Shown one piece after another: positions 1-64,000 of a DNA stretch of 64,000 nucleotides. This DNA comes from Myxococcota bacterium (lineage in GTDB: Bacteria > Myxococcota_A > Bradymonadia > UBA7976 > UBA1532). The stretch is taken from the NCBI GenBank assembly GCA_963169045.1, contig CAUJDF010000108.1, forward strand, positions 1 through 64,000. The letters are read 5' to 3'. The first letter of the stretch is position 1, and each line of letters opens with the position of its first letter. The notes below the pieces were generated by a model that searched no databases, was not told the DNA's origin, and saw only the letters and a list, made by a program, of their open reading frames with translations. The position numbers and the translations under genes were made by a program.

Positions 1-230
1 CGGCGCCCCCGCCGTCGGCGCCCCCGCCGTCGGCGCCCCCGCCGTCGGCGCCCCCGCCGTCGGCGCCGGCATCGAAGCCCCCGCCGTCGCGGTCGCCGCC
101 ATCGGCGCCCCCGCCGTCGGCGCCGGCATCGGCGCCCCCGCCGTCGGCGCCGGCATCGAAGCCCCCGCCGTCGGCGCCCCCGCCGTCGCGGTCGCCGCCA
201 TCGGCGCCCCCGCCGTCCGTCGCCGCGCCG
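1..230. repeat. GC-rich tandem repeat based on 15-bp cggcgcccccgccgt
   Basis: Four perfect 15-mers at 1-60, then interleaved longer units (catcgaagcccccgccgt..., cggtcgccgccatcggcg...); unit length is a multiple of 3 and lies in the lipoprotein tether. Confidence 0.85.
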
Positions 231-412
231 TCGGGTCGAGCGGCACCGCCGTCGCGCCCACCGCCGTCCACGCTCGCGTCGCCGGCCGCGTCGATCGACC
301 CGTCGCGCGGCGTCCCGGCGTCGCCGCCGCCCCCCGCGCCGGGCGCCGCCCCGTCGTCGCACGCGCAACACACGGCCGTCACGGCCAGGACCGCCAGCAC
401 CCTCCCGATCAC
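1..412 (-). CDS. Putative lipoprotein with (GADGG)n tether, truncated by window start
   Basis: Reverse strand from GTG at 412: VIGRVLAVLAVTAVCCACDDGAAPGAGGG... then DGGGADGGDRDGGGFDAGADGG repeats, open to base 1. Confidence 0.6.
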   Translation of the reverse strand, partial: MIGRVLAVLAVTAVCCACDDGAAPGAGGGGDAGTPRDGSIDAAGDASVDGGGRDGGAARPDGAATDGGGADGGDRDGGGADGGGFDAGADGGGADAGADGGGADGGDRDGGGFDAGADGGGADGGGADGGGADGGGA

Positions 413-580
413 GCGCCGCCCCCGTGGATGGTCGACCGCAGGGTAGGGCGCGACGGCCCCCCGCGACCAGCCGTCACTGCGCGCCGACGCCGTCGCGCGG
501 CTCGAGGCGCGCGCCGACGCCCGCGTGCCCCCGGGCCGCCGCAGACGACCGCCGCGCGCGTCGCGAGGCGGCCTGCGCCG

Positions 581-937
581 TCAGTCGCGCTTCAGCGCGA
601 AGCGGACCGTCCCGCCGTGCTGGACCCACGTGGCGCGCTTCGTCTCCCACCATCCGGCCCGGCCGGCGCGCACGCGCACGCGGAACTCGCGGCGGCTGGC
701 GGTGCAGTCGAGGGGGAGGGGCACCGTCACGAGCGTCGTCGCGCCCTTCGCGACGGTGACGTCGGCGCGGCCGAGCAGCCGGGTCCACGCGCCGTCGGGC
801 AGGCGCACCTGGGTCTCGCGCGCGACCACGGTCACGTCCCGCCCGGCCTCGTTGACGAATGCCAGGTTGATCGGACACTCGGCCCGCGCGGAGCCGGCGC
901 AGAGCAGCACGACGAACGCCACCCGGAGGTTGCGCAT
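581..937 (-). CDS. Small secreted protein of unknown function
   Basis: MRNLRVAFVVLLCAGSARAECPINLAFVNEAGRDV...; clear signal peptide after internal ATG of the 581..1033 ORF. Confidence 0.6.
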   Translation of the reverse strand: MRNLRVAFVVLLCAGSARAECPINLAFVNEAGRDVTVVARETQVRLPDGAWTRLLGRADVTVAKGATTLVTVPLPLDCTASRREFRVRVRAGRAGWWETKRATWVQHGGTVRFALKRD

Positions 938-1062
938 CTTCGCTCCCTTCTGCCTGCTCCCCGGACCAGCATCGGCGATCACGCCGGAGAACTGAAGCGG
1001 CACGTGCGCGCCCGCGCCGATCGCCCTTGACACCGGCGGGCCGCGCGCCTGCGATCCGCGCC

Positions 1063-1845
1063 ATGACGCTCAAAGACCTCGTCGCCGCCCTGCAGCACAT
1101 CGCCCCGCTCGAGCTCGCCGCCGACTGGGACAACGTCGGCCTCCTCGTCGAGCCCGCGCCGCGCCCCGTCGAGATCGGGACGGTCCTGCTGACGATCGAC
1201 CTGACCGAGGCGGTGCTCGCGGAGGCGGGCTTCATCGGCGCCGGCCTCGTCGTCGCCTACCACCCGCCCATCTTCGGTGGCCTCAAGCGGCTGACGCGGC
1301 GCTCGGCGGGGGAGCGCGTCGTCCTCGACGCCGTCCGCGCCGGCATCGCCGTGTACGCGCCGCACACCGCGCTCGACGCTGCGCCCGACGGCATGAACGA
1401 CTGGCTCGCCGCCGCCGTCGGCCCCGGGGCGCGCCGCCCGATCGAGCCGGCGGCGGCCCCCGGCGCCGGCATGGGACGCTTCGTCGACCTCGACGCGCCG
1501 GCGCCGCTCGCCGAGGTCATCGCCCGCGTGAAGGCCCACCTCGGCATGACGCACGTGCGCGTCGCCGCCCCTGAGCCCGCGCGTACCGTCCGCACCGCCG
1601 CCGTCTGCGCCGGCGCCGGCGGCGCGGTGTTCGAGGCGGTGCGCGACGTGGATCTGCTGCTCACCGGCGAGATGCGCCACCACGACGTGCTCGCGCGCGT
1701 CGCCCGCGGCACCGCGGTCATCCTCTGCGACCACACCAACACCGAGCGCGGCTACCTGCCGTCGCTCGCCGCGCGCCTCGCCGCCTCCACTGGCGTGACG
1801 GTCCACGTCTCCAAGGTGGACCGCGACCCCCTGGCCGTCGTGTGA
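1063..1845 (+). CDS. Nif3-like dinuclear metal centre hexameric protein
   Basis: MTLKDLVAALQHIAPLELAADWDNVGLLVE...YHPPIFGGLKRLT...LLTGEMRHHDVLA...CDHTNTERGYL; typical Nif3/YbgI motifs. Confidence 0.92.
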   Translation: MTLKDLVAALQHIAPLELAADWDNVGLLVEPAPRPVEIGTVLLTIDLTEAVLAEAGFIGAGLVVAYHPPIFGGLKRLTRRSAGERVVLDAVRAGIAVYAPHTALDAAPDGMNDWLAAAVGPGARRPIEPAAAPGAGMGRFVDLDAPAPLAEVIARVKAHLGMTHVRVAAPEPARTVRTAAVCAGAGGAVFEAVRDVDLLLTGEMRHHDVLARVARGTAVILCDHTNTERGYLPSLAARLAASTGVTVHVSKVDRDPLAVV

Positions 1846-1885
1846 CGTGCGGGCGCTGACCTCGTTGGGCTAGGATGCGCCCACA

Positions 1886-2638
1886 GTGGACGTCCGCTAC
1901 ACCCACGGCGTGCGCCTCGGCGCGCTGACGATCGATCCCACGGGCCGCGCGCGCGCCGCCTTCTGGACGCACCGCCCCGCCCACCGCAAGGGCGCGCGCC
2001 ACACGATGGCCAGCGCCCCGCTCGCCGCCACCTGGCCCGACGTGCTGGCGATCCCGTTCGGCAGCAGCGTCGTGGCGATGGGGCTGCGCATCGAGCTGCT
2101 GCCGACGGGGTACGGACCGGGCGGCGCCGCGCTGCTGTTGAGCCACGAGGGGCGCCGCACGCTCGTCGTGGGCCCGACGACCGAGCGGCTCGAGTCGCGT
2201 CACGCCGAGCGCCTCGTGCTCGCGGCGCCCGCGGCGCCGGCGGACGACGGCGCGTGGCTGGCCGAGGCCGCCGCGGGCCGCGCGCCGCTGCTGGTCGTCC
2301 CCGACGCGGCGGCGGCCGAGGTGGTCAGCGCCCGCCTCCGCGCCGCCGGCGTCGCGCACCGGCGCCCGCCCTGGCTGGGCCCCGGCGACGCGCGGGCCGC
2401 CGTCCGGCTGACGACGCGGGGCGCGGGGCGAGCGGTCGACGCGCGCCCCCAGGCCGCCCTCGGCTGGCTCGCCGACTACGCGCGCGAGGTCGCGCCCGAG
2501 CAGGTCCTCGTCCACGGACCGCGCGCGGAGCCGCTCGCCGCCGCGCTCACCGCCGCCGGCCTGGCCGTGCGCGTCCTGCACGCCCCCCAGCAGCTCGCCT
2601 TCGGCGCCCAACACACGCCGCCCGTCGCGACGCGCTGA
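1886..2638 (+). CDS. Metallo-beta-lactamase-fold (Artemis/CPSF-like) protein, apparently without metal ligands
   Basis: Layout IDP..RAAFWTHRPAHRKGARHTMAS...IPFGSSVVAMGLRIELLPTGYGPGGAALLLSHEGRRTLVVGPT resembles COG1236 exonucleases. Confidence 0.5.
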   Translation: MDVRYTHGVRLGALTIDPTGRARAAFWTHRPAHRKGARHTMASAPLAATWPDVLAIPFGSSVVAMGLRIELLPTGYGPGGAALLLSHEGRRTLVVGPTTERLESRHAERLVLAAPAAPADDGAWLAEAAAGRAPLLVVPDAAAAEVVSARLRAAGVAHRRPPWLGPGDARAAVRLTTRGAGRAVDARPQAALGWLADYAREVAPEQVLVHGPRAEPLAAALTAAGLAVRVLHAPQQLAFGAQHTPPVATR

Positions 2639-2710
2639 GCCCGCGCGTCCCGCCGCCGCGGCGCGGCCCGCCGATTGAACCGCCGCCGGCCACGGGGTAG
2701 GCTCTCGCCC

Positions 2711-5176
2711 GTGCAACCTCGGCCGAAGCTCGTCATCAACAACCGCCGCAAGGGCGGCGTGCTCCGTTGGATACCGCGCGCGCTGTTCCTGCTGTCGGCC
2801 GCCGCGGCCGTGGCGGCGCCGCTCTTCGGCGCGGGCGTGTACGTCTACTACAGCCGCGACCTGCCCGAGGTGCACCGGATCGCCGACTACCGGCCCCCCA
2901 CCGTCAGCAGCTTCTTCGCCGCCGATGGCCGACTCCTCGGCGAATTCACCGTCGAGCGCCGCGTCGTGGTGCCCATCGAGGCGATGCCGCGCCACCTGAT
3001 CGAGGCCTTCCTCGCCGCCGAGGACAAGCGCTTCTTCGAGCACGGTGGCATCGACTACATCTCGACGGCGCGCGCCGTCCTCGCGAACTACCGGGCCGGC
3101 GAGACCACCCAGGGCGCCTCGACGATCACCCAGCAGCTCTGCAAGACGCTGGTCGGCAACGAGAAGAGCTACACCCGCAAGATCCGCGAGGCGATCCTGG
3201 CGCGGCGCACCGAGGCCGTCCTGACGAAGCTCGAGATCCTGCACCTCTACCTGAACCAGGTGTACCTCGGGCACGGGGCTTACGGCGTCCAGGCGGCGGC
3301 TCAGAACTACTTCCGCAAGGACGTGGGCGACCTGACGCTGGCCGAATCGGCGATGCTCGCCGGCCTGCCCCCCCAGCCCGGGCGCCTGACGCCGGTCCTC
3401 GACTGGGAGGGCGCGAAGCGCCGGCAGAAGTACGTGCTCGACCGCCTCGTCGAGGAGGGCTTCGTCGACGCCGCGACGGCCCAGGCGGCCTCCGCCGAGC
3501 AGATCACGGTCCACCCGGTCCTCGAGAACCTGTTCGACGAGCGCGGCCCGTACTTCACCGAGCACGTGCGCCGCGACGTGCAGCAGCGCTACGGCTACGA
3601 CGCGCTCAACCGCGACGGCCTGCGGGTCTACATGACCGTCGACGCCGACCTGCAGCAGTTCGCGCAGGACGCCCTGCGCGAGGGCCTGCTCGCCCTCGGC
3701 GAGCGGCAGGGCTACACCGGCTCGCCCACGCGGCTCGAGGGCGACAAGATCGACGAGTTCCTGAAGAAATCCAAGGTGTTGTACGGCGGTCCCGCCGAGA
3801 TCGTCCCCGACCGCTACTACCTCGGCGTCGTCACCGCCGCCGAGAAGGAGCGCGCGACGGTCCGGGTGGGCGACGTCGAGGGGCTGCTCCCGCTGAAGGG
3901 CGGGGTCGACTGGGCGGCGCCCTACGACCCCAAGGGCGGCTGGAACAACCGCAAGATCGACGACGTCCGCAAGGCGGTGGACGTCGGCGACGTCGTCGTG
4001 GTCCGCAAGTACCGGGGCGACCGCTACAACGCCGAGCCGGGCGTCGTCTTCGCGCTCTCACAAGAGCCGAGGGTGCAGGGCGCCCTCGTCAGCATGGACC
4101 CGCACACGGGCTACGTGCAGGCGATGGTCGGCGGCTTCGACTACGACCAGAGCGAGTACAACCGCGCCTTCCAGGGATGTCGGCAGCCGGGCTCGGTGTT
4201 CAAGCCGATCGTGTACAGCCTGGCGCTCGAGGGGGACTACACCCTCGCGACGCCGCTCGACGACACGCCGATCGCCAAGTACGACTCCGCCCACCAGCTC
4301 ATCTGGAAGCCCAAGAACTACGAGGGCGAGTTCAAGGGAGACGTCCTGCTGCGCAACGCGCTCGTCAACTCGATGAACGTGCCGTCGATCCGCGTGATCG
4401 AGCACGTCGGCGCCGATCGGGCGGCGGAGTGGGCGAAGCACCTCGGCATCACGACGCCGATGTCGCCCGACCCCTCGCTGGTGCTCGGGGCTTCCTGCGT
4501 CTACCCGTGGGACATGGTCAACGTCTACGCGACGTTCGCGCTGCGCGGCCTGCAGCCACGCACGGCGTTCGTCAAGCGCGTCGAGGACCGCGACGGGAAG
4601 ATTCTCGAGGACCGCACCGCGTTCAACGACCCGTGGGCCCCCACGGGCCCGAAGCTGGACGGCATGCTGCGCACCCTGTTCGAGCCGCGCACGCGGCGGA
4701 TCAACACCGACACCGCCTACCTCATGCAGACGCTGTTGCGTGGGGTGGTCGAGAGCGGCACCGGCGGGCCGGCCCAGAAGCTGGGCAAGCCCGCGGGCGG
4801 CAAGACCGGCACGACCGACGCCTACGACGCGTGGTTCGTGGCGTTCACCGAGTCGCTGGTCACCGGCGTGTGGGTGGGGGCCGACCTGAACGACCGCCGC
4901 CTCGGCTCCGGCGAGACCGGGGGCAAGGCGGCGCTGCCCATCTGGCTGTCGTTCATGCAGAAGGCGCTCGACGGCGTCGATCAGCGCGAGTTCACGGCCG
5001 AGCCGCCGCCGGGCATCGAGGTGGCCGCCATCGACTACGGCACCGGCCTGCTGGCGGCGCCGGGAAGACGCTCGATCAGCCTGCCGTTCAAGTCCGGCAC
5101 GGTGCCGAACGAGCGCGTCCAGGAGGCGGGCAGCTTCGACATCCGCGACCTCGACCAGGTGGGGGATCGCTTCTGA
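2711..5176 (+). CDS. mrcA: Penicillin-binding protein 1A (glycosyltransferase/transpeptidase)
   Basis: EDKRFFEHGGIDY, QGASTITQQLCK glycosyltransferase motifs; transpeptidase QPGSVFKP and GKTGTT; GTG start. Confidence 0.95.
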   Translation: MQPRPKLVINNRRKGGVLRWIPRALFLLSAAAAVAAPLFGAGVYVYYSRDLPEVHRIADYRPPTVSSFFAADGRLLGEFTVERRVVVPIEAMPRHLIEAFLAAEDKRFFEHGGIDYISTARAVLANYRAGETTQGASTITQQLCKTLVGNEKSYTRKIREAILARRTEAVLTKLEILHLYLNQVYLGHGAYGVQAAAQNYFRKDVGDLTLAESAMLAGLPPQPGRLTPVLDWEGAKRRQKYVLDRLVEEGFVDAATAQAASAEQITVHPVLENLFDERGPYFTEHVRRDVQQRYGYDALNRDGLRVYMTVDADLQQFAQDALREGLLALGERQGYTGSPTRLEGDKIDEFLKKSKVLYGGPAEIVPDRYYLGVVTAAEKERATVRVGDVEGLLPLKGGVDWAAPYDPKGGWNNRKIDDVRKAVDVGDVVVVRKYRGDRYNAEPGVVFALSQEPRVQGALVSMDPHTGYVQAMVGGFDYDQSEYNRAFQGCRQPGSVFKPIVYSLALEGDYTLATPLDDTPIAKYDSAHQLIWKPKNYEGEFKGDVLLRNALVNSMNVPSIRVIEHVGADRAAEWAKHLGITTPMSPDPSLVLGASCVYPWDMVNVYATFALRGLQPRTAFVKRVEDRDGKILEDRTAFNDPWAPTGPKLDGMLRTLFEPRTRRINTDTAYLMQTLLRGVVESGTGGPAQKLGKPAGGKTGTTDAYDAWFVAFTESLVTGVWVGADLNDRRLGSGETGGKAALPIWLSFMQKALDGVDQREFTAEPPPGIEVAAIDYGTGLLAAPGRRSISLPFKSGTVPNERVQEAGSFDIRDLDQVGDRF

Positions 5177-5604
5177 TGCTCCCGTTCGGCATCGGCTTCT
5201 CCGAGCTCGTCCTCATCGGCATCGTCGTGCTGCTGGTCGTGGGACCGAAGCGCCTGCCGGACCTGGCGAAGTCCGTCGGCAAGGGCGTGCGCACCATCCG
5301 CAAGGCGACCGGCGACCTGCGCGATGCGATCGACGTCGACGAAGTCCGCGAGATCCGTCGCAATTTCTACCAGGAGACCCGGCAGGCGTGGGATCAGGCG
5401 ACGGCGCCCGAGCCCGAGCCCGCCGTCGCCGCCGCGTCCGTGACCACGCCGGCGGCGCCCCCCGAGACGATGGCCAACACGGCGCCCGCGCCCGCCGAGG
5501 CGGCGGCGCCGCCCCCCGAACCCGACGACGACGCCGACGACGGCCGCCCCGTCCCGCGCGGCCCTGCGCAGAAGAGCAACCATGGCCCCGAAGCGGCCGG
5601 CTGA
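5176..5604 (+). CDS. tatB: Sec-independent translocase TatA/TatB family
   Basis: MLPFGIGFSELVLIGIVVLLVVGPKRLPDLAKSVGKGVRTIRKA; 1-bp overlap with PBP1A stop; upstream of TatC. Confidence 0.9.
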   Translation: MLPFGIGFSELVLIGIVVLLVVGPKRLPDLAKSVGKGVRTIRKATGDLRDAIDVDEVREIRRNFYQETRQAWDQATAPEPEPAVAAASVTTPAAPPETMANTAPAPAEAAAPPPEPDDDADDGRPVPRGPAQKSNHGPEAAG

Positions 5605-6421
5605 CGACGACCAGGCCCGCATCGACGAGAGCCGCGCGCCGTTCCTCGCCCACCTCGAGGAGCTGCGCTGGCGCCTCTGGCGGTCGATCCTCGCCATCCT
5701 CGTCGCGGCGGTGGTGTCGTACCTCATCCACGACATCCTCTACGCCTTCCTGACGGCGCCGCTGTACGAGACGCTGGCGAAGCACAACCTCGACACGGCG
5801 GTGAAGTTCCGCACCATCCAGGGCCCCTTCATGTTCCACATGAAGGTGGCGCTCATCGGCGGCATCTTCTTCGGCCTGCCGTTCCTGCTGTACCAGCTGT
5901 GGCAGTTCGTTGCGCCCGGCCTCTACCGGCGCGAGAAGAAGGTCGTCCTGCCGTTTGTGACGCTGTCGACGCTGTTCTTCGTGGGCGGCGCTTCGTTCTG
6001 CTACTACTGGGTCATCCCGTTCGGCTTCGATTTCTTCTTGGATTTCGCCGTGACGGAGGGGCCGCACAAGCTGCTGCCCGAGATCAACATCGAGGACTAC
6101 CTCGACATGGTCATGAAGATGCTGCTGGCCTTCGGCGGCGTCTTCGAGATGCCGCTCATCTCCGCCTTCCTGGCCGGCGTCGGCGTGCTCACCCACCGGG
6201 GCATGCTCAAGGTGTGGCGCTACGCGGTGGTCGTGATCTTCGTCATCGCCGCCGTGCTGACGCCGCCGGACTGGATCAGCCAGGTGATGATGGCCATCCC
6301 GCTCTTGCTGCTCTACGGCCTCAGCATCGGCGTGACCTACCTCATCACGACGCGCCGCGAGAAGGCTCTGGCCGCGCTGGACGCCGAGCCCGCCGACGTC
6401 CCCGAGTCGGGCCACAACTGA
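5582..6421 (+). CDS. tatC: Sec-independent protein translocase TatC
   Basis: PFLAHLEELRWRLWRSILAILVAAVVSY... multi-TM TatC. Confidence 0.97.
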   Translation: MAPKRPADDDQARIDESRAPFLAHLEELRWRLWRSILAILVAAVVSYLIHDILYAFLTAPLYETLAKHNLDTAVKFRTIQGPFMFHMKVALIGGIFFGLPFLLYQLWQFVAPGLYRREKKVVLPFVTLSTLFFVGGASFCYYWVIPFGFDFFLDFAVTEGPHKLLPEINIEDYLDMVMKMLLAFGGVFEMPLISAFLAGVGVLTHRGMLKVWRYAVVVIFVIAAVLTPPDWISQVMMAIPLLLLYGLSIGVTYLITTRREKALAALDAEPADVPESGHN

Positions 6422-7959
6422 TGCGCGCCGCCCTCGAGCTCGCCCTGCACCCGGACGAGGCCACCGAGGACGGGGTGCGCCGCGCGGCGGCCCACGCGGT
6501 GGGCGTCGGCCCGGCGCGGGTGACGGGCGTCGTCGTGCGCCGGCGCGGCATCGACGCCCGCAAGGGCCGCGTGCGCGTGACGATGCACGTCGAGGTCTGG
6601 ATCGACGAGGCGTTCGCGCCGTCGCCCCCACCGGAGCCGCCGGCCCTGCCGACGCTGACCGGCGAGCCCGAAGTGGTCGTGGTCGGCGCCGGACCCGCCG
6701 GGCTGTTCGCCGCCGAGGGGCTCGCGCGGCGCGGGATCAAGCCCATCGTGATCGAGCGCGGCGCCGACGTCCGCGGCCGCCGCCCGGCCCTCGCGCGCCT
6801 GAACCGCGAGGGCGTCCTCGACCCGGAGAGCAACTACTGCTTCGGCGAGGGCGGGGCGGGCACGTTCAGCGACGGCAAGCTCTACACGCGCGCCCAGAAG
6901 CGCGGCGCCGTCGACGAGGTGCTCGCGCTGCTCGTCGCCTGCGGCGCGCCGCCGCGCATCCTGGTCGACGCGCGGCCGCACATCGGCACGAACCGCCTGC
7001 CGCGGGTCGTCGAGGCCCTGCGCGAGCGTCTGCGGGCCGCCGGCGTTGACGTCCTCTTCGGCACGCGCGTCGACGACCTGCTGCTCGACGGCCGCACCGT
7101 GCGCGGCGTGCGCCTCGCCGACGGCCGCGCCCTCCGCGCGCGGGCGGTCGTGCTCGCCACCGGCCACTCCGCCCGCGACGTGTACACGCGCCTGCACGCG
7201 CTCGGCGTCGCCCTGCAGGCCAAGCCCTTCGCCGCCGGCGTGCGCGTCGAGCACCCGCAGCCGCTCATCGACCGCATCCAGTACGGCGACCTCGCCGGCC
7301 ACGCCGCGCTCGGGGCGGCGCCCTATGCGCTCCAGACCACCCGGGACGACGGCATCGGCGTCTACAGCTTCTGCATGTGCCCCGGCGGCTTCATCGTCGC
7401 CGCCGCCACGGACGCCGACGGGATCGTCGTCAACGGCATGAGCCCTTCGGCGCGCGGCTCGAAGTTCGCCAACTCGGGCATGGTCGTCACCGTCGGCCCC
7501 GAGACCTTCGGCGACGACCCGCTGGCCGGCCTGCGCTACCAGCAGGCGATCGAGCGCGCCGCGTTCCGGGCCGGCGGCGGGCGGTTCGTGGCGCCGGCGC
7601 AGCGCGTGACCGACTTCCTCTCGAAGCGCGTGTCCCGGGACCTGCCCGAGTGCAGCTATCGTCCCGGCCTGGCGCCCGCCGACCTGTGGAGCGTCCTGCC
7701 GTCGCGGCTCGCCACGCCGCTCGCCGAGGCCCTCCGGTTCTTCGACCGCAACCGCATGCGGGGCTACGCCACGTCCGAGGCGGTGATGCTCGGCGTCGAG
7801 AGCCGCAGCAGCGCGCCGCTCCGAATCCTGCGTGAGAACGAGACGTTGCAGAGCCCCAGCCACCCCGGCCTGTACCCCTGCGCCGAGGGCGCCGGGTACG
7901 CCGGGGGCATCGTCAGCGCTGCGCTCGACGGCCTGCGCGTCGCCGCCGCGATTCCGTGA
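6421..7959 (+). CDS. FAD-dependent dehydrogenase (COG2509-like)
   Basis: VVVVGAGPAGLFAAEGLARRGIKPIVIERG; ESNYCFGEGGAGTFSDGKLYTR; CMCPGGFIVAAATD. Confidence 0.93.
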   Translation: MRAALELALHPDEATEDGVRRAAAHAVGVGPARVTGVVVRRRGIDARKGRVRVTMHVEVWIDEAFAPSPPPEPPALPTLTGEPEVVVVGAGPAGLFAAEGLARRGIKPIVIERGADVRGRRPALARLNREGVLDPESNYCFGEGGAGTFSDGKLYTRAQKRGAVDEVLALLVACGAPPRILVDARPHIGTNRLPRVVEALRERLRAAGVDVLFGTRVDDLLLDGRTVRGVRLADGRALRARAVVLATGHSARDVYTRLHALGVALQAKPFAAGVRVEHPQPLIDRIQYGDLAGHAALGAAPYALQTTRDDGIGVYSFCMCPGGFIVAAATDADGIVVNGMSPSARGSKFANSGMVVTVGPETFGDDPLAGLRYQQAIERAAFRAGGGRFVAPAQRVTDFLSKRVSRDLPECSYRPGLAPADLWSVLPSRLATPLAEALRFFDRNRMRGYATSEAVMLGVESRSSAPLRILRENETLQSPSHPGLYPCAEGAGYAGGIVSAALDGLRVAAAIP

Positions 7960-8359
7960 GCGAATGCCCGATGGACACCGCCCGCCGGCGGGAGGGGCCG
8001 CCCCGCGCTGACCGAGGGGGCGGCGCAGGACCGCGACGTGGACGCCGCCCCAGGCGTCACGGCTGCCTTCGCCGCCCTGGGCGCACGAGGCCGAGCTCAG
8101 GGACGACGCGCCGCCGCGTTCGGCGCGCGACGAGGCCCGTCGCCGGGTCCGGGCGGCGCGCGCGCACGGCACGGTCGCCCGGGGCGACCGGCAAGACGCC
8201 CTCGACGGCACCCGACGTGCTCATCATTCGGCGTTCGACGTCGATCGGCGGGAGCGGCGACGGCACGAGCGCCCGCAATCCCTCGCCGGCCAACGCCATC
8301 TCGACGAACCGTCCCCGCCGTGGCGGACCCAATGCCGACCTCGACCGGCGGGAGGCACG

Positions 8360-9568
8360 TCAGCCGTCGGCGCGCGGCGGCTCGGCGCGGTGGATCTGCA
8401 GCACGCTCTCCTCCGCCGGCACGCCGACGCGCACCGGGAAGCCGTAGTGCCCCGTCCCGCGGTGGACGTACAGCCGCGCCTTCCCCCGCGCCCACAGGCC
8501 ATGGTCGGGCACGTCGCTGAACAGGCTGACGAGCGTGGTCGGCAGGCCCAGCGCCACGAGGCCGATCTGGCCGCCGTGGGTGTGGCCGGAGAGCACGAGG
8601 TCGGCCGCGTCGTCCGGCAGATGCTTGAAGTGACCGGGGTTGTGGAGCAGCCAGAGCCGCAGCGCGCCCTCGGCCCGCGGGTGGCGCGCGTCGAGCGCGG
8701 CGAGCTTCTCGCGCGCGCCGCGCCAGTGGAAGTCGGCGCCGACGAGCTGCACCGGCCCGGCGGGCGTGTCGACGGTCACCGCGTCGTCGACCAGCAGGCG
8801 GACGCCGGCCTCGGCCAGGCCCCGCGCCACGTGCTCCGGCGCCTCGAGGTCGTGGTTGCCGCGGCACGCGAAAGTGCGGCCCTCGAGCGCCTTCAGCGGC
8901 TCGAGCGCGCGGCCGAGCAGCGTCATGCCGTCGCGCAGCGGCGCGCGGTTCGACGCCAGCGTGAGGTAGTCGCCGGTCAGCAGCACCAGGTCCGGATTGA
9001 TGTCGACGACCTGGCGGCACAGCTTGCGGAAGCGGCGCTCCGACATGAACGGCCCGAGGTGCGGATCGGTGATCTGGACGATCCGCAGCGGCCGCTCCAC
9101 GCGCTGCCGGCCCTTCGGCCAGCGCCGCGCCCCTTCGACGTGGGCGCCGTCGAGCGCCAGGTCGACCGTGGTCCGGCGCGGGAAGAGGGACTGCACGGCC
9201 CCGAGGAACGCCAGCGCGAACGGCACCCACTCGCCCCGCCAGTCGGCGCCCAGCGCGCCTGCGACCGCCCACGGCACCGCCAGCAGGCTGCCGCCGGCCC
9301 ACACCAGCGCCGGCAGCGCCACCGTGACGCGCCACGCGGCGGTGCCCATGCGCGGCCGCGTCAGGTGCAGCACGTACAGGTAGACGAGCGCCTGCAGCGC
9401 GACGGCGACCGCGTCGGGGATGGGCAGCTCGGGCGTGACCGCGGCGGCCGCGATCGACTGCACGCCCACGATGACCGCGAGGAAGATCGCGAAGAAGCGA
9501 TTGCGCAGCGCCGCCGCCAGGACCGTGAGCGGCGCGCCGACGGCGCAGACCCAGAGAAATCCGTCCAT
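8360..9568 (-). CDS. Membrane-associated metallophosphoesterase
   Basis: N-terminal TM helices then QITDPHLGP, LLTGDY, RGNHD, LSGHTHGGQIG. Confidence 0.93.
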   Translation of the reverse strand: MDGFLWVCAVGAPLTVLAAALRNRFFAIFLAVIVGVQSIAAAAVTPELPIPDAVAVALQALVYLYVLHLTRPRMGTAAWRVTVALPALVWAGGSLLAVPWAVAGALGADWRGEWVPFALAFLGAVQSLFPRRTTVDLALDGAHVEGARRWPKGRQRVERPLRIVQITDPHLGPFMSERRFRKLCRQVVDINPDLVLLTGDYLTLASNRAPLRDGMTLLGRALEPLKALEGRTFACRGNHDLEAPEHVARGLAEAGVRLLVDDAVTVDTPAGPVQLVGADFHWRGAREKLAALDARHPRAEGALRLWLLHNPGHFKHLPDDAADLVLSGHTHGGQIGLVALGLPTTLVSLFSDVPDHGLWARGKARLYVHRGTGHYGFPVRVGVPAEESVLQIHRAEPPRADG

Positions 9569-9803
9569 GGCCGCGAAGATGCCAGACCCGCCGCGAGCAA
9601 GGTCAAGGGGGCGCCGCCGTTCGGCGGATTTCCGGGCGTCGGCGCAGGTCCGAGGGCGACGGGGCGCGCGGCCCGCGCGGGTCGCGAGGGTCACGGCGCC
9701 GTGTCCCGGCGTTCACACCCGGCCCGTCCCGCGCCGCCTCGCGCGGTGGAACGCGCGTTGCTCCCGACGCTAACGTCGCCGCGTCACCCGGAGGTCACCG
9801 CCC

Positions 9804-12020
9804 ATGCCGCGTCCGCACGCGCTGCTCGCGCTGCTCGCGCTCCCTCTCGCCGCCGCCACCGAGTGCGGCCCGCGCCTCGAGCAGACCTGCGCCGGCGAGG
9901 GCCTCCGCCACGTCGACGCCGAGGTGGCCGGCCCGACCTTCGAGCTGCGGGTGGACGACGACCACGCCGAGCTGCCGGTGCGCGTCGAGGTCTCGGTGTC
10001 CGCCGACGAGCCCCTCCTCGTCCTGCACTCGCCGCCGGGCGCGCCGGTCCCCGCGCGCTCGACGCTGCTGCGCGCCGCGGTCGGCGTGCCGCTCGCCGAC
10101 GGCTCCGTCGTGCTCGCCCGCGACACCCGGCGCGTGGAGCTGCAGCTCTTGGGCGCCGACGTCGCCGGGCACGTGCGTTTCGTGCGCCTCGGCCCGCGGG
10201 CGAAGCCGCTGCACGTCGTCGGCACGGTGGCGCTGGTCCACGCTGAAGCGCCGCGGGGCGACTGCGGCCCGGGGCCCGCGGTCCACATCGAGCAGCCGGC
10301 GACGTGCGGCAACGGCCTCGTCGAGGTGGGCGAGGCCTGCGACGACGAGAACGCGACCGACGCCGACGGCTGCACGGCCTGCCGCAAAGACGCGGCGACG
10401 TGCGTGCCCGGCGAGGCCGGCGCGGTCGCCTTCTGGGACTGCCCCGGCGAGCCGAGCGATTGCGGCCTGCGGCGCTGCGCCGCCGGTGTGGACTGCCCGC
10501 CCGGCGTGGGCGGACATGTGCTCGGTGCCGGCCTCCGGCTCCGCGGCGCGTCCGACGCGACGACGCGCGTGCGCCTGTCGAGCGACGCAGGCGGCCTCGA
10601 CTGCGCGTGCCGAGGCGCGATGCCCGATCCCGTGTGCGAGGGCGCGTGCCGCGTCGAGCTGCCCGCCTGCACCCCCGTCACGCTGAGCGCATCACCGCCG
10701 GCCGCCGCGTGGACGGGCGCCTGCGCAGGGCAGGGGAGCGCGTGCACGCTCGTCGCCCCGCCGGGCTTCGGCGAGCTGACCGCCGTCGTCGACCTCGGCG
10801 CGGACCGCGTCGGCGGCGCTTTCCTCGTCGGCGCCGGCGCGCCGTGGAACGACCGGACGATGCCCATCCCGATCGCGGTGTCCGCCGGCGGCGACGTGGC
10901 GGTGTCGGCGCTGTTCCGCGAGGACGCCGGCCTGCCCGGCGTGAGGGCCGACGATCTGCGGACGCGCCGGTTCATCGCGGTGCTCGGACAGGGCGGCGCG
11001 CTCCGCCGCGCGCGCCACCTCGGCCTCGCGGACGAGATCGTCGTGCAGGCGCTCGCCTTCGACGGCGACGACCTGCTGCTGGCAGGCGCGAGCGGCAACC
11101 TGCGCGCCCACGCCGCCCCGACGACGCCGCAGCCCGAGGAGTACCCCACCACCTTCGTCGAGCGGCAGGGCGCCCGCGCCTGGCGGCGCCCGCTCGACGT
11201 GCTGTGGGGGCCGCACGCCTCGGTCGTCGCGCTGCCCGACGGCGGCGTCGCCGCGACCTTCGCCGCCGCGCGGCCCATCGCGGGGGGCTGGGGCGGCCTG
11301 ACGGCGGCCCTCGTGCGCCTCGACGCCGACGGCCGGGAGCGCTGGCGCTGGGCGACCGACCGCGACCGCGCCTGGCTCGCGCTGCAGACCGTCACCGTCG
11401 CCACGAACGGCCGCCTGCTGGCCGCCGGGATGCTCGGCGGCGGCGTCGACGCGCCCGCGGAGCCGCTGCCGGGCCTCGGGACCGACGCCCAGGCCCGCGG
11501 CGCCTTCTCCGTGGCCTTCGACGACGGCGGCGAGCCCACCGGCGCCGGCGTCTACACGCTCGAGGACTCCGTGCGCGGCCACGTCCGCGTCACGCCGGGC
11601 GGCGCGGTGACCGCGCTCGCCTGGGCGAGCCGCCGGGACCTGCGCGTCTTCCGCACGCCGGATGCGGGCCATGCGTCCTGGAGTGCCATCGCCGCCCCCG
11701 CCTCCGACTGTCACGATGGCCGCTTCGAGTCGATCCCGCACCTCGCCGTCTACCCGGCCACCGACGCGGTCGCCGTCGCGTCGCCGCTGTGCGGCCCCGA
11801 CGGCCTCGCCATCCACGTGTTCGATGGCGACGGCGGCTGGCGGCGCTCGTTCCGCTTCGACGTGGCCGAGGGCGGCATGCTGCACTTCGGTGGCCTGGCG
11901 TTCGGTCCCGACGGCGACCTGCGCCTCGCCGCGCAGCTGCATGGCGCTGCTGTCTTCGGGGACGCGCGCCTCGAGAGCGAAGGCTGGACGCCCACCGTCG
12001 TCACGCTCGCCGCGCGCTAG
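9804..12020 (+). CDS. Secreted protein with DUF4215/myxo-type disulfide repeat and beta-propeller-like C-terminus
   Basis: MPRPHALLALLALPLAAATECGP; CGNGLVEVGEACDDENATDADGCTACRKD. Confidence 0.82.
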   Translation: MPRPHALLALLALPLAAATECGPRLEQTCAGEGLRHVDAEVAGPTFELRVDDDHAELPVRVEVSVSADEPLLVLHSPPGAPVPARSTLLRAAVGVPLADGSVVLARDTRRVELQLLGADVAGHVRFVRLGPRAKPLHVVGTVALVHAEAPRGDCGPGPAVHIEQPATCGNGLVEVGEACDDENATDADGCTACRKDAATCVPGEAGAVAFWDCPGEPSDCGLRRCAAGVDCPPGVGGHVLGAGLRLRGASDATTRVRLSSDAGGLDCACRGAMPDPVCEGACRVELPACTPVTLSASPPAAAWTGACAGQGSACTLVAPPGFGELTAVVDLGADRVGGAFLVGAGAPWNDRTMPIPIAVSAGGDVAVSALFREDAGLPGVRADDLRTRRFIAVLGQGGALRRARHLGLADEIVVQALAFDGDDLLLAGASGNLRAHAAPTTPQPEEYPTTFVERQGARAWRRPLDVLWGPHASVVALPDGGVAATFAAARPIAGGWGGLTAALVRLDADGRERWRWATDRDRAWLALQTVTVATNGRLLAAGMLGGGVDAPAEPLPGLGTDAQARGAFSVAFDDGGEPTGAGVYTLEDSVRGHVRVTPGGAVTALAWASRRDLRVFRTPDAGHASWSAIAAPASDCHDGRFESIPHLAVYPATDAVAVASPLCGPDGLAIHVFDGDGGWRRSFRFDVAEGGMLHFGGLAFGPDGDLRLAAQLHGAAVFGDARLESEGWTPTVVTLAAR

Positions 12021-13720
12021 TTTCGGCCGTCTCCCGCGATCTCGCCCGGCAGCGGGAACCAGCGCAGCGCCTCGAAGTCGTCGGTGCGCGGCGCGTCCTC
12101 GACCGACGGCGGCACCCCGGCGGCAGCGAGGGTGCGCCGCGCCTCCTCGAGGTGGCCGGGCAGCGCGCTCTCGGGCTCCGTGGCATGCCGCGAGCGGTAC
12201 TCCATGCGACCGCTGGCATACGTCACGTCCGTCAGCCGCATCGCCGGCTCGGGGCGTCCGCCGCGATGCCACCACGCGCCGGTCTGCGGGTCGAAGGCAT
12301 ACTGCGGCAACAGCTTCCAGCCCTCGTCGGCGACGAGGTGGATCGCCGCGAGCAGGAACTCGAACGTCGCCTCGCTGATGAAGTAGTTGAAGTTCACCCG
12401 CACCCAGCCGGGCTTGATGCCTTCGCTGCCGCGCAGGATCTCGCGTTCGAACGCCTGCGACCGCGACAGGTCGATGCCCAGCAGCCGGTGCCCGTACGGG
12501 CCGGCGCACGAGCAGCCGCCGCGGGCCTGGATGCCGAGCAGGTCGTTGAGCAGCGCCACCACGTAGTTGTGGTGCAGGTAGCGGTCCTTGTGGCGGATCA
12601 CGAACGACACGATGGACAGCCGCCACGCATCGGGGTTGCCGAGGATGCGGATGTTCGGGTTGCGCCGCCACGAGTCGATGGCGCGGCGGATGAAGTCCTG
12701 CTCGCGCGCCTTGATGGCGGGGACGCCCACCGCCTCCTTGAGCTGGAAGACCAGGCCGGCGCGGATGGACTCGATGATGGCCGGCGTGCCGCCCTCCTCG
12801 CGGTGGACGGGATCGGCGAGGTAGTCGTGGTGCTTCGGGCCCACGTAACAGACGGTGCCGCCGCCGGGACAGGTCGGCACGCGGTTCTTGAACAGCGCCT
12901 TCTTCGCCACGAGCACGCCGGGCGTGCCGGGGCCGCCGATGAACTTGTGCGGCGAGATGAAGACCGCGTCCTTGTAGGTCAGGTGGCCGTCGGGGCGGTC
13001 GTCCTGCATGTTCATCTCGATCTTCACGTACGGACCGGCGGCGGCGAAGTCCCAGAACGACAGCGCGTCGTGCTGGTGCAGCAGCGCGGCGATCGACCGG
13101 GTGTCGGAGCCGATGCCGGTCACGTTCGAGGCCGCCGAGAAGCTGCCGATGCGCAGCGGCCGGTCGGCGTGGGCCTTCAGCGCGCGCTCGAGGTGGGCGA
13201 GGTCGATGCGCCCGTCGGCGTCCTCGTCGATGGTCACGACGTCGCAGATCGACTCGCGCCACGGCAGCTCGTTGGAGTGGTGCTCGTAGGGGCCGATGAA
13301 CACGACCGGCCGCTCGTGGGCGGGGATGTGGCTCCGCAGCCCGTAGCGGGCGTCGAGGTCCGCGGGCAGCCGCAGGTTCATCACGTCGACGAGCTTGTTG
13401 ATCGCCCCCGTGGCGCCTGCGCCGCAGAAGATCACCACGTCGTCGTCGCTGGCCCCCACGGCGCGCGCGATGATCGCGCGGGCGTCCTCGCGGAAGCGCG
13501 TCGTCTGCCGGCCGGTGCCCGAGGTCTCCGTATGTGTATTGGCGTACAGCGGCATGACCTGGTGCCGCACGTAGTCCTCGATGAACGACAGCGAGCGCCC
13601 CGACGCGGTGTAGTCGGCGTAGGTGATGCGGCGCGGGCCGAAGGGCCCGTCGAGGGCCTGGTCGGCGCCGATGATCGAATCGCGGATCAGCTCGATCAGG
13701 TGCCCGGTGCGGTCGGTCAT
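12017..13720 (-). CDS. Aminotransferase class V / cysteine desulfurase-like PLP enzyme
   Basis: ITYADYTASGRSL, FCGAGATGAINK, FISPHKFIGGPGTPGVLV, GGCSCAGPYG; ATG at 13720. Confidence 0.9.
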   Translation of the reverse strand: MTDRTGHLIELIRDSIIGADQALDGPFGPRRITYADYTASGRSLSFIEDYVRHQVMPLYANTHTETSGTGRQTTRFREDARAIIARAVGASDDDVVIFCGAGATGAINKLVDVMNLRLPADLDARYGLRSHIPAHERPVVFIGPYEHHSNELPWRESICDVVTIDEDADGRIDLAHLERALKAHADRPLRIGSFSAASNVTGIGSDTRSIAALLHQHDALSFWDFAAAGPYVKIEMNMQDDRPDGHLTYKDAVFISPHKFIGGPGTPGVLVAKKALFKNRVPTCPGGGTVCYVGPKHHDYLADPVHREEGGTPAIIESIRAGLVFQLKEAVGVPAIKAREQDFIRRAIDSWRRNPNIRILGNPDAWRLSIVSFVIRHKDRYLHHNYVVALLNDLLGIQARGGCSCAGPYGHRLLGIDLSRSQAFEREILRGSEGIKPGWVRVNFNYFISEATFEFLLAAIHLVADEGWKLLPQYAFDPQTGAWWHRGGRPEPAMRLTDVTYASGRMEYRSRHATEPESALPGHLEEARRTLAAAGVPPSVEDAPRTDDFEALRWFPLPGEIAGDGRN

Positions 13721-13830
13721 GCGCGTCCTCCGTGCGCAAGGATGCGCGTCATGGGCGTCGGGTGCCACCGGTAGCGTCGGGGTCGCCCCCGCGCTACCCT
13801 GCGCCGCCCATTCCCGGAGAGGAAGTCGAG

Positions 13831-14100
13831 ATGGCCGCGAAGAAAGGCCGCCCCGTCAGCAAGGCCGCCCGTGCGACCCAGGCGAAGCGCGCCGAGCGCG
13901 CGAGCGCCTCGTGGGAGGACGAGGTCGCGCGCATGGACCACCCGGAGACCGCGACGTTCCGCGAGCGCAGCGGCGACGCCGAGGCGCCCGCCGTCTTCCA
14001 CGCCACCGCCGAGCGGCGCCGTCCGAGCTGGCTCGGCGCCGTCATCACCCTCGCCATCGCCGTCGCCGCCGCGATCGCCCTCGCCCTGAACGCCCGCTGA
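13831..14100 (+). CDS. Small single-pass membrane protein
   Basis: MAAKKGRPVSKAARATQAKRAERA...LGAVITLAIAVAAAIALALNAR; ggaga RBS-like sequence upstream. Confidence 0.65.
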   Translation: MAAKKGRPVSKAARATQAKRAERASASWEDEVARMDHPETATFRERSGDAEAPAVFHATAERRRPSWLGAVITLAIAVAAAIALALNAR

Positions 14101-14109
14101 CGCGGCGCG

Positions 14110-17100
14110 TCACGGAGCGTCCAGCACCTCGCGCACCTTCCGCGAGAGGGTCACCGGGGAGAACGGCTTCGGCAGGAAGGCCTCGTCGGCGGCGAGCACG
14201 CCCGTCCGCAGGGTCTCGTCGTCGGTGTACCCGCTGAGGAAGAGCACACGCAGGCCCGGCTGGCGGGCGCGGAGCGCCTCGGCCACCTCGCGACCGCACA
14301 TCTTCGGCATCACCGCGTCGGTCACCAGCAGGTCGACGTCGCCGTGGCGGGCGTGCAGCTCGAGCGCCGCGGGGCCGTCGGGCGCCTCGAGGACGGTGTA
14401 GCCCGCCCCCTCGAGGCTGCGGCGGGCCACGCGGCGCACGGCCGGCTCGTCCTCGACGAGCAGCACGGTCTCGCAGCCCTCGCCGGCGCCCTCCGCCCGC
14501 GCGGTCGCGGGGGCCGCCCCGGCGCCGGCCAGCGGCAGGAACACCTCGAAGCAGGAGCCGCGGCCGACCTCGCTGCGCACCGTGACGCGCCCCTCGGCCT
14601 GCCGGACGATGCCGAACACCGTGGCGAGACCGAGGCCGGTGCCGCGGCCGACCGGCTTGGTGGTGAAGAAGGGATCGAAGGCGCGGGCGAGGACCTCGGG
14701 CGACATGCCCGTGCCCGTGTCGGCGATCGCGAGGACGACGTAGTCGCCGGGGTGCAGGTCCGGCTGGTGTCGGCAGTCGGCCTCGTCGACGTGGACCGCG
14801 CGCGTCGAGAGCACCAGGCTGCCGCCCTGCGGCATCGCGTCGCGGGCGTTGACGCACAGGTTCAGGATGACCTGCTCCATCTGGCCGGCGTCGATGCGCA
14901 CGTGCCCCGGCCGCGCCGCCAGGGCGCACTCGACTTGAATGTGCTCGCCGATGAGGCGCTTGAGCATGGAGATCGAGCGCGTCACCACTTCGTTGAGGTC
15001 GAGCACCTGCGGCGCCATCACCTGCCTCCGGCTGAAGACGAGGAGCTGCCGGGTGAGCGAGGCGGCGCGCCCGGCCGCCTCGGCGATCTCGGCGACGATC
15101 TCCGCACAGGCGTCGTCGCTGGCGACGAGATCGGCGAGGACGGTCGCCCCGCCGGAGATCACCGTGAGCAGGTTGTTGAAGTCATGGGCGATGCCGCCGG
15201 CGAGCAAGCCGATCGCCTCCATCTTCTGCGCCTGGCGGAGCTGCGCCTCGAGGTGCACGCGCTCGGTGACGTCCGACCAGATGCCGATCACCTCGGCGAG
15301 CCGGCCCTGCTCGTCGTATAGATGGCGCTGAGCGTCGCGCACCCAGAGATAGCTCCCGTCCCTTCGCCGCACCCGGTACTCCTGCACTACCTCGCCGCGG
15401 GCGTCCGGGGCCTTGCTGGCGGCCCGCGCGCGCTCGAGGTCGTCGGGGTGGACGCGCGACGGCCACCAGTCGGCGCTGGCGGCGTCCGCCGGGCGGTCGC
15501 CGGTCATCGCCTCGAGGTTGTCGCTGGACCAGACCGGGACGAGGACGCCGTGGTCGTCCACGCGCAGGGCGTAGCTCACGGCGGGGCTGAGCGTGGTGAA
15601 GCGGCGGACGGCCTCTTCGGCCCGCCGGCGGGCCAGGAACTGCCCGAGGTGGTCGCTGAACCGCGCCATCATGGCGAGGCGGGCCGGGTCGAGCTCGCAT
15701 CGTTCGGCGCGTGCGAGCTCTACCACCCCCTCGACCCGGCCCTTGTTCAGGAGCGGGAAGGCGAGGTGCCAGCGCAGCCCGGCGTCCCCGTCGGGCGGCT
15801 CCGGCGCGTCGGCGGGCGGCCGGACGATCGGCGTCCCGCTCGCCCAGACCTCGCCGGGGAGGCCCGCGCCGCGCCGGCACGTGGCGCCGCGCAGGCCCTC
15901 GGCGAGGCCGGCGGGCAGGTCGGGCGCCGCCCACGCCTCGACGCAGCGCAGGACCTCGCTCCCGGCAACCACCTCCCAGAACGCGCCGAACCGCCACCCC
16001 ACGAGCTCGCCGAACGCGCGCAGGATCGCCGGCCAGACCTCCTCGAGCGTGTCCGCTTCGTTGAGGATGCGGCTGATGGCGCCCTCGACGGCGAAGAGCT
16101 GCTCCGTCCGCTTGCGCTGGGTGACGTCGAAGGTGGCGCCGGTGAGCTTCACGACGTCGCCGCGCGCGTCGCGCTCCCCGTGCCCCACGATCGTCAGCCA
16201 GATCACCTCACCGTCGGGTTTGATGTAGCGGAAGTCGCCGGCGGCGAAGACGCCGGTCGCCGTGGCCAAGGCGAGCGACTCCGCGAGCCGCCTGGCATCC
16301 TCGGGGTGGTACCAGCTCACGATCTCATCGAGCGTCCAGGCGGGATCCCAGGGGCGGCCCACGAGGTCGCCGAGGGCGTCGTCCCACCAGATGGTGCCTT
16401 CCTTCGGCGTGATCACCCAGGTGCCGATGCCTCCCCGCTCGAGCGCCGCGCGCAGTCGCGCCTGCGAGCGACGCAGCGCCTCGTCGGCCAGCCTGCGCTC
16501 GGTGACGTCCGTCACGATGCCGCGCAGCCCGATCTGCTCGCCGGCGATCACCTCCATGCAGCAGTGAAACCACCGCACCTCGCCGTGCCCGCGCACGATG
16601 CGGTACTCGTGCTCGAAGCCCTCGCCCTTCGCCAGGCCGTTCACGACCCGCTCGAGCAGCCGCGCCCGGTCTTCCGGGTGGACCAGGCCGATGGCGGTCT
16701 CGATCGAAGGTCCGTGCCCGGCCGGCTCGAGACCGTGCATGCGGAAGAGATGGTCGGACCAGCGCGAACGGCCGGTCGCCGCGTCCCACTCCCAGCTGCC
16801 GAAGCTGCCGAGCCGCTCGGCCTGTTCGAGCAAGTGCTTCTGCCGTGTCAGCTCCAGCTTGGTGTGTTTCCGTGCGGTGACGTCGGCGAGGACGCCGTAC
16901 CATGTCACGACGCCGTCGGCCCCCACGACAGGGGTCGACCGTCCTTCGACCCAGCGCTCGCCGCGCTCCGGGTGCAGCACGCGGAACTCGAGGCGCCAGT
17001 CGCGCGGTGGGTTCATCGTGGCCCGGATGGAGTCGACGACGCGGTCGGCGTCATCGGGGTGGACGCGCTCGAGGAACGGCCGGAGGTCGTCGACCACGTC

Positions 17101-17403
17101 CTCGGGGCGCAGGCCGAGGACGTCCCAGACCGCCGCGGAGGCGTAGGGCACCCACGCGACGCCGTCGCCGCGTCGGCGGAACGTGAAGAGCACGTCGGGC
17201 GACAGCGCTCCGAGCACGTCGAGGTGCCCGCGTCCGTCGTCGGGCCGCGCCCCCGCCGTTACCGGTCGCGCATCGAGCGTCCGGGGCATGTTTCCCGCTG
17301 GTTCTGCTTCGGCGGCCTCCGCCCGGTGTCGGGCGGCATCGTCGGTGCTCGACGCGAGCGCGATCTTCAAGTCGAATCCCTCCCTGGAGGGATTCGACTG
17401 CAT
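14110..17403 (-). CDS. Hybrid sensor histidine kinase (multiple PAS, GAF, HisKA, HATPase, C-terminal receiver)
   Basis: AIGLLAGGIAHDFNNLLTVISG; GTGLGLATVFGIV; receiver TVLLVEDEPAVRR..DLLVTDAVMPKMCG..KPFSP. Start may instead be ATG at 17289. Confidence 0.95.
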   Translation of the reverse strand: MQSNPSREGFDLKIALASSTDDAARHRAEAAEAEPAGNMPRTLDARPVTAGARPDDGRGHLDVLGALSPDVLFTFRRRGDGVAWVPYASAAVWDVLGLRPEDVVDDLRPFLERVHPDDADRVVDSIRATMNPPRDWRLEFRVLHPERGERWVEGRSTPVVGADGVVTWYGVLADVTARKHTKLELTRQKHLLEQAERLGSFGSWEWDAATGRSRWSDHLFRMHGLEPAGHGPSIETAIGLVHPEDRARLLERVVNGLAKGEGFEHEYRIVRGHGEVRWFHCCMEVIAGEQIGLRGIVTDVTERRLADEALRRSQARLRAALERGGIGTWVITPKEGTIWWDDALGDLVGRPWDPAWTLDEIVSWYHPEDARRLAESLALATATGVFAAGDFRYIKPDGEVIWLTIVGHGERDARGDVVKLTGATFDVTQRKRTEQLFAVEGAISRILNEADTLEEVWPAILRAFGELVGWRFGAFWEVVAGSEVLRCVEAWAAPDLPAGLAEGLRGATCRRGAGLPGEVWASGTPIVRPPADAPEPPDGDAGLRWHLAFPLLNKGRVEGVVELARAERCELDPARLAMMARFSDHLGQFLARRRAEEAVRRFTTLSPAVSYALRVDDHGVLVPVWSSDNLEAMTGDRPADAASADWWPSRVHPDDLERARAASKAPDARGEVVQEYRVRRRDGSYLWVRDAQRHLYDEQGRLAEVIGIWSDVTERVHLEAQLRQAQKMEAIGLLAGGIAHDFNNLLTVISGGATVLADLVASDDACAEIVAEIAEAAGRAASLTRQLLVFSRRQVMAPQVLDLNEVVTRSISMLKRLIGEHIQVECALAARPGHVRIDAGQMEQVILNLCVNARDAMPQGGSLVLSTRAVHVDEADCRHQPDLHPGDYVVLAIADTGTGMSPEVLARAFDPFFTTKPVGRGTGLGLATVFGIVRQAEGRVTVRSEVGRGSCFEVFLPLAGAGAAPATARAEGAGEGCETVLLVEDEPAVRRVARRSLEGAGYTVLEAPDGPAALELHARHGDVDLLVTDAVMPKMCGREVAEALRARQPGLRVLFLSGYTDDETLRTGVLAADEAFLPKPFSPVTLSRKVREVLDAP
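17371..17398. repeat. Perfect 13-bp inverted repeat with 2-nt spacer
   Basis: gtcgaatccctcc-ct-ggagggattcgac. Confidence 0.95.
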
Positions 17404-17438
17404 GACGTGTGCCGGGAGGGCGGCCGGCGCGGGTCAGA

Positions 17439-18872
17439 TCACCGGTCGAGCTGGCCGCGGTGGGCGGCGACGAGGTCCGCCACGCAGCCGGTCAGTCGGC
17501 GCGCGGTCGGCAGGTGCAGGAATTCATTGGGCCCGTGGGCGTTCGACTCCGGGCCGAGCACGCCGGTGATCACGAAGCCCGCCTGGGGGAACTTGCGGCC
17601 GAGCATGCCCATGAAAGGGATGGAGCCACCCTCGCCCATCAGCATCGCCGGCTTGTCGAAGAAGCGCTGGGACGCCGCGGCCACCCCCTCGGTCAGCCAC
17701 GGCGCCATGACCGGCGCGTTCCAGCCGCCCTGGGCGTCGCCCGTGAACGTGACCGCCGCGCCGGAGGGCGGGTCGCGCTCGAGCTCGCGCTTGACGAGCG
17801 CCAGCGCTGCGGCCGCGTCGAGGGTGGGGGGCAGGCGCATCGAGATCTTCACCGCGGTGGCGGGGCGCAGGACGTTGCCGGCGTTCGCCAGCTCGGGCAG
17901 GCCCGCCTGGCCGGTGATCGCCAGCGACGGCCGCCACGTGCGGTTCAGGATGGCCTCGGTCGGATCCTCGGTCATCGCACGCGCGCCGTCGCGGAAGGGG
18001 AAGCGCTGGTAGACGGTGGGCCCGAGCACGCCGCCCACCGCGCGCGCCTGCTCGGTGCGCTCGGGCGGGATGTCGACCCACAGCCCATCCGGCAGCACGC
18101 GCCCGGTGGCCTCGTCGTCGAGGCGCGACAGCAGCTGGCGCAGGATGCGGAAGGTCTCGGGCACCACGCCGCCGGCGTCGCCGGAGTGCACGCCCTCGCG
18201 GAGCACCTCGACGCGCAGGTCGCCGGTGAGGATGCCGCGCAGCGAAGTGGTGAGCCACAGCTGCTCGTAATTGCCGCAGCCCGAGTCGAGGCAGATCACG
18301 AGGTCGACCGGGCCGAGCCGGTCGCCGAGCGCATCGAGGTGGAACGGGAGGTCGGGGCTGCCGCTCTCCTCGCAGGCCTCGATGAGCACCACGCAGCGCG
18401 CGTGCGGGATGCCCTGCTCGCGCAGCGCCTGCAGTGCGGTGACCGCCGCGAACGCCGCGTAGCCGTCGTCGGCGCCGCCGCGACCGTAGAGCCGGTCGCC
18501 GCGCAGCACCGGCGTCCACGGCCCGAGGCCCTCGAGCCAGCCCGACATCTCCGGCTGCTTGTCGAGGTGCCCGTACAGCAGCACCGTGCGGTCGGAGGTC
18601 GTGCCCTCGCTCGCCGGAATCTCCATGAAGATCAACGGTGTACGGCCCTCGAGGCGCCGCACCTCGAGCCGCATGTCCGCGGGGCCGTGGGTGCGGCACC
18701 AGTCGGCGACGAGCTGCACCGCCGCGTCCATGTGGCCGTGCTCGGCCCACTGCTTGTCGAACATCGGCGACTTGTTGGGGATGCGGATGTAGTCGACGAG
18801 CGCGGGCAGTGCGTGCTGCGTCCAGACCTCGTCGACGTAGGCCTGGGTGCGCCGCGGATCGAGCGTCTTCAC
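17439..18872 (-). CDS. M20 family metallopeptidase (dipeptidase)
   Basis: VLLYGHLDKQPEM, GRGGADDGYAAFA, EACEESGSPDL, CLDSGCGNYEQLW; GTG start. Confidence 0.93.
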   Translation of the reverse strand: MKTLDPRRTQAYVDEVWTQHALPALVDYIRIPNKSPMFDKQWAEHGHMDAAVQLVADWCRTHGPADMRLEVRRLEGRTPLIFMEIPASEGTTSDRTVLLYGHLDKQPEMSGWLEGLGPWTPVLRGDRLYGRGGADDGYAAFAAVTALQALREQGIPHARCVVLIEACEESGSPDLPFHLDALGDRLGPVDLVICLDSGCGNYEQLWLTTSLRGILTGDLRVEVLREGVHSGDAGGVVPETFRILRQLLSRLDDEATGRVLPDGLWVDIPPERTEQARAVGGVLGPTVYQRFPFRDGARAMTEDPTEAILNRTWRPSLAITGQAGLPELANAGNVLRPATAVKISMRLPPTLDAAAALALVKRELERDPPSGAAVTFTGDAQGGWNAPVMAPWLTEGVAAASQRFFDKPAMLMGEGGSIPFMGMLGRKFPQAGFVITGVLGPESNAHGPNEFLHLPTARRLTGCVADLVAAHRGQLDR

Positions 18873-19345
18873 GGGGGTCCTCCCTCGGCGGGTGCGAAGT
18901 TCAGGAGCGGCGGCGCCTCGACGGCGCGGCCGATCGCGTGGAGCAGGCGCGGTCCGACGGCACGCTGCGGGCCGATGGCGCCGTAGAGCGTCACGCCGCC
19001 GCCGTGGGCGCGGAAGAGCGTGGTGCCCGCGCCGGGCGCGGGGCAGTCGGCGCAGTCGGGCAGCGCGGCGAGGCGGCCGTCGTCGAGGCAGCCGAGCACG
19101 GCGTGGAACACGTTCTGCCGGCAGGCCTGGTCGCCGGGCGCGCACTGTCCGACGGCGCATCCGTCGGCCACCGGGGCGCGCCCCACCGCCTTCAGCGCCC
19201 GCAGGACCGCTTGCGGCGCCAGCGACAACGAGAGGCCGCCGGCCGCCGCCGCCTCGGCCGCGCCGGCGGGCACCCGCAGTGCCTCGTCGGCCGCCGCCGG
19301 CATCGCCATCAGGAGCGCCACCGCCGCGATCGCCTTGCGCTTCAT
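18869..19345 (-). CDS. Secreted protein of unknown function
   Basis: MKRKAIAAVALLMAMPAAADEALRV; 4-bp overlap with the following peptidase gene. Confidence 0.75.
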   Translation of the reverse strand: MKRKAIAAVALLMAMPAAADEALRVPAGAAEAAAAGGLSLSLAPQAVLRALKAVGRAPVADGCAVGQCAPGDQACRQNVFHAVLGCLDDGRLAALPDCADCPAPGAGTTLFRAHGGGVTLYGAIGPQRAVGPRLLHAIGRAVEAPPLLNFAPAEGGPP

Positions 19346-19402
19346 GGGCCACCTCCCGCCGCGCGTCAGCGCGAGTTGTAACACGGAGACGCGGCGGCGC
19401 TG

Positions 19403-20233
19403 TCAGTCTCCGCGCGGCAGAGCGTCGATCCAGCGGCCGAGGCGCTCCACGTCCGTCGCGAGCAGCGGCTGCTCGGGCGGCATGCCTTCGCCGCCGCCCA
19501 CCGGCCGATAGCTGTACGCGACCTTGCGGTACAGGTAGCTCGCCTGGCGGTCGCCCGGCGCGACGCGCAGCATCGGCGGCACCTCGGTGGAGACGACGCC
19601 GACCGTCACGTCCGCGAACGGGGCGGTGAGGTCGAGCAGCGCGTCCGGGGCGGGCGGGAAGTGGCACGGCGCGCAGCGCGCCTCGAGCAGCGCCTGGACC
19701 TCGTCGGTGGTGAACGGCGCGACGTCGGGGAGCGGGCAGGCGGCGTCGCCGAGGCAGAGCACGTCGTCGCAGTCGACCCGATCGTCGCCATTGTCGTCGC
19801 GGCCGTTGTCGCAGCGCTCCGGGGCGTCGAAGCAGCCGCCGTTGCCCCGGCAGTCCGGGTCCTCGCAGTCGGTGCGGCCGTCCCCGTCGCCGTCGAGGCC
19901 GTCGTAGCAGATGAACTCGTAGGGGACGTCGGCGGCGTCGGGCATCGGCGGCGGCCGGGCGTCGCGCGCCGACGCGTCGGGGCGCGCGGCGTCCGCGGAG
20001 AGGGCGTCGGACGGACCGGGGCGCGCGGCGTCGAGATCGCCCGGCGCCGCGTCGGGGCGGGCGGCGTCGCCAGGCGTGGCGTCGGGCGACGCGGCGTCGC
20101 CGGGGCGCGCGGCGTCGCCGGCGCCGGCGTCCGGGCGAGCGGCGTCGGGCGATCGCGCTCTGTCGCCCTCGAGCGGCGCCTCTTCGCAGGCGATCAGGGC
20201 GAGCGCGACGAGCAACGGGGGGGCGAAACGCAC
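19403..20233 (-). CDS. Lipoprotein with Asp/Ala/Pro tether, Asp-rich Cys motifs and a cytochrome c-like CxxCH
   Basis: VRFAPPLLVALALIACEEAPLEG lipobox; PDAARPDA repeats; ICYDGLDGDGDGRTDCEDPDCRG; EARCAPCHFPP. Confidence 0.8.
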   Translation of the reverse strand: MRFAPPLLVALALIACEEAPLEGDRARSPDAARPDAGAGDAARPGDAASPDATPGDAARPDAAPGDLDAARPGPSDALSADAARPDASARDARPPPMPDAADVPYEFICYDGLDGDGDGRTDCEDPDCRGNGGCFDAPERCDNGRDDNGDDRVDCDDVLCLGDAACPLPDVAPFTTDEVQALLEARCAPCHFPPAPDALLDLTAPFADVTVGVVSTEVPPMLRVAPGDRQASYLYRKVAYSYRPVGGGEGMPPEQPLLATDVERLGRWIDALPRGD

Positions 20234-20312
20234 CAGGCGACCTCCGGCGGCGACGTCCGCGCCGCCCAGGATGGCGTACACGAGGTGCGCGAGTCCGGGA
20301 AAGTCCGACGTG

Positions 20313-20807
20313 TCACGGCGTCCGGTGCGCCTCCACCCAGCGATCGCTCGTGTCGCGTGGCCGCGTGGTGGCAACCATCGCCCATCCCACGACCATCATC
20401 AGCACGCCCGATCCCACGAACAGCCAGTCCCAGACCGACAGACCGGCGCTCTCGACCACGTGGTGCACCTGGAGCAGGAAGTGATCGACGATGCCTTCGA
20501 CGAAGTTGAACAGACCCCAGCCCGCCACCATGGCGCCGACGAGCGCCCGCCCGAGCCACGGCACTTCGGGCCGGCGCGCGGCGCGCCAGAGCAGCCAGAG
20601 CCCGACGGCGGTCGTGATCCACGTGAACGCGTGGAACAAGCCGTCCCAGAACATGTTGATCTCGAGGCCGACGAGACTGTCCCGCGGGCGCACCGCCGAG
20701 AGCATGGAGTGCAGCTGCAGGACCTGGTGGAAGATGATGCCGTCGATGAAGCCGCCCATGCCGACGCCAAGCAACAGACCGGCGGAGATCAGTGGCCGCA
20801 GAGTCAT
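20313..20807 (-). CDS. DUF2243 family membrane protein
   Basis: LLGVGMGGFIDGIIFHQVLQLHSMLSA...GWGLFNFVEGIVDHFLLQVHHV. Confidence 0.92.
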   Translation of the reverse strand: MTLRPLISAGLLLGVGMGGFIDGIIFHQVLQLHSMLSAVRPRDSLVGLEINMFWDGLFHAFTWITTAVGLWLLWRAARRPEVPWLGRALVGAMVAGWGLFNFVEGIVDHFLLQVHHVVESAGLSVWDWLFVGSGVLMMVVGWAMVATTRPRDTSDRWVEAHRTP

Positions 20808-20992
20808 TTCGGCCTCCCGAAGTGGATGAAGGCGACGATGCACGCCACCAGGGTGAAGGGTAGAGTGACGGCGAGCAGGGTGAGGGCGACGTCGCCGCCG
20901 AGGATGCCGGCGCGCACCTCGCGGCCGGTGCCCGTGTCGCAGACGGGGCAGGCGAGGACCGGCACGAGCGCGAGCCAGGGGACCACCGGCAT
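20804..20992 (-). CDS. Small membrane protein with CxxC motif
   Basis: MPVVPWLALVPVLACPVCDTGTGREVRAGILGGDVALTLLAVTLPFTLVACIVAFIHFGRPK; 4-bp overlap with DUF2243 gene. Confidence 0.7.
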   Translation of the reverse strand: MPVVPWLALVPVLACPVCDTGTGREVRAGILGGDVALTLLAVTLPFTLVACIVAFIHFGRPK

Positions 20993-21076
20993 GCGCACCT
21001 CCTGAGAGGCCGATGCTCGGCGGGGGCCTTCGGGCGCCCGTGACGGGCGCTGCCCATTGCGGTTACGCTCCCGGTC

Positions 21077-22203
21077 GTGCGCACACCCCTCCTCATCGCC
21101 GCCGCCGCGCCCCTGGCCGCCGCCCCCGCGCTGGCCGAGCCCGTGGTCTTCGTCGCGCCGGGCTACCTGCACTCGATCACGTGGGGCGAAGCGGGCGGCA
21201 GCGGCCCCGGCTTCGAGCTGACGGTGCCCTTCTACCCGAACTCGAAGGACTTCTTCGGCGTGTCCCCGCTGGTGCAGGCCCGCTTCTACGACGACGACCC
21301 ACGCTGGACGTTCGGCGCGCAGGCGTTCCTGACCGTCTTCGGCCTCGAGGCGGGCTGGTCGCGGTTCCGCGACCGGGAGGGCGCGCACGAGGGCCTCCAC
21401 CTCGGGCCGTTCTTCAGCGTGTCCTTCCTCTCGGTCGCCGGCCGGTTCACGGTGCCGATTCGCGGCGACGCCGGAGAGGCGGGGGTGTCGATCGCGGTGA
21501 AGCTCCCCATCCCGGTCGCGGGCGACTTCGACTTCAGCTTCGGGCATGGGCGTCCGCTGCGCCGCGACGGTCGGGTGGTGCGGGCGCCGCTGTTCGCGAG
21601 CGGGCGGCCGCGGGCGCCGGGGCGATCGCGCGCGCCTGGCTCGACGACGCCTTCGCCGAGCACGCGTCGGTCGCCACGTTCGAGAAGCTGGCGCGAGACC
21701 TGGCCGCGCACGGCGCGCCCGACGCGCTCGTCGGGGAGGCGCGGCAGGCGGCGCGCGACGAGGCGGATCACGCCCGGCGCTGCTTCGCGGTCGCCGGCGC
21801 GCTGCTCGGATGCCGGCTCGGCGCCCCGCCCGTGCCGGTGCCCGACGGGCCGCCGCCCCCGCTCGACGTCCTCGCCGTCGAGGGGCAGCGCGAGGGCGTG
21901 CTCGGCGAGGGCCTCGCCGCCGCGATCGTGCGTCGCGCCGCTGGGCGTGCGCGCGAGCCGGTGGCCGGGCACCTGCGGGCCATCGCGCGCGACGAGGCGG
22001 AGCACGCCCGCTTCGCCGCGCGCGTGGTCGCCTGGGCGGAGGGCGCGGGGGGCGAGCGCGTCCGCCGGGCCGTGGCCGCCGTCCGCCCGCCCGCGTTCGC
22101 ACCGCGCCCGGAGCCCGCAGGGGCGCTCGCGGTCGCCTGGGGTCGGGCCGGCGCCGACGTCCAGGCCGACGCGCGGGCCGAGGTCGCCGTCAGACGAGCT
22201 TGA
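21077..22203 (+). pseudogene. Apparently frameshifted gene: barrel-like domain followed by ferritin-like di-iron domain
   Basis: Frame from 21077: MRTPLLIAAAAPLAAAPALAEPVVFVAPGYLHS...FDFSFGHGRPLRRDGRVVRAPLF. Ferritin-like AWLDDAFAEHASVATFEKLARDL..DEADHARR..DEAEHARF continues in the frame ending at 22203, with no start codon nearby. Confidence 0.6.
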
Positions 22204-23782
22204 TGGCCCCGAGCTTCGTGGCGTGGTGCAGGAAGCGCCGGATGACGCGGCGCCGCTCGGGCAGGCTGTCGTGGTGCGCCATCCCGGCGCGGCGCATCCA
22301 CTGCTGCAACTCCGGCTGATTCGCGTCGGCGTACATCGCGCGCTCGAACGCATCGACCGGCACCGCCACCGGCTCCACCGGCACCGGGACCGGCCGCTCG
22401 ACGCCGCGGGCGTAGCGCACGTCGAGCGCCTCGGCCAGGTCGCCGGCCAGCCGCGAGCGCTCGTTGACGTGGTCGAGGCCGAACACGTTGCTGATGAGCG
22501 AGGGCACCGACGAATGGTCGAACACGGTGCTCGAGACGAAGCCGCGCTTCGCCAGCGGCCCGATGACGAGCCCCGGCACGCGGAAGCCGAGCTGGTCGAA
22601 GCCCTGGTCGGCGCGTGTCTCGCCTTGCGCCTTCGGCGGCGGCACGTGATCGAAGAAGCCGCCGTGCTCGTCGTAGAAGATGACGAGCAGGCAGCGGTTC
22701 CACTGCGGCGACTGCCGCAACGCCTCGTACACGCTCCCGAGGAACGCCTCGCCCATCCGCACGTCGGCGGGCGGGTGGTTGTCGTTCACGAAGAACGCCG
22801 GCTCGAGGATGCTCACGTTGGGCAGCGTGCCGGCCGCGGCGTCCTCGAAGAACTTGTCGGACTTGACCGCGCGCTTCTCGCGCAGCGAGTTGATGGTCAG
22901 CGTGAAGTACAGGTTCGTGTAGTACGTGCGGTAGCTGAGGCCGGCGGCGGCCAGGAGCGGGTAGGGCGTGGGCTCGTTGATGAGCGCGTTGTTGTGCCAG
23001 ATGCCACCCGACGACGCGCAGTGGCTGTAGTAGCGATTGGGCCACGTCGAGGTGAGCAGCGAGGCATGCCATCGCTGGCACAGCGTGAACTGGTCGGCGA
23101 GGGCATAGTGCACCGGCAGCGTGTCGCGGGTGTAGTAGCCCATGACCCACGGCAGCTTGCGTTGCTCCTCCTGCGACAGGCGCTCGGCCCACTCGCGTAC
23201 GAACCCGTCGTTGGCGCCCTCGTTCCACTGGCGCAGGCAGGCGCTGCGGCCGTGCGGTACGTCGGGGTCGATGACGACCGCCTCCGGGGGCAGCAGCCCC
23301 GTCGGCACCGGACTGCCCTCGCGGTCGGGGTTGAGCATGTCGGCGGTGAGGCCGTCGACATCCTCGCGGCCCTCGAGCAGGCGCAGCGACCCGAACATGT
23401 GATCGAAGGACCGGTTCTCCAACTGAACGATGACGAGGGTGTCGATGTAGTCGAAGGGGTGCGTGCCATCGCCGCGCACCGGCGACAGATCGGGCGGTGG
23501 CGGCGCGGCGTCGGGGTCGGGCGCGGCGTCGGGCGCGGCGTCGGGATCGAGCGCGGCATCGGGGGCCGCGTCCGGCGCCGAGTCGACCTCGCCGGCGACC
23601 GCGTCCGGATCCGGGCGCTGCTGCGCGGGCGAAGCGTCGGGCTGGTAGTCGGCGGCGCGCGCGGCGTCGTCCTCTTCGGAGGCGCAGGCGGCCAGGTAGC
23701 GGGCGAGCGCCACGCCGCCGGCGGTGCGCCCAAGACGCGCGAGGAGCTCGCGCCGGCTCGGCTTCTTCTCGTCGTTGCTCAC
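22190..23782 (-). CDS. Tat-exported phospholipase C / acid phosphatase-like phosphoesterase lipoprotein
   Basis: [74 protein letters not shown] start. Confidence 0.92.
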
Positions 23783-25383
23783 AGGAAGAGTGGCTCCCGG
23801 TAGCGTCCGAAGACCGTTTCGAGGGCTCCGCAGATCTCGCCCACCGTCAATCCCTCCCGCACGGCGTCGTGGATGAGGCCCACCAGGTTCGCATCGCCGC
23901 GGGCGCCGTCGACGAGCGCCACGCGATGGCGCTCGAGGACGCCCGCCGCCCGCTTCTCGCGGAAGGCGCGCACGCGCTCGATCTGGGCGCGCTCGAGGGC
24001 CGGGTCGATGCGCAGCACCTCGACCGGCTCCGACTCGGCGCTCTGGTACTTGTTCACGCCGACCACGATCTGCTCCCCGCGTTCGACCTGGAGCTGATAG
24101 CGGTAGGCGGCGTCCTGGATCTCTCGCTGCACGTAGCCCTGCTCGATGGCGGCCACCATGCCGCCGAGGCGATCGATCTGCGCGATGTAGTCGACCGCCT
24201 TTCTCTCGAGCTCGTCGGTCAGCCACTCGATGGCATGACTGCCGGCGAAGGGATCGATGAAGTCGGCGACGCCGCTCTCGTGGGCGATCACCTGCTGCGT
24301 GCGCAGGGCGGTGCGCGCCGACGCGTCGGTGGGCAGGCCCAGCGCCTCGTCCTTCGAGTTCGTGTGCAGGCTCTGGGTGCCGCCGAGCACCGCCGCCAGC
24401 GCCTGGATGGCCACGCGCACGATGTTGTTCTCGATCTGCTGCGCCGTGAGGGTGCTGCCGCCCGTCTGGGTGTGAAAGCGCAGCATGCACGAACGATCGT
24501 CGCGGGCGCCGAAGCGGTCGCGCATGAGCCGCGCCCAGAGCCGGCGCGCGGCGCGGAACTTGGCGATCTCCTCGAGGAACTGGTTGTGGCAGTTGAAGAA
24601 GAAGCTGAGGCGCTGCGCGAACGCGTCGAGCTCGAGCCCCGCCTTCAGCGCCGCCTCGACATAGGCGATGCCATCGGCCAGCGTGAACGCCAGCTCCTGG
24701 GCCGCGGTGCTGCCCGCCTCGCGAATGTGATAGCCGCTGATGCTGATCGTGTTCCACTGCGGGGCGTGCCGGCCGCACCACGCGAACGTGTCGGTGATGA
24801 GGCGCATCGACGGCCGCGGCGGGAACACATACGTGCCGCGCGCCACGTACTCCTTCAGGATGTCGTTCTGGATCGTCCCGCGCAGCTGCGGCGAGGCGAC
24901 GCCCTGCCGCTCGGCGACGGCCACGTACATCGCCAGGAGCACGCTGGCCGGCGCGTTGATGGTCATCGACGTCGACACCTGGTCGAGCGGGATGGCATCG
25001 AAGAGCACCGCCATGTCCTCGACGGAGTCGATGGCCACGCCCACCTTGCCCACCTCGCCGACACAGCGCGGATCGTCGCTGTCCATGCCCATCTGGGTGG
25101 GCAGGTCGAAGGCGACGCTCAGGCCGGTGGTGCCCTGCGCAAGCAGGTAGCGGTAGCGGCGGTTGGACTCCTCGGCGGTGCCGAAGCCGGCATACTGCCG
25201 CATCGTCCAGAGGCGGCCGCGGTACATCGTGCGCTGCACGCCGCGGGTGAACGGGAACTCGCCGGGCGCGCCGAGGTCGCCGGCCTCGTCGAAGTCCTTT
25301 GGCCGCCGGGGGAGCGGCGGCACCTCGATCCCGCTCGACGTCTCGAAGCGCGCCTGACGCTCCTTGGTGCGACCCTCGCTCAT
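23779..25383 (-). CDS. Acyl-CoA (methylmalonyl/isobutyryl-type) mutase large subunit, catalytic domain only
   Basis: [45 protein letters not shown]; no C-terminal B12-binding domain in the 534 aa. Confidence 0.93.
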
Positions 25384-25901
25384 GCCTTGGCCTCCGCCTC
25401 GATCACCACCAGCTCGGCGTTGCTCTCGACGCGGTCGCCGGCGGCGACCCGCACCGCGCTGACGACGCCGGCGCCGGCGGCGCGCAGCTCGTTCTCCATC
25501 TTCATCGCCTCGACGACGACGAGTCCACGCCCGGCCTCGACGAGCTCGCCCGGCTTCACCAGCACGGCCACGATCTTGCCGGGCATCGGCGAGCGCACGA
25601 CCTGGGCGCCGTCGGCCGCGAAGCCGCCGGCATCGCGCGCCCGCAGGCGGCGCTGGCGCTCGTCCAGCAGGCGCAGCACCGCGTCGTGTCCGTCCGCGTG
25701 CACGTGCTGCCCTTCGCCACGGGCCGCGACGAGCGCGAAGACGCTGCGGCCGCCGGCGATCAGGTGCACGCGCCCCGGCTTCGACTCGGCTTCGACCTCG
25801 AAGGGCGTCCCGCCGTCGATCGTCAGGCGGTAGCGGCCCGCGCCGTTCGGCTCGATGTCGACGTCGACGAGCCTGCCGCCCATCTCGACCGTGTAGCGCA
25901 T
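25380..25901 (-). CDS. Biotin carboxyl carrier (biotinyl-domain) protein
   Basis: [40 protein letters not shown]. Confidence 0.93.
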
Positions 25902-25904
25902 CGA

Positions 25905-27398
<1,494 letters not shown>

Positions 27399-27473
27399 CG
27401 GCCTCCCACAGCGTGATGCGCCGGGGAGGCTAGCAGATCGGCGGGCTTCGGGGGGAGGTGTTGGCGAGGCCGG

Positions 27474-30212
27474 TCAGCGGACGAGGACGCAGAGGCCGTC
27501 GACGCAGACGGCGTTCGGCGGGCAGGCGCGCTCGTCGTCGCACTGTCCGCCGACGAGGCCGCCGCACACGCCGTTCACGCACGCGGTGCCATCCGGGCAG
27601 TCCCCGTCGGCGCCGCACATCACCGGTCCCTCGCGGCGCGGCATGCACTGGTCGACCTCCATGCACTGGTCGCAGACCTCGTTGCCGCGCTCGTCGATGA
27701 AGCACCCGCAGGCGCCGCCCTGGCCGATGTCGCACGCCGGATGCGCCTCGCAGCGATCGAGATCGAGGCCCCAGCAGGCGTCGGGATCCGCCGACCAGCA
27801 GCCCGCGTCGCCCTCGAGCCGCAGGCAGCCCTGGACGTCGTCGCAGCGATCCGGCGGGAGCTGGTCGCAGGCGAACTGGACCGGCACGCAGAAGAGCTGC
27901 ACCTGGCACTCGCCCTCGTCGGGGGGCGGCGCGATGAGGCACTCGGCGCCCTCCGGGCACGCCGGCCCGCCGCCGCCGAAGCAGATCTCCTCCTCGCGGG
28001 GGAAGCACCGCTCGTCGGCGGCGCAGACGTCGGGCGGCAGCCCGTTGCAGTGCTCGTGGATGTTCACGCAGAGGCGCGCGGGCTCGCAGACCGGGCAGTC
28101 GGGCTGGTCCGCGGCGCACGGCAGGCACGGCGGGACGGGGCCGTCGACGACCACGCACTCCGCGTTCTGCTCGCAGCGGTCGGCGTCGAGCTCGTGGCAC
28201 TGGAGCGGGAACCAGCTCGGCACGCACTGGCCGAGGACCGGCGCCGGCGGGGCCGGGAAGGGAACGCCGGGCGCATCGCAGTCGCAGTCCGGCGAGCCGT
28301 CCGCGCAGGCGCAGCCGCCGCCCTCGCCCGCCGCGCCGCCGGCGCCACCGCCGCCGGGGAAGCCGCCGCCGTCGCCGTCCTGGAAGGCCATCCAGCGGCA
28401 GTCCTCGCGGCCGCCGCACTGCGCCTGGTCGAGGACCTCGCAGCCCCCGTTGCCGCCGTCGCCGACGCAGCGCAGCTCGACCCGGCAGATGCACGGCTCG
28501 GGAGCGCCGCCGCCCTCGGGCGGATCGGCGTCGGGCGGGGGCGCGGGGCGGCGGCCGTCGGGCGCGGGCATGTCGCCATTGCAGAAGCAGTCCTCGAACT
28601 CCTCGAGATGGCAGCCGCGGACGTTGCCGCACTGCTCCGGCGCCAGGTTCTCGCAGAGGCCGCCGCCGATCGTCACGCAGGCGAAGCACTGGTCGCACGG
28701 CGCGGGCCGGATGGGCTGCGCGCAGGCGCAGTTCGGGTCGTCCGGCGCGCAGCCGCAGTCGTCGGGGAACGGGGCGCCGCCACCGTCGCACGCACAGTTG
28801 GGGATCTGCTCCCAGCCGCAGCCGGGGGTGTTGAAGCAGGTGCCGGCGTCGCCGATCTGCTCGCAGAGGCCGGGGCCGCCGGCGGGCACGCAGACCTGCT
28901 CCACCTGGCAGGGTGGCGGCGCGATGATGATGCGATCGGCGTCGGGCGCCTCGCCGTCGCGCCCATCGGCGCCCATGCCGCCGTCCTCGCAGATCTCGCG
29001 CTCCTGGACGCGGCAGCGACCGTCGCGGGCGCACTCGTTGATGCCGCGGGCGCCGCAGTTGGCCGGGTCGTCGTTCACGCAGACGCCCTGGGGCGGATCG
29101 CAGGGCGCGGGCTCGGCGCAGACGCAGTCCTCGCCGGGCGCGCAATCGCAGGGCGGGGGCGGCTCGCAGCCGGGGACGTCGCCGCCGTTCGCGCCTTCGA
29201 GGTGGCAGCCGGGGGTGGCCTCGCAGGCCTCCGGCGGCACGAGGCCGCAGTCGATCATCCGCGGCTGGCAGCCGAGGAAGCCGCCGCCGCAGTCGCACGG
29301 CGGGACGGGATCGCCGCCGCAGTTGTTCGGGTCCTCGCAGGGGGGCGCCGGGCGGGCGTCGGCGCCGCCGCACCCGCAGTCCTCGTTCCCGTCGTTGTAG
29401 ATCGGCTCGCAGTCGGCGCGCGCCTGGCAGGCGCCCTCGTCGAGGGTGTCGCAGCGGCCGGCGGGGCGCTCCATGCACGTCTCGCCGTTCCACGCGCAGT
29501 CGTTGCGCAGCGCGCAAGCGTTCATCTCGAGCTGCTCGCAGGCGAGCTGCGACTGGTCGACCTCGCAGGCGCGACCGTTCCAGCGGCAGTCCTGGCGGGC
29601 GTTGCAGGCGCCCTCGGCGAGGCGGTCGCAGGTGGGGAGCTGCTCGTCTTCGCGGCAGCCCTGCGGCGTCCACACGCAGCCCTCGGCGGCAACGCACGTC
29701 GCCTCGTCGGGCTTGTCGCAGCGGCCCGGCTGGATCTCCGCCTCCTCGTGGCAGGCATCGTCGTACCAATGACAGCCCGCGCCCTCGCAGGCGGCCTGGG
29801 CGCCGTGGTCCTCGCACTCGGGCACCGGCTGGCCGCAGGCCTCGCCGTCCCAGGCGCAGTCGTCGCGGCGGTCGCATCGACCCTCGTCGAGCTGGCTGCA
29901 GGCGACGCCGTTCAGATCGCGACACTCGACGAAGTCGCCGAAGACGTCGTTCAGCGGCGCGCAGTCCTCGCGGCCGGCGCAGGCCTGGGCGTTCAGCGAC
30001 GGACAGGGGCCGTCGACCGAGCCGCCGCCGCCGCCGCCGCCGCCGGCCCCGCCGTCGCCGCCGGCCCCGCCGCCGCCGTCGCCGCCGGCTCCGCCGCCGC
30101 CGCCGAGGCCGCCGCCGGCGCCCCCCTTGCCGTCCTCCCCCGAGGACTCCACATCGCAGGCCGCGAGCGCGAGACAGATCAGCGCCAGAGGCCCAATGCG
30201 TCGAAGTTGCAT
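27474..30212 (-). CDS. Large Cys-rich repeat lipoprotein
   Basis: MQLRRIGPLALICLALAACDVESS lipobox; Gly-rich GGAGG tether; about 15 modules such as CDRLAEGACNARQDCRWNGRAC. Confidence 0.88.
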   Translation of the reverse strand: MQLRRIGPLALICLALAACDVESSGEDGKGGAGGGLGGGGGAGGDGGGGAGGDGGAGGGGGGGGSVDGPCPSLNAQACAGREDCAPLNDVFGDFVECRDLNGVACSQLDEGRCDRRDDCAWDGEACGQPVPECEDHGAQAACEGAGCHWYDDACHEEAEIQPGRCDKPDEATCVAAEGCVWTPQGCREDEQLPTCDRLAEGACNARQDCRWNGRACEVDQSQLACEQLEMNACALRNDCAWNGETCMERPAGRCDTLDEGACQARADCEPIYNDGNEDCGCGGADARPAPPCEDPNNCGGDPVPPCDCGGGFLGCQPRMIDCGLVPPEACEATPGCHLEGANGGDVPGCEPPPPCDCAPGEDCVCAEPAPCDPPQGVCVNDDPANCGARGINECARDGRCRVQEREICEDGGMGADGRDGEAPDADRIIIAPPPCQVEQVCVPAGGPGLCEQIGDAGTCFNTPGCGWEQIPNCACDGGGAPFPDDCGCAPDDPNCACAQPIRPAPCDQCFACVTIGGGLCENLAPEQCGNVRGCHLEEFEDCFCNGDMPAPDGRRPAPPPDADPPEGGGAPEPCICRVELRCVGDGGNGGCEVLDQAQCGGREDCRWMAFQDGDGGGFPGGGGAGGAAGEGGGCACADGSPDCDCDAPGVPFPAPPAPVLGQCVPSWFPLQCHELDADRCEQNAECVVVDGPVPPCLPCAADQPDCPVCEPARLCVNIHEHCNGLPPDVCAADERCFPREEEICFGGGGPACPEGAECLIAPPPDEGECQVQLFCVPVQFACDQLPPDRCDDVQGCLRLEGDAGCWSADPDACWGLDLDRCEAHPACDIGQGGACGCFIDERGNEVCDQCMEVDQCMPRREGPVMCGADGDCPDGTACVNGVCGGLVGGQCDDERACPPNAVCVDGLCVLVR

Positions 30213-30408
30213 GTGTCCACTCCCCACCGTCGGCGTTGAGACGGTCTTCCGAGGCGCCGCCTCGTGCAAATCTGATGCCGCCGCCGTGCGCCGCCCGCGT
30301 CGCAGGCGCCTCGGGCGGCGGTCGTGAGTTTTCTGAGTGCGTCGCCCTCAACTTTCCGCGATGGAGGGCGACGTCTGCAACCGCCGTCTCGGGGAGACGG
30401 CGCGGCGA

Positions 30409-30672
30409 TCAGCGGGTGAGGGGCTCGCGCGACCGGATGGCGTCCTCGACGCAGCGGTCGATGCACGCGCGGGTCGTCCGCTGCAGCTCGTCGGCGCTCG
30501 GCCGGCCGTCGGGGATGCCCGTCTTCAGGCAGCGCTCTCCGCAGAAGCGCTCCATGGAGCGCCGCTCGCCGACGGTCACGACCTCGGGCGTGAGGATCTT
30601 GCGATAGACGACCGCGCCGACCATCAGGGCGCTGACGATCGCCATCAATCCGAGGAGGAGGCGGAGGGACAT
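30409..30672 (-). CDS. Small membrane-anchored Cys-containing protein
   Basis: MSLRLLLGLMAIVSALMVGAVVYRKI...FCGERCLKTG...ACIDRCVEDAI. Confidence 0.7.
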   Translation of the reverse strand: MSLRLLLGLMAIVSALMVGAVVYRKILTPEVVTVGERRSMERFCGERCLKTGIPDGRPSADELQRTTRACIDRCVEDAIRSREPLTR

Positions 30673-30721
30673 GGCGCGGGCATGATGGCGTCAGCGCCCG
30701 CGTCGGGCAAGGGCCGCCCGC

Positions 30722-32065
30722 TCAGAGCCCGGGGGGCGCCTCGACCGTCGGGTCGATCTTGCGGGCCTCGGCGAGCGCCTCGCGGGCGGCCGGCTCGTCG
30801 GCGAGCGCCTTCAGGGTGGCGGCGCGCTCGAGGAAGAAGGCGGCCGTGCGCAGCCCCGAGCGGCGGGTGCCGTCGACGAGGTCGCGCGCAAACCGCTTGT
30901 CGCCGGCGAGGGCCTGGGCGCGGGCGGTGACGAGCTCGGAGATCGAGGTGCGGCGGACCTCCTTCGACATGCGCGACCAACGGCCGATCAGGTCGGGATC
31001 GAGGCGATCGTCGGTCCAGAAGCGGACGGCGTCCGCGAGGTACAGGTAGGGGAAGCGGTCGATGGCGCGGCGCCAGGCGGCGTCGGCGGCGAGGTATGCA
31101 GCGTCGGCGCCGGCGTCACCCTTCTTCTTCAGCAGACGCGCCTTCGCGGTGTGCGCCGTCGGGCTGTCGTGGCGCGCGATCACCTGGTCGTAGAGGCCGA
31201 GCGCGGCGTCGACGTCGCCGAGGATGGCGGCGCAGCGCGCGACATCCTCGAGGATGGTCGGGTCGGCGGGCAGGCGTCGGCGCGCCGCCTCGAAGAACGG
31301 GCGCGCCTCGCCGCACCGGCCGGTCTCCATGCGCAGGCGGCCGCGCGCGTGGTCGATGCGGGCGCGCGGCAGCGGCGAGCTCCCCTCGACGGCGAGGTGC
31401 GCCCGGCGGAGGTGTCCGTCGGCGGTCTCGGTGTCGCCGCTCTCGAAGATGACGCGCGCGACCTCGATCCGCTCGTCCGCGGACATCGGCGTGTGGAGCT
31501 TCGTGCCCTCGAGGTGGTTGAGGCCGTAGGCGTACGCGCCCGAGTGCCAGTAGGAGACGGCGAGCGACCGGCGGAGCGCCGGATCGTCGGGTCGCCGTTG
31601 GCGGCGCGTCTCCTGCTCGGCGGCGAGCGCCGCATAGCGCCCGGTGCGCTGGTGGACGACGTCGCGGCGGCGGAGGACCTCCTCGTCGCCGGGCCGGAAG
31701 ACCAGGCTGTGGTCGAGCAGCGCCTGGGCCGGCACCAGGAGCTCGAGGTCGCCTTCGGCGGACGCCAGATCCAGCAGCACGTCGACCAGCTGGAGGCGGC
31801 TGTCGACGTCCTGAGGGTCGAGCCGGGCCTTGGCCTCGAGCGCGTCCCGGCGGCCGCGCAGCTCGGCGACGAAGGCCTCGACGGGCGTGGTCTCGCCCGC
31901 CCAGGGGCCCTCGGGCCCGGCCACCTCCGGGGGATCGGGCGGGAGAGGCGGCGGGGACGCCTTCGGCGCGGGCGTCGAGGGCGCCGCGCTCTCGCCGTGG
32001 CAGCCGACCACGCCCGCCATCGCCAGCACCACCGTCAATCCCGCGCAGACGCCTCGTGCTCTCAC
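30722..32065 (-). CDS. TPR-repeat lipoprotein
   Basis: VRARGVCAGLTVVLAMAGVVGCHGES lipobox; TPR-like helices; GTG start. Confidence 0.82.
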   Translation of the reverse strand: MRARGVCAGLTVVLAMAGVVGCHGESAAPSTPAPKASPPPLPPDPPEVAGPEGPWAGETTPVEAFVAELRGRRDALEAKARLDPQDVDSRLQLVDVLLDLASAEGDLELLVPAQALLDHSLVFRPGDEEVLRRRDVVHQRTGRYAALAAEQETRRQRRPDDPALRRSLAVSYWHSGAYAYGLNHLEGTKLHTPMSADERIEVARVIFESGDTETADGHLRRAHLAVEGSSPLPRARIDHARGRLRMETGRCGEARPFFEAARRRLPADPTILEDVARCAAILGDVDAALGLYDQVIARHDSPTAHTAKARLLKKKGDAGADAAYLAADAAWRRAIDRFPYLYLADAVRFWTDDRLDPDLIGRWSRMSKEVRRTSISELVTARAQALAGDKRFARDLVDGTRRSGLRTAAFFLERAATLKALADEPAAREALAEARKIDPTVEAPPGL

Positions 32066-32210
32066 GCGCCTCCTCCCTCGCCTGGGGCCGTCTCTCGCCC
32101 GGGGCCGTCGCGCCTCGTCGGCCACCGCTCGCCTGGGGCGGCGTGAGCATAGCCTACCGGCCCGGCGCTGTGATAAGAGCGCCGCGTCGGGGTTCGCGGA
32201 GAGGGGTCCC

Positions 32211-33248
32211 ATGTCCTTCCTGGTGATGGGGTGCGGCGGCATCGGCGGCGTGGTGTCGGCGGGTCTGATCGAGATGGGGCAACGGGTCTTCCCGGTCGCG
32301 CGCAGCCGCGACGTGGTCGACGCGATCGCGGCGCAGGGCTTCCGCCTGCGCGGCGAGGGCGGGCCCCGCACGGTGGCTGGGCGGGCGTATCTCGGCGTCC
32401 CGGCGGCGGAGGGGCCCTTCGACACGGTGCTGCTGGCGACGCAGCCCACCGACGCCGAGGCGGCGATGCGCGAGGCCCTGCCGCACCTGACGCCCGACGC
32501 CCGCGTCGTCTGCTTCCAGAACGGCCTGTGCGAGGAGCGCGTGGGCCGCATCCTCGGCGATCCGGCGCGCGTGATCGGCGGCGTGGTGGTCTGGGGCGCG
32601 TCGATGGTCGAGCCGGGCGTCTTCGACCGCACGTCCGCCGGTGGCTTCGTGCTCGGGCGTTACGACGGCGGCGACGACGCGGCGGTCGACCGCCTGGCGA
32701 CGCTGCTCGAGGTGATCGGGCCGGTGCAGCGCACCGAGAACCTGGCCGGCGCCCGGTGGAGCAAGCTGGCGATCAACTGCGGCATCACCTCGCTCGGCTG
32801 CATCGGCGGCGACCGCCTCGGCGCGCTCGTGCGATTGCGGGTGGTGCGGCGGCTGATGCTCGAGATCATCACCGAGGTCGTGCAGGTTGCGCGTCGGCTC
32901 GACGTCCGGCTCGAGAAGGTGTCGGGCACGCTCGACCTCGACTGGATCGCGCTGACCGAGGCGGAGCGCAGGCAGGCCGGCTCGGTGGCGCTCGCCGGCA
33001 AGCACGCGCTGCTGCTGGCGGTGGGCCTGCGCTACCGGCGCATGCGGTCGTCGATGCTGCGGGCCATCGAGCGTGGCCGGCCGCCGGCCATCGATTTCCT
33101 GAACGGCGAGGTGGTGGAGCGGGCGCGGCGCCTCGAGATCCCGACGCCCGTCAACGACGCGGTCATCGAGCGCGTGCGCGCGATCGCCGCCGGGGACGCG
33201 CGGCCCGGCCGCCCGCTGCTGGCGGATCTGTTCCGCGCCACGCGCTGA
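32211..33248 (+). CDS. panE: Ketopantoate reductase family (PanE/ApbA) protein
   Basis: MSFLVMGCGGIGGVVSAGL; QNGLCEE; WSKLAINCGITSLGCI. Confidence 0.88.
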   Translation: MSFLVMGCGGIGGVVSAGLIEMGQRVFPVARSRDVVDAIAAQGFRLRGEGGPRTVAGRAYLGVPAAEGPFDTVLLATQPTDAEAAMREALPHLTPDARVVCFQNGLCEERVGRILGDPARVIGGVVVWGASMVEPGVFDRTSAGGFVLGRYDGGDDAAVDRLATLLEVIGPVQRTENLAGARWSKLAINCGITSLGCIGGDRLGALVRLRVVRRLMLEIITEVVQVARRLDVRLEKVSGTLDLDWIALTEAERRQAGSVALAGKHALLLAVGLRYRRMRSSMLRAIERGRPPAIDFLNGEVVERARRLEIPTPVNDAVIERVRAIAAGDARPGRPLLADLFRATR

Positions 33249-33292
33249 CTCCGCCTCGTCCGCGTTGCGCGCGGCTGGTAGGCTCTCTTCCG

Positions 33293-34063
33293 ATGCGATT
33301 GTTCTCCTGGAACGTGAACGGCCTGCGGTCCGTGGCCCGCAAGGGATTCCTCGACTGGCTCGACCGGTCCGCGCCGGACGTGCTGTGCCTGCAGGAGACG
33401 CGGGTGCTGCCGGCGCAGCTCGACGACGCGTTGCTGTCGGCCCACGGCTACCACGTGGTGTGGCACGCGGCGCAGAAGCCCGGGTACAGCGGCGTGGCGA
33501 CGTTCTCGCGCCGGCCGCCCGACGCCGTCGGCGCCGGCATGGGCGTCGAGGCGTTCGACCGGGAGGGTCGTGTGGTGGTCACGCACCACGGCGACGTCAC
33601 GCTGGTGAACGCGTACTTCCCGAACGGGCAGCGCGACTGCTCGCGCGTACCGTTCAAGGGCGAATTCTATCGAACGATGTTGACCTTCCTCGAGCGCCTG
33701 CGGTCCGAGGGGCGGCAGGTCGTGGTCTGCGGGGACTTCAACACGGCCCACAGGGCGATCGATCTGAAGAACTGGCGGAGCAACCAGAAGACGACGGGGT
33801 TCCTGCCGGAGGAGCGCGCCCTGTTCGACGAGTACGTGGCCGCCGGGTGGGTCGACGCATTCCGGGCGATGCACCCCGACGTGCCCGACCGCTACACGTG
33901 GTGGTCCAACCGGCCCGGCGTGCGCGAGCGCAACATCGGGTGGCGCATCGACTACCACCTGGTGGCGCCCGAGCTGTGGCCGCGGGTCCGAGCGGCGCGG
34001 ATTCACGACGACGTGCGGGGGTCGGACCACTGCCCGATCGAGCTCGAGCTCGAGGCGCCATGA
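33293..34063 (+). CDS. xthA: Exodeoxyribonuclease III
   Basis: MRLFSWNVNGLRSVARKGFLDWL; CLQETR; CGDFNTAHRAIDL; RIDYHL; GSDHCPI. Confidence 0.95.
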   Translation: MRLFSWNVNGLRSVARKGFLDWLDRSAPDVLCLQETRVLPAQLDDALLSAHGYHVVWHAAQKPGYSGVATFSRRPPDAVGAGMGVEAFDREGRVVVTHHGDVTLVNAYFPNGQRDCSRVPFKGEFYRTMLTFLERLRSEGRQVVVCGDFNTAHRAIDLKNWRSNQKTTGFLPEERALFDEYVAAGWVDAFRAMHPDVPDRYTWWSNRPGVRERNIGWRIDYHLVAPELWPRVRAARIHDDVRGSDHCPIELELEAP

Positions 34064-37000
34064 GGCTGGGACGCCTCCTCGTCGCGCTGGCGCTCGTCGG
34101 TTGCGCCCCCGACGTGACGAACCAGTGCGGCGGGAACGGAGACTGTCCCGCGGCGCGGCCGGTGTGCGGTCCCGGCGGCGTCTGCGTCGCGCCGGCGGCG
34201 GTCGGCGACGGCGGCCTCCCGCGCGACGGCGCGCCCTCGGACGACACGCGGGCCTGCGCGCCGTCGGCCTTCCCCGTCTACGACAGCTGCGACGGGCGCG
34301 ACGACGACTGCGACGGGCGCGTCGACGAGGGCGGCGGGTCGCCGCCGGCGGCCGAGCAGGCGTGCTTCGACGGGCCCGAGGGCGCCGCGGGGCGGGGGCG
34401 GTGCCGGCGCGGCGTCCAGGCGTGCGCCGACGGGGCGTGGGGCGAGTGCGCAGGGCAGGTCCTGCCCGATCTCGAGCAGTGCAACGGCGTCGACGACGAC
34501 TGCGACGGCCCCGTCGACGAGGGCCCCGAGGGACCCGAAACGCTCGTCGAGCGCTGCTACGACGGGCCTCCGGGCACGGTCGACGTGGGCCCGTGCCGCG
34601 CCGGCCGCCGCTTCTGCGCTGGCGGGGCCGTCGGCGGCCCGTGCGAGGCGCAGGTCGTGCCGGCGGTCGAGATCTGCGACGAGATCGACAACGACTGCGA
34701 CGGCGCCGTCGACGAGCAGGTCGAGGGCGGATGCCGGTGCGAGCCGGGCGAGGCGCGCCCCTGCTACTCCGGCGGGCCCGGGACGGCGGGCGAGGGCGAG
34801 TGCGCGGCGGGCGAGCAGCGGTGCGGTCCGCACGGCATGTGGGGCGCCTGCGCGGGTGAGCGCGTGCCGGGCAGCGAGATCTGCAACGGCCAGGACGACG
34901 ACTGCGACGGCGTGATCGATGACGTGCCGGGGCGCGGTGACGCGTGCGCCGCCGGTACGGGCGCGTGTCGGGCGGTCGGGCGGCTCGAGTGCGCGGCCGA
35001 CGGACGCCTGCGTTGCGATGCGGAGGCGGGCCGTCCGCGAGCCGAGACGTGCGATGGCGTCGACGACGACTGCGACGGCCGCGCCGACGAGGCCGAGGGC
35101 GGCGGTCCGCTGCGCGAGGCCTGCTTCTCGGGCGCGCCGCCGGCGCGGGCGGGCGTGGGGCTGTGCCGCGCCGGCGCGCGCACATGCGACGCAGGGCGCT
35201 GGGGCCCGTGCGCGGGCGAGGTCGCGCCCGCCGCCGAGATCTGTGACGGCCGCGACAACGACTGCGACGGGGCGGTCGACGACGTCGACGGGGGCTGCCG
35301 CTGCATGGTCGGCGACGAGCGCGAATGCTGGTCGGGCCCCGATGGCGCCGCCGGCGTGGGTCCGTGTCGGGCGGGGCGGCAGCGCTGCGGCGCCGCCGGC
35401 TGGGGGCCGTGCGAGGGCGAGGCGCTGCCGGGTCCCGAGATCTGCAACGGGATCGACGACGACTGCGACGGCCGCCGGGACGACGACGTCCCGGGCACGG
35501 GGCTCGCCTGCGAGGCGGGCGTGGGCGCGTGTGCGGCGCCCGGCGTCACCCGGTGCGCGGGGGGAGACGTCGTCTGCGGCGCGACGGCGGGCCCGGAGGG
35601 TGACGAGCGCTGCAACGGCGTCGACGACGATTGCGACGGCGCGATCGACGAGGACGACCCGGAGGGCGGCGTCCAGTGCGTGGCGGCGGCCGAGGGTCGT
35701 TGCCGCGCCGGCGCGAGCCGGTGCACGCCGCAGGGCCTGGTCTGCGTCTCCCTCCGCTCCGCCGTCGCGGAGACGTGCAACGGCGAGGACGACGACTGCG
35801 ACGGGGCGACCGACGAGGGCGCGCTGCCGCAGGTCGGCGACGGGTGCGCCACGGGCATGGGCGGCGTCTGCGAGCCGGGCACACGGGTGTGTGTGATGGG
35901 TGGTCTGCCGTGCCGGCCGAACCGCCACGCCGTGGCCGAGGCATGCAACGGCGCCGACGACGACTGCGACGGAACGACCGACGAGGACGAGGCCCAGCGG
36001 GCCTGCGCCGCGCCGCACGCGAACGGCGCGTGCGAGGACGCCCGGTGCAGCCTGCGCTGTGACGCGGGCTGGTCCGACCTGAACGAGGTGGCGGCCGACG
36101 GCTGCGAGCGTGGCTGCGCGCCGCCGGGCGCCGGGCAGGTCGTCGCGGTCACGGGCGAGATGGGGGACGTCGTCCAGCCGGCGCTCGCCCTCGGCGCACG
36201 TCAGGCCGGCATCGCCTGGGAGACCGCGCCCGGCGCGGGACCGCTCGGCATCGCCGGGCCGGGCGGCAACACGAACGTGGCGTTCCGCGAGGGCGCCGGC
36301 GAGCCGATCGTGCTGCCGCCGCCCCGGGGCGCCAGTTGGTCCGCGCCCGCGGTGGCGGCGTTCGGCGACGGCTTCGCGGTGGCGGTCCGGCGGGGCCCCG
36401 CGGGGGGCGCCGCGGACGGCATCTCGTTGTTCGTCGTGGTGGGCGGCAGCGTCCTCCGGCAACACCACGCGGTCGCCGCGGGCGCCGGCGCGCCCGCCCT
36501 GGCCGTCGCCGCGCTGGACGGGCAGCCGGCGCTCGTCGCGGTGTTCGCGGCCGAGGGCGAGCGGGCCGAGGGGCGCGGGCTGCGCGCGGTGGTCGTCGTC
36601 TGGGGCGCCGACGGCGAGGCGCGCGCCCGCGAGTTCTGGCTCGGGGACGCGCGCGACGCCATGGCGCCCTCGCACCTGCGGCCCGCCGTCGTCGCCCTGG
36701 GACCGGACCACCTGGTGGCGCTCGCGCCGGTGGGGGCGGCCGTGTTCGGGGTGCGGGCGGTGCCGTTCGGGCCGGCCGGCAACCTCGGCGCGCCGCTGAT
36801 GACGGCGCTCGGCGTGGCCGTCCCCTCGAGCGCGGTCACCGCGGCGGTGGGCCATGACCGCGTCGCCGCGGCGTGGACGACCGCCAACGGCGCGACGCTC
36901 CACCGCGTCAGCCTCGACCTCGCCGATCGCTTCGCGCCGGTCCTCGTCGACGAGACGACCGTGAACGGCGGCGTCGGCGACTTTGCGCTCCCGTCGCTGG

Positions 37001-37248
37001 TCCAGGCCGGTCAGGGCTTCGCGCTGTTCCTTCGGGCAAGTCTGCGGGGCGAGCCCCGCCTGGTCGTCGTGCCGGTGGCGGCCGACGGCGTCGCCGCGGC
37101 GCCCGCGGCGAACGTCTCCGAGGGCGACGCTCTGGCGGTGGGCGCGCGGGCGGCGGCGCGCGACGGGCAGGTGCGTCTGCTGATCGGCCGCGTGAACGCG
37201 GTCACGCGCGCCATCGATCTTTCGCTGCAGCCGATCGCCTGCGAGTAG
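34060..37248 (+). CDS. Lipoprotein with ten MopE-type CNGxDDDCDGxxDE repeats and beta-propeller-like C-terminus
   Basis: MRLGRLLVALALVGCAPD lipobox; repeats such as CNGVDDDCDGPVDEG; 4-bp overlap with xthA. Confidence 0.92.
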   Translation: MRLGRLLVALALVGCAPDVTNQCGGNGDCPAARPVCGPGGVCVAPAAVGDGGLPRDGAPSDDTRACAPSAFPVYDSCDGRDDDCDGRVDEGGGSPPAAEQACFDGPEGAAGRGRCRRGVQACADGAWGECAGQVLPDLEQCNGVDDDCDGPVDEGPEGPETLVERCYDGPPGTVDVGPCRAGRRFCAGGAVGGPCEAQVVPAVEICDEIDNDCDGAVDEQVEGGCRCEPGEARPCYSGGPGTAGEGECAAGEQRCGPHGMWGACAGERVPGSEICNGQDDDCDGVIDDVPGRGDACAAGTGACRAVGRLECAADGRLRCDAEAGRPRAETCDGVDDDCDGRADEAEGGGPLREACFSGAPPARAGVGLCRAGARTCDAGRWGPCAGEVAPAAEICDGRDNDCDGAVDDVDGGCRCMVGDERECWSGPDGAAGVGPCRAGRQRCGAAGWGPCEGEALPGPEICNGIDDDCDGRRDDDVPGTGLACEAGVGACAAPGVTRCAGGDVVCGATAGPEGDERCNGVDDDCDGAIDEDDPEGGVQCVAAAEGRCRAGASRCTPQGLVCVSLRSAVAETCNGEDDDCDGATDEGALPQVGDGCATGMGGVCEPGTRVCVMGGLPCRPNRHAVAEACNGADDDCDGTTDEDEAQRACAAPHANGACEDARCSLRCDAGWSDLNEVAADGCERGCAPPGAGQVVAVTGEMGDVVQPALALGARQAGIAWETAPGAGPLGIAGPGGNTNVAFREGAGEPIVLPPPRGASWSAPAVAAFGDGFAVAVRRGPAGGAADGISLFVVVGGSVLRQHHAVAAGAGAPALAVAALDGQPALVAVFAAEGERAEGRGLRAVVVVWGADGEARAREFWLGDARDAMAPSHLRPAVVALGPDHLVALAPVGAAVFGVRAVPFGPAGNLGAPLMTALGVAVPSSAVTAAVGHDRVAAAWTTANGATLHRVSLDLADRFAPVLVDETTVNGGVGDFALPSLVQAGQGFALFLRASLRGEPRLVVVPVAADGVAAAPAANVSEGDALAVGARAAARDGQVRLLIGRVNAVTRAIDLSLQPIACE

Positions 37249-37251
37249 CGG

Positions 37252-37476
37252 TCAGTTCTCGGGCCAGACGCGCTGACCCGTGGTCGGGTCGATCAACACG
37301 ATCGCGTCGACGGGGCAGCCCTGGGCCGCCGCGAGCACCGAGGCGGCGTCGTCGCCCGCCGGGTCGATGACGATGGCGATGTCGCCGTCGTCGAGGTCGA
37401 ATGTGTTCGGGGCTTCGGCGACACAAGTCCCCGCGCCGATGCACACGTCGCGCAAGACCTTGATCTGATAGCTCAT
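37252..37476 (-). CDS. Small ferredoxin, likely [3Fe-4S] type
   Basis: [28 protein letters not shown]...GCPVDAIVL; CxxxxxC with middle Cys replaced. Confidence 0.9.
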
Positions 37477-37544
37477 TCTCTCCACTCCGCGCTTGGCCTG
37501 GCGTCGAGCATGAGAGAGGGCGGGCCCCGAAGGCAAGAGGGCCG

Positions 37545-38021
37545 TCAGCCGGCGTCGGTCGCGGCGGCGTCCGGAGGTGTGGCGTCGGGCGCGGCCATGT
37601 CGGGCGCGGCCATGTCGGGCGCGGCGGCGTCCGGAGGCGCGGCGTCGGGCGCGGCGGCGTCCGGAAGCGCGGCGTCGGTCGCGGCGGCGTCCGGAGGCGT
37701 GGCGTCGGGCGCGGCCATGTCGGGCGGCGACATGTCGGGCGGCGACATGTCGGCGGGCGGGGGCGCCGCGTCGACAGCGGCGTCGAGATCGGGGCTGCCG
37801 GCGTCGGGCGGCACGGCGACGCAGCGCTGGAAGCGACACGACAGGCCGTCGGCGCACTCGTCGTCGCGGAAGCACTCCACGAGGCAGGAGCCGTCCCGGC
37901 AGACGCGCCCGTCGTCGCACTCGGCGTCGTCGTCGCAGGGGCTCGTGAACGCGCCCCCCGTGCTGCACGCCGTGAGCGCAGCGGACAGGATCAGCAGCAG
38001 GAACGGACCGTGCCGACGCAC
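37545..38021 (-). CDS. Lipoprotein with Cys-rich head and PDAA/PDMA repeat tail
   Basis: [77 protein letters not shown] start. Confidence 0.8.
37551..37760. repeat. In-frame repeat with about 120-bp higher-order period
   Basis: ggcgtcggtcgcggcggcgtccggagg at 37551 and again at 37671, plus shorter cggcgacatgtcgggcggcgacatgtcgg units. Confidence 0.85.
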
Positions 38022-38150
38022 GCAGGCCTCCGCGATGGAACGCGCACACCTACCGCAACGCGGTCCGCGCTGTCCAGAGGGCCCCTTGCGCCCTCGGACG
38101 CGCGGGCGCAGAATCCCGACCCCTCGACCCCGCAGAGACAGGAGCCCGTC

Positions 38151-39671
38151 GTGACCGTCCGCACCCGCATCGCGCCTTCGCCCACGGGCGATCCGCACGT
38201 CGGCACCGCCTACGTCGCGCTGTTCAACTACTGCTTCGCGAAGAAGAACGGCGGACAGTTCCTGCTGCGCATCGAAGACACCGACCAGACCCGCAGCACG
38301 CGCGAGTCCGAGGCCGCCATCCTGCGCTCGCTGCGCTGGCTCGGCCTGAGCTGGGACGAGGGCCCCGACGTGGGCGGGCCGCACGCCTCCTATCGCCAGA
38401 GCGAGCGCACGGCCATCTACAAGGAGCACTGCGAGCGGCTGATCGAGGCCGGTCACGCCTTCCGCTGCTTCTGCACGGCCGAGCGCCTCGCCGAGCTGCG
38501 CAAGGTGCAGCTCGCGAACAGCCCGATCACCGGCTACGACGGCCTGTGCCGCGGCCTTTCGCCGGCCGAGGCGCAGAAGAAGATCGACGCGGGTCAGCCG
38601 TTCGTCGTGCGCATGAACGTCCCGCGCGAGGGGGTGTGCGTCATCCCCGACCTGCTGCGCGGGCCGATCGAGATCGACTGGCGCAACGTCGACATGCAGG
38701 TGCTCCTGAAGTCCGACGGCATGCCGACGTACCACCTGGCGAACGTCGTCGACGACCACCTGATGCGCATCACCCACGTGCTGCGCGGCGAGGAGTGGAT
38801 CAGCTCGGCGCCCAAGCACCTGCTGCTCTATCGCTACTTCGGCTGGGAGGCGCCGCAGCTCTGCCACCTGCCGCTCCTGCGCAACCCCGACAAGAGCAAG
38901 CTCAGCAAGCGCAAGAACCCCACCAGCATCTTGTACTACGAGCGCATGGGGTTCCTGCCCGAGGCCCTGCTGAACTATCTCGGCCGCATGGCGTGGTCCA
39001 TGCCCGACAATGCGGAGAAGTTCACGCTGGACCAGATGATCGAGCACTTCGACCTGCAGCGCATCTCGCTGGGAGGGCCCGTGTTCGACGTGGAGAAGCT
39101 GAGCTGGCTGAACGGGCGGTGGATCCGTGAGGACCTTACGCCGGACCAGTTCGCCGACCGCGTGGCGCAATGGGCGCTGAATCGCGAGTTCCTGATGCCG
39201 GTCGTGCCGCTCGTGCAGGGGCGCATCGAGCGTCTGAGCGATCTCGGACCGCTGACGGGCCACTTCTTCGCGGGCGTGCCGAACCCGCCGCCGCCGGCGG
39301 ACTTCGACGGCAAGAAGCTGGCCGGCGACGACGTGCGCAAGGTGCTGATGTGGGGCCTGTGGCACGCCGACGCGCTGAAGGCGTGGAAGGCGGACCTCCT
39401 GAGCGAGGCGCTGCGCACCTCCGCCGACAAGCTCGGCTACAAGCTGCGCGACTTCCTGCGGCCGTTCTTCATGGCGATCGCCGGCACGCCGGTGGCGACG
39501 CCGCTCTTCGAGACGATGGAGATCCTCGGCCGCGACATCTCCCGCGCGCGCCTGCGCAAGGCGCTCGAGTCGCTCGGCGGCGTCTCGCAGAAGCAGGAGA
39601 AGGAGTGGCGCCCGGAATTCGAGGCGGCCTTCCGGGCGAGCGCCGCCGAGGCGCTCGAGATCACGGAGTAG
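38151..39671 (+). CDS. gltX: Glutamyl-tRNA synthetase
   Basis: [49 protein letters not shown] start. Confidence 0.96.
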
Positions 39672-40881
39672 TCCAGCCGATCTCGCTGGCGGTCACCGCA
39701 CCCACGCGAATCTCCTCGAGTTTCCACGGGGCCCGGCCCTCGCCGGGCGCCAGCGGGATCTCGCCGGCCATGAGCTCCGCGAAGCGCTGGGGGAGCGGTG
39801 GCTGGCGGTCCGGCTCGGCGAGGCCCTCGGGCGCGCGGGCGTGGCCGTCGCCGTCGTACTTGTCGCTGGCGCCGAGCAGGTGCAGCAGCTCGTGGGCGGC
39901 GGCGATGAGCACGCCGTCGACGGTGTCGGGTCCGAGCGCGGCCTGGACGATGCCCACCTCGCCGCCCGCCTCGGCCTGGCCCTCGACGAACCGGTGGGCG
40001 GCCTCACCGGGCCGCAGCACCAGATAGAGACGGCCGTCGAACTCGCCGGCGTCGAGGCCGGCCCGCCCGTTCACGTCGCGCAGGTACCACCACAGGTCCC
40101 AGGCGTGGCGGGCGCGTGCGGGCAGGTCGGCGCCGTGGCCGACGAGCGGCGGCGGCGCCGCGATCTCGATGGGGCCGAACGCAGTGAAGCCGAAGGGCAG
40201 GTCGATGCCGTCCGGCCGGTGGCGCGCGAACTCGTCGTTCAGCGTCGCCGACAGGGCCGGCAGGCGCGAAGACAGCGCCCGGACGTCGCCCTCGGGCAGC
40301 GGGCCGTCGGCGAGCAGCACCACCGCGACGTTCAGGGGCCGCGCCCAAGCGGTGCGCTCTGCGCGGCGGCGGTGCGTGTTCCAGCCCCACAGCCCGACGA
40401 CCAGGAGCGCCGCCAGGAGCACCGCCACGCGCACGCGGCGGAACGTGCGCTTGCGGCCGACGCGGGCGCGACACCGGGCGCAGCGGGCCTCGCCGCCGGA
40501 CCGCGCGCGGCAGACGAGGCAGATCCAGGCGGAGCAGGTCGCGCAGGCGCCGTCGTTCAGCAGCGACGGGTGGGCGTCGCAGGGGTGGGTGCCGGCGTGC
40601 GGGTGCCGGCGGACGCGGGCGGCGGCGCCCTCCCGCTCGAGGCCGGCGGCGACGCGGTGGGCGTCGTGCTCGACGAAGGCGCGGGGGAGCAGGACCGGCG
40701 TCGACTCGAGCAGGACGCGGACGTCGTGCAGCGGCACCTCGAGCGCCCGCGCCGCCCGCGCCGCGACGGCGTGGGACTCGCGCGAGCCGTCGGCGGGCAC
40801 GCGACCCAGGAACACGCCCCACTCCGCCCGCGGGGTGGCGGGCTGCGGCGTACCGGACTCCTCGTCGGGCGCGTTTCGCAT
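39661..40881 (-). CDS. Membrane protein: L7/L12-like N-terminal module, zinc-finger (B-box-like) cluster, TM helix, HExxHxxG metalloprotease-like domain
   Basis: [103 protein letters not shown]. Confidence 0.8.
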
Positions 40882-40933
40882 GGCTGTGATTTTCCATGCT
40901 AACCACACTCGCGCCCGTGGGCCAGCCGAGTTG

Positions 40934-42199
40934 TCAGCGGAGGCGGCGCTCGGCGGAGCGGGCGTGGCCTTCGAGGCCCTCGAGGCGGGCCAGGTGGGCG
41001 GCGTCGGCGGCCAGGCCGGCGGCGGCGGCCGGGTCGTCGATGCGCAGCCAGGTGCGCACGCGCAGGAAGTGCAGGACGCTCAGGCCGCCGGTGTGGCGCG
41101 CGCCGGCGCCCGTGGGCAGGACGTGGTTGGGGCCCGCGCCGTAGTCGCCGAGCACCTCGGCCGCGCCCGCCCCGACGAACAGACCGCCGTAGTGCTTCAC
41201 GCGCGGCGCCAGACCGGCGGCGTCGGCGACGAGCAGCTCGAGGTGCTCCGGCGCGAGGCGGTCGCACACGGCGATGGCCTCATCGAGCGACGCGCAGGCG
41301 ACGGCGAACCCGTGGGCCAGCGACTCGCGGGCGGTGGCGGCGGTGGGCAGGTCGGCGAGGCGGCGTGCCAGCGCCGCGTCGACGTCGTCGAGCAGCGCGG
41401 GGGCGGTGGTGACGACCACCGGCAGCGCGTCCGGGTCGTGCTCCGCCTGGGCCAGCAGATCGGCGGCGATGGTCTCCGGATCGGCGCCCTCGTCGGCGAG
41501 GACCACCAGCTCGCTCGGGCCGGCGAGCATGTCGATGCCCACGCGACCGGCGACGCGCTGCTTGGCGGCGGTGACCCAGCGGTTCCCCGGCCCGACGATC
41601 ACGTCGACCGCCGGCACGGGGGCGGCGCCGTAGGCGAAGGCCGCGATCGCCTGCGCGCCGCCCACGGCCAGGACGGCGTCGGCGCCGGCGACGGCGGCGG
41701 CGGCGAGCGTGACCGGCGCGGGGCGCGGGCTCGCGACCCAGACCTCGCCGACGCCGGCGGCCCGTGCGGTCACGGCGGTCATCAACACGCTGGAAGGCAA
41801 GGGAAATCGGCCCCCGGGCGCGTAGCAGCCGGCGCGCTCGACCGGGGCGATCGTGTGCCCGGCGCGCCCGCCGGGGATGGCCACGTCGACGTCGGCCAGG
41901 GCGCCGCGCTGGGCGAGGGCGAAGGCGCGGACCCGCGCGGCCGTGCGCTCGAGCACCCGTCGGTCCGCCGCGGGGAGGGCGGCGAGCGCCCGGTCGAGGT
42001 CGCGGCGCTCGATCACCAGCGGCGCCCCGGCGTCGGCGTCGCCGAGCCGCACGGCGTGGTCGCGGACGGCGTCGAAGCCGCGCGCGCGGACGTCCTCGAG
42101 GATGCGCTCGGCGGCGGCGAGCGTGGCGGCGTCGACGGGGTCGACGCGGGCGGTCTCGACCTCGGAGGGGGCGCAGCGGCGCAGCAACGGTGCTCTCAC
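40934..42199 (-). CDS. hisD: Histidinol dehydrogenase
   Basis: [78 protein letters not shown]. Confidence 0.96.
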
Positions 42200-42230
42200 G
42201 GCGGACTCCAGCGAGCGGCGACGGACGCGT

Positions 42231-43496
42231 TCAGCCGGACTGCGGCTTGGCGTCTCCGGGGCGGCGGGTGACCTTGCGCGACCGTCGATCGAGCTCGGCC
42301 TCCACCGCGGTCAGCGGCGCGCCGGCCCGCGCCAGCGCGACGAGGGCGAAGTAGACGACGTCCGCCGCCTCCGCGGCGACGTGTGCCGGATCGCGCGCGT
42401 CCGCAAGCTCGGCGGCCTCTTCGATGAGCTTCGCGCGCAGCAGCGCCGGATCGTCGATCAGGCGCCGCGTGTACGACCCGGCGGGCGCGTCGGCGACGCG
42501 CGCGGCCAGGCGCCGCGCCAGCGACGGGAGACCGCCGAGATCACCCCAGCACGTCCAGGTGTCCTCGTGACAGAAACCGGGGCCGCGCTGGCGCACGACG
42601 AAGCGCAGGGCGTCCCGGTCGCAGTCCGCGTCGACGCGGAGCAGGTCCTGCGTGGCGCCGCTCGACTCGCCCTTGACCCACAGGCCGCGCGTGCGCGAGC
42701 GGTAGACGCCGCGGCGCGTCCGGAGGGCCTCGCGCAGGCTCTCGGTGTCGGACCACGCCAGGCCGAGCGCGCGACCGTGCTCGTCGGCGACGACGGTCGC
42801 CCACAGGCCGTCGGCACGGTCGCTGTTGAGCGGCGCGGCGAAGGCGTCGGCCAGCTCGAGGCGCCCGGTATACAGCGCCATGCCCACCTGCGCGTCGGCG
42901 CCGAGGCGGTCGAGCGCGCGGACCTCGTCCGCCGTCGTCACGCCGCCCGCGATGGTCACCCGGGCGTCGCCCGCGGCGGCCACGAGCGTCGCCACGCGGT
43001 CGAGGCGCGTCCCGCCGAGGCGGCCCTCCCGCTCGACGAACGTCACGAGGAAGCCGGAGACGTACGCGCGCAGCTCGGCCATGCGGTCCTCGATGCGCGC
43101 ACCCGTCTTCGTGCGCCAGCCCTCGACGACCACCTCGTCGTCGACCGCGTCGAGCGCCGCGATGACGCGCTCGCGCGGGAGCTCGCGCAACAGCTCGGGC
43201 CGCGCCGCCGTGCCGAGGATGATCCGCTCCGCGCCGGCGTCGAGCCAGCGGATGGCCGTCGCCACGTCGCGGATACCGCCGCCGACGCGGCAGCGCGCCA
43301 CCCTGCACAGCGACTCGACGAGCGCGCGGTTGTCGCCGCGGCCGAGCGCCGCGTCGAGGTCGATGACCGCGATCTCGCCGACCACGCCGAAGCGCTCGGC
43401 CAGCGGCAGCGGGTCGCCGGCGTCGAGCGCCTTGTCCTTGCCGCCGACGAGCTGGACGGCCTGCCCGTCCATCAGATCGATCGAGGGAACGATCAC
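42231..43496 (-). CDS. Trifunctional HisA-HisI-HisE fusion
   Basis: One 421-aa ORF: His[24 protein letters not shown]; His[46 protein letters not shown]; His[36 protein letters not shown] start. Confidence 0.93.
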
Positions 43497-44884
43497 GCCG
43501 AAGTCTCCGAGGAACGGACGTGCACGCCTTCGGCGGCCAGCTCGCGCTTCACCGCGGCCACCGTCGTCTCGCCGTCGTGGAAGATGGAGGCCGCCAGCAC
43601 CGCGCTCGCGCCCGCGCGCAGCGCCTCGGCCAGGTGGGCGGCGTGGGCGGCGCCGCCGGACGCGATGACCGGCACCTCGACCGCCGCGGAGATCGCCGAA
43701 AGCAGCGCCGTGTCGTAGCCGCTCCGCGTCCCGTCGCGGTCCCACGACGTCAGCAGGATCTCGCCGGCGCCCAGCGCGACCGCGCGGCGGGCCCACTCGA
43801 TGGCGTCGAGGCCCGTGCGCTCGGCGCCGGACTTCACGACCACCTCCCAGCCGTCGCCGCGGCGCGCCGCGTCGAGCGCGAGCACGGTGCACTGCCGGCC
43901 GAAGCGCTCCGCCAGCGCCGCGAGCAGCGACGGGTCGCGCACGGCGGCGGTGTTGACCGAGACCTTGTCGGCGCCGGCGTCGAGCAGCGCGCCGGCGTCG
44001 TCGGCCGTGCGCACGCCGCCGCCGACCGTGAGCGGGATGCCGAGGACCTGGCGGACGGCGCGCACCGTGCGCAGCGCGTTGCCGCGGCCCTCGGGCGTCG
44101 CGGACACGTCGAGCAGCACCAGCTCGTCGGCGCCCTGGGCCTCGTACGCCGCCGCGCGCTCCACCGGGTCGCCCGCGTCGCGAAGGCCTTGAAAACGCAC
44201 GCCTTTTACGACACGCCCGTCGCGGACGTCGAGGCACGGGATGACGCGCGCCGTGAGGCCGCCGGTGGCCGAGGACGCGCTCGTCGTCGCGGGCGCCCCG
44301 CGCAGCCAGCGCTCGAGCAGGGCCTGCCCCCACGGCCCGCTGAGCTCGGGGTGGAACTGGCACGCCAGCAGCGCGCCGCGTTCGAGCGCCGCCACGAACG
44401 GCCCGCCATGGTCGCCGAGCGCGCCCGTCCAGCCGTCGGGCAGCGCGTCGAGCCGGTACGAGTTCGCGAAATACGCGTGGCCGGGCGCCAGCAGCGCCGC
44501 GCCCGCGGCGGGCTCGATGCGGTTCCAGCCGAGCTGGGGGATGCGCGGGCCCGCCGGGAAGCGCCGCACCGTCGCCGGGATGACGCCGAGCCCTTCGCTG
44601 CCAGGGCTCTCCTCGCTCGCCGCGCAGAGCACCTGCAGGCCGAGGCAGATGCCGAGCAGCGGTCGCCCCTCGGCCACACGGACCCGCAGGGGCTCGACGA
44701 GGCCCGCCGCCCGCAACGGCGCCATGGCCGCGGCGAACGCCCCCACGCCCGGCAGCACCACGCGCTCGGCGGTGAGCACATCGGCGGGATCGGCGGACAC
44801 GCGCGGCTCGGCGCCCGCACGCCGCAGGCCGGCCAGCACCGAGGCCAGGTTGGCCGTCCCCGTGCGCACGACGACCACGTCCAT
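43493..44884 (-). CDS. Imidazole glycerol phosphate synthase HisH-HisF fusion
   Basis: One 463-aa ORF: His[31 protein letters not shown], then His[47 protein letters not shown]. Confidence 0.95.
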
Positions 44885-45489
44885 CAGAGCACGCCCTTGG
44901 TCGAAGGCACGTCGTCGCCCTCGCGCGCGACCGCCTGCCGCAGCGCCAGCGCGCACGCCTTGAAGGCGGCCTCGGCGCGGTGGTGGTCGTTCGCGCCCTT
45001 CAGCACGTCGACGTGCAGCGCGCAGCGGGCCGCGATCGCCAGCGACTGGAACACGTGGGTCAGATTCTCCGTCGCGATCGTCCCGAGGCGCTCGCGCTTC
45101 AGGCCCAGGTCGACCTCGGGCCATGGGCGTCCGGACAGGTCCACGACGACCCGTGCCAGGGCCTCGTCGAGCGGCGCGTATGCATGCCCGAAGCGGGTGA
45201 TGCCGCGGCGCTCGCCGAGGGCCTGGTCCAGCGCGGCGCCGAGCGCCAGCGCGCAGTCTTCGGCCGTGTGGTGGTCGTCGACGTCGAGATCGCCGGCGCA
45301 GGTCAGCTCGAGGTCGAACCGCGAGAACCGCGCCAGCGTCGTCAACATGTGGTCGAGGAAGCCGATGCCCGTCGCGATGTTGCTCGCGCCCGTGCCGTCG
45401 AGGTTGAGGTGCAGGGTGATGTCGGTCTCGCGCGTCTTCCGCCGCACCTGGGCGGTGCGCGACGCCAGCGCCACGATGGTCGAGCTCAC
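44884..45489 (-). CDS. hisB: Imidazoleglycerol-phosphate dehydratase
   Basis: [55 protein letters not shown] start. Confidence 0.95.
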
Positions 45490-47207
45490 GGCAGCAACGC
45501 CTCCACGTCCTCCACGCGATCCAGCACCCGCGCCGCACCCACCGACAGCAGCGACGCCCGCGCGGCCGCGGCGCTCTCGCCGGGCCCCACCACGCCGAGC
45601 GGCACGACACCGGCGCCGCGCGACGCCCGCACGTCGTCGGGCGTGTCCCCCAGCATCCAAGCGCGCGACACACCGAGCCGGCGCAGCGCCAGGTGCACTG
45701 GTGCCGGATCCGGCTTGAGCGGCGCGTCCTGCATCACCACCACCGCCTGGAACAGGTCCGTCAGGTCGTGCTGCCGCAGGAAGCGCTCGCAGTCGAGGCG
45801 CGGCCGCCCCGTCACGATGGCCAGCGGGCGCCGCGCCGCGAGGCGCACGAGCCACGCGCGGTCGACCAGGAGCCGCTCGTTCGCCCACAGCCCGGGCAGG
45901 TCGTCGGTGCCCTGGTACAGCGCCTCGAAGCGATCGGTGACCTGCTGCAGCGGGGCGTCGACGCCGCGCGCGCGCAGCAAATCCCGTGTCAGGACCCAGT
46001 CGTTGTTGGCGTTGCCGCGGCGCTTCGCCGTCCAGATCTCGTCGGGGGTCAGCGTCACGCCGTACATGGCGGCGGTGCCGGTGATCGCCATGCGGTAGGA
46101 CGACGAGACGTCGGCGAGCACGCCGTCCATGTCGAACAGGATCGCCTCGGGGGCGAGCGCGGCGCGCAGGCCCTCGCAAAGCCGCGAAAACGCGACGGAA
46201 TCGCCAGGGCAGGTGACGCGGATCGCGTCGGCGAGGCGCGGGTGCCCGGGCCACGCGCGGACGCCGACGCCCAGGCCGGCGAGCGCGTCGCGGATCCACA
46301 CCGGATCCCGCGCCCGCGCGAACACGAAGTTGGCCTGCGAAGGCAGCGGGGCGGCGCCGAGCGTCGCGAGCAGCCCGGTCAGCGCCGCGCGCTCCTCGCG
46401 GACGCGCGCCACGAACGTCTCCATCGCGTCTTCAGCCTCGAGGCGCCGCGCGGCCAGCCACAGCGACGGCCCCGAGACGGCGTAGGGCTGCCCGGCGGCG
46501 CGCAGCCACGCGACGATCGTCGTCGGGCCCATCACGTAGCCGACGCGCAGCCCGGCCAGGCCCCACGCCTTCGACAGGCTGCGGAAGACGAGCGCGTTGG
46601 GCAGTCGCAGCGCGAGCGGCGTCAGGTCCTCGTCGGCGAACTCGCCGTACGCCAGGTCGACGAGGACGACCGCCCGCGGGGCACCGGCGGCCAGGCGCGA
46701 CAGGTCGGACGCGGTCAACGCCGCGCCCGTCGGATTGTTCGGCGTGACGGCGGCGACGAGGGCGGTGTCCGCGGTCACGGCCCCGTGCACCGCGTCGACG
46801 GGGTAGGGGCCCGCGGGCCAGGGCACGGTGCGCACCTCGCCGCCGGCGAGGCGCGCGTACCGCTCGATCATCTCGAACGTCGGGACGGGCAGGACGAGGG
46901 AGCGGCCGGGCGTGAGGAACGCCCGGCACGCGCGGTCCAGCGCGTCGTCGGCGCCGGCGGTGACGAGGACCTGCGCCGGATCGACGCCGTGGAGGGCGGC
47001 GATGCGCGCCTCGAGGGCCGCCGCGCTCGGGTAGCGCCGCGCCATCTCGGCGTCGGCCGTGGCCAGCGGCGCGAGCAGGTCGGCGGGCGCCGGCAGGCCC
47101 TCGTTGCCGTCGAGGAAGAGGTCGATGGGGGCGGGGTGGCGCGGCACGTGGTACGGCCGGACACCCGCCAGCGCCGGTACCGGACCGAGCAGCGCAGCGT
47201 CGCTCAA
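45486..47207 (-). CDS. HisC-like aminotransferase fused to HAD phosphatase
   Basis: His[83 protein letters not shown]; probable TTG start. Confidence 0.93.
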
Positions 47208-47271
47208 CGCGCATTTCTCCCGAGGACGAGTGGCTCGCCAGCATACACGGGCCGCGGGCGGCCCGCGAAGG

Positions 47272-47832
47272 TCACGGCGCCGGGGGGCGCGGCGGGAGGG
47301 CGACGCGCACGACCAGGCCGGGCGTGCCGGGCCGCAGCGGACCGGGCGGCGCAGGCTCGGCCTGGACGAGCGGCGGCAGGACGCTCCACTCGCCGTCGAT
47401 CCGTGCCGGCGCGGCGGACGGCCGGACGGTCAGGGCCAGGCGCGCCGGCGCCGTCGGGAGCGTGTAGCTCAACAGGACGGCGACGGAGAGCGCGCCGTCC
47501 GGCTCGAGGCGCGCCGACGACTCGGCGGCGGTCGGCTTCATCGGCCGCCCGTCGACCTGCAGCACGAAGTCGCCTACCGCGGCCGGTCCCTGCTCGTCGG
47601 CGAGCAGCCGCGCCTCCGCCGCCTCGAGGCGCCCGTCGCGCCGCAGGTCGAAGCGCGCCACGAGCCGCTCGACCGCCTTGCCCTTCGGCAGCTGCATCCA
47701 GAGCATCACGTCGACGCGCAGCGCCCCGGCCTCGAGGCGCGCCGTCGCCAGGGCGCGGCGCTCCACGGGGAGCGTGTGCGCCGCCGCGACCGACGTCAGG
47801 AGCAGCGCCGCGAACAGCGCCTCAATGCGCAT
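47272..47832 (-). CDS. Secreted protein of unknown function
   Basis: [51 protein letters not shown]. Confidence 0.75.
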   Translation of the reverse strand: MRIEALFAALLLTSVAAAHTLPVERRALATARLEAGALRVDVMLWMQLPKGKAVERLVARFDLRRDGRLEAAEARLLADEQGPAAVGDFVLQVDGRPMKPTAAESSARLEPDGALSVAVLLSYTLPTAPARLALTVRPSAAPARIDGEWSVLPPLVQAEPAPPGPLRPGTPGLVVRVALPPRPPAP

Positions 47833-50800
47833 GCGAGGAGAAGTGGTCGAAGATCGCGCGGACGTCGCGGACGTCCCCCTTGATGCGCGGGAAGCCGCCG
47901 AACGACGGCTTGAAGCGGCGGGGGGACATCAGTCCGGCGGCGGGCGCTTCACGCAGGCCGTCGCGGGCGACCTCCATCGAAGGCTCGACGGCCTCGACGC
48001 CCATCTTCCGGCATTGCCGGGCCGGCACGCCTGGCGGGGTGAAGCCGTCGGTGCCGTCGGCGTCGACCCAGATGGGGTTGGTGATCGCGAAGGGCTCGAA
48101 GTACCCGACCCGGGGCGGCTCGAGCGCCGTCAGCGGCCCGCCGCCGAGGTTCAGCGGCCCGGCGAGCTGGCTGAAGGCGTCGTTCAGCAGGAACGGCGGG
48201 ATGTCGACCGGCTTCACCACCGGGAAGAGCGAGCGGTCGCCCTCGACCTCCACGACGAACCAGGTGTCGCGCGCCACCGGGCGCGACTTCTTCCATTCGA
48301 AGACGCCGTCCTCGAGCTTCACCGTGAACCGCTCGACGGCCTCGCCGTTGGCGTACAGGGTGGCGCGGCGCACGTCGATCCACGGCGCGGCGCGGACGAC
48401 GACGCGCACCTCGATCTGCCCGTTCGCCTTGACCTGGTCCCCGATCTGCGCGTCGCCGACGAAGAGCTCCACGAACGGGCCGTTGGTGAGGACCGCGCGC
48501 CCCTCGAGGAGCGCCCGGGCGACCGTGCGCTCGTCGAGCTTCGCCGGATCGTCGGTGCCGACGCGCACGTAGGTGCGCGGGTAGCCGATGTCGTCGTCGT
48601 GGTGGCTGTCGGAGTTGCCCACTGCGACGTACGGACGGCGCGGCGCCGGCTCGCCCGTCGCGGGGTCGATGCGCGAGTAGGCCCGCGGGTGGTTGAGCAG
48701 GTTGAACCAGTCGTCGACCGCGCCGGGGAAGGCGACCAGGTCGTCCTCGTCGCAGAGGATGGCGCCGGCCTCGGGCAGCGTCTCCGCGAACTCCTCGGGC
48801 AGGTCGAGGCCGTCGAGGCTCGCCGGCATGCGCGTGTGGTGGATCTGCGCGACGGGCATGCCGCCGTTGAGGATCTCGATGGCGTCGAAGTCGTCGCTGA
48901 AGGTGCTGTCGTAGAAGAACTTCTTGCCGGGGAGCAGCTCGCCCGTCGCGACGTCGACCACCGGCGCGCCCTTGTCGTCGATGGCCACGCCGTCCGCGTT
49001 CGTCTTCAGGCGGTAGAACGCCGGGCCGCTCGGGTCGATCACCTTGCCGAAGTCGAGGCCGGCGGTCGCCGTCTTCGGCTTCACCACGGCGTCGAGCGCG
49101 TCGAGCTCGTACTGCGAGAAGTAGCCCATGATGCTGTCGCGCGGGTGGTTGACCTGCACGACCGTCTCGCCGCGGCCGTAGCCCTGGGCGCGGATGGCGT
49201 CGAAGATCGTCTGCGGCGTCTGCAGCGACCACTCGAAGCTGCCCTTCGTGACCTCGCCCACGTCGCGCCGCACGGGGAAGCCGTTGAAGTGGCCCGACTC
49301 GAGCGTGGTCATCTCGATGCCCACCATCGAGTTCACCCACGGCTCGAGGCCGAGCCGCTCGATGTACGGCCGGTAGTCGGTCACGAAGTTGTGGTCGGTG
49401 GCCACGAGGTACTCGACGCCCTCGGCGGCGCCGGTGATCACGCGGCGCTCGAGCGGCACCTCGGCGTCGAGCGAAGGCTGCGCGTGCACGTGGAAATCGC
49501 CGGAGATCCAGCCGGCGGTGTCGACCACGCGCTCGAGCCGGGAGGCGACGTTCGTCGTGCGCCCCGCCTCGGGCGTGACGACCACGCGCTGCACGGTGTA
49601 CTCCGGGCCGCGTGACACGAAGACCTCGTACTCGCGCCCGGGGCGCACGTCGACCATGGTCTGGCCGTCGGCGGCGAACTCGATGGCCTCGATGTAGCGG
49701 CGCGTCGACGGGTCGCCGGCCTCGTCGGCGACGACGTCGCTCGTGCGCCAGTGCTGGCCGGCGGCGAGGTCGAAGAGGAACTTGCGCAGCGGCTGGCCGG
49801 CCTTCGCGGCGTCGACCGTGCCCACCACCGTCACCTTGGCCGGCAGCGCGCGGCCGCTCTCGTCGGTGATCTGCACCGCGACGCGCGCGGGCACCGGCGC
49901 ACCGAACGCCACGTACGTGCGCTCGCCCGCCTCGATCGTGAACGCCGTCGGCTCCGACAGCATCGGCTGGCGCACGACGCGCGCGGTGTAGCGCCCCGGC
50001 GGCAGCCGGCCGCCCAGGTTGCCCGCCGCGTCGGCCTGGAGCTGATTCACCGGCCGGTTCTTCTCGTCGTAGACGATGATCGACGCGCCCTCGACCGCGC
50101 TCACCGTCTGCGCGTCGCGGATCTCGCCGAACAGCTCGCCGGTGGCCTCGCCGCGCAGCGCGTAGAACGTATCGAGCACGCTCGCCGCGTCGCCGTCGCC
50201 CACCACGAAGTAGGTCGTGTACTCGAAGAACGAGCCTTCGGGCGCCGGCTTCGCGGCGTCGCCGCGCGGCGCGAGCTTCTCGGGCGCCTGCGCGTAGAAC
50301 ACGCCGGTGAACGAGCTGGCCAGGAACGGCAGCAGCATCGAGCCTTCGTCGACGTCGACGCCGGGGTACGCCTGCTCGTAAAGGTTGTTGCCGTCCTCGT
50401 CGACGCGGTGGTTCGGGAACGACTCGACCTTGGGGTCGGGCAGGGCGAAGAAGCCGTAGGAGATGCCGTTGTCGCTCGTGCTGACGAGGCCGGGCACCAG
50501 CAGGCCGGGCAGCGCGGGGAAAGGCAGCTGCGCCGCGAACGAGTCCTCGAGCGCGAAGCGGACGTCGTAGCCGTAGCCCGGCGCGAACACCTCGTTGCCG
50601 GCGCCGAACAGCAGCACCGAGCCCAGCGGCACGCGGAAGTTCGCCGTATCGATCTGCAGGAGCCGGAGCAGCGTGCTGCCGAGCGGCGACGGGATCGCCA
50701 GCTCCTTGTCGGGCAGCCGGTTCGTCATGCGCGTCGTGATCTTCACGAAGCGGTCGCCGGGGGCGAGCTCGTAGACGACCTCGTACTCGATCTGGTCGTC

Positions 50801-51355
50801 GTCGGTGCCGAGCTGCTGCGGATCGAGCAGCTTCAGCGGGTTCGTGCCGACGTCGTTCGAGTTGATGATCGCCTGGTTGAGCGCCTTCGTCATCGAGAGG
50901 AAGTCGTCGGCCGTCCCGTGGACGCGCACCTTCGCCGGCCCGCCGTCGGCCCCGTCGGCGACCACCTCGACGCCGTCGGGCCGCATGGCCTGCAGGAAGA
51001 AGATGGGGAACATCTCGCCGAACTGGTCGCGGCCGGCCTGGCCCTCGAGGCCGCCCTCGGGCAGGGGCCGCACGCGATCGGCGTCGATCAGGCTGCCGCC
51101 GTAGACGCCGAAGCCGCGCGAGAACTGCTCTTTGCCGTCCTTCTCGCCGCCGTCCTGGATGACGACACGGATCTTGTCGTTCTCGAGGACGAAGTCGCCG
51201 ATCTCGCCGAGGGCCGACGGGCCGCCGATGAGCTCGCCGCGGCTCGCCACGCGCCGGGCCCGCGCCTGGGGCTCGGCCTCGGAGCAGCCCGCGAGGCCGC
51301 CCGCCGCGAGAGCGGCCGCCAGCAGCGCGGCGAGAAAACGCTTCATGGGCGCCAT
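47822..51355 (-). CDS. CehA/McbA-like PHP-domain metallohydrolase lipoprotein
   Basis: MKRFLAALLAAALAAGGLAGCSEAE lipobox; WISGDFHVHAQPSLDAE; LVATDHNFVTDY; NSDSHHDDD. Confidence 0.87.
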   Translation of the reverse strand: MAPMKRFLAALLAAALAAGGLAGCSEAEPQARARRVASRGELIGGPSALGEIGDFVLENDKIRVVIQDGGEKDGKEQFSRGFGVYGGSLIDADRVRPLPEGGLEGQAGRDQFGEMFPIFFLQAMRPDGVEVVADGADGGPAKVRVHGTADDFLSMTKALNQAIINSNDVGTNPLKLLDPQQLGTDDDQIEYEVVYELAPGDRFVKITTRMTNRLPDKELAIPSPLGSTLLRLLQIDTANFRVPLGSVLLFGAGNEVFAPGYGYDVRFALEDSFAAQLPFPALPGLLVPGLVSTSDNGISYGFFALPDPKVESFPNHRVDEDGNNLYEQAYPGVDVDEGSMLLPFLASSFTGVFYAQAPEKLAPRGDAAKPAPEGSFFEYTTYFVVGDGDAASVLDTFYALRGEATGELFGEIRDAQTVSAVEGASIIVYDEKNRPVNQLQADAAGNLGGRLPPGRYTARVVRQPMLSEPTAFTIEAGERTYVAFGAPVPARVAVQITDESGRALPAKVTVVGTVDAAKAGQPLRKFLFDLAAGQHWRTSDVVADEAGDPSTRRYIEAIEFAADGQTMVDVRPGREYEVFVSRGPEYTVQRVVVTPEAGRTTNVASRLERVVDTAGWISGDFHVHAQPSLDAEVPLERRVITGAAEGVEYLVATDHNFVTDYRPYIERLGLEPWVNSMVGIEMTTLESGHFNGFPVRRDVGEVTKGSFEWSLQTPQTIFDAIRAQGYGRGETVVQVNHPRDSIMGYFSQYELDALDAVVKPKTATAGLDFGKVIDPSGPAFYRLKTNADGVAIDDKGAPVVDVATGELLPGKKFFYDSTFSDDFDAIEILNGGMPVAQIHHTRMPASLDGLDLPEEFAETLPEAGAILCDEDDLVAFPGAVDDWFNLLNHPRAYSRIDPATGEPAPRRPYVAVGNSDSHHDDDIGYPRTYVRVGTDDPAKLDERTVARALLEGRAVLTNGPFVELFVGDAQIGDQVKANGQIEVRVVVRAAPWIDVRRATLYANGEAVERFTVKLEDGVFEWKKSRPVARDTWFVVEVEGDRSLFPVVKPVDIPPFLLNDAFSQLAGPLNLGGGPLTALEPPRVGYFEPFAITNPIWVDADGTDGFTPPGVPARQCRKMGVEAVEPSMEVARDGLREAPAAGLMSPRRFKPSFGGFPRIKGDVRDVRAIFDHFSSHAH

Positions 51356-51374
51356 GTTCCCCTCCAGCCCGCTC

Positions 51375-52751
51375 TCAGAACGACGCCTGCACGAGGGCGT
51401 CGAGCCGATCATTCTCCAGCTCGGGCCCCTCCTTCTCCACCGTAATCGTGTAGTTCACTTGGAGTTTCAGGGGCTTGTCGGGCACGAGCCAGGTCAGGCC
51501 GAGCGTGTGGTACTGCAGCTCGAAGAGGTCGACCGACACCGCGTCGAAGTCGAACGGGTCATAGAACGCGTAGCGGTAGGCGGGGATCAGCCCGAACGGG
51601 GCGCGGTAGCCGACCTGCACGTGGTAGCCCTGCTGGACGCGCTCCGGCTGGCCGGGCACGTCGGCGAACTCGGACGCCACGCGCATGTACTGAGCGAAGA
51701 GGATGGCGCCGAACGCGTCGAAGCTCAGGTCGGCGGCGATGCCCGTCTGGTCGATGTCGAAGCGGCTGCGGCCGCTCTGCTGCTCGGCGTTCTCGAACGG
51801 CGACTGCTCGTTGAGGAACACCGCGCCGCCCAGCGTCACGATCTTGTCCCAGTACAGCTCGAGGCGGCCGGTGAACTGCACCGCGTCGTTGTCGTTGACC
51901 GGGTCGTCGGCGTCGACGCCGTTGGTGGCGCTCAGGAAGTACCCGATCCCGAACGGGCTCCCGCCGAGCATGAGCGGGTCGCTCGAGAGCTGCACGCCCA
52001 CCTGGCGGTCGAGGCTCAGGCCCTCGACGTTGTTGCCCTCGACGCCCTCGACGCCGCGGCTCTCCACGGCGCGGTCGATGAAGAGCAGGTTGCCGGTGGA
52101 CTGCAGCTCCTCGGCGTCGAAGGCCGGCTTGAACCGGCCCGCGCGCAGCTTCAGCCATTTGAATGGACCGTAGCCCACCCAGGCGTCGGCGAGCGTCGTC
52201 TCGACGTCGCCCGCGGAGGTGTTGAGGCGGTCGCGGCGGTCGATGGCGCCCTCCAGCGAGATGCGTGCGCTGACGTCCTCGCGCTTGGCGTCGACGATGA
52301 GGCGCGCGTTGCTGATCGAGAAGCCGTCGTTGCGGCCGACGAAGTCGAGGTTCGGGTCGTCGTCGATACGCGTGTACTGCGCCCGGACGTAGCCCGAGAT
52401 CGTGACGTCGAAGCCGGCGAGCGAGGTGGCCGGGATGGCGCCCTCGGAGGCCGGCGACTCGGCGCCCTTGCGCTGCTCGCCCTCGTCGATCGCCTCGACC
52501 GCCGTCGTGCCCGCGTTCACGGAGGGCTTCACCGGCTCGTTGACGGCGTCGGGCGCCGCGGGGGGCGGCGGAGCGGCCGTCTCGGGCGCGGCCGGCGGCG
52601 GGGCGGCCGTCTCGGGCGACGGGACGGGCGCCTCGGGCGGCGCCGGCGCGGCGGGGTCCGCGGGCGCCGGCGTCTCGGCCGGCTGGGCGGCGGCGTGTCC
52701 CGCCGCGGCGAGCGGCAGGGCGAGCGCGAGGCGGGCGATGTATCGCTGCAA
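51375..52751 (-). CDS. Phosphate-selective porin O/P-like outer membrane protein
   Basis: Signal peptide then Pro/Ala linker; VTISGYVRAQYTRIDDDP...RLIVDAKREDVSARISLEG...LRAGRFKPAFDAEEL; probable TTG start after aggggagg. Confidence 0.85.
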   Translation of the reverse strand: MQRYIARLALALPLAAAGHAAAQPAETPAPADPAAPAPPEAPVPSPETAAPPPAAPETAAPPPPAAPDAVNEPVKPSVNAGTTAVEAIDEGEQRKGAESPASEGAIPATSLAGFDVTISGYVRAQYTRIDDDPNLDFVGRNDGFSISNARLIVDAKREDVSARISLEGAIDRRDRLNTSAGDVETTLADAWVGYGPFKWLKLRAGRFKPAFDAEELQSTGNLLFIDRAVESRGVEGVEGNNVEGLSLDRQVGVQLSSDPLMLGGSPFGIGYFLSATNGVDADDPVNDNDAVQFTGRLELYWDKIVTLGGAVFLNEQSPFENAEQQSGRSRFDIDQTGIAADLSFDAFGAILFAQYMRVASEFADVPGQPERVQQGYHVQVGYRAPFGLIPAYRYAFYDPFDFDAVSVDLFELQYHTLGLTWLVPDKPLKLQVNYTITVEKEGPELENDRLDALVQASF

Positions 52752-52873
52752 GACGGACCTCCCCTCGATGTGCGGACGCGTGACCCGTCCCGATAGCCCG
52801 ACTGCGACGGTGTCGCAAGCGCGATCTGCGGGAAGACACGAGGACGCCGCCGGGGAGGGGCCCGGCGGGGGGA

Positions 52874-53827
52874 TCAGCCGCAGTCCTGCTCGTCGGATTC
52901 GTCTTCGCAGTCCGGCTCGCCGTCGCACTGCCACTCGACCGGGATCTGCGAGCCGTCCCCGCACATGAAGCCGGGCGGGCAGTCCTGCTGCTCGTCGGCG
53001 CCGTTCTCGCAGTCGGGCTCGAAGTCGCAGACGTACTCGGCGGGGACGGTGGTGCCGTCGCCGCAGTCGAACTCCTCGCCGCTGCCCTCGAAGCACGCGT
53101 CGAGCGGCTCGCACGAGGCTGGGGATTCGTCGCTGCAGTAGTCGGCGTAGATATCGCGCACGCAGGCCTCGGCCTGGCCGATCGTCGCCGCGCACTCGGG
53201 CGGGAAGTCCCAGCTGTCGAGGCACTCCTGCGGGTCCTCGTAGCCGAAGAGGTACTCCTCGCCGTCGCACATGATGGTTCCGCCGAAGCCGGGCGCGGTG
53301 GTCTCCCACTCGCAGAGCTGCTGCTTCTGCTCGTCGGTCAGCGCGCCGAGGGGCTGGTTGGGGTCGATGCCGCTGGGACCGGCCGGGCCGGCGAACCCGC
53401 CGCCGCCGCCCGCGCCGCCCGCGCCGCCTGCGCCGCCTGCGCCGCCCGCGCCGCCGCCCTCGCCGCCGAAGCCGCCGGCGCCGCCGCCCTCGCCGCCGAA
53501 GCCGCCGGCGCCGCCGCCTTCGCCGCCGAAGCCGCCGGCGCCGCCGCCCTGACCGCCGGCGCCGCCACCGAAGCCGCCGGCGCCGCCGCCCTGACCACCG
53601 GCGCCGCCGCCCTGACCGCCGGCGCCGCCGCCGAAGCCGCCCTGACCGCCGGCGCCGCCACCGAAGCCGCCGGCGCCGCCGCCCTGACCGCCGGCGCCGC
53701 CCTGACCACCGCCGGCGCCGCCGCCCGCGCCGCCGCCCGCGCCGCCCGTGCCCTCGTCGTCTTCCTGGACACAGCCCGCCAGGGCCAGCGCCGCCACGAA
53801 CAACCCCACCGAGATCCCGCGCATCAC
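52874..53827 (-). CDS. Lipoprotein with Gly-rich collagen-like spacer and two LDL-receptor class A-like repeats
   Basis: MMRGISVGLFVAALALAGCVQEDDE; (GGAGGFGGEGG)n; FDCGDGTTVPAEYVCDFEPDCENGADEQQDC and FMCGDGSQIPVEWQCDGEPDCEDESDEQDCG. Confidence 0.87.
   Translation of the reverse strand: MMRGISVGLFVAALALAGCVQEDDEGTGGAGGGAGGGAGGGQGGAGGQGGGAGGFGGGAGGQGGFGGGAGGQGGGAGGQGGGAGGFGGGAGGQGGGAGGFGGEGGGAGGFGGEGGGAGGFGGEGGGAGGAGGAGGAGGAGGGGGFAGPAGPSGIDPNQPLGALTDEQKQQLCEWETTAPGFGGTIMCDGEEYLFGYEDPQECLDSWDFPPECAATIGQAEACVRDIYADYCSDESPASCEPLDACFEGSGEEFDCGDGTTVPAEYVCDFEPDCENGADEQQDCPPGFMCGDGSQIPVEWQCDGEPDCEDESDEQDCG
53398..53755. repeat. Gly-codon tandem repeat (ccgccggcgccgccgccctgacc and ccgccctcgccgccgaag variants)
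   Basis: Imperfect 18-bp-class units encoding GGAGGFGGEG, GGAGGQGG. Confidence 0.9.
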
Positions 53828-53895
53828 CGTCTCCCCCTCCGGAACGTCGTCACGTCCGGGCAGCTTCGGACGGCGGCCGCGGCGGGGTCAACCGC

Positions 53896-55448
<1,553 letters not shown>

Positions 55449-55452
<4 letters not shown>

Positions 55453-56819
55453 GTTCGCTCCACCAGCTCTCGATAGACACGCTCGTAGGCGCGCGCCGAC
55501 GTCCCCCAGGACCAGTCGGCGCGCAGGCACGCCCCGCGCACCGCGGCGTAGCCGGCGGCGTCGGCGTACAGATCGCGGGCGCGGCGGACGGCGTCGACCA
55601 GCGCGCCCGCCGACGGGTCGTAGAAGGTGACCCCGGTGACGCCGTCGCGCACGGTGTCGGCGAGGCCGCCCGTCTCGCGCACGATGGGCACCGCGCCGTA
55701 GCGCATGCCGTACATCTGCGTCAGCCCGCACGGCTCGAAGCGAGACGGCACCAGCACGAAGTCGCTGCCGGCATAGATGCGGCGCGCGAGGTGGTCGTCG
55801 AAGGCGGTGCGCAGCGCGAACAGACCGTGGTGCCGGTCGACCGCCTGGCGCAGCTGCTCGAGCAGCCAGCCGTCGCCGTCGCTCAGCATCACGAGGCGGA
55901 CGCCGAGCGACGCGAGCGCGTCGGCCGCCTCGGCCACGAGGTCGAGGCCCTTCTGGTGGGCGGCGCGGGCGACGATGCCGACGACCGGGCCGCCGTCGGC
56001 GACGCGCGTCTCGTCGAGCAGCGCCGCGCGGCACGTCGCCTTGCCACCGGGATCGTCGGCGGAGAAGGGGGCCGGAAGCGCCGGGTCGCGCGTGGGGTCC
56101 CACGCGTCGACGTCGATGCCGTTCAGGATGCCCACGAGCGCCGCGCGGCGGTGCTCGAACAGGCCCGAGAGCCCCTGGCCGCCCGGCTCCGCCCGGATCT
56201 CCTGCGCGTAGCGCGGGCTCACCGTCGTCAGGCGCGTGGCCGTCGTGAGGCCCGCCTTGAGCAGGTTGAGCTTCCCGTGGAACTCGAGGCCGTCGAAACC
56301 GAGGCGCTCGTGCGGGATGCCGAGCCGGGGCGCCCACCCCATGTCGTACACGCCCTGGTAGGCCAGGTTGTGGACGGTGTGGACGACCGGGCGCCGCCCG
56401 TCGAGGTACAGCCCGGTGAGACCCGACTGCCAGTCGTGCAGATGCACGAGGTCGACCTCGGCGCCGAGCTCGGCGGCGACCCGACAGAACACCGCGAAAC
56501 GCAAGGGATTGTCGTCGTACTCGCCGTACTCGTCGCCGTAGGGGCGCGGCCGGTCGAGCAGCCCCGGGACGTCGACGAACGTGACGTGTCCATCGGGCGT
56601 CTCGTACAGCGTCGCGTCGAAAGCCGTGCCGTCGAGCGGGACGTGCAGCGTCGCCCGTCGCACGAGCAGGCGCGGATCGAGGGTGCCGTAGCGCGGCGCC
56701 ACCACGTGCGCGCCGATGCCGGCGCGGCGCTGGTGCAGCGGCAGCGCGCCGAGCACGTCGCCGAGGCCGCCGGTGCGCGCCCAGGGCGCGACCTCGCTCG
56801 TGACGTGCAGGACCCGCAT
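55449..56819 (-). CDS. glgA: Glycogen synthase
   Basis: [76 protein letters not shown]. Confidence 0.95.
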
Positions 56820-57808
56820 CAGCCCGGCACGCTGCGCAGGAACTCCGCGGCCTCTTCGGGCGAGGTGGGGTTGATGTAAAAGCCGGTGCCCCACTCGAAG
56901 CCGGCGACGCGCGTCAGGACGGGGTTGATCACGACGTGCCAACGGTACCACGGCAGGTCGTCGCTCCCGTAGGGGGCGCTGTGGATGATGAAGTTGTACG
57001 GCGGGTCGTCGAGCGCCCGGTCGAGGCGGTCGAGCGCGAACGTCAGGATCTCGGCCAGCTTCTCGAGCTGCTGGGTCGACGTCGCCTCGAAGCGGGTGCC
57101 CTGCGCGCGCGGCAGGATCCACGTCTCGAACGGGAAGCGGCTCGCGTACGGCGCCACCAGCACGAAGTCGCCGTTGTCGTGGATCAGCCGGCGGCCGTCC
57201 TGGACCTCCTGCCGGATGATGTCGTCGAACACGTTGCGGTCGTGGTAGTCGAAGTACCGCTTCGAGCCGTCGATCAGCTCCTGCACCTGCTTGGGCACCA
57301 CCGGCAGGGCGATGAGCTGCGCGTGCCCGTGCTGGATGCTGGCGCCCGCCAGCGCCCCGTGGTTGCGAAAGAGCAGGCTGAACCTGAGTCGCTTGTCGCC
57401 CTGCAGGTCGGTCATGCGGGTGCGATAGGTCTCGAGCACCTTCACGAGGTGCGGCTGCGGTAGCTTGTGCAGCTTGAAGTCATGGTCGGGCGACTCGATG
57501 ATCACCTCGTGGGCGCCGACCCCGTTCATGTGGTCGTAGATGCCCTCGGGGCGTCGATCGAGATCGCCCTCGATGCGCAGCGCCGGGTACTTGTTCGGGA
57601 CGACACGGACGTTCCACGACCCGCCCCCCTTGGGACGGACGGCGAGGATCTCCGTCGGCGTCGCGCCCTCGTTGCCGGGACAGAACGGGCAGACGCGCGG
57701 GCGCGGCAGCGGTTCCTTGGCGACGAGGAAGTCCTTGGGGCGCGCGGCGCGCTCGGTGGCGATGATCGACCACCGGTGGGTGATGGGGTCGCGGCGGAGC
57801 TCGGGCAT
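56819..57808 (-). CDS. galT: Galactose-1-phosphate uridylyltransferase
   Basis: [55 protein letters not shown]. Confidence 0.96.
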
Positions 57809-57877
57809 CGGCGGTCTCCCAGCAGGACGCCTGTCGTGGCGTCTCTACCGGATTCCCCCCGAGCGGTAAAGGTACGG

Positions 57878-58435
57878 CTACTCGTTGCGGCGGGCCGACT
57901 CGACGTCGATCTCGTCGAAGGCCTTCTTGGCGTTGTCGCGGATGATCTTCTTCGCCCGCTCGCCGAGGCTCTTCATGTCCTCGAGCTGCTTCTCGAAGTC
58001 GCCGTTGTCGAGGCGGGCCAGCGCGTACTGCACGTTCTCGTCCCCGTCGAAGTAGCGGTCGACGATCTGGACGCCGTGCAGCTCCATCTCGGTGAACACC
58101 TTGCTGGCCTCCTGGCGGTGGGCCTCGGCGGCCTCGCGGTCGCCGTCCGTGGTGCTCGCGTCGTAGTTCTTGATCAGGTTCTGCACGCGGCTCGTGAAGA
58201 TCTTGGCGAGCTCGGTGCGCGCCTGGGCGTCGGCGGTGCTGCGGCGCAGGGCGATCGAGCTGACGTTGCCCACCGCGCCGACGGCGTAGAGGCCCCCGTC
58301 CTTGAAGGCGGCGCTGCCCTGGTTGACCCACTTGGGCTTGCCGTCCTCGTCGCGCACCTGATCGCCGCCGCAGCCGGTCACGAGCAGCAGCGCGCCGCAC
58401 AGCCCCATCGCCCAACGCACGAAGGTCGTCTTCAT
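57878..58435 (-). CDS. LPP20-like lipoprotein
   Basis: MKTTFVRWAMGLCGALLLVTGCGGDQ; PKWVNQGSAAFKDGGLYAVGAVGN. Confidence 0.8.
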   Translation of the reverse strand: MKTTFVRWAMGLCGALLLVTGCGGDQVRDEDGKPKWVNQGSAAFKDGGLYAVGAVGNVSSIALRRSTADAQARTELAKIFTSRVQNLIKNYDASTTDGDREAAEAHRQEASKVFTEMELHGVQIVDRYFDGDENVQYALARLDNGDFEKQLEDMKSLGERAKKIIRDNAKKAFDEIDVESARRNE

Positions 58436-58443
58436 GATCCCTC

Positions 58444-58590
58444 TCACTCCTCGCTCTTGCCCGACTCGCGGTCGAGATCGCGATCCGCCTGGTCGGCGCG
58501 GTCGCGGATCGAGTCCGTCTCCATCTTCTTCTGATCGCCGCCGCAGCCGACGACACCCAGCAGCAGCAGACACGCCAGGATTCTTCTCAT
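58444..58590 (-). CDS. Small lipoprotein (48 aa)
   Basis: MRRILACLLLLGVVGCGGDQKKMETDSIRDRADQADRDLDRESGKSEE; below the ORF-track length cutoff. Confidence 0.75.
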   Translation of the reverse strand: MRRILACLLLLGVVGCGGDQKKMETDSIRDRADQADRDLDRESGKSEE

Positions 58591-58713
58591 GCTCGTGACC
58601 CCCAACTCCGTGACGCCTCACGCGCACCGACGTTGCGCGTCGCCCGTCTATTCGCGAATCTTCCGCGGCATCGCGCGTCGGATGCAACAAGGTGAGCCGG
58701 GGAGCGCGCTGTC

Positions 58714-59760
58714 ATGAGAGGACGCCTGTTGTTGATCGGATCGCTCGTCGCGGGCTGCGGTGGCCAGCCGCCCGCCGCGACGCGCGGCCACGACGCCCGG
58801 CCCGAGGTCGCGGCCGCCGAGGCGAAGCTGCCGCCGCCGCCGCCGGACGCGCTGTGGGGCGACGGCTTCGGCCCCTCGCAGCACGAGGCGGTCCTCGACG
58901 CGCGCCGCGCGGTGGCCGAGCAGATCGCGTCGCAGGTGGCGAGCGTGACCGAGTCCGACGCCAGCGAGGCCACCGGCGGCAAGGCCGACTACGACGTACG
59001 CACCCGCGTCCGCGCCGAGAGCGCGTTCGACCACGCGGAGCTGATCGAGATCCTCGCCGCCGAGCCGCGCCCCGGGGGCTTCGTGGCCCGCGCCTGGCTC
59101 GACCGCGACCGCGCCGCCGGCGTCTACCGCGACGAGCTGAAGGCCGACCGCGAGCGGCTGCGCGCGCTCGGCCCGATCGTCGAGCGCGCCATCGCCGAGC
59201 TCGACGCGTCCATCCTGCTCGGGCGCGCGCAGAGCCCCGGCTTCGTGCTGGGGGAGCAGCGTCGCAAGTCCATGATCCTGAACGCGATCGGCCGCCCTGC
59301 CGCCGCGGCCGACGAGGACGCCGCCGCCCGCGAGCTCGAGGCGCGCGCCGCGGCGCTCCGCCACCGCGCCGTGCTCCGTCTCACGGTCGAGGGCGACGCG
59401 CCCGCCGAGCTGCGCGACGCGGTCGTCGGCGAGGTCGGGCGGCTGTTCTCCGCCCGCGGCTGCCGGCTGTCGGACGGCGCCGCGGCGCTGCCCGAGGACG
59501 CCCCCGCCGCCGACGTCGTCGTGCGCCTGCGGACGCGCGACCACGAAGAGCGCGACGTGCGTTGGCGCTACGTCGGCCTCGAGGTCGTCGCCACCGACGC
59601 GCGCGGCGGCAAGCCCGTGCTGCGCTGGTCGGGCCTGCCCGAGATCGCCCACGGCGGCGGCCGCACGTGGCCCCAGGCCGACCAGGCCGTCGCGCGGCGC
59701 CTGCGCGAGGTCCTCGGCGCCAAGGCCGCCCCCGCCTTCGAGGCGATCACCTGCCGGTAG
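58714..59760 (+). CDS. Lipoprotein, LPP20-like N-terminal region
   Basis: MRGRLLLIGSLVAGCGGQPP lipobox; ALWGDGFGPSQHEAVLDARRAVAEQIASQVASVTES. Confidence 0.75.
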   Translation: MRGRLLLIGSLVAGCGGQPPAATRGHDARPEVAAAEAKLPPPPPDALWGDGFGPSQHEAVLDARRAVAEQIASQVASVTESDASEATGGKADYDVRTRVRAESAFDHAELIEILAAEPRPGGFVARAWLDRDRAAGVYRDELKADRERLRALGPIVERAIAELDASILLGRAQSPGFVLGEQRRKSMILNAIGRPAAAADEDAAARELEARAAALRHRAVLRLTVEGDAPAELRDAVVGEVGRLFSARGCRLSDGAAALPEDAPAADVVVRLRTRDHEERDVRWRYVGLEVVATDARGGKPVLRWSGLPEIAHGGGRTWPQADQAVARRLREVLGAKAAPAFEAITCR

Positions 59761-59777
59761 TCGAACGCTGCCGCGCC

Positions 59778-59852
59778 CAGGGCCAGGAGGCCCTGTTGCC
59801 GGCCGAGGGCCGGCGGAGCGGAGCGAGAGCACTCCGGCAGGGGCCGGAGTGC
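59778..59852. terminator. Cluster of three hairpins between convergent genes, possible bidirectional terminator
   Basis: cagggcc-agga-ggccctg (59778-59795), gccggcc-gag-ggccggc (59798-59814), gcactccggc-aggg-gccggagtgc (59829-59852); no U-tract. Confidence 0.5.
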
Positions 59853-59857
59853 GTTCG

Positions 59858-60574
59858 TCAAAGAGACAATCGCTTGAAGACCTTCTCGGGGACGGCGCGG
59901 ATGACGGTCATGATCCCGCGCCAGAAGTGGGGGTAGTAGAAGGCGTCGACCTTGCGCTCGGCGGCGGCGACGACGGCGCGGCTGACCTGCGCGGGCGAGG
60001 CGATGGGGATGCCCGTCTCCATGCCGAAGGTCATGCGCGTGTCGACGAAGCCGAGCTTCACCGTCATCACGTGCACGCCCTGCTTGAAGAGCCGGTTGCG
60101 CAACCCCTGTAGGTACAAGGTGAACCCGCCCTTGGCGCTGCCGTAGAGATAGTTGCTCTGGCGGCCGCGGTCGCCGGCGACGGAGCTGATGCCGATGATG
60201 CAGCCCGTCCCGCGCGGGGCCATGTGCGCGGCGAGCGCCTCGCAAATCGACGCGGCGCCGGTGAAGTTCACTTCGATGACGCGGCGCACGTCGTCGCCGC
60301 CGTCGCCCATGTCGCCGAACGCGACGACCGCGACGTCGATGGGGCCGACGGCCGCCGCGACGTCGTCCACGAAGGCGGCGTGGCCGTCGAAATCGGTGGC
60401 GTCGAAGCCGCCGGCGACGGCTTGCGCGCCGTGGCGGACGCGCAGGTCGGCGGCGATGCGCTCGGCCTCGTCGGTGTCACGCGCGGCGACGAAGACAGCC
60501 TGACCGCGCTCGGCGTAGCGGTTCGCGAGCTCACGGGCGATGCGCGACGTCGCGCCGAGGATGAGGACGCTCAT
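59858..60574 (-). CDS. SDR oxidoreductase, DprE2-like
   Basis: MSVLILGATSRIARELANRYAERGQAVFVAARD; SYxxxK-like region YLYGSAKGGFTLYLQGLRNRL; paired with DprE1-like gene. Confidence 0.88.
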   Translation of the reverse strand: MSVLILGATSRIARELANRYAERGQAVFVAARDTDEAERIAADLRVRHGAQAVAGGFDATDFDGHAAFVDDVAAAVGPIDVAVVAFGDMGDGGDDVRRVIEVNFTGAASICEALAAHMAPRGTGCIIGISSVAGDRGRQSNYLYGSAKGGFTLYLQGLRNRLFKQGVHVMTVKLGFVDTRMTFGMETGIPIASPAQVSRAVVAAAERKVDAFYYPHFWRGIMTVIRAVPEKVFKRLSL

Positions 60575-61950
60575 GGCTGGGACCCCGGGACCAGGCCCAG
60601 CCGACGGCCGAGCTCCGACTGGAAGACACCGTCGGGATCCCAGGCATCGCGCACGGCGCGCCAGGCCTCCCACGCCGGATACATGCGGCGGAACTGCGCC
60701 CGCTTGAGGCGCGCGTCCTTGCACAGGTAGACGCGGCCGCCGGCCTCGGCGACGACGTCGTCGAGGCGGTCGAGCAGCTCGAACAGCGGCTGACCGTAGT
60801 TGGGGAAGTCGAGGGCCAGCGTCACGCCCGGGGCCGGGAACGACAGCCCGCCGTGCACGCGCTCGCCGAACTCCTTGATCACGGCGAGGAACGAGCCCAT
60901 GCCCGAGGCGGTGATCTGCTCGAGGACGGTACGGATGGCGCGGTGCTCGGGATCGGGCGGCACGACGAGCTGGTACTGCAGGAAGCCGCGCGGGCCGTAG
61001 AGCCGGTTCCAGTCGCGCACGAAGTCGAGCGGGAAGAAGAACGGCTCGTAGTGCACGACCGAATTCGTGCGTGGTTTCAACTGCTTGCGGTAATACGCCT
61101 CGTTGAAGGCGCGGATGGTGACGTTGTTGAGCAGCCACCCGGGCGCGTCGAACGGCACGTCGAGGATCGGCTCGGCGGCGGCCTTGAGGCGCTCGCCGAC
61201 GCCGGGGCCCGCGGGCGCGGCGGAGGACGATGCGTGGCGGCCGCGCATGAAGATGCCGCGGCCCATGCGCGGCCCACGGGCGACGCAGTCGATCCAGCTG
61301 ACGGTGTGCGTGTGGCCGCCGGACTCGGCGCTCACGTCGAAGAAGTGGTCCAGGTTCTCGACCCGGATCGACTCCATCTCGATGTAGGGATTGTCGATGC
61401 GCGCGAGGCGGACCTCCATCGACAGCATCACGCCGGTGAGGCCCATGCCGCCGACCGTGGCCCAGAAGAGCTCGGGCTCGTGGTCGGCGTCGCAGACGAC
61501 GATCTCGCCCTTCGCGGTGAGCAGCTCGAGCCGGCGCACGTGGTCGGCGAAGGTGCCGTCGACGTGGTGGTTCTTGCCGTGAATGTCACAGGCGAGCGCG
61601 CCGCCGAGGGTCACGAACTGCGTGCCCGGCACCACCGGCGGGAAGAAGCCGCGCGGCACGAACGTGCGGATGACCTCCTCGAGCGAGACGCCCGCCTCGG
61701 CGCGCAGCCACCCCGTCTCGGGGTCGAACTCGAGCAGCCGGTCGAGGCGCCGCGTCAGCAGCACCCGCCCGCCGGACACCAGCGCCGCATCCCCGTAGCT
61801 GCGGCCGAGGCCATGCGCCAGCACCGGCTCGCCGCCGCGGTCGCGCAGCGCCTCTTCGACCTCGCGGCGCCGCTCGGGGCGGGCGCAGCGCGCGGTCACA
61901 CGGGGGTAGCGCCCCCAGCCCCAGAGTTCTTTGTCGGCCCAGTTCGTCAT
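60571..61950 (-). CDS. FAD-binding oxidoreductase, DprE1-like
   Basis: GLGRSYGDAALVSGG; LACDIHGKNHHVDGTFADHV; GGMGLTGVMLSMEVRL; LYLCKDARL-like C-terminus. Confidence 0.92.
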   Translation of the reverse strand: MTNWADKELWGWGRYPRVTARCARPERRREVEEALRDRGGEPVLAHGLGRSYGDAALVSGGRVLLTRRLDRLLEFDPETGWLRAEAGVSLEEVIRTFVPRGFFPPVVPGTQFVTLGGALACDIHGKNHHVDGTFADHVRRLELLTAKGEIVVCDADHEPELFWATVGGMGLTGVMLSMEVRLARIDNPYIEMESIRVENLDHFFDVSAESGGHTHTVSWIDCVARGPRMGRGIFMRGRHASSSAAPAGPGVGERLKAAAEPILDVPFDAPGWLLNNVTIRAFNEAYYRKQLKPRTNSVVHYEPFFFPLDFVRDWNRLYGPRGFLQYQLVVPPDPEHRAIRTVLEQITASGMGSFLAVIKEFGERVHGGLSFPAPGVTLALDFPNYGQPLFELLDRLDDVVAEAGGRVYLCKDARLKRAQFRRMYPAWEAWRAVRDAWDPDGVFQSELGRRLGLVPGSQP

Positions 61951-62289
61951 CGCGGCGCACAGTGCCGCACCGACGCGAGTGATTTCAACCGCCGCGCGGC
62001 GCCATCGAGGGCCGGGACGCCGCCGAGCCCAAAGGCGGGGACGGGCGCCGTCACGCCCCCTCGACGGCGGGACCGCGCCGCCTCGTCCGTCGACGCTGTC
62101 CGAGGGCGTCCCCATCAAACGTCGTCGCGAGCGGACCGATGGCCGAGCGAGCCCGGGGCGCCGACGGGAGGACGGCCGGAGGCGTGCCCGAGGCACGTCG
62201 AGGACGAGCCGACCGAGGCGATGCGGGCGCAGCCGGTCAGCGGTTCGTGCAGCAGGCGCCTCGTCGACGCCGAAATGGCGAAACTCGAG

Positions 62290-63525
62290 TCAGACCGCCT
62301 TGCCGCAATCGGGGCAGAACTTGGCGCGCTCCGGCAGCTCCCCGCCGCACGCGCAGGCCCGCCGGCGGGCGGTGCCGCACTTCGGGCAGAACTTCGCGGT
62401 CACCGGCACCGGCGTCAGGCACTCGTCGCAGGGCGTCAGCCGCACCACCTCGAGCGAGCGCGTCTGCCGCATCGTCCCGGTGACGCGCGGCACGTCGAAC
62501 GGCGTGGTGACGTTCTCGACGTGGAAGCGCCGCAGGTCGAGGCCCGCCTCGCGCAGCCCCGGCGCGATCCGCGCCGACGCCGCTTCGCTCAGGGCCTGCA
62601 AGTCCGCGAGGAGCCGGGAGAAGTCGGGGCCCGTCTCCGCGGCGAGCGCCGCGAGCGCCGCGCCGAAGCGCCCCGACAACATGCGGCCGGCGCGCTGCCG
62701 GAAGTCGTCGGGGGACGGCGCGCCGGCGCGCGCGAAGCGGGCGAACGCCGAGCCCGCGTCGACGATGCGCAGCGCGAAGCGGCCGAACGCGCGCACCGGC
62801 GCAGGGGCGCCGTCGCCGAAGGCGATGGGGATGGCGTCGGTGGTGCCCCAGCGCCACGGCGGCTGCGGACCGGTGGCGACGAACGTCAATCGCGTGCGGA
62901 CGGTGCCGTCGCGCCACTCGCCGCACGCCGCGAGCCCGGGCAGGGTGTCGCGCGTGAGCCGGTGCTCGCCCGGCCCGAGCACGTCGGTCACCGCGCCGTC
63001 GCGGTGCACGACGAGCGCCTGCGCCGGCTCGACGCGGAGCGAGCCGCCGTCGGCGAGTGGGTGCGTGGGGTGGGGGAAGTCCCAGAAGACGGCGGGGCGT
63101 GCGTCCTCGTCCCAGGCGACGAGGTCGACGGCGAGGCCGGCGATCCACTCGACCAGCTCCTCGGGCGACACGCCGTCGGCCGGCAGCGGCGCGAGGGCCA
63201 CCGCCTCGCCGAGGCCGAGCGCGGCCGCCATCGACCGCAGCAGGTCGCGCTCGGTCGGGGTGACCTGCCCGTCGACCTGGACGAGGCGCCGACACGCCTC
63301 GACGAAGACGCGGCGCAGCCACGGGGAGTCGAGGGCCGCCGCCGCCTCGGCGAAGTCGAACGGCTCGGCGCCGAGCGCCTCGAGGGCGACGTCCAGGCGG
63401 GCGCGGGCGCAGAAGGCGCGGACCGCCGCCGTCTCCCGCGGGTGCAGGCCGTCGCAGACGGCGACGTGATACAGCCCGCGCGCGAACACCAGCGCGCGCC
63501 GGGGCGTCCAGGTCGTCGGGTCCAT
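62290..63525 (-). CDS. TerB-like / SPFH-domain / double zinc-ribbon protein
   Basis: N-terminus DGLHPRETAAVRAF..QVDGQVTPTERDLLRSMAAALGL (TerB-like); SPFH-like middle; CDECLTPVPVTAKFCPKCGTARRRACACGGELPERAKFCPDCGKAV. Confidence 0.78.
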   Translation of the reverse strand: MDPTTWTPRRALVFARGLYHVAVCDGLHPRETAAVRAFCARARLDVALEALGAEPFDFAEAAAALDSPWLRRVFVEACRRLVQVDGQVTPTERDLLRSMAAALGLGEAVALAPLPADGVSPEELVEWIAGLAVDLVAWDEDARPAVFWDFPHPTHPLADGGSLRVEPAQALVVHRDGAVTDVLGPGEHRLTRDTLPGLAACGEWRDGTVRTRLTFVATGPQPPWRWGTTDAIPIAFGDGAPAPVRAFGRFALRIVDAGSAFARFARAGAPSPDDFRQRAGRMLSGRFGAALAALAAETGPDFSRLLADLQALSEAASARIAPGLREAGLDLRRFHVENVTTPFDVPRVTGTMRQTRSLEVVRLTPCDECLTPVPVTAKFCPKCGTARRRACACGGELPERAKFCPDCGKAV

Positions 63526-63603
63526 CGTCTTCTCCTCGCACGGATCGGGGCGCCGCCTCAGGTGAACGAATTTGCACCCTGTCCGATCCATCCGGACCGC
63601 GTC

Positions 63604-64000
63604 ATGATGCCCGCCGTGCGAAGTCCTGCGCTCCGAAGGCCGTGGTTCGCCGCGGCGCTGCTCCTCGTTGCCTGCGACGATGCCGGTGCGGACGCCGCGC
63701 ACGCGTCCGCCGACGGGGGGATGGCGGTCGACGCGCAGTCTGCTGGGGATTCGGCGCGGGGGCGCGACGCGGCGGCCCTCGACGCCCGCGTCGTCTTCGA
63801 CGCCCGGCCCGCGGACGCGCGGGTCGCCGCCGACGCGACGGCCCTCGACGCGCGCGTGGTCTTCGACGCCCGGCCCGCCGATGCGTCGCCGCCCGACGCG
63901 CGCCCCGTCGGCGACGCAGCGCCGGCGCGCGACGCGGGGGCTGCCGACGGCGCGCCCGACGCCGCCGCGCCCGCCGACGCCGGCGCGCCCGCCGATGCCG
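63604..64000 (+). CDS. Lipoprotein with FDARPADA-type tether, truncated by window end
   Basis: MMPAVRSPALRRPWFAAALLLVACDDAGADAAHASADGG...ALDARVVFDARPADARVAADATALDARVVFDARPADA; no stop before 64000. Confidence 0.75.
   Translation, partial: MMPAVRSPALRRPWFAAALLLVACDDAGADAAHASADGGMAVDAQSAGDSARGRDAAALDARVVFDARPADARVAADATALDARVVFDARPADASPPDARPVGDAAPARDAGAADGAPDAAAPADAGAPADA

Follow-up and report, generated by a model that had tools for sequence, protein, structure and literature searches.

Amino acids 70–865 of a 912-amino acid, Cys-rich lipoprotein are built from 16 Cys modules of a type that is real, conserved, and unnamed, being ordinary in kind and new in identity. The gene lies within the window, by which we mean the entire 64,000-nucleotide stretch of DNA analyzed here. 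The module is predicted with confidence to fold as a short helix followed by a β-hairpin. It also extends beyond what the earlier note on this DNA had described, as it is not confined to the protein at 27474–30212 and recurs across the phylum. The features of the locus are as follows.

27474..30212, (–) strand: gene for the 912-amino acid Cys-rich lipoprotein (ATG start, 116 Cys, homologues)
30159..30212, (–) strand: signal peptide, amino acids 1–18, MQLRRIGPLALICLALAA (sequence)
30156..30167, (–) strand: lipobox LAAC, amino acids 16–19, with Cys19 predicted to be lipidated and Asp at +2 (sequence, homologues)
30006..30155, (–) strand: Gly-rich linker, amino acids 20–69 (sequence)
29454..30005, (–) strand: six tandem 4-Cys modules, amino acids 70–253 (alignment A3; AlphaFold2 model of amino acids 195–253)
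27618..29453, (–) strand: ten further modules, amino acids 254–865, mostly expanded and containing 6–12 Cys (A8 profile; AlphaFold2 model of amino acids 813–862)
27477..27617, (–) strand: C-terminal tail, amino acids 866–912, with two short 4-Cys units (EB and DUF7107 matches)
25908..27398, (–) strand: biotin carboxylase, the adjoining downstream gene (same or nearby neighbor in homologous loci)
32205..33245, (+) strand: ketopantoate reductase-like gene (ApbA/PanE), upstream flank (other side of the syntenic site)

Module architecture and predicted fold

The codon-position composition at 27474–30212 (GC3 of 0.95, in a window of ~75% GC) is that of a real gene. By inspection, LAAC at amino acids 16–19 fits the lipoprotein pattern [LVI][ASTVI][GAS]C, and homologues also have a lipobox-like motif. 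Together with the linker at amino acids 20–69, this bears out the earlier description of a Cys-rich lipoprotein with a lipobox and a Gly-rich spacer. The mature protein is strongly acidic (165 D+E vs. 46 K+R), and no head or ligand-binding domain is recognizable within the 912 amino acids. Asp at +2 is an inner-membrane retention signal in E. coli, a rule not known to hold for the window's lineage; if applied here, it would place the protein in the periplasm.

The modules are of two related kinds, a 4-Cys kind and an expanded kind that most often has eight Cys. The six N-terminal modules (starting at amino acids 70, 105, 133, 165, 195, and 225) are of the 4-Cys kind, which is 28–35 amino acids in length (~30) and has the consensus C1-x2-L-x4-C2-x5-C3-x-W-x4-C4. 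The first of these has a longer C3–C4 gap, and the L and W are absent from some modules. The later ten start at amino acids 254, 322, 386, 450, 520, 591, 672, 722, 782, and 813, with the module at 782, which has four Cys, being the exception among them. Expanded modules mostly keep C1-L-C2-C3 and C4, and carry a Cys-rich insertion between C3 and C4, in the final hairpin. This insertion typically consists of CxC, an acidic Gly/Pro-rich stretch, and a second CxC, with 6 to 12 Cys per module; the long Gly/Asp/Pro loops noticed earlier in some modules are real and correspond to these hairpin-tip insertions. The two kinds are linked over C1–C3 by hhalign (probability 75%, E = 2.5e-5).

The core pattern occurs far more often than expected by chance, with 24 matches (overlaps counted), whereas 2000 composition-preserving shuffles had 4.6 ± 2.6 matches and never more than 17. 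All four modules quoted in the earlier note are present in the translation, and its repeated Cys module is confirmed, with the count of about 15 copies revised to 16. The Cys skeleton is kept in homologues at ~45% identity while the tips vary in length, and two homologues at 64% identity have 114 of 115 aligned Cys columns in common.

The number of Cys from one module to the next is even in 12 of 12 intervals in the window protein alone. Among 11 family proteins it is even in 121 of 121 confidently anchored intervals (anchors that start at C1 and score 7 bits or more), which we take as support with no clean p-value, as the proteins are mutually related and the cut-off was set after the first parity result had been seen. 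In that first count, which admitted weak anchors, 136 intervals were even and 13 were odd, the odd ones being weak or mis-anchored module matches. Even parity is expected if disulfides close within modules. The window genome encodes four VKOR-type disulfide oxidases, which would provide the capacity to oxidize exported proteins; no DsbB was found in this genome.

Structure prediction of a single module, suggested in the earlier note, yielded a helix and a hairpin for both kinds with AlphaFold2. The model of a module pair (amino acids 195–253; input, a 13-row alignment of modules from the window and L027) has a pLDDT of 87.8; its first module shows a helix at residues 6–11 and a hairpin at 15–17/22–24, and these elements recur in its second module. 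The model of an 8-Cys module (amino acids 813–862) has a pLDDT of 90.9, with a helix at residues 6–11 and a long hairpin at 15–27/33–46. The pTM is ~0.55 in both models, as is usual at such short chain length. Judging from the register of the strands, the extra Cys of the 8-Cys module (23 and 25 vs. 35 and 38) would oppose one another across the hairpin. By analogy to PSI, the pairing may be C1–C3 and C2–C4, with nested pairs across the strands of the long hairpins. Foldseek found nothing at E ≤ 0.001 for either model in the PDB, or for the module pair among viral models.

Distribution and genomic setting

The sample from the window's GTDB family comprises 13 genomes, with that of the window (G000) included. 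Large family proteins occur in eight of them (G000, G001, G002, G003, G005, G006, G007, and G009), in two copies each in G000, G007, and G009; those of G007 and G009 are tandem duplicates. The second of the two adjacent paralogues in G009 (L039, 5399–10208, (–) strand) is a near-perfect run of 8-Cys modules of 48–52 amino acids. Of the arrays seen it is the cleanest, and it would suit structure work best. Weak matches in contigs C72 and C3 of the window genome proved to be Gly-rich linkers only and were rejected.

Of 379 genomes sampled from throughout the phylum, 31 had matches to a profile of the 4-Cys pair (A7). These genomes belong to several families, and the matches are mostly in short lipoproteins that have 2–8 modules behind Ser/Gly/Ala/Asp spacers. 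A profile of the expanded module (A8) had matches in 11 of the 379: the eight family genomes, G056, G039, and G236. The G056 protein (L112, 73–2208, (+) strand) is a 712-amino acid lipoprotein with a clear expanded-module array. As G056 belongs to a different family within the class, expanded modules also exist outside the window's family. The G039 match (L113) is partial, consisting mostly of other Cys repeats with few module-like ones, and the 8-Cys match in G236 (L110) was discounted, the core array not being visible. In G010, a single 4-Cys module (CNQLDQEACIARSSCVWESDQC) occurs within the otherwise unrelated sequence of a short lipoprotein (L040, 6857–7555, (–) strand). A large lipoprotein of G137 (L063, 1298–4672, (–) strand) has two 4-Cys modules mid-protein and, by inspection, a hydrolase-like region; the module therefore also occurs inside an apparent enzyme.

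The gene occupies one common site in G000, G001, G002, G005, G006, and G007. It is flanked on one side by genes for biotin carboxylase and biotin carrier, and a methylmalonyl-CoA mutase gene was seen at the site in all six genomes except G001, where the contig ends, and G007. On the other side is an ApbA/PanE-like gene in G000, G001, G005, and G006, the G001 flank having been placed via DNA overlapping the TPR query. This synteny argues for orthology; a functional tie to propionyl-CoA metabolism was not supported. The gene is at other sites in G003 and G009. In G004, the ApbA/PanE and biotin carboxylase genes are close together with no lipoprotein gene between them, and the gene is therefore not essential there. 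The window also encodes a MopE-like protein with many CNGxDDDCDGxxDE repeats (34063–37248, (+) strand), and a similar Cys-rich DDDCDG protein is encoded near the homologue in G005 (L020, 2291–5026).

Proposed role

On balance, the protein is probably a lipid-anchored, exported structural protein, acting at the cell surface as a disulfide-stapled rod that serves as spacer or adhesin. Once the protein is exported and lipidated at Cys19, its 16 small modules would be carried as an array on a flexible Gly-rich leash, each module composed of a short helix containing C2 and a β-hairpin with C3 on its first strand and C4 on its second, with Cys pairing within the module. The hairpin of expanded modules would be longer and stapled across its strands by extra Cys pairs, usually one CxC per strand, and would end in an acidic, Pro/Gly-rich tip of variable length. 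Such an array would form an extended, acidic rod that resists proteases, stands out from the envelope, and serves as spacer or adhesin, with contacts made through the variable tips.

Several observations point to such a structural rod. The homologues share the lipobox and leash of the window protein. The Cys number is even in all 121 confidently anchored intervals, and a helix and hairpin are predicted for both kinds of module. The Cys skeleton is conserved, the tips differ in length, and the protein is strongly acidic. Lastly, many exported lipoproteins of the phylum contain the module, usually after a low-complexity spacer, and VKOR oxidases are available. Against this reading stand the lack of a recognizable head or ligand-binding domain, the periplasmic placement that Asp at +2 would imply under the E. 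coli rule, and the absence of the gene from the syntenic site in G004.

More tentatively, the module may be a new, phylum-wide disulfide-stapled repeat fold, a minimal helix plus β-hairpin in which the hairpin serves as a natural scaffold for tip extension. Small lipoproteins would use the core with tight turns, and giant surface rods would use it with long acidic tips held by extra staples, making the fold a general cell-surface building block. Eukaryotic surfaces commonly display disulfide-rich repeat arrays, which are, to our knowledge, less described in bacteria. The unnamed module reported here, whose fold is predicted with confidence, is present in ~8% of sampled genomes, in a phylum, probably the Myxococcota, noted for contact-dependent behavior, and is missed by current annotation. 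Naming it would enable annotation of many hypothetical lipoproteins, and the expandable hairpin offers a natural scaffold that can be tested.

Alternative roles and known families

Metal storage, TraA-like recognition, and protease inhibition are all less likely than a structural rod. As a metal-binding or storage lipoprotein, the protein would resemble a giant metallothionein, in which the CxC and CxxC pairs found in expanded modules would stay reduced and bind Cu, Zn, or similar ions. Such pairs are numerous, dense CxC pairs are shared with metallothionein (PF00131), and one segment, and only one, matches this family at chance level (E = 9.2). However, the protein is exported in an organism whose genome encodes VKOR oxidases, its Cys count is even per module, and a confidently predicted β-hairpin has the CxC pairs on its two opposing strands. 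In addition, the six N-terminal 4-Cys modules are without CxC, and no metal genes are among the neighbors examined. Metal storage is thus unlikely.

Also improbable is a role as the stalk of a system for contact or kin recognition, similar to TraA of Myxococcus, in which the modules would form the recognition surface. TraA has a Cys-rich tandem repeat proposed to form a rigid stalk (PMC3325183). The tandem duplicates in G007 and G009 and the second copy in the window genome would suit this role, but neither PA14 or another lectin domain nor MYXO-CTERM was found with Pfam and NCBIfam, and the core repeat is distinct from TIGR04201 (Myxo_Cys_RPT). The latter is likewise a short tandem Cys repeat (~22 amino acids) of exported myxobacterial proteins and a proposed stalk (PMC3325183). 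However, the core modules do not reach the cut-off of the TIGR04201 model, which as a positive control had 18 matches elsewhere in the window genome, and the tail alone resembles it, weakly (E = 0.087). TraA-type repeats of this family, which was described from Myxococcales, occur in contigs C42, C105, C30, C2, C39, and C29 of G000, among others, distributed over several long open frames.

A multi-domain protease inhibitor or decoy, in which each module is a stapled inhibitor and the variable hairpin tip its reactive loop, would account for tandem small disulfide-rich modules with tips of variable length, but is very unlikely, as no inhibitor family was matched in Pfam or NCBIfam, the tips are Gly/Pro/Asp-rich and hugely unequal in length, and the 4-Cys modules are nearly loopless.

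The core module was unmatched when the whole 912-amino acid protein was searched against Pfam and NCBIfam, and segments and relatives gave only isolated chance-level matches for the core, such as that to metallothionein. The HMM search for an existing characterized family, which the earlier note had named as the means of overturning its claim, hence assigned the core to none, and neither DUF4215 nor MopE was matched, as stated before. A profile search of the PDB had no match for the core module; PDB matches of another search appeared to be Gly-rich or chance noise and were discarded. No published description of the core repeat was found in the open-licence literature. The tail (amino acids 866–912) matches EB (PF01683; E = 1e-6, 29.1 bits, gathering cut-off 24.3) and DUF7107 (PF23416; E = 1.8e-6, 28.6 bits, gathering cut-off 24.6), matches that are limited to the last 47 amino acids and leave the 16 core modules out. 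The repeat is therefore unnamed, as had been proposed, in its core (no Pfam, NCBIfam, or PDB family) and not in these last 47 amino acids.

Membership in the PSI family was rejected by sequence. Neither PSI profile (PF01437 or PF17205) matched the modules or their relatives up to E = 10, whereas an integrin PSI sequence used as positive control matched both, and hhalign gave a probability of 0.3% against one integrin PSI sequence. The integrin sequence used has seven Cys, as compared to four in ~22 residues for the module. PSI also has a Cys directly after the W, which is missing from the C-x-W-x(3-4)-C of the modules, and the PSI order of Cys is not reproduced. No PSI structure was among the Foldseek matches in the PDB (one search complete; in the other, the best 50 of 202, none with E < 2.5), a method that is insensitive for folds so small. 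The PSI fold is a helix and then a hairpin, and the topology of the module, a helix and then a C-x-W hairpin, looks similar to this core. The C-x-W motif, a probable richness in disulfides, and a probable occurrence in cell-surface proteins are further points in common with PSI and PSI_integrin, a family that the module resembles only loosely according to the earlier note.
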